Shown in pieces: positions 1 to 47,125 of a DNA stretch of 47,125 nucleotides. The notes below the pieces were generated by a model, which had not been told where the DNA came from, searched no databases, and worked only from the letters and a program-made list of their open reading frames with translations. Source of the DNA: Bacteroidales bacterium (lineage in GTDB: Bacteria > Bacteroidota > Bacteroidia > Bacteroidales > UBA932); assembly GCA_017428245.1 (NCBI GenBank), contig JAFRRF010000012.1, positions 1 to 47,125 on the forward strand, in the 5' to 3' direction. Made by a program: the position numbers and the translations under genes. Within the stretch, counting starts at the first letter, position 1. Each line of letters starts with the position of its first letter.

Positions 1-138
1 GATCTGGATATGGGGCGTCCCCAGATCGAGACCGCACGCAGCCACCGTGCCGGCACGCTTGTTTGACTCCCTGACGGCCAAAGCCTTGGCAGCTTTCCGT
101 CGGATGCCTTCGAGGGCATCGGCTGAGTTGATTTTCAT
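1..138 (-). CDS. Partial CDS, N-terminus of a possible (2Fe-2S) ferredoxin-like protein
   Basis: An open frame runs from an ATG at 138 off the left edge of the window, giving 46 residues that begin MKINSADALEGIRRKA. The opening, a short basic and acidic helix with an MKI-S--L--IR pattern, resembles the start of thioredoxin-fold (2Fe-2S) subunits that accompany NADH-dependent [FeFe] hydrogenases. A single Cys is seen at residue 35, but the usual cluster spacing cannot be judged from this fragment. The gene is divergent from hypB, so a hydrogenase-linked role would fit the neighbourhood. The family call is a weak inference; the open frame itself is clear. Confidence 0.4.
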   Translation of the reverse strand, partial: MKINSADALEGIRRKAAKALAVRESNKRAGTVAACGLDLGTPHIQI

Positions 139-255
139 TATACGTGTATTGGCTAATATTTTTGATAATTGTATTTTACAAATTTAATCATATTTTTCCA
201 ATTATTGGTCTTTTTTGGGGCAAAACTGTTACCAAAGCGCCCGTTTTCAGAAAAA

Positions 256-287
256 TTTGATTTTTCCGGTAAAAATGTTTATAATTG
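256..287 (+). promoter_or_regulatory. Putative Bacteroidota-type promoter of the hyp operon
   Basis: A TTTG -33 box (256-259) is followed after 20 bp by TATAATTG (280-287), a one-mismatch version of the TAnnTTTG -7 box. Transcription would start close to the hypB ATG at 294, so the leader would be very short. The surrounding 139-293 segment is strikingly AT-rich and otherwise shows nothing coding. Confidence 0.45.
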
Positions 288-293
288 CTCATT

Positions 294-968
294 ATGGACG
301 AGATTAAAATCATCGAAATCAAGAAAAGCGTCTTCGCCGACAACGACCAGGATGCAGCCAGGCTCCGCAAGGAATTAAAACAAAAAGGGGTCTATCTCCT
401 CAACCTGATGTCCGCCCCCGGCAGCGGGAAGACCACCACCCTCATCCGCACCATCAACCTGCTCAAGGACAAACTCCGCATCGCCGTGATGGAAGCCGAC
501 ATCGACAGCGACGTCGACGCCGTGAAGATCCGGGAGGCGACAGGCGTCCCTTCCATCCAGCTGCATACCGGCGGCATGTGCCACCTCGACGCCGAGATGA
601 CGCAGCAGGGCCTCGACAACCTGGCCTTGCAGGACATCGATCTGGTCATTCTGGAAAACGTGGGCAACCTGGTCTGTCCGGCCGAATTCGACACCGGCGC
701 CGTACGCAACGCGATGATTCTGTCGGTCCCCGAAGGCGACGACAAACCGCTCAAGTATCCGCTGATGTTCACGGTCTGCGACACCGTGGTCGTCAACAAA
801 ACCGACGTGCTCCCCTACTTTGATTTCGACCTCGACCGCTGCCGCGCGAACGTCCGCCTGCGCAATCCCGAAGCGCGCGTCATCCCCATCTGCGCCAAGA
901 CCGGCGAAGGCGTGAAGGACTTCGCCGACTGGCTGCTGCAGGAAGTACGAAACTGGAAACAATCCTAA
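294..968 (+). CDS. hypB: Hydrogenase nickel incorporation GTPase HypB
   Basis: A 224-residue protein of the SIMIBI GTPase class that delivers nickel to [NiFe]-hydrogenase precursors together with HypA. Visible motifs are the P-loop APGSGKTT (about residues 41-48), EADIDSD in switch I, the metal-site motif GGMCHLDAEM (Cys96-His97) and the guanine-specificity motif NKTD. There is no His-rich N-terminal nickel-storage stretch and no N-terminal CxxCGC motif, so this is the short form. The ATG at 294 is preferred over an in-frame TTG at 285, which lies inside the putative -7 box. The next gene begins 10 bp after the stop and hypA lies one gene further on, so one operon is likely. Confidence 0.93.
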   Translation: MDEIKIIEIKKSVFADNDQDAARLRKELKQKGVYLLNLMSAPGSGKTTTLIRTINLLKDKLRIAVMEADIDSDVDAVKIREATGVPSIQLHTGGMCHLDAEMTQQGLDNLALQDIDLVILENVGNLVCPAEFDTGAVRNAMILSVPEGDDKPLKYPLMFTVCDTVVVNKTDVLPYFDFDLDRCRANVRLRNPEARVIPICAKTGEGVKDFADWLLQEVRNWKQS

Positions 969-978
969 ACACATCGAT

Positions 979-3804
979 ATGCCCGAGATGTCCCAGAAAT
1001 TTGTCCCCAAGCATTTTGGCGACAAAAATCCCAATCCGAAACTTATCAAGCTGGTCCGGCACGTCACCGACCGCATTCCAGGCAAGATCAAGATGACCAC
1101 CGAGGCGCCCGAATACTGGGGCCTTGCCTGCATCTTCGAAGACGAGATGGATCCCATCACACGGGAAGCCGCCCTCGACCTGATGCTCGACATGCTTCCC
1201 CGCAATCCGGTGAAGGTGCGCAAGCACTGGACGAATGCGCAGCTCCACGAAATGAACCGCCTCAAGCACTATGCTTCCACGGAACAGGCATTCGACGACC
1301 TGCTCGACCTGATGGCACGGCTGGGAATCATGGAGTACGACTACGGCGACAAATACACGAAGGACGGTCCGGTCCCCGGCACCACCTACGAACGGAAAGA
1401 CCGCGTGTACTGGGTGCCGATGTTCGTTCCGGGCAGTGCGGAATACACCAATATGAACGAAGCGCTGATGCAAAAGCACCCGGAACTGGGCATGTTCTTC
1501 GAACGCATGACTTTCCTTCCGCTGGAGAAGATCACCCCCAGTGTCCCGATGGGCGGCTCGGGCATCGGCATGCACGTCATCCCGGTCGAGAAGGCCATTT
1601 CGATGGAGAACCAGTCCATCGACATCGAGCACATTTCCTATTGGCTCAAGCGGTATGAAGGCCACCTGGCCGTGGGCATCTGTTCCTGCCGCATCGGGCG
1701 CAAACTGCTCGATGAAGGCTGCGCCGACGATTACCACGACTGGTGCATCGGCGTCGGGGACATGGCTGAATACCTAAACGAAACCGGACGCGGCCACTAC
1801 ATCACCTACGACGAGTGCATGGCCATCCTCAAGAAAGCCGAAGACCACGGCTTCGTCCACCAGATCACCAACATCGACGGCGAGGGCAAGATCTTCGCCA
1901 TCTGCAACTGCAATGTCAAGATCTGCAACGCATTGCGCACCTCGCAGCTTTTCAACACCCCGAACATGTCGCGCAGCGCTTATGTGGCGAAGGTCGATCC
2001 CAACAACTGCGTGGCCTGCGGACGCTGTGTGGAATACTGCCCGGCCGGCGCCGTGAAACTCGGCCAAAAACTCTGCACCAAGCACGGCGAACAGACCTAT
2101 CCCAAACAAGAACTCCCCGACGCGACGAAATGGGGCCCGCACAAATGGAACGAGGATTACCGCGACCGGAACCGCATCAACTGCTACCCGACGGGTACGG
2201 CGCCCTGCAAGACCGCCTGCCCGGCGCACATCGCCGTCCAGGGCTATCTGAAAAAAGCGGCGGAAGGCAAGTATAGGGAAGCGTTGGAACTCATCAAGCG
2301 CGAGAATCCGTTCCCGGCCGTCTGCGGCCGCATCTGCAACCGCCGCTGCGAAGACGCCTGCACCCGCGGCACCATCGACCAGCCGATCGCCATCGATGCC
2401 GTCAAGAAATTCATCGCGGAACAGGATCTCAAGGCCGAGACACGCTTCGTCCCCGAAGTGAACATCTGTTCCAACGTCAAGGAGCGCTGGGACGAGAAGA
2501 TTGCCGTCATCGGCGGCGGTCCGGCCGGCCTTAGCTGCGCCTATTACCTGGCTACGATGGGATACAAGCCCACCGTCTTCGAGAAGAACGCCGAGCCCGG
2601 CGGCATGCTCCGCTACGGCATCCCTTCCTATAAATTGGAGAAAGAGGTCATCGCAGCGGAGATCGACATTATGCGCGAGATCGGCGTCGAGATCCGTACC
2701 GGCGTGGAAGTCGGCAAGGACGTGACCATCGCCCAGTTGCGCGAACAGGGCTACAAGGGCTTCTACGTAGCCATCGGCTGCCAGGGCGGACGTCTGCCCG
2801 GTATCCCCGGCGAGACCCTCCCTGGCACCACGACGGCCATCGACTTCCTCCACGAAGCCAATACCGGCAAAGTCCCCGTATCGGGCAAGGTGGTGGTCGT
2901 GGGGGGCGGCAACGTGGCCATCGACGCGGCGCGCGTAGCACTGCGCAGCGGCGCTTCGTCGGTGACGATGCTGTCGCTCGAAACCGAGGACATTATGCCC
3001 GCCTCGCCGGAAGAGCGCCGCGAAGCGCGCGAGGACGGCGTGGTCATCAATCCCGGCTGGGGCCCGAAGGAAGTGCTCGGCGACGGCAAGGTCACGGGCA
3101 TCGTCTTCAAGAAATGTACTTCCGTCTTCAACGCGGAGCATAAGTTCGCGCCCGAATACGACGAAAACGAACTGATCACACTCGAAGCCGACCAGGTGAT
3201 TTTCGCCATCGGCCAGACCGTGGTCCTCAAGGATCTGCTCAAGGACACCAAGGTCGAGTTCTTCCGCGGTGTCTATCCGGTAGCCGACAGACTTACCTAC
3301 CAGACGGCCGAGCCCGACATCTTCGTGGGCGGTGATGTCTTTACCGGCCCGAAGTTCGCCATCGACGCCATCGCCGCCGGCAAGGAGGCCGCCGAGTCGC
3401 TGCACCGCTTCGTCCAGCACGGCCATATGACCATCGGCCGCAACCGCCGCGACTTCATCGAACTCAACAAGGACGACATCGTGGTGGAATCCTACGACAA
3501 CGGCGCCCGCCAGGTCGAAGGCCACGACAATGCGAAGGGCCCGTTCCGCGAATATACCCTGGCTCTCACAGAAGAGCAAGTGCGCAAGGAAACGGCGCGC
3601 TGCCTCTCCTGCGGTGCCTCGGTCGTGGACGAGAACAAGTGCATCGGTTGCGGCGTCTGCACCACCAAATGCGCCTTCGACGCCATCCACCTGCACCGCG
3701 AGCACCCCGAAGCCAGTGTCATGCGGACTTCGGAAGACAAGTTCAGCGGCATCCTGCCCTATATGGTCAAGCGTACCGGAAAAATATTGTTCAAGAAGAA
3801 ATAA
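979..3804 (+). CDS. Large Fe-S/FAD/NAD(P) oxidoreductase, SfrB/GltD-like
   Basis: A 941-residue cytoplasmic redox protein. In order: an N-terminal domain with Cys motifs CSCRIG..C (about 235) and CNCNVKIC (about 310); a ferredoxin motif CVACGRCVEYC (about 343); the GltD-type Cys-rich linker with CKTACPAH and CGRICNRRCEDAC (about 410-460); an FAD motif GGGPAGLSCAYYL (about 508); an NAD(P) motif GGGNVAIDAARVAL (about 640); and a C-terminal ferredoxin motif CIGCGVCTTKC (about 890). The middle matches the small subunit of glutamate synthase and NfnB/SfrB-type flavoproteins, which move electrons between NAD(P)H and Fe-S partners. It sits between hypB and hypA and its stop overlaps the hypA ATG, so it is very probably cotranscribed with them. 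The electron partner and substrate are unknown. Confidence 0.85.
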   Translation: MPEMSQKFVPKHFGDKNPNPKLIKLVRHVTDRIPGKIKMTTEAPEYWGLACIFEDEMDPITREAALDLMLDMLPRNPVKVRKHWTNAQLHEMNRLKHYASTEQAFDDLLDLMARLGIMEYDYGDKYTKDGPVPGTTYERKDRVYWVPMFVPGSAEYTNMNEALMQKHPELGMFFERMTFLPLEKITPSVPMGGSGIGMHVIPVEKAISMENQSIDIEHISYWLKRYEGHLAVGICSCRIGRKLLDEGCADDYHDWCIGVGDMAEYLNETGRGHYITYDECMAILKKAEDHGFVHQITNIDGEGKIFAICNCNVKICNALRTSQLFNTPNMSRSAYVAKVDPNNCVACGRCVEYCPAGAVKLGQKLCTKHGEQTYPKQELPDATKWGPHKWNEDYRDRNRINCYPTGTAPCKTACPAHIAVQGYLKKAAEGKYREALELIKRENPFPAVCGRICNRRCEDACTRGTIDQPIAIDAVKKFIAEQDLKAETRFVPEVNICSNVKERWDEKIAVIGGGPAGLSCAYYLATMGYKPTVFEKNAEPGGMLRYGIPSYKLEKEVIAAEIDIMREIGVEIRTGVEVGKDVTIAQLREQGYKGFYVAIGCQGGRLPGIPGETLPGTTTAIDFLHEANTGKVPVSGKVVVVGGGNVAIDAARVALRSGASSVTMLSLETEDIMPASPEERREAREDGVVINPGWGPKEVLGDGKVTGIVFKKCTSVFNAEHKFAPEYDENELITLEADQVIFAIGQTVVLKDLLKDTKVEFFRGVYPVADRLTYQTAEPDIFVGGDVFTGPKFAIDAIAAGKEAAESLHRFVQHGHMTIGRNRRDFIELNKDDIVVESYDNGARQVEGHDNAKGPFREYTLALTEEQVRKETARCLSCGASVVDENKCIGCGVCTTKCAFDAIHLHREHPEASVMRTSEDKFSGILPYMVKRTGKILFKKK

Positions 3805-4154
3805 TGCACGAACTGGGCATCGTATTCTACATCATCCGCGACGTGAAGCAGGTGGCCGAAGAAAACCACGTGAACCACGTCTCCGCGGTGGTGATGGACA
3901 TCGGCGAAGTATCGACCGTCGTGCCGCATCTGCTGTCCGACTGCTGGCGCTGGGCCGCCGACAAGGAAGACTTGCTGAAAGGATGCGAACTGAAGGTCAA
4001 CCTCACCCCGGCCGTGACGCATTGCGACGGCTGCGGACGCGAGTACGCGACGGTGTCCTATGGGAAAACCTGCCCGCACTGCCACAGTGAAAATACCTGG
4101 CTGCTTCGGGGGAACGAAGTGGAAATCAAAGAGATAGAAGTCAAAGACACATAA
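3804..4154 (+). CDS. hypA: Hydrogenase maturation nickel metallochaperone HypA
   Basis: A 116-residue protein starting MHELGI, the conserved N-terminal nickel-binding Met-His-Glu motif. The zinc site is visible near residues 73-93 as C-DGC followed by C-PHC. This is the usual HypA length. The ATG overlaps the stop of the oxidoreductase gene by one base, which indicates translational coupling, and fixes the start although the frame stays open further upstream. HypA passes nickel to the hydrogenase large subunit with HypB. No hydrogenase structural gene is visible in the window, so its client must lie elsewhere, perhaps beyond the left edge; a urease client cannot be excluded. Confidence 0.93.
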   Translation: MHELGIVFYIIRDVKQVAEENHVNHVSAVVMDIGEVSTVVPHLLSDCWRWAADKEDLLKGCELKVNLTPAVTHCDGCGREYATVSYGKTCPHCHSENTWLLRGNEVEIKEIEVKDT

Positions 4155-4181
4155 ACCTAATCAATAACTAAACCCTACACT

Positions 4182-5285
4182 ATGTTTTTCCAAGTTTATG
4201 GAGAGCACGCCTTCGCACAATGGGGCATGCTGATCGTGGTCCTGCTGGGCCTGATCCTCTTCAATGAATTCGCCCGTCGCACCAAGGCAGGCGGCATCAT
4301 CACCTTCCTGGCCATTCCGCTGGTCCTGACCGTGTACTTCCTCGCCATCTGGATCGGCGTGAGGACCGGCAAGGAATGGGCGCTCACCAACCAGACCCAC
4401 GTCTATATGCAGGGCTGGTTCCACTATGCCAAGCTCTACGCCGCGACGGCGGGCTGTATCGGCTTCATGATGATCAAGTACAAATGGGGCATCGGCGCCA
4501 AACACTGGTTCAAACCCTTCCCGTTCATCATCGTGGCCATCAACATCCTGATTGCCTGCGTCTCCGACTTTGAATCCGCTGTGATGGGATGGAACAGATG
4601 GTGGCTCACCTCCGAAGGCGTCTGGCAGTATGGCGGCTGGCACAACGTGATGAACGGCGTGGCCGGTCTGCTCAACATCTTCTGTATGACCGCCTGGTGG
4701 AGCGTCTATGCGTCGAAGGACAAGAAGGATATGATCTGGGCCGACATGACCTGGGTTTACATCGTAATCTACGATATCTGGAACTTCGCCTACACCTACA
4801 ACTGCCTGCCTACTCACTCCTGGTACTGCGGTATCGCCCTGCTGCTGGCCCCGACCATCGCGGCCCTCTGCTGGAACCGCGGCGGCTGGATCCAGAACCG
4901 CGCCAACACCCTGGCCATCTGGTGCATGTTCGCCCAGGTGTTCCCGCTCTTCCAGGAAACCTTCAAGAACGGCCAGCAGTGGTTCCCCTGGGCCACGCTG
5001 CCTGTCCTCTACCCCGAAGGTGTCGGAACCATCCAGAAACTCTACGAAGCCGGCGGACAGGCTGCCGTCGACGGCATCGTGGGAACGACCGTCGATCCCT
5101 CCGTGGTCGCTGCCAATCCTTCGATGATGATCTTCATCAGCGCCCTCGCCCTGATCACGAATGTCATCGCACTCGGCTACATCATCGCTGTCTCGAAGAA
5201 ACGTCACATCAACCCGTACAAGCAGGACGTCTTCGTCAACCAGAAGTACTACAAAGATGCCATGGCCCGCGCCGACCTCTCGTAA
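4182..5285 (+). CDS. DUF5692 family multi-pass membrane protein
   Basis: A 367-residue inner-membrane protein with about nine hydrophobic segments, rich in Trp and Tyr, with conserved-looking stretches such as FHYAKLYAATAGCIGF and WNFAYTYNCL. I recognise it as the DUF5692 type seen in Bacteroidota and other gut anaerobes; no function is established. It begins 27 bp after hypA on the same strand and ends just before two hairpins, so it is probably the last gene of the hyp operon. Association with hydrogenase maturation genes suggests, but does not show, a role in hydrogen or redox metabolism. Confidence 0.7.
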   Translation: MFFQVYGEHAFAQWGMLIVVLLGLILFNEFARRTKAGGIITFLAIPLVLTVYFLAIWIGVRTGKEWALTNQTHVYMQGWFHYAKLYAATAGCIGFMMIKYKWGIGAKHWFKPFPFIIVAINILIACVSDFESAVMGWNRWWLTSEGVWQYGGWHNVMNGVAGLLNIFCMTAWWSVYASKDKKDMIWADMTWVYIVIYDIWNFAYTYNCLPTHSWYCGIALLLAPTIAALCWNRGGWIQNRANTLAIWCMFAQVFPLFQETFKNGQQWFPWATLPVLYPEGVGTIQKLYEAGGQAAVDGIVGTTVDPSVVAANPSMMIFISALALITNVIALGYIIAVSKKRHINPYKQDVFVNQKYYKDAMARADLS

Positions 5286-5293
5286 ACAAAAAG

Positions 5294-5314
5294 ACCCCCG
5301 GTCAAGCCGGGGGT
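5294..5314 (+). repeat. Perfect hairpin, first of a tandem pair
   Basis: ACCCCCGG (5294-5301) and CCGGGGGT (5307-5314) form an 8-bp GC-rich stem with a 5-nt loop TCAAG. No U-tract follows. It lies directly behind the DUF5692 stop codon and could be a REP-like unit or add to termination. Confidence 0.6.
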
Positions 5315-5333
5315 GACAATCAATTTCTGCATC

Positions 5334-5361
5334 ATGCCCGGCTCCGGCCGGGCATCTTTTT

Positions 5362-5362
<1 letters not shown>
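5334..5362 (+). terminator. Rho-independent terminator of the hyp operon
   Basis: ATGCCCGG (5334-5341) pairs with CCGGGCAT (5348-5355) across a 6-nt loop, followed by C and a run of six T (5357-5362). It ends at the stop codon of the convergent clpX gene, so it separates the two transcripts. Confidence 0.75.
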
Positions 5363-6595
<1,233 letters not shown>

Positions 6596-6615
<20 letters not shown>

Positions 6616-7288
6616 TTCTGTTCCTTTCTACGATGCGGTCCACCATCCCGTATTTCATAGCCTCTTCGGCCGTCATCCAGAAGTCGCGGTCCGCGTCCTT
6701 GACAATCTGTTCCATCGGCTTGCCGGTGTGGTCACAAAGGATCTGGTAGAGTTCCTGCTTGAGTTTGAGGATCTCACGGACCGTGATCTCCATTTCGGAA
6801 GCCTGGCCCTCGGCACCGCCCATCGGCTGGTGGATCATCACGCGCGAATGCGGAAGCGCGGAACGCTTCCCCTGCGCACCGGCCGCCAGCAGGACCGAAG
6901 CCATCGAAGCGGCCATTCCGGTGCAGATCGTGGCCACGTCGGGCTGGATGGTCTGCATCGTGTCGTAAATGCCGAGACCGGAATAGACCACGCCGCCCGG
7001 GGAATTGATGTAGAGCATGATGTCGGCCTTCGGATCGTTGCTCTCCAGGAAAAGAAGCTGGGCCTGGATGATATTGGCCACATCGTCGTTGATGGGACAG
7101 CCCAGAAAGATGATGCGGTCCATCATCAGGCGGCTGAAGACATCCATCTGGGCGACATTGAGCTGGCGCTCCTCGATGATCATCGGGTTGATATAGCTTG
7201 CGTGAAGCGAATTGAACCGATGCAGGCTGAGGGAACTGATGCCACACCCGCGGATGGCGTATTTCTCGAATTCGGTCATTTTCGGCAA
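6596..7288 (-). CDS. clpP: ATP-dependent Clp protease proteolytic subunit ClpP
   Basis: A 230-residue serine protease forming the tetradecameric chamber served by ClpX. The catalytic triad is visible: Ser128 in GMAASMAS, His153 in [11 protein letters not shown] and Asp about 202 in DADRDFWM. The segment [21 protein letters not shown] is typical of Bacteroidota ClpP. The N-terminal 40 residues include the short extension common in this phylum. The gene begins 19 bp after tig and overlaps clpX by 20 bp, so a tig-clpP-clpX operon is likely. Confidence 0.97.
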
Positions 7289-7307
7289 AGAATTAATGGA
7301 AAAGGGC

Positions 7308-8627
7308 TTATTTCGTGAGTTCCCGCATCTTTTCGAGCGAGATCTTCTTCTTCTCGAGTGTCGCGTTATTGCGGACCCAGGTCAGGACAATGTCGTCTTC
7401 GACGTGCTCGACGATGCGTTCCGCCTGCTGGCGGTCGGCGAGCAGCTGCTCGGCATACTTGGTCAGGTGTTCTTCCGGAACATTGTTCATTCCGTACATA
7501 GCGAACTGATAGGAAGCCATCGAAAGGGCCTGTTTCATCACGTCGTCTTTCTCCACCTTCAGGTCCTGGTCCTTCATGATCTTGGTACGGACCATGTTCC
7601 AACGGAAATCCTTGGCAAAGAGGTCGTACTCAGCCTCGATCTGCTCCATCGTGAACTTGTCGTCGTTGGCGAACTTGATCCAGCGCTTCATAAAAGCATC
7701 GGGCAGCTGGATGGCGGCCTTGCCGATCAGATATTCCTTGGCATCGATCATAAAACGGTAATCGCTCTCGCGGGCGTATTCCGCCTGCAGGCGTTCCTTC
7801 ACCTTGGCCTCGAATTCCGCCTCGTCCTTGCAGGCACCCTCGCCGAAGATCTGGTCGAAAGTCTGCTGGTTGAGCGGAGCGTCGACAAAGGTCTTGACAT
7901 CACCGACGGTCATCGTCCATTCAGACGGAAGGGTATCGAGTTCCTCTTTCTTGACGTGGAACATCGCGGCGCGGTCAGCTTCGTTGGGGAACGACTTGAC
8001 GATGTCAACCTGCCTCGTATCGCCCTTCTTCAGGCCGACAAAGCCCTTCTTCACGTCGTCCGGCATGCTGCGAAGTGCCACATAGGCACTTTCGACTTTC
8101 TGCTCACCGCTGACGAAGTCGGCGATCACGAAATCGTCTTCCTTTGCGGCTTCGCCGCTTTCAAGCTGGCCGAACTGCTTGAGCAGGCCGTGACGGTAAT
8201 CCTCGAGGGCCGCCTTGGTGACGGTTACCGTATAATACGGAATCTTGTCCTCGGCCGATACGGTCAGATTCACTTCCGGAGCGACGGCGATGTCGAAATC
8301 GAAGGAGAATTCGTCAGGATTCTCCCAATTGTTGTCAGACTGTTTCTCGCTCGGAAGCGGTTCGCCGAGCACATTCAATTTGTTTTCTTCGATGAACTTG
8401 TTCAGTGCATCCGTCACCAGCGTATTCACCGTCTCGCCCAGCGCCTGGCCGCCGTGCAGCTTCTCGATCAGGCCCATCGGAGCCATGCCGCGGCGGAAAC
8501 CGCGGATCTCGGCGGTACGACGGAACTCATTGAGTTTCTTCTTTCTGGGTTCAGCCCAATCGTTTTTGTCGAGGGCGATATTGACGGTCATATTGAGGTC
8601 GTCAACCTGGTTTTTCGTTACTTTCAT
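7308..8627 (-). CDS. tig: Trigger factor, ribosome-associated chaperone
   Basis: A 439-residue protein with an N-terminal ribosome-binding domain starting MKVTKNQVDDLNMTV and carrying GFRRGMAPMGLIEKLHG (about 45-61), which contains the position of the GFRxGxxP signature that docks on ribosomal protein uL23. A divergent central domain and a helical C-terminal cradle follow. The Bacteroidota form often lacks an obvious FKBP active site and none is recognised here. It heads the tig-clpP-clpX operon and has its own -7 box 49 bp upstream. Confidence 0.93.
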   Translation of the reverse strand: MKVTKNQVDDLNMTVNIALDKNDWAEPRKKKLNEFRRTAEIRGFRRGMAPMGLIEKLHGGQALGETVNTLVTDALNKFIEENKLNVLGEPLPSEKQSDNNWENPDEFSFDFDIAVAPEVNLTVSAEDKIPYYTVTVTKAALEDYRHGLLKQFGQLESGEAAKEDDFVIADFVSGEQKVESAYVALRSMPDDVKKGFVGLKKGDTRQVDIVKSFPNEADRAAMFHVKKEELDTLPSEWTMTVGDVKTFVDAPLNQQTFDQIFGEGACKDEAEFEAKVKERLQAEYARESDYRFMIDAKEYLIGKAAIQLPDAFMKRWIKFANDDKFTMEQIEAEYDLFAKDFRWNMVRTKIMKDQDLKVEKDDVMKQALSMASYQFAMYGMNNVPEEHLTKYAEQLLADRQQAERIVEHVEDDIVLTWVRNNATLEKKKISLEKMRELTK

Positions 8628-8675
8628 ATAGATACTTGCATTATTTTTGAATTAGGATGTCCCCTTAAAGGGATG

Positions 8676-8683
8676 CAAAGTTA
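8676..8683 (-). promoter_or_regulatory. -7 box of the tig operon
   Basis: On the minus strand this reads TAACTTTG, an exact TAnnTTTG match, leaving a leader of about 40 nt before the tig ATG. The leader holds the small palindrome CCCTT-A-AAGGG. No clear -33 TTTG is seen. The box lies only 12 bp from the oppositely directed -7 box of the M20 peptidase gene. Confidence 0.6.
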
Positions 8684-8695
8684 TAAAAAAATAGC

Positions 8696-8703
8696 TATAT
8701 TTG
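8696..8703 (+). promoter_or_regulatory. -7 box of the M20 dipeptidase gene
   Basis: TATATTTG matches TAnnTTTG exactly. Transcription would start near 8709-8712, which places the first in-frame ATG (8710) at the transcript end and supports the second ATG at 8728 as the real start. Confidence 0.6.
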
Positions 8704-8727
8704 TAGGAAATGGTTAACAAAATCTCT

Positions 8728-10074
8728 ATGAAACAATACATTGAACAGAACAAGGAACGGTTTTTCGAAGAGCTGTTCTCGATTCTCCGCATTCCTTCCA
8801 TCAGTTCCGAAGAAGCCCACAAGTCCGACATGTACCGCTGCGCCGAACGGCTCACCGAGCTCCTGCTCGCGGCCGGCGCCGACAAAGCCGACGTTTACGA
8901 GACGACAGGCCATCCCGTGGTCTACGGCGAGAAAATCATCGATCCGAAGAAGCCCACTGTCCTGGTCTACGGTCACTACGATGTGATGCCGGTCGATCCG
9001 GTCGGTCTTTGGGTATCCCCGCCCTTCGAGCCCGAAATCCGCGACGGCGCCATCTACGCCCGCGGCGCCAACGACGACAAGGGCCAGACCTTCATGCACA
9101 TCAAGGCATTTGAATATCTGGTGGCGAAAAAGAAACTCCGCCACAACATCAAGTTCATCTTCGAAGGCGAAGAGGAAATGGGCTCCGCTGCGCTCTCCCA
9201 GTGGATCAAGACGCACAAGAAGCTGCTGGCCTGCGACATCATCCTCGTGTCCGACACCACGATGCTCAACGAGAAGATCCCTTCGATCAACTGCGGCATG
9301 CGCGGCATCACCTATATGGAAGTGAAGGTTACCGGCCCGAAGAAGGACCTGCACTCCGGCCACTACGGCGGCGGCGTATTCAATCCCATCAACACGCTCT
9401 GCAAGATGATCGCCTCGCTCATCGACGAAGACGGCCACATCACCATCAAGGGATTCTACGACGACGTGATCGAGCTCAGCCGCAAAGACCGCAAGATGCT
9501 CGGCCGCGCCCCCTACGACGCCAAGGAATATATGGACAGCATCGGGGTGAAGGCGCTTACGGGTGAGAAAGGCTATACGACGCTGGAACGCGTCGGCATC
9601 CGCCCCTGCCTCGACGTGAACGGAATCTGGGGCGGCTATATCGGCGAAGGGTCCAAGACGGTGATACCGAGCACGGCACACGCGAAGATTTCGATGCGTC
9701 TCGTGCCGAACCAGGATTCAAAGACCATCGCCAAATTGTTCGCCAAGCATTTCAAGTCCCTGGCGCCGAAAGGCGTGACGGTCGAAGTCGAAGAGAAGCA
9801 CGGCGGCGACGGCTTCCTGATCCCCATCTCGTCGAAAGCCTACAAGGCCGCGTCGAAAGCCGTGGGGCAAGTCTACGGCATCGAGCCCGTCCCCAGCCGC
9901 GGCGGCGGCAGCATCGCCATCCTGGCCGAGATGCAGCGCGCCCTCCACGCCGACCCGCTCCTGATGGGCTTCGGTCTCGAGCGCGACTCGATCCACTCCC
10001 CCAACGAAAGCTACCTCCTCGACCAGCTCTTCAAGGGCATGGAATCCATCGCCCTCTTCTATCAGTACTTCTGA
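8728..10074 (+). CDS. M20 family metallo-dipeptidase
   Basis: A 448-residue cytoplasmic peptidase of the M20 family (CNDP-like dipeptidases). Zinc-site motifs visible are YGHYDVMPVDP, GANDDKGQ, the catalytic Glu pair in FEGEEEMGS, and DLHSGHYGG in the lid domain; the last zinc ligand is expected in the C-terminal GFGLERDSIHSPNES. No signal peptide is present. An ATG at 8710 is also in frame but overlaps the expected transcription start. The gene is monocistronic, convergent with the transposase-like gene, and is followed by a long hairpin. Likely role: hydrolysis of short peptides. Confidence 0.9.
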   Translation: MKQYIEQNKERFFEELFSILRIPSISSEEAHKSDMYRCAERLTELLLAAGADKADVYETTGHPVVYGEKIIDPKKPTVLVYGHYDVMPVDPVGLWVSPPFEPEIRDGAIYARGANDDKGQTFMHIKAFEYLVAKKKLRHNIKFIFEGEEEMGSAALSQWIKTHKKLLACDIILVSDTTMLNEKIPSINCGMRGITYMEVKVTGPKKDLHSGHYGGGVFNPINTLCKMIASLIDEDGHITIKGFYDDVIELSRKDRKMLGRAPYDAKEYMDSIGVKALTGEKGYTTLERVGIRPCLDVNGIWGGYIGEGSKTVIPSTAHAKISMRLVPNQDSKTIAKLFAKHFKSLAPKGVTVEVEEKHGGDGFLIPISSKAYKAASKAVGQVYGIEPVPSRGGGSIAILAEMQRALHADPLLMGFGLERDSIHSPNESYLLDQLFKGMESIALFYQYF

Positions 10075-10076
10075 TG

Positions 10077-10110
10077 ATGTATCTGCCACGCCCGATCGTG
10101 GCAGATACAT
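10077..10110. repeat. 14-bp perfect hairpin behind the M20 gene
   Basis: ATGTATCTGCCACG (10077-10090) and its exact reverse complement (10097-10110) enclose a 6-nt loop. There is no U-tract on either strand, so this is either an atypical terminator or a structural repeat. It begins two bases after the M20 stop codon. Confidence 0.65.
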
Positions 10111-10134
10111 AACTGAAAATCATCGACTAACAAG

Positions 10135-10166
10135 AAATCGTGTGCGCATTTTTACGCACACGATTT
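10135..10166. terminator. 12-bp hairpin, possible bidirectional terminator
   Basis: AAATCGTGTGCG (10135-10146) pairs perfectly with CGCACACGATTT (10155-10166) around an 8-nt A/T-rich loop. The A-rich and T-rich arms would let it act for both the M20 gene and the convergent transposase-like gene. The remaining 10167-10252 segment shows nothing recognisable. Confidence 0.5.
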
Positions 10167-10252
10167 TCTATAATCAACTGACTATCAACAACATTACCGC
10201 CACGGGATAAAGCATTCCCGGAAAAGGGATATGTCTTTGGAGGGAATGAAGG

Positions 10253-11242
10253 CTAGATCGTGTGAATCAAATCGAAGATCTTCTTCTGGACAGGGTCCAT
10301 CGGGAGAAGGACGGATTTGGGGCGGTGGGTGTAAGGAGAGATGTAGTTCAGGCGGAACATCGTAGAAACGGCCTGACGCACTCGCGAAAGCATAATATCC
10401 GGAGCGGTAGCGGAGAGCTGCCGCTCCAGTTCGTTTTGGACAGCGGCGGAGGCCATACAAATGCAGAGATGACCTTCGACACGGCCTTTCTTGCGGCGGC
10501 GCATCGGTTTGACCGTAAGGTCTTTCTGACTCATCCGGAATAGATTGGCCCAGGCTTTGGCCGCTTCTTCTCCTTTGATGATGGCCACGGGGTCGGTGGC
10601 GCCATATTTCCGGGCCAAGCGCTGGATGGCTTTTTCCTTGCGGGCACCGCCGCCGGAAGTGCGGTCCAGCAGGCGGCCGGCGACCAGACGGTCTTCGGCA
10701 TCGACCAGCAGACAGAGCGGGACGCGGGCGAGCGGAGTGGAGATCAGAAAAGCGGCAACCGGTGCGGCGGGAGAGATGCGCAATTCCGTCAGACGAAGAC
10801 TGTCGACCACAGCATAGATCTCGGCGGGTTCCCGGATTTCGCCCAGATAGCGGCGCAGGTAGTTGATTGTGCGGAGTTTGTTGCCCGGATCGAAGAGACG
10901 GCAGATGACCATATGGCGGAAAAGAGAGTCACGGCCCTCCCCCAGCCCGAGCCGGTCGAACAAAGAGCCGTAGACCAGTTCCGGCCCGGCCAGTTCGATG
11001 CGACCCTGATCGAGTGTGGCGGCGTAATCGCGCAACTGCGCTTCGGACATCCCGCCGAAGAGCGTTTCGGGTTCACCCGTCTGTTCACGGACGAACTCCC
11101 GCGCACGGTTTTCCAGCAGGTCGGCCTCCGCCGCCGTCTTCACGGCACCGAACGACTTGATCACTTCGTACCGTCCGTGGCTCTTGTCCACGACCGTGAC
11201 GCTGATCGAGCCCGAGGGATTGATCTTTCTGCGAACGAACAT
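10253..11242 (-). CDS. IS1634-like transposase with the central catalytic region missing
   Basis: A 329-residue open frame. The N-terminus (MFVRRKINPSGSISVTVVDK) and the segment DSLFRHMVICRLFDPGNKLRTI resemble the start of IS1634-group (IS4 superfamily) transposases, and the C-terminus (FRMSQKDLTVKPMRRR, GRVEGHLCICMA, NELERQL) resembles their end. Full-length relatives are about 500-600 residues. The usual D-TTLYFE and ADAGLLS catalytic blocks are absent; a different 60-70 residue bridge replaces them. The frame is uninterrupted and has a good promoter, so either a recent in-frame deletion or a repurposed DNA-binding protein is possible. It follows hrpB on the same strand with a 36-bp gap. 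I found no clear terminal inverted repeats. Confidence 0.65.
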   Translation of the reverse strand: MFVRRKINPSGSISVTVVDKSHGRYEVIKSFGAVKTAAEADLLENRAREFVREQTGEPETLFGGMSEAQLRDYAATLDQGRIELAGPELVYGSLFDRLGLGEGRDSLFRHMVICRLFDPGNKLRTINYLRRYLGEIREPAEIYAVVDSLRLTELRISPAAPVAAFLISTPLARVPLCLLVDAEDRLVAGRLLDRTSGGGARKEKAIQRLARKYGATDPVAIIKGEEAAKAWANLFRMSQKDLTVKPMRRRKKGRVEGHLCICMASAAVQNELERQLSATAPDIMLSRVRQAVSTMFRLNYISPYTHRPKSVLLPMDPVQKKIFDLIHTI

Positions 11243-11246
11243 ATCT

Positions 11247-11278
11247 CAAAGTTACGGCGTATCTCCGTAATTTCCAAA
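11247..11278 (-). promoter_or_regulatory. Promoter of the transposase-like gene
   Basis: On the minus strand a TTTG -33 box (11278-11275) is separated by 20 bp from TAACTTTG (11254-11247), a full match to the Bacteroidota consensus. Only four bases separate the -7 box from the ATG, so the message may be leaderless. The -33 box lies in the perfect 13-bp palindrome CCAAATTATTTGG (11274-11286), which also spans the hrpB stop codon. Confidence 0.6.
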
Positions 11279-13771
11279 TTATTTGGTTTGTTCCGGCGCC
11301 GGACGGCGCACGCCGCGGACCGGCACGGCGGACATAGGATCTTCCGGCCAGGCATGCTTGGGATATCGCCTTCGGAGTTCTTTCCGCACTTCGAAATAAG
11401 TCCCGCTCCAAAAACTGCGAAGATCACGGGTCAGCTGTACGGGCTTGTAACCGGGTGAGAGGAGCTCCATCAGGACCGGACAACGGCCGTCGTCTACACA
11501 AGGCGTGTCCAGCATTCCGAAACACTCCTGGAGACGGACACGAAGCACCGGTGCGACACTCCCCTGCCTGTATTCCAGCGCAATGCTGCTGCCCGTGGGA
11601 ACCGTGATATGGGTAGGGGCAAGGCGGTCGACGGCCTGCTGCTGATCGTATGTCAACAAGCCGCGGAGCACCTGTACCAGATCGATTTTCCGAAGTTGAG
11701 CGACGGAAGAAGCATTGCCGATATAGAACGGTAGCCAGTCTGGCGAACTTTCAAGCACGGCATCTGCAGATAGATCCGGCAGCGCCAATTCGGGATGCCC
11801 GGCGGCGACAAAAGCGACACGGCGCTGAAAGATTTCGACGGCCTCGGACCAGTCGAACATTGTGCGTCCTTCCTTCGGAGCAGCCGCGCAGATAACGCGG
11901 ACCACCTGCGACCGGACATCGCCCGTCAAAGGCTTGGCATCCAACAGGTGATTGCCGATCCTCCGCTCTTTCCTGGCCACAACCGATCCCGCCTTGTTGT
12001 CCCAGAATATGATATCCCGTTCCCGGGCCATCGGCTGCAGATCGTCCAAAGCGACAAGTGCGGCCAGGAACACCCGGCCGATGCCGCCGCTGCGTGTATG
12101 GACGCTGGCCACGGCAAGCCAGTCTGACGTCAGAAGTGCACTGTTGTCCTCCACAGTGACAATCTCGCCGCCGGAGAGACAATAGCGACCGTAACCTTCC
12201 GGCCAACGCTTCGCGATCCGCTCCGGATAAGCTGCTGCGACAAGGCGGCCGATTTCATAAGGATATGCAGCCGAATCGTCTTCCGCCACGCCCGCCATCG
12301 CCCGGTATTGGGCAGCAATGCGGGCGATCCGGGCCCAGACGCCAAGACGGCCGGAAATGCGGGCTTTCCGCAACGCGTCGATCCGCAGGCCAAGGTCTGC
12401 ATCGGAAATGTCGGACAAGGGATCCTTTTCTTCCAGCAGCGCCGCGATGTCTGCAGCCAATGCTTTCAAAGCATCGTCGTCTGCCGTAAGCAGCATCCTG
12501 GCCACACGGGGATGGCAGGGCAAAGCCGCCATCCGGCGGCCCTGTGCCGTAATCCGTCCTTCTCCGTCGACGGCGCCAAGCGACTGGAGCAACGAGCGGG
12601 CCGCAGTCAGAGAGGCGGCCTGCGGCCGTGTGAGCCACGGCAGCACCTCGGGACGGTTCTCACCCCAGGCGGCAATCTGCAGTACCAGCGAGCTCAGGTC
12701 AGCTTCCAGGATTTCAGGCGTACGCATCTCCTGCATCCGGGTTTCGGCGGCGCGTGACCAGAGACGGAAACAGACGCCCGGCGCCACACGACCGGCGCGC
12801 CCGGCCCGCTGTGCCGCCATATCACGGCTGACACGTACCGTTTCCATATGTTCCAGGGCCGTCCGGGCATCGAATACCGGCTTTCGGAAAAGACCGCTGT
12901 CCACGACAATGCGGACACCTTCAATGGTCAGGGACGTTTCGGCGATAGGCGTAGCCAGCACAACTTTCCGTTCGCCGGGACGGCCCGGTGCGACAGCCCG
13001 GCGCTGCTCGTCCATCGGAAGCATTCCGTAAAGCGGGCAAACAAGCGTATCGCCCAACGATGCGCCCAGGGCCTCGGCGCAGCGGCGGATCTCCCCTTCC
13101 CCGGGAAGGAAAGCCAGGATATCACCCTCATAAGAGCGGTGCGCCATCCGCACGGCCCGGACAACAGTTTCCACCGCGTCCCCGGCTGCAGTATCGTCCC
13201 CGTAGAAGATTTCGACAGGATACAGTTTTCCTTCGCAGCGAACAAGCGGGGCCTTCAGGGCCTTGCAGAGTTCCGTCTCGTCCAGCGTGGCGGACATCAG
13301 CACCAGTTTCAAGTCGGGACTCAGCACGCCCTGCACTTCCCGCGCCAGGGCAAGCGCCAGATCGGTCTGCAGGCTGCGCTCGTGGAATTCATCGAAAATA
13401 ATGACGGATACCCCGTCCAGACTCTGATTCTCCACCAGCATCCGGGTCAGGATTCCCTCCGTGAGCACCTCGATACGGGTTTGACGGCTGACCTTCCGCT
13501 CAAAACGGATGCGGTAGCCCACTGTACGGCCGACTTCCTCGCCCAGCAAAGAGGCCATGCGGACGGCAATCTGTCGTGCAGCGATGCGGCGGGATTCCAA
13601 TATAAGAATTCTGCCTTCCGGGATGGACGGCAGGATCGTAAGCGGCAGAATGGTGGATTTACCGGCGCCGGGGGGCGCCGTCACGACAAGCGTGGCGTGT
13701 CCGGCAAGCAGCCGGTTCACTTCCGGGGCAATCGCCCAAGCCGGGAAACGGGAGATCTCGTCCGGCATCAC
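11279..13771 (-). CDS. hrpB: ATP-dependent helicase HrpB
   Basis: An 830-residue DEAH-type helicase. Walker A APPGAGKST is at about 32-40, DEFH (a DEAH variant usual for HrpB) at 127-130, the SAT motif in LVLMSATLD, then TPIAETSLTIEGVRIVVDSG and QRAGRAGR of the second RecA domain, and the HrpB-type C-terminal domain ending near YPKHAWPEDP. Length fits the family. The biological role of HrpB is poorly defined; RNA handling is assumed. Its ATG overlaps the end of the J-domain gene, so the two are translationally coupled. Confidence 0.93.
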   Translation of the reverse strand: MMPDEISRFPAWAIAPEVNRLLAGHATLVVTAPPGAGKSTILPLTILPSIPEGRILILESRRIAARQIAVRMASLLGEEVGRTVGYRIRFERKVSRQTRIEVLTEGILTRMLVENQSLDGVSVIIFDEFHERSLQTDLALALAREVQGVLSPDLKLVLMSATLDETELCKALKAPLVRCEGKLYPVEIFYGDDTAAGDAVETVVRAVRMAHRSYEGDILAFLPGEGEIRRCAEALGASLGDTLVCPLYGMLPMDEQRRAVAPGRPGERKVVLATPIAETSLTIEGVRIVVDSGLFRKPVFDARTALEHMETVRVSRDMAAQRAGRAGRVAPGVCFRLWSRAAETRMQEMRTPEILEADLSSLVLQIAAWGENRPEVLPWLTRPQAASLTAARSLLQSLGAVDGEGRITAQGRRMAALPCHPRVARMLLTADDDALKALAADIAALLEEKDPLSDISDADLGLRIDALRKARISGRLGVWARIARIAAQYRAMAGVAEDDSAAYPYEIGRLVAAAYPERIAKRWPEGYGRYCLSGGEIVTVEDNSALLTSDWLAVASVHTRSGGIGRVFLAALVALDDLQPMARERDIIFWDNKAGSVVARKERRIGNHLLDAKPLTGDVRSQVVRVICAAAPKEGRTMFDWSEAVEIFQRRVAFVAAGHPELALPDLSADAVLESSPDWLPFYIGNASSVAQLRKIDLVQVLRGLLTYDQQQAVDRLAPTHITVPTGSSIALEYRQGSVAPVLRVRLQECFGMLDTPCVDDGRCPVLMELLSPGYKPVQLTRDLRSFWSGTYFEVRKELRRRYPKHAWPEDPMSAVPVRGVRRPAPEQTK

Positions 13772-14520
13772 ATACCACGCTCCTTCTTGATGGTCTCGTA
13801 GGCCTCCTGGATCTTGCGGAATTTCTCCGCGGCGGCTTTTTGAACTTCCGGACCCAGCGTAGCAACTTTGTCGGGATGGTTTTTCATCGCCATCCGCCGG
13901 TACGCAGCCTTGACTTCATCGTCCGTGGCGGACGGAGAAATCTCCAGGACCGCATAAGCCGACTCGGAATCCTTGTAGAACATCGCGATGACCGAGGCGG
14001 CATCCGATGAACTGAGCCGGATCGAACCGGCAATCGCCTCGAGGACGCTTTTCTCTGAAGCGGTGAATTCGCCGTCCGCCGATGCGATCTGCGTCAGATA
14101 GTGGAAAAGCTGCAGCCGCTGGGAATAGTTCATATTGTCGGCAATCTGCTTGCCGACCTCAAAGATATTGACCTGCTGCGTGTTGAGCCTCTCGAGGATG
14201 CGCATCGCCTCATCGACCGCATTGTCGCCGAAATTGCGGCGGACAAAGTCGCGGACGTAGTTGAGCTCCGCCTGCCGGACCTGTCCGTCGGCCTTAATGA
14301 CGGCCGACGACAGGACGAGCAGGCTGACCATAAAGCTGTTGCGCTGTTCACCGGCCGTGTAGCCCCGGTTCCCCGTCGTCTGCCGGGCGCCGCCGGACAA
14401 TTGCCGGAAAGCATCGATCTGACGATCCAGGAACGCGCCGAACGCGAAGCCCAGCAAAGCTCCGATGGGACCCCAGGAGGCCCATCCGAGGAGACCGGCA
14501 ATCCATTTGACCGAACCCAT
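13768..14520 (-). CDS. DjlA-like membrane-anchored J-domain protein (TerB + DnaJ)
   Basis: A 250-residue protein with one N-terminal hydrophobic, Gly-rich anchor (about 5-30), a TerB-like helical domain (about 60-180, with KADGQVRQAE and SADGEFTASE acid loops) and a C-terminal J-domain (about 185-250) carrying the HPD motif at 215-217 that stimulates DnaK ATPase. This order matches DjlA-type co-chaperones, although it is shorter. It overlaps hrpB by 4 bp and starts 12 bp after the S46 peptidase gene, suggesting a three-gene transcript. Confidence 0.85.
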   Translation of the reverse strand: MGSVKWIAGLLGWASWGPIGALLGFAFGAFLDRQIDAFRQLSGGARQTTGNRGYTAGEQRNSFMVSLLVLSSAVIKADGQVRQAELNYVRDFVRRNFGDNAVDEAMRILERLNTQQVNIFEVGKQIADNMNYSQRLQLFHYLTQIASADGEFTASEKSVLEAIAGSIRLSSSDAASVIAMFYKDSESAYAVLEISPSATDDEVKAAYRRMAMKNHPDKVATLGPEVQKAAAEKFRKIQEAYETIKKERGM

Positions 14521-14532
14521 TCCCGCGAGGAT

Positions 14533-16623
14533 TTACTTCACGTAGGTCAGTTCGTTGATGATATTGGTGGCACCGCCGAATTTCTCCACCATCCAGAGGA
14601 CAAAGCGGATGTCCACGCAGATGCAGCGCTGGAGGTCAGGTTCAAACATCACGTCGGAGCTCATGCTCTCCCAGTTGCCGTCGAAGGCAAGGCCGAGGAG
14701 GTTGCCCTTGGCATCGAGGACCGGCGAACCGGAATTGCCGCCCGTAATGTCGTTGTTGGTCAGGAAGCAGGTATGCAGCGTGCCGTCGGCATCGGCCCAG
14801 CGGCCGTAGTCACCGGCCTCATACAGTTCCTTCACCTTAACCGGTACGATGAATTCCGGATTGGTGGGATCCTCTTTCTCCATCACACCCTTGAGCGTAG
14901 TATAGTGCAGGTACTTCAGACCGTCCTTCGGCGAGTACGGAAGCACGTGGCCGTAGGTCAGACGCATCGTGGAGTTGGCATCCGGGTACATGGCCTGGCC
15001 CTTCTGCCATTCCATCAGGGCAGCGGCGAAGTTCTTGCGGGCCGTTTCAAAAGAGGCATCATCTCCGGCGTACATTGCGTTGTAATGGGGCGTCAGCTTG
15101 CCCATGATGGCATAATACAGGCCGGCGGCGGGGTCGGCGAAGATCTCGTCTTTCGTCGCAGCCGCCACCTTGTCGTAGTCGGTGAACATCGTTTTGTCGA
15201 AGAGGTCGGACACATAGGCGGAAAGATCCATCGTCGCGAAATCCTGGTCCGGAATCTCGGGGAAATCTTCCGGCTTGGCGTTCTTGCGGTAGAAATCGAG
15301 CAGCGCCACGGCTTCCTTGCGGTCGAGGGCCTCGACATAGTCGCGGTAGGTCCGCTGGATGCGCTTCTTGGCAGCGGAAAGCGCAGCTTCATCTTCCACG
15401 CCGCGCTGCAGTTCACGCGAATAAGTATTCATCAGGTTGCCGAAGAGGCCCACCAGTTCAATCCGGTACGGAGCCTCCGTAATCAGGCTCACGGCACGGC
15501 TGTCAGCAGCATTCTTCCGAACATAGGCGGCAATGTCCTCGATCGGGGTTCCGTATTTCGCCTTGCGTGCGGGATCGGCTTCGATCCAGGCTTTCAGCGC
15601 GGCTTCTTTCTGCTCCTCACGCTCGATGATGCCGAGATTTGCGAAGGCCAGTTCCTCACCCTGCCACTTCTTCCAGCCATTGGCGCTGCCGGCATATTTG
15701 CTGGCATACTTCAACTGGACGGAAGGGTCGGCACACATGGCCTCCCACATGATATCCTGACGGACGGTGCGCGCATCAATGGCGATACGGTTGCCGGCAA
15801 TCATCTGCTTCAGCTGCTCGGCGGTCTGATAGCGCTGCGTGCGGCCCGGATAACCCATAATCATCGCGTAATCGTTTTCCTGCGGGCCCTTGAGCGAGAT
15901 CTTCAGGCTGTGGGCGGGACGGTACGGAACGTTGTCGAGGCTATACTCGGCCGGCATATTGTCTTTGCCTGCATACACGCGGAACATCGAAAAATCGCAG
16001 GTGTGGCGGGGCCACATCCAGTTGTCGGTCTCGCCGCCGAACTTGCCCATCGAGGCCGGCGGAGCGCCCACGAAACGGACGTCGGTGTAAGTGCGGTAAA
16101 TGATACGATAAAAAATGTTGTTGTTGTAGAAACCGGTGACGACGGCACGCGTGCCGGGATTCTTGGCAACGGCCTCGTCGATCAGTTCCTTGCGAACCTT
16201 ATCGGGGTCTTCCGCATTCTCCACGAGCGCAGTCACGTCTTCCATCGATACCAGGAATGTGACGCTGAGGCCCGGCACCGGAATCTCTTCGGCCCGCTCA
16301 TTGGCCCAATAGCCATCCATCAGGTAATTATGTTCATCCGTGGACAGACCCTGGATGCTGCCGTAGCCGCAGTGGTGGTTGGTCACCAGCAGGCCCTGGT
16401 TGGAGATCATCTCGCCCGTGCAACCGCCGCCGAACTGCACGATGGCATCTTTCAGCGACGACTTGTTGATGGCATAGATTTCCTGGGGCGTAAGCTTGCA
16501 ACCTGCGGCTTTCAGGTCTTTCTTGTTCATTTGTTGGATCAGCGGCAGAAGCCACATACCTTCATCGGCGGCGGCACCCAGTGCTATGACCAGCGCCGCA
16601 ACGAGAGCAAAGAATCGTTTCAT
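14533..16623 (-). CDS. S46 family dipeptidyl-peptidase (DPP7/DPP11 type)
   Basis: A 696-residue exported serine peptidase that removes dipeptides from oligopeptide N-termini in the periplasm, a route by which Bacteroidales use protein as carbon source. It has a Sec signal peptide (about 1-18, ending GAAA), the catalytic His motif TNHHCGYGS (about 81-89) and the nucleophile motif GNSGSPV (about 629-635) followed by FDGNWESMSSDV. The specificity residue after this motif was not assigned with certainty, so DPP7 versus DPP11 is left open. The ATG at 16623 is chosen because it begins the signal peptide; the frame stays open upstream. Confidence 0.93.
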   Translation of the reverse strand: MKRFFALVAALVIALGAAADEGMWLLPLIQQMNKKDLKAAGCKLTPQEIYAINKSSLKDAIVQFGGGCTGEMISNQGLLVTNHHCGYGSIQGLSTDEHNYLMDGYWANERAEEIPVPGLSVTFLVSMEDVTALVENAEDPDKVRKELIDEAVAKNPGTRAVVTGFYNNNIFYRIIYRTYTDVRFVGAPPASMGKFGGETDNWMWPRHTCDFSMFRVYAGKDNMPAEYSLDNVPYRPAHSLKISLKGPQENDYAMIMGYPGRTQRYQTAEQLKQMIAGNRIAIDARTVRQDIMWEAMCADPSVQLKYASKYAGSANGWKKWQGEELAFANLGIIEREEQKEAALKAWIEADPARKAKYGTPIEDIAAYVRKNAADSRAVSLITEAPYRIELVGLFGNLMNTYSRELQRGVEDEAALSAAKKRIQRTYRDYVEALDRKEAVALLDFYRKNAKPEDFPEIPDQDFATMDLSAYVSDLFDKTMFTDYDKVAAATKDEIFADPAAGLYYAIMGKLTPHYNAMYAGDDASFETARKNFAAALMEWQKGQAMYPDANSTMRLTYGHVLPYSPKDGLKYLHYTTLKGVMEKEDPTNPEFIVPVKVKELYEAGDYGRWADADGTLHTCFLTNNDITGGNSGSPVLDAKGNLLGLAFDGNWESMSSDVMFEPDLQRCICVDIRFVLWMVEKFGGATNIINELTYVK

Positions 16624-16641
16624 ATGAGATGTATTTGAAAA

Positions 16642-16673
16642 CAAATGTAGACAAAAACCCGTTGACGGGCAAG
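16642..16673 (-). promoter_or_regulatory. Promoter of the S46 peptidase operon
   Basis: The minus strand carries TACATTTG (16649-16642), an exact -7 match, with CTTG (16673-16670), one mismatch from TTTG, 20 bp upstream. The leader to the ATG at 16623 is short. Confidence 0.5.
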
Positions 16674-16680
16674 TTTTTCG

Positions 16681-16688
16681 TATCTTTA
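16681..16688 (+). promoter_or_regulatory. -7 box upstream of the HD-domain gene
   Basis: TATCTTTA differs from TAnnTTTG in the last base. TTGAC (16662-16666) lies 14 bp upstream. The distance to the ATG at 16734 is about 45 bp. It is divergent from the S46 promoter. Confidence 0.4.
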
Positions 16689-16733
16689 CGATTCCAAACC
16701 GCCCGCCCGGACCGGCAGGCACTGTCCAACACA

Positions 16734-17399
16734 ATGGAAATCAATCCGAAACTCAAAGCATACGTCGAGGCGGAGATTCTGCCCCGCTACACGCATTTCG
16801 ACAAGGCACACCAACTGGACCATATCACGACGGTGATCCGCCAGAGCGCAGCCCTTGCCGAAATGCTGTCCGGCCAGGGCATCGAAGTAGACCGTGACAT
16901 GGTCTACATCATCGCCGCCTACCACGATCTCGGCATCGTGAACGGCCGTGAAAACCATCATACCGACTCAGGAAAAATCCTGATGGCCGACCCGTTCCTG
17001 AAGGATTTCTTCACGGACGGGCAGCTCGTCACGATGAAAGAAGCGGTGGAAGACCACCGCGCCTCTTCGAAAAAAGCGCCGCGTTCGCTCTACGGCCGCA
17101 TCGTTGCCGAGGCGGACCGTCAGATCGACCCGCGTACCATCGTACTGCGCACGCTCCAGTTCGGTCTGAAGAACTATCCGGAACTCGACAAGGCCGGACA
17201 CTTTGCCCGCGCCGAAGCGCATCTTCACGAAAAATACGGCGAAGGAGGCTACCTGAAACTCTGGTTCCCCGAATCGGAGAATTCCCGCAAGCTTGCGGAG
17301 CTGCGTGCGATGATCGCAGACCGGGATGCATTGCTGGCCATGATGGAAGATATCTGGATCCACGAAATGCCGGAGCAGGCCGGACGTGACGGGAAATGA
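16734..17399 (+). CDS. HD-domain phosphohydrolase
   Basis: A 221-residue cytoplasmic protein with the metal-binding HD pattern: His in HQLDHI, the adjacent His-Asp in AAYHDLGI, a later EDHRAS and ADRQID. HD proteins of this size hydrolyse phosphoesters such as nucleotides; the substrate is not predictable here. The ATG at 16734 is preferred because the -7 box lies between it and the upstream open frame. Its stop overlaps the start of the first chromate-transporter gene by 4 bp. Confidence 0.8.
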   Translation: MEINPKLKAYVEAEILPRYTHFDKAHQLDHITTVIRQSAALAEMLSGQGIEVDRDMVYIIAAYHDLGIVNGRENHHTDSGKILMADPFLKDFFTDGQLVTMKEAVEDHRASSKKAPRSLYGRIVAEADRQIDPRTIVLRTLQFGLKNYPELDKAGHFARAEAHLHEKYGEGGYLKLWFPESENSRKLAELRAMIADRDALLAMMEDIWIHEMPEQAGRDGK

Positions 17400-17953
17400 A
17401 GACATTGCTGCAACTTTTCTGGACGTTTTTCAAGATCGGTGCCTTCACCTTCGGAAGCGGCTACGCGATGATTCCGATGATCGAGAAAGAGGTAGTGGAT
17501 CGCCGCGGCTGGTTTGACAAAGATGATTTCTACGACCAGTTTGCCCTGGCTTCCTCCGCACCGGGACCGTTTGCCCTCAACACCGCCGTCTTCGTCGGCT
17601 ATAAGATGAAGGGCTGGTGGGGGTCGCTTGCCGCCGTCCTGGGGGCCGTGATCCCTTCGTTCGTCATCATCCTTGCCATCGCTGTCTATCTGACCGGCTT
17701 CCGCGACAACCGCTATGTAGAAGCGGCTTTCAAGGGTATCCGCCCGGCCGTCATCGCCCTGATCGCGGTGCCGTTCATCAATATGCTCCGGAAACTGCCC
17801 TGGTATTTCATGGTGCTGGGATGCGCTGTGGCTGCGGTTATCTGTTATCTCGGCGTTTCTCCGATCTGGTTCATCCTTGCCGGGGCCGCCGTCGGCCTGA
17901 TCCTGACCTGGTATGAAAAACCGAAACCTGGCGGAAAAGGAGGTGCGCAATGA
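17396..17953 (+). CDS. chrA: Chromate transporter half-protein, first of pair
   Basis: A 185-residue membrane protein of the short-chain CHR family. The N-terminal signature FKIGAFTFGSGYAMIPMIEKE and the later SSAPGPFALNTAVFVGY are family-typical; four to six membrane segments follow. Short CHR proteins work as heterodimers, and the partner follows with a 4-bp overlap. The family exports chromate in some bacteria, but in anaerobic gut bacteria the natural substrate is unclear. Confidence 0.88.
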   Translation: MKTLLQLFWTFFKIGAFTFGSGYAMIPMIEKEVVDRRGWFDKDDFYDQFALASSAPGPFALNTAVFVGYKMKGWWGSLAAVLGAVIPSFVIILAIAVYLTGFRDNRYVEAAFKGIRPAVIALIAVPFINMLRKLPWYFMVLGCAVAAVICYLGVSPIWFILAGAAVGLILTWYEKPKPGGKGGAQ

Positions 17954-18474
17954 TTTACCTGCAGCTTTTCCTATCCTACCTGAAAATCGGCTTTTTCGGC
18001 TTCGGTGGAGGTTATGCGATGCTTTCGCTCATCCAGAACGAGATGGTGACGCGCCACGGCTGGATGACGGCCACCGAACTGGCCGACATCGTCGCCGTGT
18101 CGCAGATGACGCCGGGACCGATCGCCATCAACTGCGCCACTTATGTCGGCTACACCGTGACCGGCACCGTCTGGGGATCGATGCTCACCACGCTGGCCGT
18201 GAGTCTGCCGCCCCTCACGCTGATGGTGCTCATCACTGTTTTCTATCTCCGTCTGAAAAGCAATCGCTATATGCAGGGCGCGATGAAATGGATGAAGCCG
18301 ATGATTTGCGGAATGATCGGCGCCGCCGCACTGCTTTTCGTGAACGGAACGACCTTCATCGACTGGAAGAGCTATGCGATTTTCCTGGCATGCTTCCTCG
18401 CCACCTGGTTCAAGGTCGATTCTATCCTGTTGATCTGCCTGTCGGCCGCAGCCGGCATCTTATTGTACGTATAA
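17950..18474 (+). CDS. chrA: Chromate transporter half-protein, second of pair
   Basis: A 174-residue membrane protein of the same family as its upstream partner, with the parallel signature LKIGFFGFGGGYAMLSLIQNE and SQMTPGPIAINCATYVGY. It overlaps the first half by 4 bp and is expected to form a heterodimeric antiporter with it. The nitroreductase gene starts 11 bp downstream, so all belong to one transcript. Confidence 0.88.
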   Translation: MIYLQLFLSYLKIGFFGFGGGYAMLSLIQNEMVTRHGWMTATELADIVAVSQMTPGPIAINCATYVGYTVTGTVWGSMLTTLAVSLPPLTLMVLITVFYLRLKSNRYMQGAMKWMKPMICGMIGAAALLFVNGTTFIDWKSYAIFLACFLATWFKVDSILLICLSAAAGILLYV

Positions 18475-18485
18475 AAGGAAAAACA

Positions 18486-19115
18486 ATGGCTGACAATTAT
18501 TTGGAAAAGAAATTCGAAGAGTATCGGAGCAAGTCGGCGGGCAAAAAAACGTCCGCTTCGCTGGGTACGCTGCTGCGTCGCAACCGCAGCTACCGCGGCT
18601 ACGACAAGACGTGTATCGTCACGCAGGCACAGTTGCGCCGCATCATGGAAGTAAGCACCAAAGTCCCGTCGGGACGCAACCAGCAGGTCCTCCGGTTCAA
18701 ACCCGTAACCCGCGACACGGGGTCGGACAGAATGCAGGGTCTCTACAAACTGGGCGGAGCGCTTCCTGAACTGCACCTTCCCTTCCCGGGCACTGAACCG
18801 GAAGCCTTCATCATCATCTGCAGTACGGTCGAACCGGACAAATGGGTCCATATGGACGTAGGCATTGCAGCCCAGAGCATGCTCCTCAAGGCCACGGAGA
18901 TGGGTCTGGGCGGCATCTGCATCGGCGCATTCAATCCGACGGCGGTGACGGAAGCTTTCGCACTTCCCTGCCGCCCCGTACTCGTACTGGCCATCGGAAA
19001 GCCGGCCGAACAGATCGAACTCGTCTCCGTACGGGAGGGGGAAAACCTGAAATACTATCGCGAAAACGGAATCCATTACGTCCCCAAAATCGCCCTCGAC
19101 GACCTGATCCTGTAG
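18486..19115 (+). CDS. Nitroreductase family flavoprotein
   Basis: A 209-residue FMN-dependent oxidoreductase fold. The FMN-binding signature is seen in RRNRSYRGYD (about 29-38) and PSGRNQQVLRFK (about 60-71), with the family helix IAAQSMLLKATEMGLGGICIGAF later. Substrates of such enzymes range from nitroaromatics to quinones and cannot be read from sequence. The start ATG at 18486 follows a plausible AAGGA ribosome site. Although it lies near lower-ligand genes, it lacks features that would make BluB likely. Confidence 0.85.
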   Translation: MADNYLEKKFEEYRSKSAGKKTSASLGTLLRRNRSYRGYDKTCIVTQAQLRRIMEVSTKVPSGRNQQVLRFKPVTRDTGSDRMQGLYKLGGALPELHLPFPGTEPEAFIIICSTVEPDKWVHMDVGIAAQSMLLKATEMGLGGICIGAFNPTAVTEAFALPCRPVLVLAIGKPAEQIELVSVREGENLKYYRENGIHYVPKIALDDLIL

Positions 19116-19116
19116 T

Positions 19117-20025
19117 ATGCACAAGCTCCGGGCCTACGTTCTTCCCTTCGCCATACTCATGGGACTCCTGTTCCACCATCACCTCGTGTATGTGCGGAAC
19201 GTGACACTCTGGCTGATCTTCATCATCCTGCTGCTCAACAATGTCGCGGTAGATATGAAGAAGCTGAAAGTCACGATGCTCGACATCTGGCTGATGGTTT
19301 TCCAGGTCGTCGTGTCGATGGGCAGCTATTTCCTGTTCAAGGCATTCGGAGCCAGCGAGATCGTGGCTCAGGGCGTACTGGTGGGCGTACTGTGTCCCGT
19401 GGCGGCCTCATCGGTGGTCATCGCCACGATGCTGGGAGCAAACCGCGAAACAGTGACCACCTATACCATTGTGGGCAACCTGATGGTGGCCATCGTGGCC
19501 CCCGTCTATTTCTCCTTCATCGGAATCCAGCAGGACCTCCCGTTCCTCGACTCGGTCTGGCTGATCTTCCGGCATGTCGCCCCGACCATCGCCCTGCCCT
19601 TCTTCGTGGCGCTGTTCCTGCAGCGCTTCGCGCCCGGAATCAACGCTTTCCTGTGCCGCTATAAAAGTTATTCCTTCTACCTGTGGGCGGCCGCCCTGAC
19701 CATCACCCTGGGCCAGACCATCGATTTCATGTTCCTGCAGGGACGGGAAGAGATGAGCAACATCCTGATTATGGGCGCCGCATCCGTCGTGTATTGCGCA
19801 ATCCAGTTCGCCGTGGGAAAATGGATGGGCGGTAGGTACGGCGACAGAATGGCTGGCGGGCAGCTGCTCGGACAGAAGAACAGTGCGATGGGCATCTGGA
19901 TTGCGAATACCTACCTCCTGCCCCTTGCCTCCGTCTTCCCGGCCCTCTACTCCATCTGGCAGAATGTTTTCAACAGCTGGCAGCTGTGGCGCAAAGACCA
20001 TAAAAAGGCAATCGTACCGAAATAA
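19117..20025 (+). CDS. BASS-type (bile acid:sodium symporter-like) transporter
   Basis: A 302-residue inner-membrane protein with about nine hydrophobic segments. The discontinuous-helix motifs GVLCPVAASSVVIATMLGAN and GQKNSAMGIWIANTYLLP match the pattern of the bile acid/sodium symporter superfamily, whose members take up organic anions or precursors with sodium. It starts one base after the nitroreductase stop and ends 18 bp before cobU; cobU has its own -7 box. The substrate is unknown. Confidence 0.75.
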   Translation: MHKLRAYVLPFAILMGLLFHHHLVYVRNVTLWLIFIILLLNNVAVDMKKLKVTMLDIWLMVFQVVVSMGSYFLFKAFGASEIVAQGVLVGVLCPVAASSVVIATMLGANRETVTTYTIVGNLMVAIVAPVYFSFIGIQQDLPFLDSVWLIFRHVAPTIALPFFVALFLQRFAPGINAFLCRYKSYSFYLWAAALTITLGQTIDFMFLQGREEMSNILIMGAASVVYCAIQFAVGKWMGGRYGDRMAGGQLLGQKNSAMGIWIANTYLLPLASVFPALYSIWQNVFNSWQLWRKDHKKAIVPK

Positions 20026-20029
20026 TCCC

Positions 20030-20037
20030 TATCTTTG
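20030..20037 (+). promoter_or_regulatory. -7 box of the cobUTSC operon
   Basis: TATCTTTG is a full consensus match six bases before the cobU ATG, so the transcript would be nearly leaderless. There is no room for a riboswitch. Confidence 0.6.
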
Positions 20038-20043
20038 TAAGAA

Positions 20044-20556
20044 ATGCGACGAATCATCCTGATTACCGGAGGATCCCGTTCGGGAAAAAGCTCCTATGCC
20101 GAACGACTGGCGATGGAATTGTCAGACTGTCCGGTCTATCTGGCGACGGCCCGTATCTGGGACGAAGAGTTCCGCGAACGCGTGCGGAGACACCGGGAGC
20201 GGCGGGGACCGCAGTGGACCAACCTGGAGGAAGAAAAGTTCCTGAGCCGGCACGCCCTGGCAGGCCGCGTCGTGCTGGTCGACTGCCTGACGCTGTGGTG
20301 CACCAATTTCTTCTTCGACCTCGAAAGTGACGTCGACCGCGCGCTGGAAGCCGCCAAAGCTGAATTCGACCGCTTCACGGCACAGGATGCCACCTTCCTT
20401 TTCGTGACCAACGAAATCGGTATGGGAGGAACGTCCGACAATGCAATCCAGCGCAAATTCACCGACCTTCAGGGCTGGATGAACCAGTATGCCGCCGCCA
20501 GCGCCGACGAGGTGATCCTGATGGTCAGCGGCATCCCCGTCAAAATCAAAGGATAG
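20044..20556 (+). CDS. cobU: Adenosylcobinamide kinase / adenosylcobinamide-phosphate guanylyltransferase
   Basis: A 170-residue bifunctional enzyme that phosphorylates adenosylcobinamide and converts it to GDP-cobinamide, the activated acceptor for the lower ligand. The P-loop GGSRSGKS is at 9-16, followed by YLATARIWDEEF with the expected guanylylation region (HRERRGPQW), DCLTLW and the VTNEIGMG motif. Length is normal. It is the first gene of a tight cobU-cobT-cobS-cobC cluster. Confidence 0.95.
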   Translation: MRRIILITGGSRSGKSSYAERLAMELSDCPVYLATARIWDEEFRERVRRHRERRGPQWTNLEEEKFLSRHALAGRVVLVDCLTLWCTNFFFDLESDVDRALEAAKAEFDRFTAQDATFLFVTNEIGMGGTSDNAIQRKFTDLQGWMNQYAAASADEVILMVSGIPVKIKG

Positions 20557-20559
20557 TCT

Positions 20560-21600
20560 ATGGTATTCCATATTGAACGGCCCGATTCGGCCATCCGACC
20601 GGCACTGCAGGCCAAAATCGACAATCTCACCAAGCCAAAAGGATCGCTGGGACGACTCGAAGAACTCGCCTTGCAGATCGGCCTGATCCAGCAGACGCTT
20701 TCGCCGGAACTCCGGCATCCGCAGAATATCGTTTTTGCCGCCGACCACGGAATCGTGGAAGAAGGTGTCAGCATCGCGCCGAAAGAAGTAACCTGGCAGC
20801 AGGTCTGCCACTTTACCCATCCCCAAGGCACGGGGGGCGTCAATTTTCTCTGCCGCCAGCACGGATTCAAACTCAAGGTCGTCGATGCGGGCGTGGATTT
20901 CGACCTGCCCCGCGACCGCGGCATCATCGACCTGAAGGTCGGCCGCGGCACCCGCAATTTCCTGCACTGCCCGGCGATGACGGAAGCCGAGATGGAGCAA
21001 TGTCTCGCAGGAGGCGCCCGGGTTGTGCGCCAATGCGCCGAAGAAGGAAGCAACGTGCTGAGTTTCGGAGAAATGGGCATCGGAAACACCTCCCCCTCCT
21101 CCATTTGGATGTCTCTCTTTACGGGCATTCCCCTTGCGGAATGCGTCGGCGCCGGCAGCGGGCTGGACAGCGCGGGCATCCGGCACAAACTCGACGTGTT
21201 GCAGCGCTCCGTCGAAAACTATTCCGGCGACGGTTCACCCCGCGACCTTATCCGCTGGTTCGGCGGCTACGAAATGGTGATGGCCATCGGCGCCATGCTG
21301 CAGGCCGCGGAACTGAAGATGGTCATCCTGGTGGACGGCTTCATCATGACCAACTGCATACTGGCCGCTTCCCGGCTGGAACCAGCCGTCCTTGACTACG
21401 CCGTCTTCGGCCACTGCGGCGATGAATCCGGCCACAAGCGGGTTCTCGATGCCCTCGGTGCCAAGCCGATCCTGAATCTCGGCCTGCGCCTGGGCGAAGG
21501 CACCGGCGCCATCTGCGCTTATCCGATCGTGGAGTCCGCCGTCCGTATGATCAACGAAATGGACGATTTCCGCAGCGCGGAGATCACGAAATACTTTTAA
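20560..21600 (+). CDS. cobT: Nicotinate-nucleotide--dimethylbenzimidazole phosphoribosyltransferase
   Basis: A 346-residue enzyme that makes alpha-ribotide phosphate from a lower-ligand base and nicotinate mononucleotide. Family motifs visible: [13 protein letters not shown] (about 25-37), [22 protein letters not shown] and the C-terminal [10 protein letters not shown] with the expected catalytic Glu. Length matches CobT. It starts 3 bp after cobU. Confidence 0.95.
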
Positions 21601-21603
21601 GTG

Positions 21604-22386
21604 ATGAGACTGCTGGCTGCACTGACCTTCTTCACCCGGCTTCCGTTCTGGCGGATCCGGGAGATTCCCGCGGAACATTTCAAGCGGGTCGTGCCGTTAT
21701 GGCCCCTGGTGGGCTGGCTTACGGGCGGCGTGACGGCAGGCGTGCTCTTCCTCTGCGGCCAAGTGATGCCGCTGACGCTGGCCTGGATCCTGGCCATTAT
21801 TGCGCGGCTGCTGCTGACCGGTGCGCTCCACGAAGACGGCCTGGCCGATTTCATCGACGGCTTCGGCGGCGGCACCACACGCGAACGGACGCTCGCCATT
21901 ATGAAGGATTCGCACATCGGCACTTACGGCGTGATCGGGCTGATCCTTTATTATGCCCTGCTGATCTGCTTTCCGACTTATTTCATAGAAGCTTCCGCCA
22001 TTCCGAAATCGGGAATCCTATACGAGCTGCCGCTCCACCACCTTTGCTGGGTCGTTTTCGCCGGCGACTGCTGGGGCAAGTGCTGCGCCGCACAACTCAT
22101 CAATCTTCTCCCCTATGCCCGCACGGAGGAAACTGCCAAGAACAAGACCGTCTATGAAAGGATGACATTGCCCGAGTTGTTGCTCTGCTTCTTTTCCGGC
22201 TTGCTTCCGGCCCTCTTGATGCCGATGCGAACCTGGTGGATGCTGGCCGTTCCCCTCGCCGTCACGGGGCTCCTTGCCCTGCTGATGAAGCGGAAGATCC
22301 AAGGCTATACCGGCGATTGCTGCGGCGCCGCGTTCCTCCTTTCCGAACTCTCATTCTTTCTGACAGCCGCCTTGTTCTATTTCTGA
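21604..22386 (+). CDS. cobS: Adenosylcobinamide-GDP ribazoletransferase (cobalamin synthase)
   Basis: A 260-residue integral membrane enzyme that joins GDP-cobinamide and alpha-ribazole (phosphate). Motifs include FFTRLPFW near the N-terminus, the metal-binding HEDGLADFIDGFGGG (about 78-92), MKDSHIGTYGVIGL and, at the C-terminus, GYTGDCCGAAFLLSEL. A GTG at 21601 is directly before the ATG; the ATG at 21604 is preferred. It lies 3 bp after cobT. Confidence 0.95.
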   Translation: MRLLAALTFFTRLPFWRIREIPAEHFKRVVPLWPLVGWLTGGVTAGVLFLCGQVMPLTLAWILAIIARLLLTGALHEDGLADFIDGFGGGTTRERTLAIMKDSHIGTYGVIGLILYYALLICFPTYFIEASAIPKSGILYELPLHHLCWVVFAGDCWGKCCAAQLINLLPYARTEETAKNKTVYERMTLPELLLCFFSGLLPALLMPMRTWWMLAVPLAVTGLLALLMKRKIQGYTGDCCGAAFLLSELSFFLTAALFYF

Positions 22387-22387
22387 T

Positions 22388-22918
22388 ATGGAAGTCATCC
22401 TCATCCGCCATACCGCGCCCGACGTACCCACAGGGACCTGTTACGGCCAGACCGACGTTCCCTTGAAAGCCTCTTTTGAAGAAGAAGCCGCCGTGACGCG
22501 GGCCGCGCTGGAAGCCTGCGGGCCCATAGACCACGCATATACCAGCCCCCTCTCGCGCTGCACGCGGCTGGCCGCTTTCTGCGGCTATGCCGACGCCGAG
22601 CGCGATCCGCGCATCCTCGAACTGAATTTCGGAGAATGGGAGATGATGCTGTTCGACGATATTACCGATCCGCATCTCCAGACCTGGTACGCCGACCATA
22701 TCAATACGCCGGTCACCGGCGGCGAATCGTTTATGATGCAATTCCTGCGGGTCAGCAACTTCCTGGACGAACTGAAAGGGAAGCCCTGGCAACGCGTAGC
22801 CGTCTTCGCCCACGGTGGTGTCCTGGTTTCGGCACAAGTCTACGCCGGTCTGGTCACCCCCGAGGCGGCCTTCGCCGCCCTCCCGCCTTTTGGCGGGCTG
22901 GTGCGAATCACGCTTTGA
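22388..22918 (+). CDS. cobC: Alpha-ribazole phosphatase (histidine phosphatase family)
   Basis: A 176-residue histidine phosphatase. It carries RHT (a variant of the RHG catalytic motif) at about 7-9, Arg in SPLSRCTRLA, Glu in LNFGEWE and the second His in FAHGG. With cobS directly upstream (1 bp gap) the natural role is removal of phosphate from alpha-ribazole phosphate or adenosylcobalamin phosphate. It is convergent with the next gene, with only 3 bp between stops and no terminator. Confidence 0.88.
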   Translation: MEVILIRHTAPDVPTGTCYGQTDVPLKASFEEEAAVTRAALEACGPIDHAYTSPLSRCTRLAAFCGYADAERDPRILELNFGEWEMMLFDDITDPHLQTWYADHINTPVTGGESFMMQFLRVSNFLDELKGKPWQRVAVFAHGGVLVSAQVYAGLVTPEAAFAALPPFGGLVRITL

Positions 22919-22921
22919 GCG

Positions 22922-23590
22922 TCAACGCTCGAAATCTTTCAGCAGTTTCTTCATCTGCTCGCTCACGCAACTGCGGCTGAGCGGATGGTCCGCATTCGAC
23001 AGGACACGGGAATAATACACGACACGGTCGGTCTGGGTATCGACGACAGCCGCATAGAGGGCGTTGCCATACTGATCGTTATAGGAGTACCGCGGCGTTT
23101 CATTGAACAAGGCCCGGATGATGTTGTCTACCAGTTCGGCCATCTTCTCCTTGTCGTATCGTTCATTGCTCTTGATATAGCCATAGGAATGGACGACGAT
23201 GCCATAGCGATGTCCGCTCGCAACGATCTTTTCGGTCAGCTGCCTGGGAACACGCAGATGCTTGGCATCGCTCACTTCCAGGTCGGAGAAACCGTTAATC
23301 CAGCGGGCAATATCTGAATCCGCGTCCGCATAATCCATCGGAATCATTTCGGAGAAAGGATAGCGGCGGGAATTGATCAGATCGGCCATCAGTTCCTCGG
23401 AAGCCGCGGAAAGGGACGGCTCGCGCGGAGCGGTAGATGTCTCGAAATAAAACTGGATGGCACGGGGCTGGAAGAACGCGATTTCACCCATCTCAGATGG
23501 ATTGGTGGCCGAAAAACGCGAAGTCATGCAGGAAGTCAGCATAAACAGCATCACGACGGCTGCGAACGAAACAGAAAAACATTTTTTCAT
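22922..23590 (-). CDS. Hypothetical lipoprotein
   Basis: A 222-residue exported protein with a signal peptide and lipobox MLTSC (lipidated Cys at 21). Not recognised as a named family. The body is mixed alpha/beta, with a Tyr-rich stretch ETPRYSYNDQYGNALYAAVVD near residues 163-183 that suggests a beta-rich C-terminal part, as in small periplasmic lipoproteins. It is monocistronic, opposite cobC, with its own -7 box. Nothing links it to cobalamin except position. Confidence 0.75.
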   Translation of the reverse strand: MKKCFSVSFAAVVMLFMLTSCMTSRFSATNPSEMGEIAFFQPRAIQFYFETSTAPREPSLSAASEELMADLINSRRYPFSEMIPMDYADADSDIARWINGFSDLEVSDAKHLRVPRQLTEKIVASGHRYGIVVHSYGYIKSNERYDKEKMAELVDNIIRALFNETPRYSYNDQYGNALYAAVVDTQTDRVVYYSRVLSNADHPLSRSCVSEQMKKLLKDFER

Positions 23591-23619
23591 TGGATCGTCT
23601 TTATTATGTATTCAAATGA

Positions 23620-23627
23620 CAAAAATA
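23620..23627 (-). promoter_or_regulatory. -7 box of the lipoprotein gene
   Basis: The minus strand reads TATTTTTG, fitting TAnnTTTG, about 30 bp upstream of the ATG. No -33 box is clear. Confidence 0.45.
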
Positions 23628-23659
23628 CCAAAAAAATCTTTGTTTTTCCGATTCCGGCC

Positions 23660-25741
23660 TCAAGGAAGCAGCGGAAGGACCAGCGTTGTGGTTTCGCCAG
23701 GTTGCAGCAGCGGGGTTTTTCCGAATGCGCGCAACAGCGGACCCCCGATAAGGACGACCGCTTTGCCGGCAACGGAGCCGGTGTTCCGGACCGACACCGA
23801 AACGGTATTTCCGGCATAGACCGGTTCGCCCTGCTCAAAAGTAGTAAAGGAAAGGCCAAAGCCGAACGGGAAGGAAACTTCCGGCGCGCCGGCTTTCTGA
23901 TAGGCCCGATAACCGATGTCCAGTCCTTCCTCGTAAACGGTATAACCGACATTGCGAACATCACGGTCTTTGTCGCGGCCGCCCGACATGGACCCGCGGC
24001 CGGTATAGTCATACGGGAAATTCTTCGAAGAAGGCAGATCGAAATAGTCGACCGGGAAAGTGACCGGCAGCCGGCCGCTGGGACATACGCGGCCGGAAAG
24101 GATGCGGGCGAGGGCGGTTCCGCCCTCCTGCCCCGGCTGCCAGGCCAGCACGATGGCGTCGGACAGCTGTTTCCAGGAAGCAGTCTCGATCACGCCGCCC
24201 ACGTTCAGGACGACGATTACCTTTTTCCCCTGCCCTTGAAACGCTTCGCAAACATCGGCAAGCAGTTGTTTTTCAAGGTCGGTCAGCAGGAAATCGCCCG
24301 GCAGATGGCGGTCGCCGCCTTCACCGGCCTGCCGGGCAATCGTGACGATGGCCACATCCGCTTCGGCTGCGGCTGCGTTGACAATTTCACGGGACAGGGA
24401 CATCTCTGGGGCGGCGGGACTGCCCAGCATCCCGGCCATAAAGGATTTCCGGGGCCGATGGTTCGCAATGTGTTCGCGATACAGGCCGGACAGTTGCGGA
24501 CTCACGGAAAAGCCTTCCCGGGAGAGGCCCTCTTCCAAATTGACCACATAGGGCCGGTGGACGTGCCCGGAGCCCGTTCCGCCCGCAAGCAGCTGATAAG
24601 AGCCGACGCCGAAAAGGGCCGCGCGGGATCCGGCGGCCAGCGGGAGGGTTCCGGCCTCGTTTTTCAGCAGGACGATGCCTTCTTCCGCCGCTTCCCGGGC
24701 CACCTCGGCGTGGGATGTCAGATCGGGGGCCTGCGACGGCTTATATCCCTTGAAAGCGGGCGTTTTTACAATCAGATCCAGCACCCGGCAGACGCAACTG
24801 TCCAACGCCTGTTCGGACAACTCTCCGCGCCGGACTTTCCGGACCAGTTCCCGAATCTGCGAGCGTTTGCCGGGCTCCATCAGGTCGCATCCCGCCGCAA
24901 TCTGCGCGGCGGTATTGCGGCGGCCCGTCCAGTCGGTCATGACCAGGCCGTCGAAGCCCCATTCCGTGCGGAGTACATCGGTCAGCAGCCATTTGTCTTC
25001 CTGAGTATGGATTCCGTTAAGCCGGTTATAGGACGCCATCACGGTCCAGGGCTTCGACTGCGCCACGGCGATCTCGAAGTTCCGCAGATAAATCTCGCGC
25101 AGCACCTCGTCAGCCACCTGCGCGTCGTTCCAGAACCGATTGGTCTCCTGGTTGTTGACGGCGAAATGCTTGAGGCAGGCGCCCACGCCCTGCGACTGGA
25201 TGCCACGCACATAGGCGGCGGCGATGGTCCCGCTGAGCAGCGGGTCTTCCGAATAATACTCGAAGTTCCTGCCGCAAAGCGGATTGCGTTGGATGTTCAT
25301 ACCCGGAGCCAGCATCACGTCAATGCCGTATTCCAGGGCTTCGTTGCCGATGGCGGCACCGACCTTCTTCACCAATTCCTGGTTCCAGGTACTGGCGAGG
25401 AGCGAACCGATCGGGAAGCCCGTGCAGAAGAAGGTCGCGTCGCTTCCTTTCCGCTTCGGCTCGATGCGGACGCCTGCAGGGCCATCGCTCAAGACGATGG
25501 CCGGGATGCCCAGCCGGGGCACGGCCCGCGTCATGCCCGCCGCTCCGGGAACCGGGACCTTGAAGCCGAACTGGCCGGCAAGCATGCTTTTATAGCCCGC
25601 CCCCACGACCAGGGATGCTTTCTCCCGGACCGTAAGTTGCGACAGTATTTCATCGATATTGTCCTGCCGGAGCACAAGCCCCTGTCCCAAGGAAGAAAAG
25701 CAAACCATACTGAGTGCGATAAGAACCGAAATCTTTTTCAT
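23660..25741 (-). CDS. Glycoside hydrolase family 3, beta-glucosidase-like, shortened C-terminus
   Basis: A 693-residue exported enzyme with a signal peptide MKKISVLIALSMVCFSS. The first domain shows LSDGPAGVR, KHFAVNNQET and the nucleophile motif VMTDWTG; the second shows EGIVLLKNEAGTLPL and, later, WQPGQEGG and GRLPVTFP. An FnIII domain begins near VSVSVRNTGSVAGK but stops after LLQPGETTTLVLPLLP, so its usual last 40-60 residues are missing. No continuation is seen in another frame. Substrate is likely a beta-linked oligosaccharide. The ATG at 25741 begins the signal peptide; the upstream in-frame ATG at 25759 is not preferred. Confidence 0.9.
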   Translation of the reverse strand: MKKISVLIALSMVCFSSLGQGLVLRQDNIDEILSQLTVREKASLVVGAGYKSMLAGQFGFKVPVPGAAGMTRAVPRLGIPAIVLSDGPAGVRIEPKRKGSDATFFCTGFPIGSLLASTWNQELVKKVGAAIGNEALEYGIDVMLAPGMNIQRNPLCGRNFEYYSEDPLLSGTIAAAYVRGIQSQGVGACLKHFAVNNQETNRFWNDAQVADEVLREIYLRNFEIAVAQSKPWTVMASYNRLNGIHTQEDKWLLTDVLRTEWGFDGLVMTDWTGRRNTAAQIAAGCDLMEPGKRSQIRELVRKVRRGELSEQALDSCVCRVLDLIVKTPAFKGYKPSQAPDLTSHAEVAREAAEEGIVLLKNEAGTLPLAAGSRAALFGVGSYQLLAGGTGSGHVHRPYVVNLEEGLSREGFSVSPQLSGLYREHIANHRPRKSFMAGMLGSPAAPEMSLSREIVNAAAAEADVAIVTIARQAGEGGDRHLPGDFLLTDLEKQLLADVCEAFQGQGKKVIVVLNVGGVIETASWKQLSDAIVLAWQPGQEGGTALARILSGRVCPSGRLPVTFPVDYFDLPSSKNFPYDYTGRGSMSGGRDKDRDVRNVGYTVYEEGLDIGYRAYQKAGAPEVSFPFGFGLSFTTFEQGEPVYAGNTVSVSVRNTGSVAGKAVVLIGGPLLRAFGKTPLLQPGETTTLVLPLLP

Positions 25742-25808
25742 CAACAGCCATTTTGACAAGGCAAGATACGAAAATATGGAAAACGGTTAATCGCACATCC
25801 GCATTTTT

Positions 25809-25867
25809 ATTTGCAAGTCACTCCGTTGTAGATTTGCAAGGCGGTTCAACGAGGAACCGATTTGCAA
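25809..25867. repeat. Three ATTTGCAA direct repeats plus an inverted repeat, possible TA operator
   Basis: ATTTGCAA occurs at 25809-25816, 25832-25839 and 25860-25867. Between the last two lies the inverted repeat CGGTTC (25842-25847) / GAACCG (25854-25859). The third copy overlaps the -33 box of the toxin-antitoxin promoter. This arrangement is typical of an operator for a DNA-binding antitoxin; the function is inferred. Confidence 0.5.
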
Positions 25868-25892
25868 TATTCAACTTTTTCGTTTAATTTTG
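25861..25892 (+). promoter_or_regulatory. Promoter of the toxin-antitoxin operon
   Basis: TTTG (25861-25864), a 20-bp spacer and TAATTTTG (25885-25892) form a complete Bacteroidota promoter 13 bp upstream of the toxin ATG. GGAGG (25894-25898) directly behind it could serve as a ribosome site. Confidence 0.7.
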
Positions 25893-25905
25893 TGGAGGAT
25901 TTTGT

Positions 25906-26331
25906 ATGGCAACTAGACTGGAAGTCCAACGATTTTTAAGGACTTTTCATGCAAAACTAAAAGTGTTTGACATCTTGTTCCGGGATGACCGCGGAAAGAA
26001 CAGGCAGGCTCTGCTTGATTTGGACATCACCCCCGTATTTCGGGTAGAAATCATCAAAAGCTTGGCCGTCAAGGATTATTCGGCCGGACCCGTGGTCGGC
26101 GATCTGGACAAGAACACCGAAATGTGGGTATTTGGAAAGGATGTCAAACAAAGAGAAGTATACATTAAAATCAGTCTGGGGTTTCCGAATGCCTCTGTCA
26201 TCTGCATTTCATTCCATCTGGCAGAGCGCGAACTGAAATACCCGTTTAAAGAAAACGACGATGAAGAGTCCGATTACCGGGAAAGAGATGGCTTTATGCT
26301 GGGAGACGAAGACCTTGAATTACCGTGGTGA
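25906..26331 (+). CDS. MqsR-like toxin of a type II toxin-antitoxin pair
   Basis: A 141-residue protein. Typical segments are AKLKVFDILFRDDRGKN (about 16-32), LLDLDITPVFR, EMWVFGKDV and REVYIKISLG, a small alpha/beta fold. I recognise it as the toxin-side protein found in Bacteroidota next to MqsA-like HTH proteins; RNase activity of the MqsR kind is inferred from this pairing. The acidic tail (ENDDEESDYRERDGF onward) is encoded by the overlap with the antitoxin gene. GC content looks lower than in neighbouring cobalamin genes, consistent with transfer. Toxin precedes antitoxin, as in mqsRA. Confidence 0.65.
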   Translation: MATRLEVQRFLRTFHAKLKVFDILFRDDRGKNRQALLDLDITPVFRVEIIKSLAVKDYSAGPVVGDLDKNTEMWVFGKDVKQREVYIKISLGFPNASVICISFHLAERELKYPFKENDDEESDYRERDGFMLGDEDLELPW

Positions 26332-26650
26332 GTCTTTTACCATCACGACGCATTACTACCAGTGCGAAGATAGTGGAGAGCGGTTTACGACAACCGACTC
26401 CGACAAGGATGATCTGGGCAGGATTTATGATCAGTACCGGCAGCGCCACGGAATTCCGACGGCAGAAGAAATCAAAAATATCCGTAGAAAATACAAAGTT
26501 TCGGCCGCAAAGATGTCACGGATTCTCGGATTCGGCGCCAATCAGTACCGGCTCTACGAAACCGGCGAAATGCCTTCGCTATCCAACGCCCGACTGATTC
26601 TGTTGGTGGCCGACGAACAGAATTTCCGAAAACTGGCTGAACTCCCTTAA
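26261..26650 (+). CDS. MqsA-like HTH antitoxin
   Basis: A 129-residue protein. The C-terminal half (IKNIRRKYKVSAAKMSRIL then GANQYRLYETGEMPS) is an Xre/MqsA-type helix-turn-helix. The N-terminal domain has the shape of the MqsA zinc domain (MKSPITGKEM ... YYQCEDSGERF), but the expected CPxC and CxxC pairs are reduced to a single Cys near residue 35, so zinc binding is probably lost. It overlaps the toxin gene by 71 bp in another frame, an unusually long overlap. Expected to neutralise the toxin and repress the operon. Confidence 0.75.
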   Translation: MKSPITGKEMALCWETKTLNYRGESFTITTHYYQCEDSGERFTTTDSDKDDLGRIYDQYRQRHGIPTAEEIKNIRRKYKVSAAKMSRILGFGANQYRLYETGEMPSLSNARLILLVADEQNFRKLAELP

Positions 26651-26660
26651 TCGGTTGGGA

Positions 26661-28565
26661 TCAAGGGAAGACATTACCGTCTTCGTCGAGGAGGAGGATG
26701 GTGAGAGAGGATGCGGGATAGACGGAGGCGCAGGCGGTGCGGCAACGCTCGAGGATGGCGGAGAGGAAAAGATTGAGGTCGGAGGACGGAAGGCCGTGCC
26801 AGAGCTCGCGGGCGAGCGTGAGACCGTCGATGGCGTCGGCTGTGGCAGGCGTGCAGCCGGCAGAGACGGCGACTTCCTTCAGGAACGCTTTGTTCATCAC
26901 CACGCTTTTGCTATGGGTGTCCAGGTGTCCTTCGGCCAGCTTGACGGCTTTGCCGAGCATAATGCCCATCGTGACCTGCGGAACCCGAAGGTCGGCGGCA
27001 ATCTTCAGGGTCTCGCCGATGAAATTGCCATAATGGACGAACGCCTGGGGCGGCAGGTCGGGAAAGCGGGCCTTGAGGAAGGCCTCGCTTTTGGCGCCGG
27101 AGTTGATGACCAGCATCGGCGTACCGACGGCCACGGCCACTTCGATTTCACGGCGGATGGCATCGACGAAGGCTTCGTTAGAGAAAGGACGGACGATGCC
27201 GGAGGTTCCGATGATGGAGATGCCGTCGACGATGCCCAGTTTCGGGTTGAAGGTCCGGCAGGCCAGTTCCCGGCCGCCGGGCACGGAGATGGTAACGTCG
27301 AGGCCGCCGGCGTAAAGGGCGGAAAGGTTCTGTTCCATCATCCGGCGCGGTACGCGGTTGATGGCCGGGCCACCGATCGGCAGGCCCAAGCCCGGCAGCG
27401 TTACACGGCCGACGCCCTCGCCCTGCAGGAAATGAACCCCCGGCTCATCGCTGAAAGTCACCGTAGCGACAATCTCCTGCCCGTTCGTCACGTCAGGATC
27501 GTCACCCGCATCCTTAATCACAACAGCAGTCGCGGAATCCGAAAGGGCTTGCGTGTGCTGGTCTGGTGGAGCGGAGGGTTCTTTCAGGTCGGGCCTTGGA
27601 CCGACCTGAAAAGGTTCTGACGCGCGCTGGAAAGCAAGCCCCTGAGGATTCCGTAGGGTAACGGGAAGCGAAAGAATTTCTCCATCCGGGAACAATACTT
27701 CAACGTTCTCTCCAACGGGTTGGCCGAGGAGCGAGAGCAGGGCGGCTTTGGCGGCGGCGGTGGCGCAGGCACCGGTCGTGAAACCGCTGCGGAGCGGGAA
27801 GAAGCCGGGTGCCAGCCGCTCGATGGCCTTCCGCAGTCCGTGCTCGCCGGTGACGGTCTCGAAGCCGGCCGGCAACGCCGGTCGACGGACCACATACACC
27901 GGAATCCCGGCCGCCTGCGCGGCCGCGACTTTCTCGTTGAAACCGCCCGATTCCCCGCTTTCCTTCGTCAGGACGGCCTGCGGCTGCAGCCGGGCTATCA
28001 ACGACGCATCGTCCACTTCTTCGTAATACACCAGCCGTTCTACCGGAAAACCTTGCCCGACGGCTTTCTCCAGCGACTCGTTGCGCCGCAGGATGCGGAA
28101 CCAGCAGTCGTGGGCCGACCAGTACGGCCGCAGTTTCCCGATAGTCTGAACCCCGGTCAACGCCAGCAACCGCGTGATGCCGTCGGCCTCCATTTTTCGG
28201 ATGGCATCGGCGTAATCGTCGCACCAGCGGAGCGATGTCCGGTCGGAGCCGGGCTCGCCGCTCCCGTCGGTATAAACCCGCTCCACACGAACGACCGGGA
28301 GGTCGAGCGACTCGGCGACGGAGGCGACGGTACGGTGGAGTTCGGTGGCAAAAGGATGCGCGGCATCGATCAGAAGACGGATGTCGTGATCCCGGCAGAA
28401 CGCGCTCATAGCAGCCTCATCGAGCGCCCCGGTGATATGCGTCCCGTTCTTGCACTCAATCTGCTGCAGATCCCCCCGCGTCGAATACCAATACGGCGAA
28501 CCCGCCCCATCGGCCACCCGCACTGCCAGCCGTCCCTCCGTCGTTCCACCGAGAATCAGGATCAT
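26661..28565 (-). CDS. cbiJD: CbiJ-CbiD fusion: cobalt-precorrin-6A reductase / cobalt-precorrin-5B C1-methyltransferase
   Basis: A 634-residue bifunctional enzyme of the anaerobic corrin ring pathway. Residues 1-250 are CbiJ (GGTTEGR at 6-12, DAAHPFA, ALTGVQTIGKL, LTKESGESGGF). Residues 257-634 are CbiD (RSGFTTGACATAAAKAAL, KDAGDDPDVTNG, GGPAINRVPRRMM, NPKLGIVDGISIIGTSG). A roughly 26-residue insertion (about 314-340) encoded by a palindromic element lies between LSLPVTLRNPQG and ATAVVIKDAGDDPD. The start overlaps the cbiGF stop by 4 bp. It is the last gene of its operon and ends 10 bp from the convergent antitoxin gene with no terminator between. Confidence 0.95.
   Translation of the reverse strand: MILILGGTTEGRLAVRVADGAGSPYWYSTRGDLQQIECKNGTHITGALDEAAMSAFCRDHDIRLLIDAAHPFATELHRTVASVAESLDLPVVRVERVYTDGSGEPGSDRTSLRWCDDYADAIRKMEADGITRLLALTGVQTIGKLRPYWSAHDCWFRILRRNESLEKAVGQGFPVERLVYYEEVDDASLIARLQPQAVLTKESGESGGFNEKVAAAQAAGIPVYVVRRPALPAGFETVTGEHGLRKAIERLAPGFFPLRSGFTTGACATAAAKAALLSLLGQPVGENVEVLFPDGEILSLPVTLRNPQGLAFQRASEPFQVGPRPDLKEPSAPPDQHTQALSDSATAVVIKDAGDDPDVTNGQEIVATVTFSDEPGVHFLQGEGVGRVTLPGLGLPIGGPAINRVPRRMMEQNLSALYAGGLDVTISVPGGRELACRTFNPKLGIVDGISIIGTSGIVRPFSNEAFVDAIRREIEVAVAVGTPMLVINSGAKSEAFLKARFPDLPPQAFVHYGNFIGETLKIAADLRVPQVTMGIMLGKAVKLAEGHLDTHSKSVVMNKAFLKEVAVSAGCTPATADAIDGLTLARELWHGLPSSDLNLFLSAILERCRTACASVYPASSLTILLLDEDGNVFP
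27552..27627 (-). repeat. Palindromic protein-coding element, copy 1 (in cbiJD)
   Basis: A 76-bp segment of the cbiJD coding strand, bounded by GCGCGCG and GCACACG, matches the 77-bp segment at 38451-38527 in about 63 of 77 aligned positions by eye. Its core is an 11-bp perfect stem (27582-27592 with 27601-27611) around an 8-nt loop. Translated in frame it adds residues 314-339, including DLKEPSAPPDQHT, to the CbiD part. Confidence 0.8.
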
Positions 28566-30385
28566 TTTCTAAATAAATGCTTAAACTCGTGGGCATAGAG
28601 CCGCGAAAGGCCTTCTCGGTTGCCGATGGCATCGCCGACGACCAGGAGGGTGGTCAGCGTCAGATTGTTTTCGCGGACGATCTTCGCCAGATCTTTCAAT
28701 TGGCCACGATAGATTCTTTCTTCCTTCCAGGTGAGCTTGTAGCAGGCAGCCACAGGTGTCTCGGGCGGATAAGCCTGCAGGAGCTCGGCCTGCACTTCTT
28801 CCACAATGGCGGCGCTCAGATAAATGCACATCGTGCTCTGCGACTGCGCCAGCTTGTGCAACTGCTCCCGCTCGGGCATCGGCGTGCGGCCTTCGCCACG
28901 GGTGAGAATAATGGTCTGAACCTTCTCGGGAATGGTGAACTGCGAGCGGAGCGCAGCGGCAGCGGCCTGGAAGGCCGAAATGCCGGGCGTGATGTGATAG
29001 CGCATGCCGTACCGGTCGAAGAACGCCATCTGCTCCTGAATCGCCCCGTAAATGCACGGATCACCGGTATGGAGCCGTACGACCAGCAGGCCGCGGTCGT
29101 AGTACTCCTTCATCAGGGCGAACTGCTCTTCCAGATCCATCGAAGCGGAACTGCGGACGGTGCAGCCGGGCTTTGCATAGTGCGTGAGTTCCACCGGAAC
29201 AAGACTGCCGGCGTACAGGATCAGGTCGGCCTGCTCGAGGAAACGCTTGCCGCGTACCGAAACCAGTTCCGGGTCGCCGGGACCGGCGCCGACGATTTCA
29301 ATGTGGCCGGCGCGGACCGAAGCGGCATCCAACGCCAGCGCAAAAGTGAAGTCGCCGCCTTCGGTGAGCCGGCCTTTCTGCTTTTCGATGAGCAGCGGGC
29401 CGCCGTGCGCGCTTTCCAGCGCGGCAGCCTCAGCCACGCCGGCGCTGCCGGTGGCGGCCAGGGCTTTCTCCGAAGGGTTCGGCACGTCGATGGCGGCCAG
29501 GGTCTCAGCCGGATAGATTTCCGGGCGGGACCAGGGCCAGCAGGCAAGCAGCGCCTGCAGCAGGGGCTCGTCTTTCTTCAGTTCGATGGTTCCCACGGTC
29601 GCGACGGACTCCGCGACGAATCCGGTTTCAAGCAACTTCGCCGCAATGGCTTCGGGAATTCCGGCCGGATCGCACTGCTTCCGGCAGCCGAAACCCAGAT
29701 GGAGCACCGGCGGGCGGAACGCCAGCACCGGCAGACCTTCCGGTATATCCGGCAATGTACGCGGCGTGACGGCAATCAGCAGGCCGAAGCGGGTCAGATC
29801 GAGATCTTCGCGGCGATAGAAGACCCGCACGTGTTCGGGTTTGGTCTGCTCGAGGGCAGCCGTGCCCTTGTCGCGGATTTCCAGCAGCAGGGCCGTAGGC
29901 TGTTTCTGCACGAAGGCGAAGACGGCGCGGTTCATCTGGGCCGGCGTCGCTTTCACTTGCCAGCCGTAGGTCCGGTCGAGGGTATCGAGAGCCCAGAGAC
30001 CCTCGTTATCGCTCTGGGTGGTGACGACGGCTTCGGCGCCGAGGAGCGCAGCGAGGCGGCGTGCCAGGTCGTTGGCACCGCCGACGTGGCCGGAGACGAC
30101 GGGAATGACGAATCTGCCGGTACTGTCAATACAGACGACCGCCGGGTCTCGATATTTATTCTTCAGCGCCGGGGCAATGCTGCGGGCGCAGATGCCTAGT
30201 GCCCCGATGAAGATTACGGCGTCAAAGTCCTGCCAATGATCCTTCAAAAAAGGAGCGTAGGGACCAATCGCCGTACATCCTGGCACTTCGTTTTTCGTAT
30301 ATATGACGCTTTGCAGCTCCGCAGCTACGCGTTTAGCTAATGATATCGATGATTCAGAGACAAGGATGATGGCGGTATGGGTCAT
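28562..30385 (-). CDS. cbiGF: CbiG-CbiF fusion: cobalt-precorrin-5A hydrolase / cobalt-precorrin-4 C11-methyltransferase
   Basis: A 607-residue bifunctional enzyme. The N-terminal half is CbiG (FIGALGICARSIAPALKNK, VSGHVGGANDLAR, then a C-terminal CbiG domain with LHLGFGCRKQCDP), which opens the delta-lactone. From about residue 362 comes the SAM-dependent methyltransferase CbiF (IEIVGAGPGDPELVSVRGKR, LHTGDPCIYGAIQEQM, ITPGISAFQAAAAAL, ILTRGEGRTPMP). A linker of about 20 residues joins them. Overlaps of 4 bp with both cbiET and cbiJD show tight coupling. Confidence 0.95.
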   Translation of the reverse strand: MTHTAIILVSESSISLAKRVAAELQSVIYTKNEVPGCTAIGPYAPFLKDHWQDFDAVIFIGALGICARSIAPALKNKYRDPAVVCIDSTGRFVIPVVSGHVGGANDLARRLAALLGAEAVVTTQSDNEGLWALDTLDRTYGWQVKATPAQMNRAVFAFVQKQPTALLLEIRDKGTAALEQTKPEHVRVFYRREDLDLTRFGLLIAVTPRTLPDIPEGLPVLAFRPPVLHLGFGCRKQCDPAGIPEAIAAKLLETGFVAESVATVGTIELKKDEPLLQALLACWPWSRPEIYPAETLAAIDVPNPSEKALAATGSAGVAEAAALESAHGGPLLIEKQKGRLTEGGDFTFALALDAASVRAGHIEIVGAGPGDPELVSVRGKRFLEQADLILYAGSLVPVELTHYAKPGCTVRSSASMDLEEQFALMKEYYDRGLLVVRLHTGDPCIYGAIQEQMAFFDRYGMRYHITPGISAFQAAAAALRSQFTIPEKVQTIILTRGEGRTPMPEREQLHKLAQSQSTMCIYLSAAIVEEVQAELLQAYPPETPVAACYKLTWKEERIYRGQLKDLAKIVRENNLTLTTLLVVGDAIGNREGLSRLYAHEFKHLFRK

Positions 30386-31572
30386 TCGGCACGGAGGATG
30401 GTGATGGGGTTGAACTGGTTGACAGCGACGCGCATTTCGCCGGTGAGACGGCGGCCGACGGCGGCGACGCTTTCGCGGAAGAGCTGCTGGCTTTCGTCGC
30501 TGACGGCATTGAAGACGATGACGCCGCCGGGGAGCAGGACGCTGTCGATGCGACGGAGCATTTCGGGCAGCCGGCCGCCGTGGCCGCCGATGAAGACGGC
30601 GTCGGGGGCGGGCAGGCCGCTGAGATCGGCTTCCAGGAAGTCGCCGATGATGGCTTGGATGCCCGGCGCCCCGAATTTGCGGGCGTTCTTCTCCATCAGT
30701 TCGCGGCCTGCTTCGCGGATTTCGAACGAAGTGACTTTCAGTTGCGGGAACTGAAGCCGGGCTTCGATGGAAACCGAACCGGTACAGAAACCGACGTCCC
30801 AGAAAGACGTACGCTGCGCCAGATCGAGCCGGCTGAGGGTCAGCAGCCGGATGGGCATCTTGGTGATCATGTTCACCCGGCCGTCGAGCAGGGCGAAATC
30901 CTGTTCCGGCAAGCCGAAGGGATGCGGCCGCAGGGCGGTCCGCTCAAGGATCAGGCAGTTCGGAAAAGCGCAGTCGGCAGCGGCGGCTTCGTCGAGCGAG
31001 GCGAAAGTGCGCACCCGCTCGGACGCCTGGTTGCCCAGACACTCCCCGACCGTCATCCGATAGTTGTCGTAGCCGTAGTCGAGCAGACGGCGGGCAATCA
31101 TCGCCGGTGTCTTGTGCCGGTCGGTCAGCGCGCCGATGAGCCGTTCGCCCCGGATGACGGCTTCGTCGAAGCCGTCCCAGGACCGCCCGGTCAGCGACAC
31201 CGTCCGCATATCGGCATACGGCAACTGCATCCGATGGGCCAGCAGCTGCAGGGAATTGAACGACGGGAAAACCGTGATCTCCACTTCAGGGAGTTCCCGG
31301 CGGAGTGTGTTGGCGAATCCGAAGAAGAGCGGGTCACCCGAGGCGAAAACAACTATTTCGGGACAGCCGGCGTATTGTCGGAACACCGCTTCGAGCGGAA
31401 CCGTGATGTCGATCCAGCATGAACCTTCCGGCAGAAGGGGCGCCACAATCTCATGATGGCGCTTTCCGCCCGAAAAAACACGGCCCCTTGAGATGACATC
31501 GCAGACCTGGGGCGGGAACCATACCTCCCGCTCGTCGGTCATTCCAATGACATAGAAATGCTGCCTAGACAT
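30382..31572 (-). CDS. cbiET: CbiE-CbiT fusion: cobalt-precorrin-7 C5-methyltransferase / C15-methyltransferase (decarboxylating)
   Basis: A 396-residue enzyme equivalent to CobL. The N-terminal CbiE domain has FSGGKRHHE, FASGDPLFFGFANTL and FPSFNSLQLLAHR; the C-terminal CbiT domain (from about 235) has the methyltransferase motif WDVGFCTGSVSIEAR and a DAVFIGGHGGRLPE segment. CbiT removes the C12 acetate carboxyl while methylating C15. It overlaps the upstream cbiHC gene by 8 bp and the downstream cbiGF gene by 4 bp. Confidence 0.95.
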   Translation of the reverse strand: MSRQHFYVIGMTDEREVWFPPQVCDVISRGRVFSGGKRHHEIVAPLLPEGSCWIDITVPLEAVFRQYAGCPEIVVFASGDPLFFGFANTLRRELPEVEITVFPSFNSLQLLAHRMQLPYADMRTVSLTGRSWDGFDEAVIRGERLIGALTDRHKTPAMIARRLLDYGYDNYRMTVGECLGNQASERVRTFASLDEAAAADCAFPNCLILERTALRPHPFGLPEQDFALLDGRVNMITKMPIRLLTLSRLDLAQRTSFWDVGFCTGSVSIEARLQFPQLKVTSFEIREAGRELMEKNARKFGAPGIQAIIGDFLEADLSGLPAPDAVFIGGHGGRLPEMLRRIDSVLLPGGVIVFNAVSDESQQLFRESVAAVGRRLTGEMRVAVNQFNPITILRAE

Positions 31573-32974
31573 CGCGTCCCGGTTTTAAATCCTCGGCGTC
31601 ATTGAAACAGAGAATCGCGTTGACCAGTGTGGCAGCGAGATTACTGCCTCCTTTCCTTCCCTCAACAATCAATTTAGGTATATTACGGAACGGCTTGACC
31701 ATATGCTTGCTTTCGCGCACGTGAACGAACCCGACCGGCGCGGCGACGATACCGGCCGGATGGGTCTTCCCGAGACGGATCTGCTGGCAGAGTTCCATCA
31801 GCGCGGTCGGCGCGTTGCCGAACACGAACAGCGCGTCGGGATGCTCGGCCACGGCCAGGCGGATGCCGGCCTGGGTGCGGGTGATTCCCTTTTCGGCAGC
31901 CATTTCTGCCGTACGCGGATCGGAGAGATAGCATTTCACTTCCACGCCGAGCCGCTGCAGCGCGCCTTTGCGGATGCCGGACGCAGCCATCGTGACGTCG
32001 GTCACGATGGTCCGGATGCGGCCTTCCGCAAAGCCCGCGTAGAGCGTTTCCACGGCCCCGTCGTCGACCTGGAGAATATTCTCCATGTCGAAGTCGGCCG
32101 TGGTGTGGATGGCGTGGAGCAGCGCCCATTTCTTTCCGAGCGGAATCTCGGGGTTGCGCAGTTCTTTTTCGATTGTGCGGAAGCTCTCGATCATGATCTC
32201 CTGGCCGATGCCCTTGGCTTCATCGCCCCGGTTTTCGCGGTAATAACCGCGGGGGGTGATGAACTTGCCTTCGAAGCAATAGGACTGGGAGTTGCCGATC
32301 AGGACTACGGTAAACATATCAACCTGTTCCGGATCGAATTCGCCCAGGGTCGTGACCGTCACTTGCTGGTCGTCGCGGCCGGCCTGGCGGACGAAGCCCA
32401 CCGGTGTGGCGGGATCGCGGTGCTGCAGGAAGATTTCCTGCAGGCGGTACAGCTGCCAGTAGCGGCCGTGGCTCTTGGGATTATAGACCGCTGTGACGAA
32501 ATCGGCGACGGCGGCAGCGCGGATGCGGCGCTCGATCGTCTCCCAGGGCGTCATCAGGTCGGAGAGCGAAATGATGCAGAGATCGTGGCCGATCGGTGCT
32601 CCGAGCAGCGAAGCGGCTTTCTGGAAGGCGCTTATGCCGGGCAGCACTTCGATCTCGACCTGGCTGCCGCGTTCGCGTTTCATCTCCCATATGAGCGGCG
32701 CCATGCCATAGATGCCGGCGTCGCCGGAACTGACGACGCAGACAACTTTTCCCAACTCGGCCTGCGCGAAAGCCTCTTCGGCCCTTTCGCGTTCTTTCTT
32801 CATACCCGTATCGACGCAAACCGTATGGGGCGTCAGATACGGTTTCACGAATTGGAAATAATACTGATAACCGATGATGACATCGGAGCGCCGGATCGCT
32901 TCGATTACGGCGGGCGTCACATCACCTTCGCTTCCCGGGCCGAGCCCGGCCACAAAGATCTTCGGATCGCTCAT
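31565..32974 (-). CDS. cbiHC: CbiH-CbiC fusion: cobalt-factor III C17-methyltransferase / cobalt-precorrin-8 methylmutase
   Basis: A 469-residue bifunctional enzyme. The N-terminal part is CbiH (VAGLGPGSEGDVTPAV, VSSGDAGIYGMAPLIWE, LPGISAFQKAASLLGAP, VTAVYNPKSHGR), which methylates C17 and contracts the ring. From about residue 260 comes CbiC (HTTADFDMENILQ, TDVTMAASGIRKGAL, GNAPTALMELC, APVGFVHVRESK), which moves the C11 methyl to C12. It starts 3 bp after the M28 peptidase gene, so it seems to depend on that gene's promoter. Confidence 0.95.
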   Translation of the reverse strand: MSDPKIFVAGLGPGSEGDVTPAVIEAIRRSDVIIGYQYYFQFVKPYLTPHTVCVDTGMKKERERAEEAFAQAELGKVVCVVSSGDAGIYGMAPLIWEMKRERGSQVEIEVLPGISAFQKAASLLGAPIGHDLCIISLSDLMTPWETIERRIRAAAVADFVTAVYNPKSHGRYWQLYRLQEIFLQHRDPATPVGFVRQAGRDDQQVTVTTLGEFDPEQVDMFTVVLIGNSQSYCFEGKFITPRGYYRENRGDEAKGIGQEIMIESFRTIEKELRNPEIPLGKKWALLHAIHTTADFDMENILQVDDGAVETLYAGFAEGRIRTIVTDVTMAASGIRKGALQRLGVEVKCYLSDPRTAEMAAEKGITRTQAGIRLAVAEHPDALFVFGNAPTALMELCQQIRLGKTHPAGIVAAPVGFVHVRESKHMVKPFRNIPKLIVEGRKGGSNLAATLVNAILCFNDAEDLKPGRDV

Positions 32975-32977
32975 CGC

Positions 32978-34522
32978 TTAGAACGGCCGGGGCTGCTGGT
33001 TCAGGTTGACGGGATACACCGGGATACGGCCGGGATCGTTGGCGGCGCAGGCGGCCAGCCAGGCCACGATGGTGGCGTCAACCCGAAGGTCACTGAGCGA
33101 AAGACGCTCATAGGTATCCATGATGGTGTGGTAGGTCCGGAAGTATTCGAGTTCATCCTGGATGAACTGATAGGCCGGGAGGCCGAAGCGGGTGAAGGTC
33201 TGGTGATCGGTGCCGCCGGTGGTCCGGGGCGACAGATACTGGAATCCGATCGATTCGATGTATTTCATCCAGGCCTCGAAGAAGGGGAACGCAGCGTCGT
33301 TCCGCTCCAGGTAAATGCCGCGGAAACGGCCCGAACCGTTGTCCATATTGAGATAAAGGGCGAACTTGTCGAAGCCGGGCAGCTTTTTCTGGTCTTTGAA
33401 AAGATACTGCTCCAGATAGCCCCGCGAGCCGTAAAGACCCTGCTCCTCGCCGCCCCACAGCGCCAGGCGGATGGTGCGCTTGGGCTTGAAGCCCAGTTCC
33501 TGGAGGATGCGCATCGCTTCGATCATCACGATGCAGCCGGAGGCGTTGTCGGCAGCGCCGGTGCCGCCGTGCCAGGAGTCGAAGTGACCGCCGAGGAGGA
33601 TGATCTCATCCTTCAGTTTGGGATCGGTGCCGGGAATCTCCGCATAGATATTGTGGACCTCGCGGTCGTCGGTAAAGCGGTTGATCAGTTCGAGTTCCAT
33701 CTCGACCTTATGGCCTTTTTCGATCAGGCGGACCATGCGGCCATGGTCTTCGAGGGGCATCGTAATCTCAGGAACAGGCTCAGGATCGCCCGCCTTGTAG
33801 TTGACGCCCGTCCCGCTCGGCACATTAAAGGAACCGCTGCCGGAAACGATGCAGAGCGGCTTCTCGCTGGCGCAGAATTCATTGGTCAGCCGACGGAGCT
33901 CCATCATCGCACGGTAGTCGAAATTCATCCGGCCACCGTAGCGGTTGCGCGGCGTGGCGCGGTTGTCGGTTTTCAGGGCTTCCAGTTCCTCCTCCTGATA
34001 GCGCGAGGCAAGGGGTTCGAAATTGATGTCGACCGTCTGGGTGGAAGGCATCAGCAGGATCTTGCCGGCAATCTTGCCGCGGTATTTCTCCAAATCTTCC
34101 TTGGACTGTACGTTGAATACAACGCATTCACCCTTGACCAGACCATCGGTGCTCCCCGACCAGGCCTTGGGATTGACGGTGAAAGCGCAGTAGTACGGCG
34201 CGGTCATGGCCGCATAGGTTTTGACCACATCCCAGCCGCCGCGGGGAAATTCCATCGCGAAGGCGGAACGGGGATTGGAGAAACCGTACTCCTTGAGTTT
34301 TTCAACGACGAGACTGTCGGCGCGGCGTTTCTGGCAGGATGCCGTGAGACGCGAGCCGAGATAGTCGGTCATATACTGCGAAAGCTCTTCGATTTTGGAA
34401 TTACTCAGGCCTTCGGCCTTGATACGGCTGGCCCATTCCGCCGATTCCGACACCTGGGCCAGTGCCGTACCGCCACAAAGACAGGCGGTCAGCAACAATA
34501 AAGTGACAATGATACGTTTCAT
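32978..34522 (-). CDS. Exported M28 family metallopeptidase
   Basis: A 514-residue aminopeptidase-like protein with an N-terminal signal; LTAC at 11-14 could be a lipobox, otherwise cleavage after ALA near 22 is likely. A PA-like insert lies in the first half. Zinc ligands of M28 are visible in GGHFDSWHGGTGAADNASG, WGGEEQGLYGS and GGTDHQTFTRFG. The likely substrate is oligopeptides in the periplasm. It is the first gene of the minus-strand cobalamin operon, 3 bp before cbiHC, which is unexpected for a peptidase. Confidence 0.9.
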   Translation of the reverse strand: MKRIIVTLLLLTACLCGGTALAQVSESAEWASRIKAEGLSNSKIEELSQYMTDYLGSRLTASCQKRRADSLVVEKLKEYGFSNPRSAFAMEFPRGGWDVVKTYAAMTAPYYCAFTVNPKAWSGSTDGLVKGECVVFNVQSKEDLEKYRGKIAGKILLMPSTQTVDINFEPLASRYQEEELEALKTDNRATPRNRYGGRMNFDYRAMMELRRLTNEFCASEKPLCIVSGSGSFNVPSGTGVNYKAGDPEPVPEITMPLEDHGRMVRLIEKGHKVEMELELINRFTDDREVHNIYAEIPGTDPKLKDEIILLGGHFDSWHGGTGAADNASGCIVMIEAMRILQELGFKPKRTIRLALWGGEEQGLYGSRGYLEQYLFKDQKKLPGFDKFALYLNMDNGSGRFRGIYLERNDAAFPFFEAWMKYIESIGFQYLSPRTTGGTDHQTFTRFGLPAYQFIQDELEYFRTYHTIMDTYERLSLSDLRVDATIVAWLAACAANDPGRIPVYPVNLNQQPRPF

Positions 34523-34551
34523 ATACTGAATGATTACTGTCTCCGAATGGT

Positions 34552-34559
34552 CAAAGATA
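34552..34559 (-). promoter_or_regulatory. -7 box of the M28-cbiHC-cbiET-cbiGF-cbiJD operon
   Basis: The minus strand reads TATCTTTG, a perfect -7 box about 30 bp before the M28 ATG. The leader is too short to hold a cobalamin riboswitch. It is divergent from the -7 box at 34594-34601. Confidence 0.6.
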
Positions 34560-34593
34560 CGTAATTTTCGCTAAGAAGACCGCCGTTTTTTCG

Positions 34594-34601
34594 TATCTTT
34601 G
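34594..34601 (+). promoter_or_regulatory. -7 box of the nucleoside hydrolase-cobQ-cbiB operon
   Basis: TATCTTTG lies 40 bp before the ATG at 34642. An in-frame ATG at 34606 falls at the expected transcription start and is therefore unlikely to be used. No riboswitch fits in the leader. Confidence 0.6.
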
Positions 34602-34641
34602 AAAATTGAATCGATTAGAACAAACCATAAACCGAACCTCT

Positions 34642-36009
34642 ATGAAAAAGTATTTTCTCTTCTTCCTGCTGCTGACACTGCCGACGGCGGCCTTTTCCCA
34701 GAATCAGCCGCGGGTCTCCGACAAGGAACTGGTCAGCGTCCTTTGGGCGATGGGCCAGATGTATCCCGAGGGTTTCACCCTCAGCCTTGACTCGCTCCGC
34801 CAGCCGGCCCAGGGGCTGGCCGTCTCGTATGCCGCCACGCAGAACAGCTTTGACAGGAAGAGCCTCCCCGCCGTTATCAAACACGCACACGAACACAACA
34901 ATGTCGTGGGTGGCTGGTATAATCCCGAAAATGGAAAATACTATTTCGACAGTTCCCGTGTTTTCCCGGAAGACAGTCTGGAAGCGGCACTGGCTTTCGC
35001 CCGCGAAAACGGACAGCACACCGTGTATGACCTGGCCAAGCAGATCAACGTCAAGAGCAACTACGAGCAGGAGGACATCCGCATCATTCTCGATACAGAT
35101 ATGGGCAGTTCTACCGACGACTTGTTCGCCCTGATGATGCTTTATCGATATATGGATATGCAGCGCTGCAAGCTGCTTGGCGTGATCGTGGACCGGATGG
35201 GCAAGGCCAATGCCGACATCGTGGATGCGATGAATATGTACTACGGCTATCCGGACATTCCCATCGGACTGGAAACCGACGGCGTAAAGAATCCGCCCGT
35301 CTGGATTCCCTACCACAATCTGGCCTACGCCCGGACGATCGACGCCGACCTGATGTTCAAGCGCTCCGTCGGAGACAACGGATCCTATATGGAAGCCTAT
35401 AAACTCTATCGCAAGCTCCTCAGCGAGCAGCCGGACCGGTCGGTGACCATCGCATCCATCGGTTTTGTCACGTCGCTGGCCAACCTGCTCGAATCCGGCC
35501 CGGACGAGTACTCACCCCTGAACGGCGTCGAACTGGTACGATCCAAGGTAAAAACCATCTATGCGATGGGCGGCGTTTTCGGAAAGGCGGTCGAGCCCGA
35601 CTACAACTTCCTGCAGGCCATTGACTTTTCACTCAAGTTCTTCGATCTGCTTCCTAAGGAAGTTGACGTGGTCTTTTCTCCGGGAGAAGTAGGCGATCCG
35701 CTCGATTACCGGCCGGAACAGGTCATCGCCGACCTGGACTGGACTGACTGCCATCCCATCAAATGGACCTATCAGTTCCTCAACTGCGATACGGGCCAGA
35801 AGATGTGGGACCCGCAGGCCGTAATCAACGCCGTGGAAGGGGACGACCTTTATAAACTCTCGCCGCGCGGATGGGTGAAACTGACCCGTAACGGCGAAAC
35901 GATCTTCACCGAAGACCCGAAGGGCAACTGCCGCTATCAGTACCCCGGTGACCCGGTCTGGTGCGATATGGTATTGAAGTATCTCCGGCTGATGTCCATC
36001 CAGCATTAA
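34642..36009 (+). CDS. Exported inosine/uridine-preferring nucleoside hydrolase-like protein with an extra N-terminal module
   Basis: A 455-residue protein with a signal peptide (MKKYFLFFLLLTLPTAAFSQ). Residues about 25-135 form a module I do not recognise, with LSLDSLRQPAQGLAVSYAAT and NVVGGWYNPENGKYYFDSS. From residue 148 it matches nucleoside hydrolases: IILDTDMGSSTDDLFALMML, the Asp-rich calcium site, then TIASIGFVTSLANLL, IYAMGGVF and MWDPQAVINAV. It probably releases bases or ribose from nucleosides in the periplasm. PduO follows after 3 bp, so this gene leads a cobalamin operon. Confidence 0.8.
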   Translation: MKKYFLFFLLLTLPTAAFSQNQPRVSDKELVSVLWAMGQMYPEGFTLSLDSLRQPAQGLAVSYAATQNSFDRKSLPAVIKHAHEHNNVVGGWYNPENGKYYFDSSRVFPEDSLEAALAFARENGQHTVYDLAKQINVKSNYEQEDIRIILDTDMGSSTDDLFALMMLYRYMDMQRCKLLGVIVDRMGKANADIVDAMNMYYGYPDIPIGLETDGVKNPPVWIPYHNLAYARTIDADLMFKRSVGDNGSYMEAYKLYRKLLSEQPDRSVTIASIGFVTSLANLLESGPDEYSPLNGVELVRSKVKTIYAMGGVFGKAVEPDYNFLQAIDFSLKFFDLLPKEVDVVFSPGEVGDPLDYRPEQVIADLDWTDCHPIKWTYQFLNCDTGQKMWDPQAVINAVEGDDLYKLSPRGWVKLTRNGETIFTEDPKGNCRYQYPGDPVWCDMVLKYLRLMSIQH

Positions 36010-36012
36010 ACG

Positions 36013-36606
36013 ATGACACAACGTATTTATACACGGACCGGTGACAGCGGAACCACGGGCATACACGGCGGTTCCCGCGTACCGAAAGACGACATCCGCA
36101 TCGAGGCCAACGGCGACCTGGACGAACTGAACTGCCAGATCGGCGTGGTCCGGGCAATGCTCCGATGCCCGGTCGAACCGGGCATGACGGAAATGCAGTG
36201 GGACGAAGGACTGCATCATATTCAGCAGAATCTGATGACGGTGATGAGCCTTGTAGCGACCCCGTCGGCCGAGCGGGCGAAAAACCCGAATGAGCTGCCG
36301 GAGAATCTGGTGGCCGACTGCGAAGCGGCAATCGACGCGCTGACGGAACAGGCCGGACCGGGCCTGCACTTCCTGCTGCCGGGCGGCACGCCGCTGGCGG
36401 CACAACTGCAGCTGGCACGGGCCGTATGCCGCCGCGCAGAGCGGCATCTCTGGGCGTTGAACCGCCGGGATTCCGTCCCCGAAGAAATCCTGCAATACAT
36501 CAACCGACTTTCCGACCTGTTCTTCGTCATGGCCCGCTGCGAACTGGCCCGCCAGGACTGGCCCGAAGAACGATGGAAAGCCTTCGCCTACAAAAACCGG
36601 AAATGA
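36013..36606 (+). CDS. Cob(I)yrinic acid a,c-diamide adenosyltransferase, PduO type
   Basis: A 197-residue ATP:corrinoid adenosyltransferase. The ATP-binding N-terminus YTRTGDSGTTGIHGG (about 6-20), the EANGDLDELN segment, and the C-terminal RAVCRRAERHLWAL and INRLSDLFFVMAR motifs are all typical of the PduO family. It adds the upper 5'-deoxyadenosyl ligand to cobalt. Its stop overlaps the cobQ start by 3 bases. Confidence 0.93.
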   Translation: MTQRIYTRTGDSGTTGIHGGSRVPKDDIRIEANGDLDELNCQIGVVRAMLRCPVEPGMTEMQWDEGLHHIQQNLMTVMSLVATPSAERAKNPNELPENLVADCEAAIDALTEQAGPGLHFLLPGGTPLAAQLQLARAVCRRAERHLWALNRRDSVPEEILQYINRLSDLFFVMARCELARQDWPEERWKAFAYKNRK

Positions 36607-38108
36607 ACGAGCGCCTGCATCCCGTGATGTTCGCCGGAACCGGCAGCGACGTAGGCAAGAGCATCATCGCCACCGCTTTCTGCCGGATTTTCCGCCAGGA
36701 CGGCTACAATCCGGCGCCGTTCAAGGCGCAGAACATGGCGCTCAATTCTTTCGCCACACCCGAAGGGCTGGAAATCGGACGGGCACAGGCCGTGCAGGCC
36801 GAAGCGGCCGGCGTTCCCTGCCACACCGATATGAACCCCCTGCTGCTGAAACCCCAGAGCGACCACACTTCGCAGGTTGTGCTCAACGGGAAGCCCATCG
36901 GCAACCGCGATGCATACGAATACTTCCGCAAGGAAGGCCGTGAGGAACTGCGCGACGCCGTCTATGCGGCCTACGACCGCCTGGCAGCGCGCCACAACCC
37001 CGTCGTGATGGAAGGCGCCGGAAGTCTGGCCGAGATCAACCTGCGTGATTCCGACCTGGTGAACGTACCGATGGCGATGCATGCGGGCGCTGACATCATC
37101 CTGGTGGGCGACATCGACCGGGGCGGTGTCTTCGCAAGCGTATACGGCTCGGTGATGCTGCTGCGGCCCGAGGAGCGGAAGTACGTCAAGGGTATCCTCA
37201 TCAATAAATTCCGCGGTGACTTGCGGCTCTTTGAAGAAGGGCGCCGGATGCTGGAAGAGCTTTGCGGCATTCCCATACTGGGCGTAGTCCCTTACTACCA
37301 CGATATCCATATCGAGGAGGAAGATTCCGTGGCGCTGGCGGCCAAGTCGGCGGCGGCACAACGGGGCAAGATCAACGTGGCGGTGGTTCTGCTGCGCCAC
37401 ATCAGCAATTTCACGGACTTCAACGTGCTGGAGCGCGATCCCCGGGTCCATCTATTCTATAGCAACAACGTGGATGAGCTGGCCAAGGCCGACATCCTCA
37501 TTCTGCCGGGCAGCAAGAGCACCCTCGACGACTTGTATGAACTCCGGCGCAACGGCGTGGCGCAGGCCATCCTGCGGGCCCGTCGCGAAGGGGCGACCAT
37601 TCTGGGCGTCTGCGGCGGCTACCAGATGATGGGGGTCCAGATCCGCGACCCTCACCACATCGAAGGCCCGATCGAAGCGATGCCCGGACTGGGGCTGCTG
37701 CCGATGATCACGGAGATGCTGCCCGACAAGGTTACCCGCCAGGTCCGCTTCGCAATAGCCGACTCCGCACAGGCCGGCCGTTTCCCGTTCGAAGGGTACG
37801 AAATCCATATGGGCGAGACGATTCCCGTGGAAGGGAGCATCTTCACGCCGCTCAACCGGCTGGAAGACGGTCACGACGACGGTTGTTTCGTAGACGAAAA
37901 GTGCATGGGCAGCTATCTGCACGGACTGCTCGACAATCCAGCGTTCATCGACCGGCTGCTGGCGCCGCACAGCGCCAGACTCACGGAAGCCGCCGCGCAG
38001 TTCGACTATCACGCCTTCAAGGAGACGCAATACGACAAGCTGGCCGCGCACGTGCGCAGGTACGTGGACGTGCCGTTGCTCTACGACATTCTGAAAGGAA
38101 AGCGATGA
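36603..38108 (+). CDS. cobQ: Cobyric acid synthase
   Basis: A 501-residue glutamine-dependent amidotransferase (CbiP/CobQ) that amidates carboxylates b, d, e and g. The N-terminal ATP domain has GTGSDVGKSIIA and APFKAQNMALNS, with VVMEGAGSLAEINLRD later; the C-terminal triad-type glutaminase domain has LPGSKSTLDDL, GVCGGYQMMG (catalytic Cys) and GSYLHGLLDN (catalytic His). The ATG at 36603 overlaps the PduO stop. The frame is open far upstream, but homology begins at this ATG. Confidence 0.96.
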   Translation: MNERLHPVMFAGTGSDVGKSIIATAFCRIFRQDGYNPAPFKAQNMALNSFATPEGLEIGRAQAVQAEAAGVPCHTDMNPLLLKPQSDHTSQVVLNGKPIGNRDAYEYFRKEGREELRDAVYAAYDRLAARHNPVVMEGAGSLAEINLRDSDLVNVPMAMHAGADIILVGDIDRGGVFASVYGSVMLLRPEERKYVKGILINKFRGDLRLFEEGRRMLEELCGIPILGVVPYYHDIHIEEEDSVALAAKSAAAQRGKINVAVVLLRHISNFTDFNVLERDPRVHLFYSNNVDELAKADILILPGSKSTLDDLYELRRNGVAQAILRARREGATILGVCGGYQMMGVQIRDPHHIEGPIEAMPGLGLLPMITEMLPDKVTRQVRFAIADSAQAGRFPFEGYEIHMGETIPVEGSIFTPLNRLEDGHDDGCFVDEKCMGSYLHGLLDNPAFIDRLLAPHSARLTEAAAQFDYHAFKETQYDKLAAHVRRYVDVPLLYDILKGKR

Positions 38109-39169
38109 TTCAAGGGCACGGGGACGACGCATACCGCTTCGGGCGGCCCATCCGGGCGAATTTCAGCTCGAATGTCTACGGTCACGTGGATCTCGCGCCG
38201 CTGAAAGCGCATCTCCGCACGCGTCTCGATGCCATCGGCCATTATCCCGAGCCCGAGCCCTACACCTTGGAAAAAGCCCTCGCCGACCGGCTGGGCATCG
38301 ATTCCGCCGCCGTCTGCGTGACTTCCGGCGCCACCGAAGCCATCTACCTCACCGCCCACGCCTTCGCCGGCAGCCAGACCACCATCCTCCAGCCCACTTT
38401 CAGCGAATATGGCGACGCTTGCAAGCTCTATAATCACCAAATGATTCCCTGCGCGCGGAAGAACCTTTTCAGTCCGGGGACAAGCCCCGAACTGAAAGAA
38501 CCTGCCGCTCCGCCAGGCCAGCGCACGACAGTATGGCTCTGTAATCCGAATAATCCGACGGGAGAGGTCATTCCGAAAGATGAATTGGTAAAGACGATTG
38601 AAGCGCATCCGGAAACGGTTTTCGTCATCGACCAGTCGTATGGTTTTTTTACGCAGGAGCCGCTGCTGAGCACGGCGGAGGCCGTGACGTTGCCCAATGT
38701 CGTCCAGTTCCACTCGATGACCAAACGCTACGCCATGCCGGGCCTCCGGCTGGGCTACATTACCGCCAATCCGCAATTGCTTGAACTTTTACGCGCCGTA
38801 CGCATGCCCTGGTCGGTCAATGCCCTGGCCATCGAAGCGGGCCTGTTCCTGTGCAGTCATCCCGACATCTCCCCCATCGACCGGCCGGCCCTGCTTCGGG
38901 AGACGGAGCGGCTGCGCGGTGATCTCGACGCCATTCCCGGCATTTCGGCCCTGCCGACCCGGACGCATTTCTTCCTCTGCCGCCTCGACCACGGACGGGC
39001 CGCCAATCTCAAGCAATGGCTGGCGGAAGAGCACGGCCTGCTCATCCGTGATGCCGCCAACTTTGAGGGGCTGGACGGGAGGTATTTCCGCATCGCCACA
39101 CAGACGCCGGAAGAAAACGATCTGCTGGTGGAAGCCGTCCGGCAGTATTTGAAATGTAGCGTCCAATGA
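38105..39169 (+). CDS. cobD: Threonine-phosphate decarboxylase-like PLP enzyme
   Basis: A 354-residue class I/II aminotransferase-fold enzyme. The start HGDDAYRFGRPIRANFSSNV is typical of CobD proteins, followed by TSGATEAIYL, WLCNPNNPTG (about 144-153), DQSYGFF and the PLP-lysine motif SMTKRYAMPGLRLGY. It should make (R)-1-aminopropan-2-ol phosphate for the cobinamide side arm; an alternative serine-phosphate substrate is possible. Residues about 116-141 are encoded by a palindromic element just before WLCNPNNPTG. It overlaps cobQ and cbiB by 4 bp each. Confidence 0.88.
   Translation: MIQGHGDDAYRFGRPIRANFSSNVYGHVDLAPLKAHLRTRLDAIGHYPEPEPYTLEKALADRLGIDSAAVCVTSGATEAIYLTAHAFAGSQTTILQPTFSEYGDACKLYNHQMIPCARKNLFSPGTSPELKEPAAPPGQRTTVWLCNPNNPTGEVIPKDELVKTIEAHPETVFVIDQSYGFFTQEPLLSTAEAVTLPNVVQFHSMTKRYAMPGLRLGYITANPQLLELLRAVRMPWSVNALAIEAGLFLCSHPDISPIDRPALLRETERLRGDLDAIPGISALPTRTHFFLCRLDHGRAANLKQWLAEEHGLLIRDAANFEGLDGRYFRIATQTPEENDLLVEAVRQYLKCSVQ
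38451..38527 (+). repeat. Palindromic protein-coding element, copy 2 (in cobD)
   Basis: A 77-bp segment matching the element in cbiJD with one single-base indel in the loop. The stem TTTCAGTCCGGGG (38467-38479) pairs with 38485-38497 around the loop ACAAG, with one mismatch. Compared with the cbiJD copy, one stem pair changes on both sides (CAGG/CCTG against CAGT/ACTG), a compensatory change. The indel shifts the frame of the left arm, while the right arm is read in the same frame in both genes (LKEPSAPP and LKEPAAPP). Confidence 0.8.
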
Positions 39170-40113
39170 ACCATCTCATCGCATTCTTCGCCGGCTGGCT
39201 GGCCGACCTCATCCTGGGCGACCCGGTCTGGCTGCCGCATCCGGTCGTGGGCTTCGGCAAACTGATCGCTGCAGGCGAGAAACGATGGAACAAGGGCGAC
39301 AACCGGCGGCACAAGGGGATGTGGCTCGCCATCGTCCTGGTCGCCGGCGTTTTCCTGGTAACTATTGGTTTGCTGACCGGGATGCGTGTCTTGTCGGAGG
39401 CGCTGCAAATCGGCCACACGCTGCAATATGTATGTGAAGGTGCGCTGGTTTTTTTCTGTCTCGCCGGTACCACGCTCATCCGTGAAGTGCGCGAAGTTTT
39501 CCGGGCCGTCGACCGATCGATCGAAGAAGGCCGCAGGCAAGTGGCCCGCATCGTAGGCCGTGACACATCGGAACTCTCGGCTCAGGAAGTCCGGACGGCC
39601 GCCCTCGAAACGCTGGCTGAAAACCTCAACGACGGCGTCATTGCCCCGCTGTTCTGGCTGGCGATCCTCGGCGTCCCGGGGATGATGGCCTACAAAATGA
39701 TCAACACCCTCGATTCGATGATCGGCTACCGCAACGAACGGTATCTCGAATTCGGACGTTTCGCCGCCCGGCTCGACGACGCGGCCGGTTGGATTCCGGC
39801 GCGGCTCACGGCCTTCCTGATGCTGATGGTCTCGGGACGGCTCGGCCTGCTGCCCTTCGTACGCAAATACGGCCCCCAGCACCTCAGCCCCAACTCCGGC
39901 TGGCCCGAAGCTGCCCTGGCGGGCATCCTCGACTGCCGCTTCGGAGGTCCACACAACTATTTCGGTGAAGAAGTCGTCAAACCCTTCATCGGAGAGAACG
40001 ACCGCCCGCTCACCACTGCCGACATGGAGCGCGCCACCCTGGTCAACCGCCTGGCCGAAATCGTGATGGTGTTTCTTGTTTTACTTTTTTTGTTGCTTCT
40101 CCATATCTTGTAA
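39166..40113 (+). CDS. cbiB: Adenosylcobinamide-phosphate synthase CbiB
   Basis: A 315-residue membrane protein that attaches the aminopropanol arm to adenosylcobyric acid. Typical motifs: AGWLADLILGDPVWLPHPVVGFG at the N-terminus, VGRDTSELSAQEVRTAALETLAEN, NTLDSMIGYRNERY and, near the end, LNPNSGWPEAA-like LSPNSGWPEAALAG with GGPHNYFGE. Five or more hydrophobic segments are seen, the last one at the very C-terminus. It overlaps cobD by 4 bp. Confidence 0.95.
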   Translation: MNHLIAFFAGWLADLILGDPVWLPHPVVGFGKLIAAGEKRWNKGDNRRHKGMWLAIVLVAGVFLVTIGLLTGMRVLSEALQIGHTLQYVCEGALVFFCLAGTTLIREVREVFRAVDRSIEEGRRQVARIVGRDTSELSAQEVRTAALETLAENLNDGVIAPLFWLAILGVPGMMAYKMINTLDSMIGYRNERYLEFGRFAARLDDAAGWIPARLTAFLMLMVSGRLGLLPFVRKYGPQHLSPNSGWPEAALAGILDCRFGGPHNYFGEEVVKPFIGENDRPLTTADMERATLVNRLAEIVMVFLVLLFLLLLHIL

Positions 40114-40116
40114 CCC

Positions 40117-41238
40117 TTGGTAAAGAACTCGTCCATCCTGCTCTTTTTGCTGATGCTCACGCTCGGCAGTCCGGCGAACGCCGCCCCTAAACTGGAGATC
40201 ATCCATTCGGGCGAACGGAAATGGGAGTTGCTGAAGGCTGATTTGGAGCAGGCCAGTTCATCGATCTGTCTGGAGTATTATCACTTCGCCGACGACGCTT
40301 CGGGCCGCGAAATCCGCGACGTCCTTTTGCGCAAGGCAGGGGAAGGAATTCCGATCCGGCTTATCGTCGAAAACGTCGCCCACGGCTTTATGCCCAAGCA
40401 ATTTTTCACCGAGATGGAAAAAGCCGGTGTCGAAGTGCGCTATTTCACAGATCTTGACAGTTGGGATGCCCTCTCCGACATCAACGAGCGTGACCACCGT
40501 AAAATCGCGGTCATCGACTCCCGGATCGGCTACCTGGGCGGGATGAACCTGGCCGACGATTACCATTATCGCTGGCGTGACACGCATCTGCGGCTCGAGG
40601 GCCCGTCCGTGACACAATTGGAACGCGTGTTCTACCGGATGTGGACGGCACGGGGCGGCAAAGGGGCGCCGGAGGAATCTCCCGCTTCCCTGCCGGACGA
40701 CGGGATTGAGATCGTCACCGGCGGGCCTGCCTACCCTGTATTCGTTAAAAAATACCTCGAAGCCCTGCAATCGGCCCGAACCTACGCATATATCGAAACC
40801 CCCTATTTCTGTCCTCCCGACACCCTTGTTTCCGCCCTGAAAACAACTGCGTCCCGCGGCGTCGATGTCCGTATCATCGTCCCGAAAAAGACCGACCACG
40901 GCTTCATGGACCTCGCCAACCAATCGTTTTTTCCGGAACTGCTGGAAGCCGGCATCCGCATTTACGAATATCTTCCCCGCCTCGACCATAGCAAGGTATT
41001 TCTCTGCGACGACGCCCAATGCTGGATCGGCTCCGGCAATTTCGACAACCGGAGCCTGTATCTCAACTATGAGGTCTGTGCCATCATACGCGATGCGGCA
41101 ATCACCACCGCACAAAAGGACTGTTTTTTCAGCCTGTTGAAAGAATGCCACGAAGTCTCCGCCGCCGAAGCAGTCCGCAGATCTAAGGACAGCCGTTTTC
41201 TGGAGAGACTCATCAGGCTGCTGGAATCGCAGCTTTAA
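40117..41238 (+). CDS. Exported phospholipase D-like protein (cardiolipin synthase family), TTG start
   Basis: A 373-residue protein with two HKD catalytic motifs: HRKIAVID (about 127) and HSKVFLCD (about 291), the latter followed by IGSGNFDNRS. It begins with a Sec signal peptide (NSSILLFLLMLTLGSPANA). The only start giving the full signal is TTG at 40117, because a stop codon lies six bases upstream in frame; the next ATG (40153) would remove most of it. It lacks the membrane anchors of classical cardiolipin synthases. It follows cbiB by 3 bp, so it is cotranscribed with cobalamin genes, without an evident functional link. Confidence 0.82.
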   Translation: MVKNSSILLFLLMLTLGSPANAAPKLEIIHSGERKWELLKADLEQASSSICLEYYHFADDASGREIRDVLLRKAGEGIPIRLIVENVAHGFMPKQFFTEMEKAGVEVRYFTDLDSWDALSDINERDHRKIAVIDSRIGYLGGMNLADDYHYRWRDTHLRLEGPSVTQLERVFYRMWTARGGKGAPEESPASLPDDGIEIVTGGPAYPVFVKKYLEALQSARTYAYIETPYFCPPDTLVSALKTTASRGVDVRIIVPKKTDHGFMDLANQSFFPELLEAGIRIYEYLPRLDHSKVFLCDDAQCWIGSGNFDNRSLYLNYEVCAIIRDAAITTAQKDCFFSLLKECHEVSAAEAVRRSKDSRFLERLIRLLESQL

Positions 41239-41261
41239 CGCTCTGTTTGTCGTTTTTTTTA

Positions 41262-41269
41262 TATATTTG
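41262..41269 (+). promoter_or_regulatory. -7 box of the btuB operon
   Basis: TATATTTG matches the -7 consensus and lies about 15 bp upstream of the riboswitch, so the whole aptamer would be transcribed. Confidence 0.55.
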
Positions 41270-41283
41270 TAGCCGTTTTGGTA

Positions 41284-41512
41284 ACCGGACCATTATATAT
41301 GTGTCCGGCGCAAGGGAACCCGGTGAAAGACCGGGGCTGTACCTGCAGCTGTGATCCCCATTCGGGGTCCGTTTCAAAATCGCCACTGAGCGCAGCACGC
41401 CGCCTTTCTGAAGGCGTTCCGGCTGCAAGGCTTGGGAAGGCGGAGCGGACCGGGGAAAGCCAGAAGACCTGCCGGAACGAGAAAAAGATTCGCCCGCTCA
41501 GGAACAAGCGGG
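41284..41512 (+). promoter_or_regulatory. Cobalamin riboswitch
   Basis: Core elements of the class are present in order: AAGGGAA (41312-41318), GGTGAAAGACC (41322-41332), GCTGT-C repeats around 41337-41352, GCCACTG (41382-41388), GGGAAGGC (41434-41441) and the B12 box AGCCAGAAGACCTGCC (41458-41473). A final hairpin CCCGCT (41493-41498) / AGCGGG (41507-41512) sits just before the btuB ribosome site, consistent with translational control: cobalamin bound means low receptor synthesis. Confidence 0.92.
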
Positions 41513-41521
41513 AGCGGAAAA

Positions 41522-43678
41522 ATGAAGATTCGCGCGTTATTGCTCATCGGATGGGCCTTGTGCCTGACCGTCACGTTGTCGGCGCAATCGTACCTGCAGG
41601 ATACGATTCCGGAAACTGTCGTCACGGCGACGGGCACCCTGCACCTGCTCAAGGACGTTCCCGTCCAGACGGAAGTCATCTCGGGCCGGATGCTGGAGAA
41701 CTATGCCGGCCGCTCCCTGGAGGACATCCTCTCGGGTCTGACCTCCGCCTTCGCTTTCAATGAAGACGACATGGGCTCGCATATGCAGCTCGGCGGCCTG
41801 GGCAACAGCTATATCCTCATACTCATTGATGGCAAGCGCATCCACGGCGACGTGGGCGGGGAAAACGACCTTTCGCTCATCGATCCCCGCAATATCGAAA
41901 AGATCGAAATCGTCAAGGGCGCTTCGTCGGCTCTTTACGGCAGCGACGCCATTGCCGGCGTCATCAATATCATCACGCGCAAGCACCGGGAAGAAGGGCT
42001 GCTGCTGGAAAACAGTACGCGCTACGGATCCTACAACGACATCCGCCAGCACAACGCCATCGGTCTGAAATACGGGCGTTTCAGCTCGCTCACCAATTTC
42101 CAGCTCCAGCATTCCGACGGCTGGCAGAACACTTCGGTGGAACACACTCCGGGTACGCAGGAGCCCATCACCGACTCGCAGAACAAGACCGTGAACCGGC
42201 ACACCAACGCCCAGGTCGGCGAACAGATCACTTTCGCCGCCTCTGACAAACTGGAACTCTATGCCGGCGGCACCATCTACGGCAAGCGCATCTACCGGCC
42301 CAACGGCAAATACGCCCAGTTCGACGTACATACTTACGACCTGCAGTACCGCAACGCCTCGGCCTCGGCAGGTGCCAAGTGGAAGCCCAACGCCACCGAT
42401 GTGGTAACCTTCGACCTCGACTGGAACCGCCACGCCTATATGTATTATTTCACGGCCACCACGCTCGTGGAAGACTACGAAAAGAGCAAGGGTACGATCT
42501 ATTATCCCTATTTCCCCTACCTCCCCGGCCAGACCGAAATGCAGAGCGACCAGCGCCGGGCCATGGCCAGCCTGAAAGGCATCTTCCGGCTGCCTGCCGA
42601 CAATCTGCTCAACACAGGTATCGAGTACCGGTATGACTGGCTCTATGCTCCCACCCGCGTCGTGGGCGGCACCGTCAGCGACTGGACGGCGGCCTTGTAT
42701 GCCCAGGACGAATGGCAGCACGATTTCGGCCGGAACCGGCTCCAGTTGGCCGGCGGCGCCCGGCTCACCTGGAACGGGCAGTTCGGCGTGAGAGTCACCC
42801 CAAAGGTCTCCGCCATGCTGGCCCTGGGCCTGCCCTGGCGTATCCGTGCCACCTGGAGCCAGGGATTCAAGACCCCGACGCCCAAGGAACTGCACTACCG
42901 CTATGTCAAGCAGATGAGCGGCACCTATCTCTATCTGGGCAACCTGGGGCTGCGCCCGCAGACCAGCAATTATTTCTCTCTGGGCGGAGAATACACGCTT
43001 TCGGGACTGAGCCTTAACCTGACGGGCTACTACAACCGGGTGAAAGACATGATCACCCTTGTGACAATCCCCAACTACGACGCACCCGCCGAATACATCA
43101 TCCAATACGATCCGGTCCGGACCCGGCAATACCAGAACGTGGACGACGCCCGCACGCTGGGCGTGGACTTCAGCGCCCGCTACAGCTTCCGCGACTGGGC
43201 CTTCGGCCTGGGCTACAGCTGGCTCGACACCGACGCCAACCAGTACGACGCCGACCACGACCGGATGCGCCAGGTGACCATCGACGGCACGGCGCACCAC
43301 AAGGGGAACCTCTTCGTGACCTGGAACCACCGCTTCTCGCCCGACTACAGGCTGAGTGCGGGCCTTTACGGCCGGATGTCCTCCAAACGCCACTATCAGA
43401 TCGACGGCGACGGCAAAGGCTACCAGATCTGGCGCATTTCGACCGGACACGACTTCGGACATTCGAAGCGCACGGCCTGGCGGGTCGAAGCCGGAGTAGA
43501 CAACATTTTCAATTATGTGGACCGTACGCCGCACGGCCTGCACCTGGGCACCACGACGCCCGGCACGACCGTCTATCTCGGCCTGACCGTCCGGTTCAAC
43601 CAGGGCCGGAAACTCAGCGGCAAATTCAATGAAACCATCAACAACAATTATAACACAAAACAATATGAAGAAAACTAA
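41522..43678 (+). CDS. btuB: TonB-dependent vitamin B12/corrinoid receptor, BtuB-like
   Basis: A 718-residue outer-membrane protein. Signal peptide at about 1-22 (ending LSAQ), TonB box-like ETVVTATG (about 29-36), plug domain with GLGNSYILILIDGKR, IDPRNIEKIEIVKGASSALY and GSDAIAGVINIITRK, then a beta-barrel. The riboswitch directly upstream makes corrinoid the likely ligand. The last barrel strand appears to be YLGLTVRF, followed by an atypical hydrophilic tail of about 27 residues that overlaps the next gene by 14 bp. The ATG at 41522 starts the signal peptide; the frame upstream lies inside the riboswitch. Confidence 0.93.
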   Translation: MKIRALLLIGWALCLTVTLSAQSYLQDTIPETVVTATGTLHLLKDVPVQTEVISGRMLENYAGRSLEDILSGLTSAFAFNEDDMGSHMQLGGLGNSYILILIDGKRIHGDVGGENDLSLIDPRNIEKIEIVKGASSALYGSDAIAGVINIITRKHREEGLLLENSTRYGSYNDIRQHNAIGLKYGRFSSLTNFQLQHSDGWQNTSVEHTPGTQEPITDSQNKTVNRHTNAQVGEQITFAASDKLELYAGGTIYGKRIYRPNGKYAQFDVHTYDLQYRNASASAGAKWKPNATDVVTFDLDWNRHAYMYYFTATTLVEDYEKSKGTIYYPYFPYLPGQTEMQSDQRRAMASLKGIFRLPADNLLNTGIEYRYDWLYAPTRVVGGTVSDWTAALYAQDEWQHDFGRNRLQLAGGARLTWNGQFGVRVTPKVSAMLALGLPWRIRATWSQGFKTPTPKELHYRYVKQMSGTYLYLGNLGLRPQTSNYFSLGGEYTLSGLSLNLTGYYNRVKDMITLVTIPNYDAPAEYIIQYDPVRTRQYQNVDDARTLGVDFSARYSFRDWAFGLGYSWLDTDANQYDADHDRMRQVTIDGTAHHKGNLFVTWNHRFSPDYRLSAGLYGRMSSKRHYQIDGDGKGYQIWRISTGHDFGHSKRTAWRVEAGVDNIFNYVDRTPHGLHLGTTTPGTTVYLGLTVRFNQGRKLSGKFNETINNNYNTKQYEEN

Positions 43679-44804
43679 ACTTTTGACTTTCGCCCTGCTG
43701 GCAGGGCTTGTATTCGGATTCTCCTCCTGCGAACCGCGCGAGAACAATGAATACAACTACACCGCTTACCAGAAAGCCGTCAACGAGACGGTCAAGAAAA
43801 ACAAGAAGAACAACAAGGCCATCCTGCTGGTCGCCTTCGGCTCCACCTGGCAGCAGGCCTTCGATGCATTCGACGCGACGGTCAGCGCCTATCAGAGTGC
43901 TTTCTCGGACTACGACGTGTATCTGTCCTTCTCTTCCGCCATCTGCATCAACCGGGCTGCGGCCGGTGAAAACGCCGCCGACGGCGCCGAGGTGCGCAAC
44001 TACTATGCGCCGCCGTTCTGGCTTACCGCTTTCGCCCAGAAAGGCGTGATGTACAAAGAAATCGTGGTCCAGTCGCTCCAGGTCATCCCGGGCGAGGAAT
44101 ACACCCGCGTGATCAACTACATCAAGGACTTCGCCAACAACGCCAACGGCGACATCGACGACGACTATCTGTCGCGCGTCATCCTCAAGCTCGGCGTTCC
44201 CCTTCTGCAGGATGCCGACAAGGACGTCCCGGCCGTCGCCAAGGAACTCAACAACCTCTACAAGAGCCAGGCTTCCAAAGACATCGTCGCCTTCATGGGC
44301 CACGGCAACCCCGACTCTTACGACACCTACAAGGCCAACATCCGTTACACGCAGCTGGAAGAGGCCCTGCAGGAACTCAATCCGCACTACTTCGTAGGCA
44401 CCGTCGATATGATGGAGAACTTCAAGCCGCACGTGTATGAGCGCATGGCCGACGCCGACCTGAACAAGAGCAACCTCAAGGTCTATCTGCACCCGCTGAT
44501 GTCGATCGACGGCGACCACGGCCACAACGACATGGCCGGCGACGACCTGCCCGAGAAGTTCGAAGGCAAGACCTATACCTTCGCCGATCTCCTCGCCGAA
44601 GCCAACGACGAGGGCGAAGTGGAAGACTGCAGCTGGAAAGTGTTCTTCGGCGCCAACGGCTCCGGTTTTACCTGCAACAATTCCACGATGATCGAGAAAG
44701 GCCTGCTCGAACTTCCTTCCATCCGTCAGATCTGGATGAACCATACCCGCGACGCCATCAACGGCGAACCGCTCGACTACTACCACTCCAAAAATCCGGA
44801 GTAA
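43665..44804 (+). CDS. cbiK: CbiK-like cobaltochelatase lipoprotein
   Basis: A 379-residue protein with a lipoprotein signal (FGFSSC, lipidated Cys at about 22). The chelatase core is visible: AILLVAFGSTWQQAF, the first metal His in FMGHGNPDSYD, and HPLMSIDGDHGHNDMAGDD with the second His. It is over 100 residues longer than cytoplasmic CbiK, with an insertion after DMAGDDLPE. CbiK inserts cobalt into sirohydrochlorin; an extracytoplasmic form is known in Desulfovibrio. Here it is coupled to btuB under the riboswitch, so a role in handling metals or tetrapyrroles at the cell surface is also possible. Confidence 0.85.
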   Translation: MKKTKLLTFALLAGLVFGFSSCEPRENNEYNYTAYQKAVNETVKKNKKNNKAILLVAFGSTWQQAFDAFDATVSAYQSAFSDYDVYLSFSSAICINRAAAGENAADGAEVRNYYAPPFWLTAFAQKGVMYKEIVVQSLQVIPGEEYTRVINYIKDFANNANGDIDDDYLSRVILKLGVPLLQDADKDVPAVAKELNNLYKSQASKDIVAFMGHGNPDSYDTYKANIRYTQLEEALQELNPHYFVGTVDMMENFKPHVYERMADADLNKSNLKVYLHPLMSIDGDHGHNDMAGDDLPEKFEGKTYTFADLLAEANDEGEVEDCSWKVFFGANGSGFTCNNSTMIEKGLLELPSIRQIWMNHTRDAINGEPLDYYHSKNPE

Positions 44805-44856
44805 TCCGCACTCGGCTCCTCGCTTCAGCTTTAGAGCATTTATTATAGTGTGTATC

Positions 44857-44893
44857 GGCCCCGTGATCCTGCCAGTTGCGGGGCCATTTTTTT
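44857..44893 (+). terminator. Rho-independent terminator of the btuB-cbiK operon
   Basis: GGCCCCG (44857-44863) pairs with CGGGGCC (44879-44885), followed by A and a run of seven T. It lies about 50 bp after the cbiK stop. Confidence 0.8.
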
Positions 44894-44902
44894 GAAAAAC
44901 AT

Positions 44903-44910
44903 TATCTTTG
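44903..44910 (+). promoter_or_regulatory. -7 box of the nitroreductase-cbiK operon
   Basis: TATCTTTG matches the consensus exactly, 28 bp upstream of the ATG at 44939 and directly after the terminator. Confidence 0.6.
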
Positions 44911-44938
44911 CACAGATAATCCTTTACTCTCGCAAGTT

Positions 44939-45625
44939 ATGACTATTCTCGAAGCCATCGCCGCCCGGCATTCTGTCCGTAAATACTCCGACCAGGCGCT
45001 TGAGCCGGAAAAGATCGCCGCCCTGCGCGGCTGCGTCGATCATTGCAACGCCGAAGGGAATCTCCACATCCAGCTGGTGACCGACGAGCCGAAATCCTTT
45101 GCCGCCGGCCTTTGGAAATACGGCCAGTTCGCGGGCGTCCGCAACTATTTCGTGATGGCCGCCGAGCCCGGGAAAGCGGCGGAAGAGCGCATCGGCTACT
45201 ATGGCGAGAAACTGGTGCTGCTGGCCCAAACCCTCGGGCTCAACACCTGCTGGGTCGGCCTTACCTACAAGAAGATTCCCGGAACCTTCACCTTGGTTGG
45301 CGAGGAAACCGTCCACTGCGTCATCGCGCTTGGCTATGGCCTGAATCAGGGCGTACAGCATCCGCTCAAACCCGTGGAGAAGTTTTACGAGATCGCGGAC
45401 GGCTCATCGTCCGTTCCCGACTGGTTCCTCGCCGGAATGAAGGCCGCGCTGCTGGCGCCGACAGCCATCAACCAACAAAAATTCAAGTTTGTCCTCTACC
45501 CTGACGGCTCCGTTCAGGCCCGGGCCCTGTTCTCCCTGGCTGGCTATACCCATATCGACCTGGGTATCGTCAAATACCATTTTGAAACAGCCGCCGGCGC
45601 GACAAACTTCCACTGGTTCAAATGA
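44939..45625 (+). CDS. Nitroreductase family protein (TM1586-like)
   Basis: A 228-residue protein. The N-terminus MTILEAIAARHSVRKYSDQ is the classic nitroreductase FMN-binding start; LVLLAQTLGLNTCWVGLTYKK and the later KAALLAPTAINQQKFKF show the two half-domains of the single-chain TM1586-type fold. Substrate unknown. Its stop overlaps the ATG of the second cbiK by 4 bp, so the two are coupled, which might point to a flavin reduction step in corrinoid or metal handling, an inference only. Confidence 0.85.
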   Translation: MTILEAIAARHSVRKYSDQALEPEKIAALRGCVDHCNAEGNLHIQLVTDEPKSFAAGLWKYGQFAGVRNYFVMAAEPGKAAEERIGYYGEKLVLLAQTLGLNTCWVGLTYKKIPGTFTLVGEETVHCVIALGYGLNQGVQHPLKPVEKFYEIADGSSSVPDWFLAGMKAALLAPTAINQQKFKFVLYPDGSVQARALFSLAGYTHIDLGIVKYHFETAAGATNFHWFK

Positions 45626-46461
45626 AAAAGTTGATTATACTGGTCACGGCGCTGCTGGCGCTGGGCCTTTCTGCCATGGCGCAGGACAAGCAGGCACTGT
45701 TGCTGGTGCATTTCGGGACGACCTATGACGAGACCCGGGGAAAAACCATCGATGCCATTAATGAAAAAGCACGGGTGGAGTTCCCCGAACTGACGGTGCG
45801 GGAAGCCTATACTTCGCGAATCGTGATCCGAAAGCTCAAAGAACGCGGGATTGAAAAGCTGACACCGCTCGAGGCGCTGATCCGGCTGCGGGCCGACGGC
45901 TTTACCCGCGTGTTTGTCCAAAGCACGACGCTGCTCGACGGAGCCGAGATGGAATCGCTGCGGCGCGACGTGGCCAGTGTGGAAGGCTTCTTCGAAGAGG
46001 TGCGTGTCGGCACGCCCCTGCTCTATTCGGTCGACGATTGCGCCCGGGTCTGCGAGATTCTGGCCGGGCGGCACGCCGATGCGGCCGATGCCAAGCAGAA
46101 AGCCCACATCGTTTTCGTGGGCCACGGCACCTATACGCCGGCAACCGCCACGTACAGCCAGATCGATTATCTGTTCACCGCCCAGGGGCATCCGCTGTTC
46201 CACGTCGCCACGATCGAAGGCTATCCGACCTTCGATACGATGCTGGCACGGCTGAAGGCGGCCAAGGCCCGCCGGGTAACCCTCGTTCCGCTGCTCTTCG
46301 TGGCCGGCGACCACGCCTCCAACGACATCGCCGTCGACTGGCGTGAAGCGCTCGAAAAGGAAGGCCTGCAGGTGGACTGCCGCCTGGAAGGCCTGGGCGA
46401 GATCCCCGAAATCCAAGATATCTATTTCGATCACATCCGCAATGCGGCGGGAAAGAAGTAG
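45622..46461 (+). CDS. cbiK: Exported sirohydrochlorin cobaltochelatase CbiK
   Basis: A 279-residue protein close to standard CbiK plus a signal peptide (MKKLIILVTALLALGLSAMAQ). Core motifs: ALLLVHFGTTYDETRG, FVQSTTLLDGAEM, the metal His in FVGHGT (about 171) and VAGDHASNDIAVDW with the second His (about 231), then GEIPEIQDIYFDH. This paralogue keeps the canonical VHFGTT start that is altered in the lipoprotein copy. Whether it makes cobalt-sirohydrochlorin outside the cytoplasm or acts on imported tetrapyrroles is open. Confidence 0.9.
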   Translation: MKKLIILVTALLALGLSAMAQDKQALLLVHFGTTYDETRGKTIDAINEKARVEFPELTVREAYTSRIVIRKLKERGIEKLTPLEALIRLRADGFTRVFVQSTTLLDGAEMESLRRDVASVEGFFEEVRVGTPLLYSVDDCARVCEILAGRHADAADAKQKAHIVFVGHGTYTPATATYSQIDYLFTAQGHPLFHVATIEGYPTFDTMLARLKAAKARRVTLVPLLFVAGDHASNDIAVDWREALEKEGLQVDCRLEGLGEIPEIQDIYFDHIRNAAGKK

Positions 46462-46476
46462 CCGCGTCATTCTTTT

Positions 46477-46484
46477 TAACTTTC
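46477..46484 (+). promoter_or_regulatory. Possible -7 box of the sigma factor gene
   Basis: TAACTTTC differs from TAnnTTTG only in the last base and lies 35 bp upstream of the ATG. An alternative sigma-type promoter cannot be excluded. Confidence 0.3.
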
Positions 46485-46518
46485 GTCCGGTTTCTGCGAC
46501 TTATAGGGTAGGAACACG

Positions 46519-47025
46519 ATGATGACCACGCAGGAATTCGGACAATTGTCAACCCGGGTACGGGACAAGCTGGTGGCGCTGGCCGGGCGCTTCACGCTGG
46601 CAGCGGGCATCGGCGACGAGCCGGAAGATATCGTGCAGGAAGCGCTGGTGACGCTGTGGGAGCTCTCCGAGAAGGGGTATCCGATCCAAAACGCCGAGGC
46701 GCTGGCCGTCCGGCTGGTGAAGAATGGCTGCGTCAACCACTACCGGAAACGGAAGATCTTTTTCAAACCGTTGGAAAACGGCGCACAGGCGGGAAGCCCG
46801 CCCGTAACGGGGCGGCTGGAAGACGAGGAAAACGAACGGATCCGGAAATACCTGTACGGAAAACTGTCGGAAACCCAACGCACGTTCCTGACGATGCGCA
46901 ATGAATACGATCTTTCCCTCGATGAAATCGCCGCTGCAACGGGGCGGCCGAAGAACAGCATCAAATCGAGCCTCTCGTCGGCCCGTCGCCAGTTGCTCGA
47001 GGAACTCAAGAAAATCCCAAGATGA
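46519..47025 (+). CDS. ECF-type RNA polymerase sigma factor
   Basis: A 168-residue sigma-70 family regulator. Region 2 includes EPEDIVQEALVTLWEL and RLVKNGCVNHYRKRK; region 4 includes LSETQRTFLTMRNEYDLSLDEIAAATGRPKNSIKSSLSSARRQ-type helix-turn-helix (read as separate helices). A second in-frame ATG directly follows the first. The next gene overlaps the stop by 4 bp, the usual placement of a partner or target membrane protein in Bacteroidota sigma operons. Confidence 0.92.
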   Translation: MMTTQEFGQLSTRVRDKLVALAGRFTLAAGIGDEPEDIVQEALVTLWELSEKGYPIQNAEALAVRLVKNGCVNHYRKRKIFFKPLENGAQAGSPPVTGRLEDEENERIRKYLYGKLSETQRTFLTMRNEYDLSLDEIAAATGRPKNSIKSSLSSARRQLLEELKKIPR

Positions 47026-47125
47026 TGGAAGATAAAGTCACACGCCGGGCATTGATCGAAAAGTATCTCAATGCCGAGACCACGCCGGAAGAAGAGCGGC
47101 GGCTGCGCGAATGGTTCGCCGGCCA
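47022..47125 (+). CDS. Partial CDS coupled to the sigma factor gene
   Basis: The first 34 codons of a gene cut by the right edge. The start MMEDKVTRRALIEKYLNAET then TPEEERRLREWFAG resembles the short cytoplasmic N-terminus of Bacteroidota sigma-partner or FecR-like proteins, which have a helix with a T-xEEE-xL motif before a membrane segment. The ATG overlaps the sigma factor stop. Function not determinable from this piece. Confidence 0.6.
   Translation, partial: MMEDKVTRRALIEKYLNAETTPEEERRLREWFAG

Follow-up and report, generated by a model that had tools for sequence, protein, structure and literature searches.

Translatable selfish repeats inside genes are on record, in the sources consulted, from Rickettsia and, as other MITEs and REPs, from further bacteria. 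Rickettsia palindromic elements (RPEs) are described as hairpin-forming repeats of ~105–150 bp that lie in frame in unrelated genes (PMC10969869, PMC2229807). ERIC, YPAL, and the 107-bp Correia element are likewise repeats of mobile type that form in-frame fusions with host genes and, as described in PMC2229807, belong to other hosts and mostly carry conserved terminal repeats and target duplications. Palindromes inside ORFs are also recorded from several phyla as GTAG- or CGTC-tagged REPs, some of them within longer palindromes, and the CGTC type is given there as having no known transposase (PMC3733652). Template switching in yeast genes homogenises the arms of inverted repeats and inverts the spacers between them (PMC8604942), and template switching can create and maintain hairpins (PMC8794818). 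In the mitochondria of Nematomorpha, inverted repeats occur inside translated genes (PMC6649704).

Here, we analysed a 47,125-nt contig of a Bacteroidales bacterium (the window; JAFRRF010000012.1, assembly GCA_017428245.1), in which a palindromic element is inserted in the CbiD half of cbiJD. Like RPEs, the element forms a long palindromic hairpin (27533–27653, 121 bp) and belongs to a family with in-frame inserts in several unrelated protein genes, whose frames remain open; unlike RPEs, it is hosted by a different phylum. The preliminary description had seen a resemblance to RPEs in principle, and this holds in the sense that, judged by its described features, the element appears to work like one. 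Compared with RPEs as described in PMC10969869 and PMC2229807, its stems covary, by compensating changes, around two nearly fixed loops, residents of the same site occur in both orientations with one apparently inverted in place between sister species, and its outer stems can hold inverted host sequence; these features are also new with respect to the preliminary description. The yeast case shares arm homogenisation and inversion between arms in coding DNA, but concerns short inverted repeats rather than a dispersed mobile family (PMC8604942), and both arms of the Nematomorpha palindromes encode conserved protein regions, whereas the insert studied here fills a variable loop (PMC6649704). In the passages retrieved by our literature searches, we recognised no earlier account of this family and none of another in-frame family of palindromes in Bacteroidales. 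What the family contributes to this record is a large number of orthologous sites, filled and empty, and a probable in-place inversion between sister species, which make it testable how such repeats survive in proteins, why hairpin pairing is kept up, and whether new protein loops are seeded in this way.

The hairpin element in cbiJD

A block at 27552–27627, with a perfect 11-bp hairpin and a counterpart in cobD, had been singled out in the preliminary description. The hairpin was recovered (27582–27592 with 27601–27611) and the repeat pair proved real, as inverted matches of 85% over 47 nt (27552–27598 vs. 38481–38527) and 81% over 36 nt (27601–27636 vs. 38442–38477) that did not shrink on alignment; BLAST of the CbiD block against 38442–38527 gave 80% (E 3.2e-15). 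The block stood as the core of a longer hairpin element of ~121 bp, but its extent was too short, because the outer stem (27533–27552/27634–27653) is part of the element. The parts of the element, its host gene, and the second copy in the window are listed below.

27533–27653, + strand, antisense to cbiJD: whole element, outer stem to outer stem (DNA and RNA folds; covariance-model match 27550–27639)
27533–27552, + strand: outer stem P0, left arm, with the pieces CGGAATCC (27533–27540) and GGGCTTGC (27545–27552); pairs with 27634–27653 in both folds
27553–27570, + strand: internal loop J0, 5′ side; GYGYGNTGGCCTGGTGGA in the family, and mostly conserved across the alignment of 66 copies
27571–27576, + strand: stem P1, left side; partner 27618–27623; covarying in the family (helix 1), imperfect in this copy
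27577–27581, + strand: internal loop J1, 5′ side, GGTTC; in 64 of 66 aligned copies
27582–27592, + strand: stem P2, left side (the 11-bp hairpin of the preliminary description); partner 27601–27611; strongly covarying (helix 2)
27601–27611, + strand: stem P2, right side; strongly covarying (helix 2)
27613–27617, + strand: internal loop J1, 3′ side, GGTTC; in 56 of 66 aligned copies, with 6 more offset by one column
27618–27623, + strand: stem P1, right side; covarying in the family (helix 1)
27624–27633, + strand: internal loop J0, 3′ side; close to GCGNTGGAAA in the family, with GG conserved and the remainder more variable
27634–27653, + strand: outer stem P0, right arm, GCAAGCCC (27634–27641) and GGATTCCG (27646–27653); both folds
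26661–28565, − strand: host gene cbiJD (CbiJ + CbiD), open through the element (ORF; Pfam CbiJ and CbiD)
38439–38529, − strand: second element copy (covariance-model match, 84.9 bits)
37883–39169, + strand: ORF of a CobD-type aminotransferase that hosts the second copy without a break in its frame (the Pfam match, Aminotran_1_2, extends across the insert); counted from the first TTG, the true start probably being later; the name CobD is that of the preliminary description, and Pfam gives aminotransferase class I and II

The 144-nt region folded better than 200 of 200 dinucleotide shuffles both as DNA (z −3.47) and as RNA of the mRNA strand (z −3.80). One covariance model fitted both window copies, with 84.5 and 84.9 bits for copies that were both in its training set, and the next-best match in the window reached 13.7 bits. 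Rfam returned no match at the gathering threshold for 4 element loci, and its sole match in the window region was a microRNA family (21.9 bits vs. a threshold of 97); a known RNA family was rejected on these results. From anchor to anchor, the CbiD protein measured 95 residues with the insert vs. 58–63 in 11 empty orthologues, so that ~32–37 residues are added rather than the ~26 first estimated. In the predicted structure of the CbiD half (mean pLDDT 77), residues 61–86, within the insert, were modelled as coil between two strands with pLDDT <50, in a place where alignment gaps at the insert alone depress confidence.

Covarying stems, fixed loops, and variable outer stems

The alignment of 66 copies (78 pattern hits less 5 judged false by eye and 2 without flank, giving 71, less 5 similar rows) and the diverged subfamilies shared a common plan, reading 5′ to 3′ P0, J0, P1, J1, P2, and terminal loop, in which J0 has GYGYGNTGGCCTGGTGGA on the left and a form near GCGNTGGA on the right, and J1 sets GGTTC opposite GGTTC. 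P1 and P2 were paired in 91.6% of 1122 cells vs. 75.6% after shuffling, and their covariation was 0.441 vs. 0.152, with 0 of 500 shuffles as high; these shuffles ignore the relatedness of copies, which inflates such measures. When the partner was slid by one to three columns the signal was lost (covariation ≤0.123), and both sides had changed at 15 of the 17 pairs, in 181 cells vs. 50.7 in shuffles. The stems were shown to be kept paired by changes on both sides, with the loops nearly fixed. J1 was a perfect pair in 0 of 66 aligned copies, so correction to a perfect palindrome alone cannot explain the pattern. Strong covariation is possible in dispersed DNA without showing RNA function.

Outer stems were scored per copy, the right flank being inverted and compared with the left, with mismatched flanks from other copies as control. 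The 99% level of the control was exceeded in 30 of 104 copies (best score 29), including the CbiD copy of the window (score 14 vs. a control level of 11), and an outer stem above it was absent in the other 74. In the gene for the Uup-type ABC-F protein of G011, the left arm is the host sequence for DIEKAAP, much as in orthologues, and is repeated in inverted form by the right arm; in CbiD of G018 and G036, it is the left arm that is the inverted copy, of a right arm reaching into the ESAVATV or DAATATV region. We infer the direction of host-sequence copying in these three genomes, which would run from the host-like arm to its inverted counterpart. Conserved terminal inverted repeats of the MITE type were not found; the outer stems vary from copy to copy, and copies share ends within a genome in G007, part of G001, and G032. 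As to REP tags, most copies have GGAG ahead of P1, but inspection by eye showed neither GTAG nor CGTC as a constant tag of the family; REPs of these types are 20–40 bp long with a tetranucleotide tag and stems of 5–13 bp, whereas the element is longer and has two internal loops (PMC3733652). In the tested features, the element differs from REPs and MITEs.

Distribution of the family

The further copies anticipated in the host genome were found: 5 full copies, 4 of them inside long open frames, were detected by BLAST, and the covariance model gave the same 5. The four places other than the CbiD copy (contigs C37, C14, and C44 and the second window copy) had E <1e-6, and a short partial match was also seen on contig C54. 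The four in-frame copies lie in CbiJD, the CobD-type aminotransferase, and two ABC-F ATPases; the fifth full copy is spanned by no long frame.

A DNA search of 61 genomes found the element in 15, all within the 37 same-genus genomes (that of the window included), and in 0 of 24 genomes of other genera. With the covariance model it was detected in at least 20 of 40 genus genomes and, under stricter filters, in at least 1 of 295 genomes of an order-wide sample, where it was seen in the window's genome only; this sample held three other members of the same family as that genome. The genomes were drafts, and the model scans took only some of the first-look candidates of each genome to scoring (107 in the genus, 14 in the order), so that these counts are lower bounds. 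An exact 20-base pattern searched across 84,980 species gave 36 stretches, 34 of them in Bacteroidales or Bacteroidia records; the MAG record titles of 6 stretches name rumen or omasum. Two stretches from elsewhere were rejected as relatives and taken as chance, one from Hyphomicrobiales without a model match and one from Bryobacteraceae (15.4 bits, E 0.021). No Rickettsia record was listed by this exact scan, which could easily miss one. Carriage by phage was likewise rejected, as the exact 20-mer occurred in 3 viral contigs yet none had a model match at E 0.01. Altogether, 113 rows yielded 104 distinct copies after merging of 9 rows (8 representing the same place twice and 1 an identical copy in another genome).

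Host genes and open reading frames

Among 45 ORFs submitted to Pfam, one (36013–36603 in the window) is not an element host; a family was returned for 30 of the 44 spanning ORFs (26/40 + 4/4) and nothing for 14, several of the 44 being alternative frames of one copy. Assignment of copies to genes was restricted to those with a Pfam hit. The element lies within or between domains in CbiD, the CobD-type aminotransferase, ABC-F, TrmO, RsmE, GH3, GH43, a glycerate kinase–RNase HII fusion, an HI0933-like protein, an endonuclease/phosphatase, and MacB. In a CbiG protein, a methyltransferase, an ABC protein, and two radical SAM proteins, one of them with TRAM, the element is found at the border of the named domain or beyond it (loci L036, L047, L056, L081, and L104); at L036 it comes before the CbiG domains and might lie ahead of the real start. 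The copies L005 and L214 lie outside spanning frames.

Such a range of hosts bears on whether the CbiD and CobD coding sequences could be similar by shared protein ancestry, which had been excluded at the outset, or by chance. Either origin is virtually impossible given the DNA-level match (E 3.2e-15), the CbiD orthologues that lack the stretch, and the related copies found in a wide range of other protein families and, in part, where no frame spans them.

Per core, a mean of 4.32 of 6 frames was open vs. 3.11 in mononucleotide shuffles, and all six were open in 25 of 104 cores vs. 1.6% of shuffles. Host genes were shown to stay open through the element in either orientation. Open frames in both orientations and in several frames suggest that the element tolerates translation, as proposed in the preliminary description, and that copies may be translated.

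Orthologous filled and empty sites

CbiD was matched in 24 of 40 genus genomes, and 23 were readable at the insert spot. Of these, 10 were filled and 11 empty, and the loops of G003 and G010 were longer or looked like remnants. The insertion is thus missing from some orthologues and, with further copies in the genome and a match that held on alignment, neither of the refuting conditions set in the preliminary description applied. Among 30 genes read for the Uup-type ABC-F protein, 13 were filled and 17 empty; model matches in the Uup gene region of G004 and G007 fall outside these 30. In a quick Uup tree, computed with the linker left out, one starred group held 12 of the 13 filled genes and one empty gene, and insert presence took 3 changes on the tree vs. 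10.0 for shuffled labels.

A clean intergenic empty site was seen in the window's genome (G000), which continues without interruption where the nearest relative (G063) has 97 nt inserted (L214 vs. L248); no clear target duplication was seen at this single clean empty site. At another site (L213 vs. L253), the window's genome keeps the left J0 joined directly to the right J0 with the hairpin gone, which looks like a scar, and at the L209 site it has a degenerate copy. The comparisons at L212, L218, and both at L219 were too diverged for clean edges, and no empty site could be aligned for L216.

Some further sites deserve mention. In the window's genome, GATGCCCGG...CCGGGCATGACG repeats stand at or beside sites where G063 has the hairpin element (L253 on contig C17 and L257 on contig C41), so that permissive spots seem to be used by more than one palindromic family. 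G063 (L219) and G018 (L054) each have a pair of oppositely oriented copies separated by 360 nt, at a position that looks the same in both species. Identical 90-base copies with near-identical flanks in G004 (L232) and G033 (L237) are probably at the same site.

Orientation and probable inversion in place

CbiD inserts are in sense orientation in G063, G011, G018, G007, and G036 and antisense in G000, G024, G034, G023, and G031; at Uup, 5 are sense and 8 antisense. With one of them inverted, the CbiD cores of G000 and G063 match at 88 of 95 bases; otherwise the best local match is 24/30. Their host flanks agree in gene orientation (43/56 and 48/56). By this alignment, the CbiD insert of G000 vs. 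G063 is an in-place inversion or something resembling one. At least 3 orientation changes were required at Uup and 4 at CbiD on the Uup tree, the latter counted on 8 of the 10 filled genomes, those in the tree.

Occupancy of one site in both orientations could also arise by repeated independent insertion, in random orientation, at a handful of hot spots that are permissive or palindromic, instead of by inheritance and flipping. The insert loops do look permissive, a diverged subfamily is present at the same Uup site (G027, G024, and G033), and REPs inside palindromes are recorded elsewhere (PMC3733652); as a general account we nevertheless consider it somewhat unlikely, since G000 and G063 have the variant GGAGCGGAGGG at CbiD in common, oppositely oriented and with 88/95 identity, and insert presence at Uup needs 3 rather than 10.0 changes. 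Part of the same-site occupancy may nonetheless be re-insertion, as the diverged Uup subfamily would indicate.

The mixed orientation, by which the mRNA carries either strand, also bears on whether each hairpin is a functional RNA or DNA structure, kept by selection per site for a host role in mRNA stability, translation, or regulation. Strong covariation and near-invariant loops would fit such a role, as would 6 pairing-preserving double changes in five orthologous pairs with G063, a comparison in which broken pairs were uncountable and the fold used both sequences. We regard it as improbable, given 5 and 5 inserts in the two orientations at CbiD and 5 and 8 at Uup, empty genes at 11 of 23 CbiD and 17 of 30 Uup sites, and unrelated host proteins. 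Moreover, ratios of G.T to A.C mispairs on the element strand were 6:1 in 22 sense, 13:9 in 20 antisense, and 11:7 in 24 unlabelled copies, so that no reversal with gene sense was apparent in these small numbers with sense labels assigned by us.

Mobility and proposed mechanism

Six places in G007 had one model score, two of which were compared and found identical over 90 bases, and a group of similar copies is present in G032. Such near-identical copies at different places suggest recent spread. The transposase search covered the Y1 class: Y1_Tnp matches were present in 27 of 40 genus genomes (68 matches listed), namely in 19 of 20 genomes with the element vs. 8 of 20 without it. This distribution, and the action of RAYTs on single-stranded REP hairpins (PMC3733652), would agree with a REP-like element moved by the Y1 (RAYT) transposase of the same genomes. 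Yet the correlation between genomes is confounded by phylogeny, G018 has copies but no Y1 match (in a draft 87% complete), and no copy was found near the 30 Y1 loci fetched from the 68 matches listed, with ~1.5 kb on each side where the contig allows; around these loci the covariance model gave nothing above 13.6 bits (E 0.32), and several had hairpins of different sequence. A Y1 transposase as a neighbour of the element was rejected accordingly, and mobilisation by this class appears unlikely. Several of the Y1 (RAYT-like) ORFs at these loci (L145–L174) are flanked by hairpins of their own, e.g., AATCGTGTGCG...CGCACACGATT, apparently a separate repeat family.

The probable explanation, in our judgement, is a genus-limited, non-autonomous palindromic mobile element of ~90–125 bp that would be flipped and re-paired as a resident by template switching. 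The nearly fixed loops, on one strand, would be what the mobilising machinery recognises. In resident copies, template switching between the hairpin arms during replication would re-pair the stems and invert the part between the arms; at times it would also lengthen the outer stem, by adding an inverted copy of neighbouring host sequence. Copies would persist in genes whose protein tolerates a loop and where no stop arises. Free correction of stems should also perfect J1, which was seen in 0 of 66 copies, so that selection on the loops or recent insertion would be needed in addition.

More tentatively, and with somewhat less than even chances, the family may represent a new class of bacterial mobile hairpin with fixed loops, freely changing stems, no target duplication, and an in-frame flip-flop that drags neighbouring host codons along, to form an inverted copy of them on its other side. 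If this were true, flip-flop through hairpin-primed template switching would let ordinary proteins gain, flip, and lose whole loops.

Other palindromes in the window

A second palindromic repeat of the window, GATGCCCGGTCGAACCGGGCATGACG at 36164–36192, lies in frame in a cobalamin adenosyltransferase gene (36013–36606; Pfam Cob_adeno_trans) and resembles, by eye, the CGTC-tagged REPs described in PMC3733652. Another palindrome of the GATGCCCGGTCGAACCGGGCATGACG kind, with mismatches to the pattern, is present at 5327–5356.
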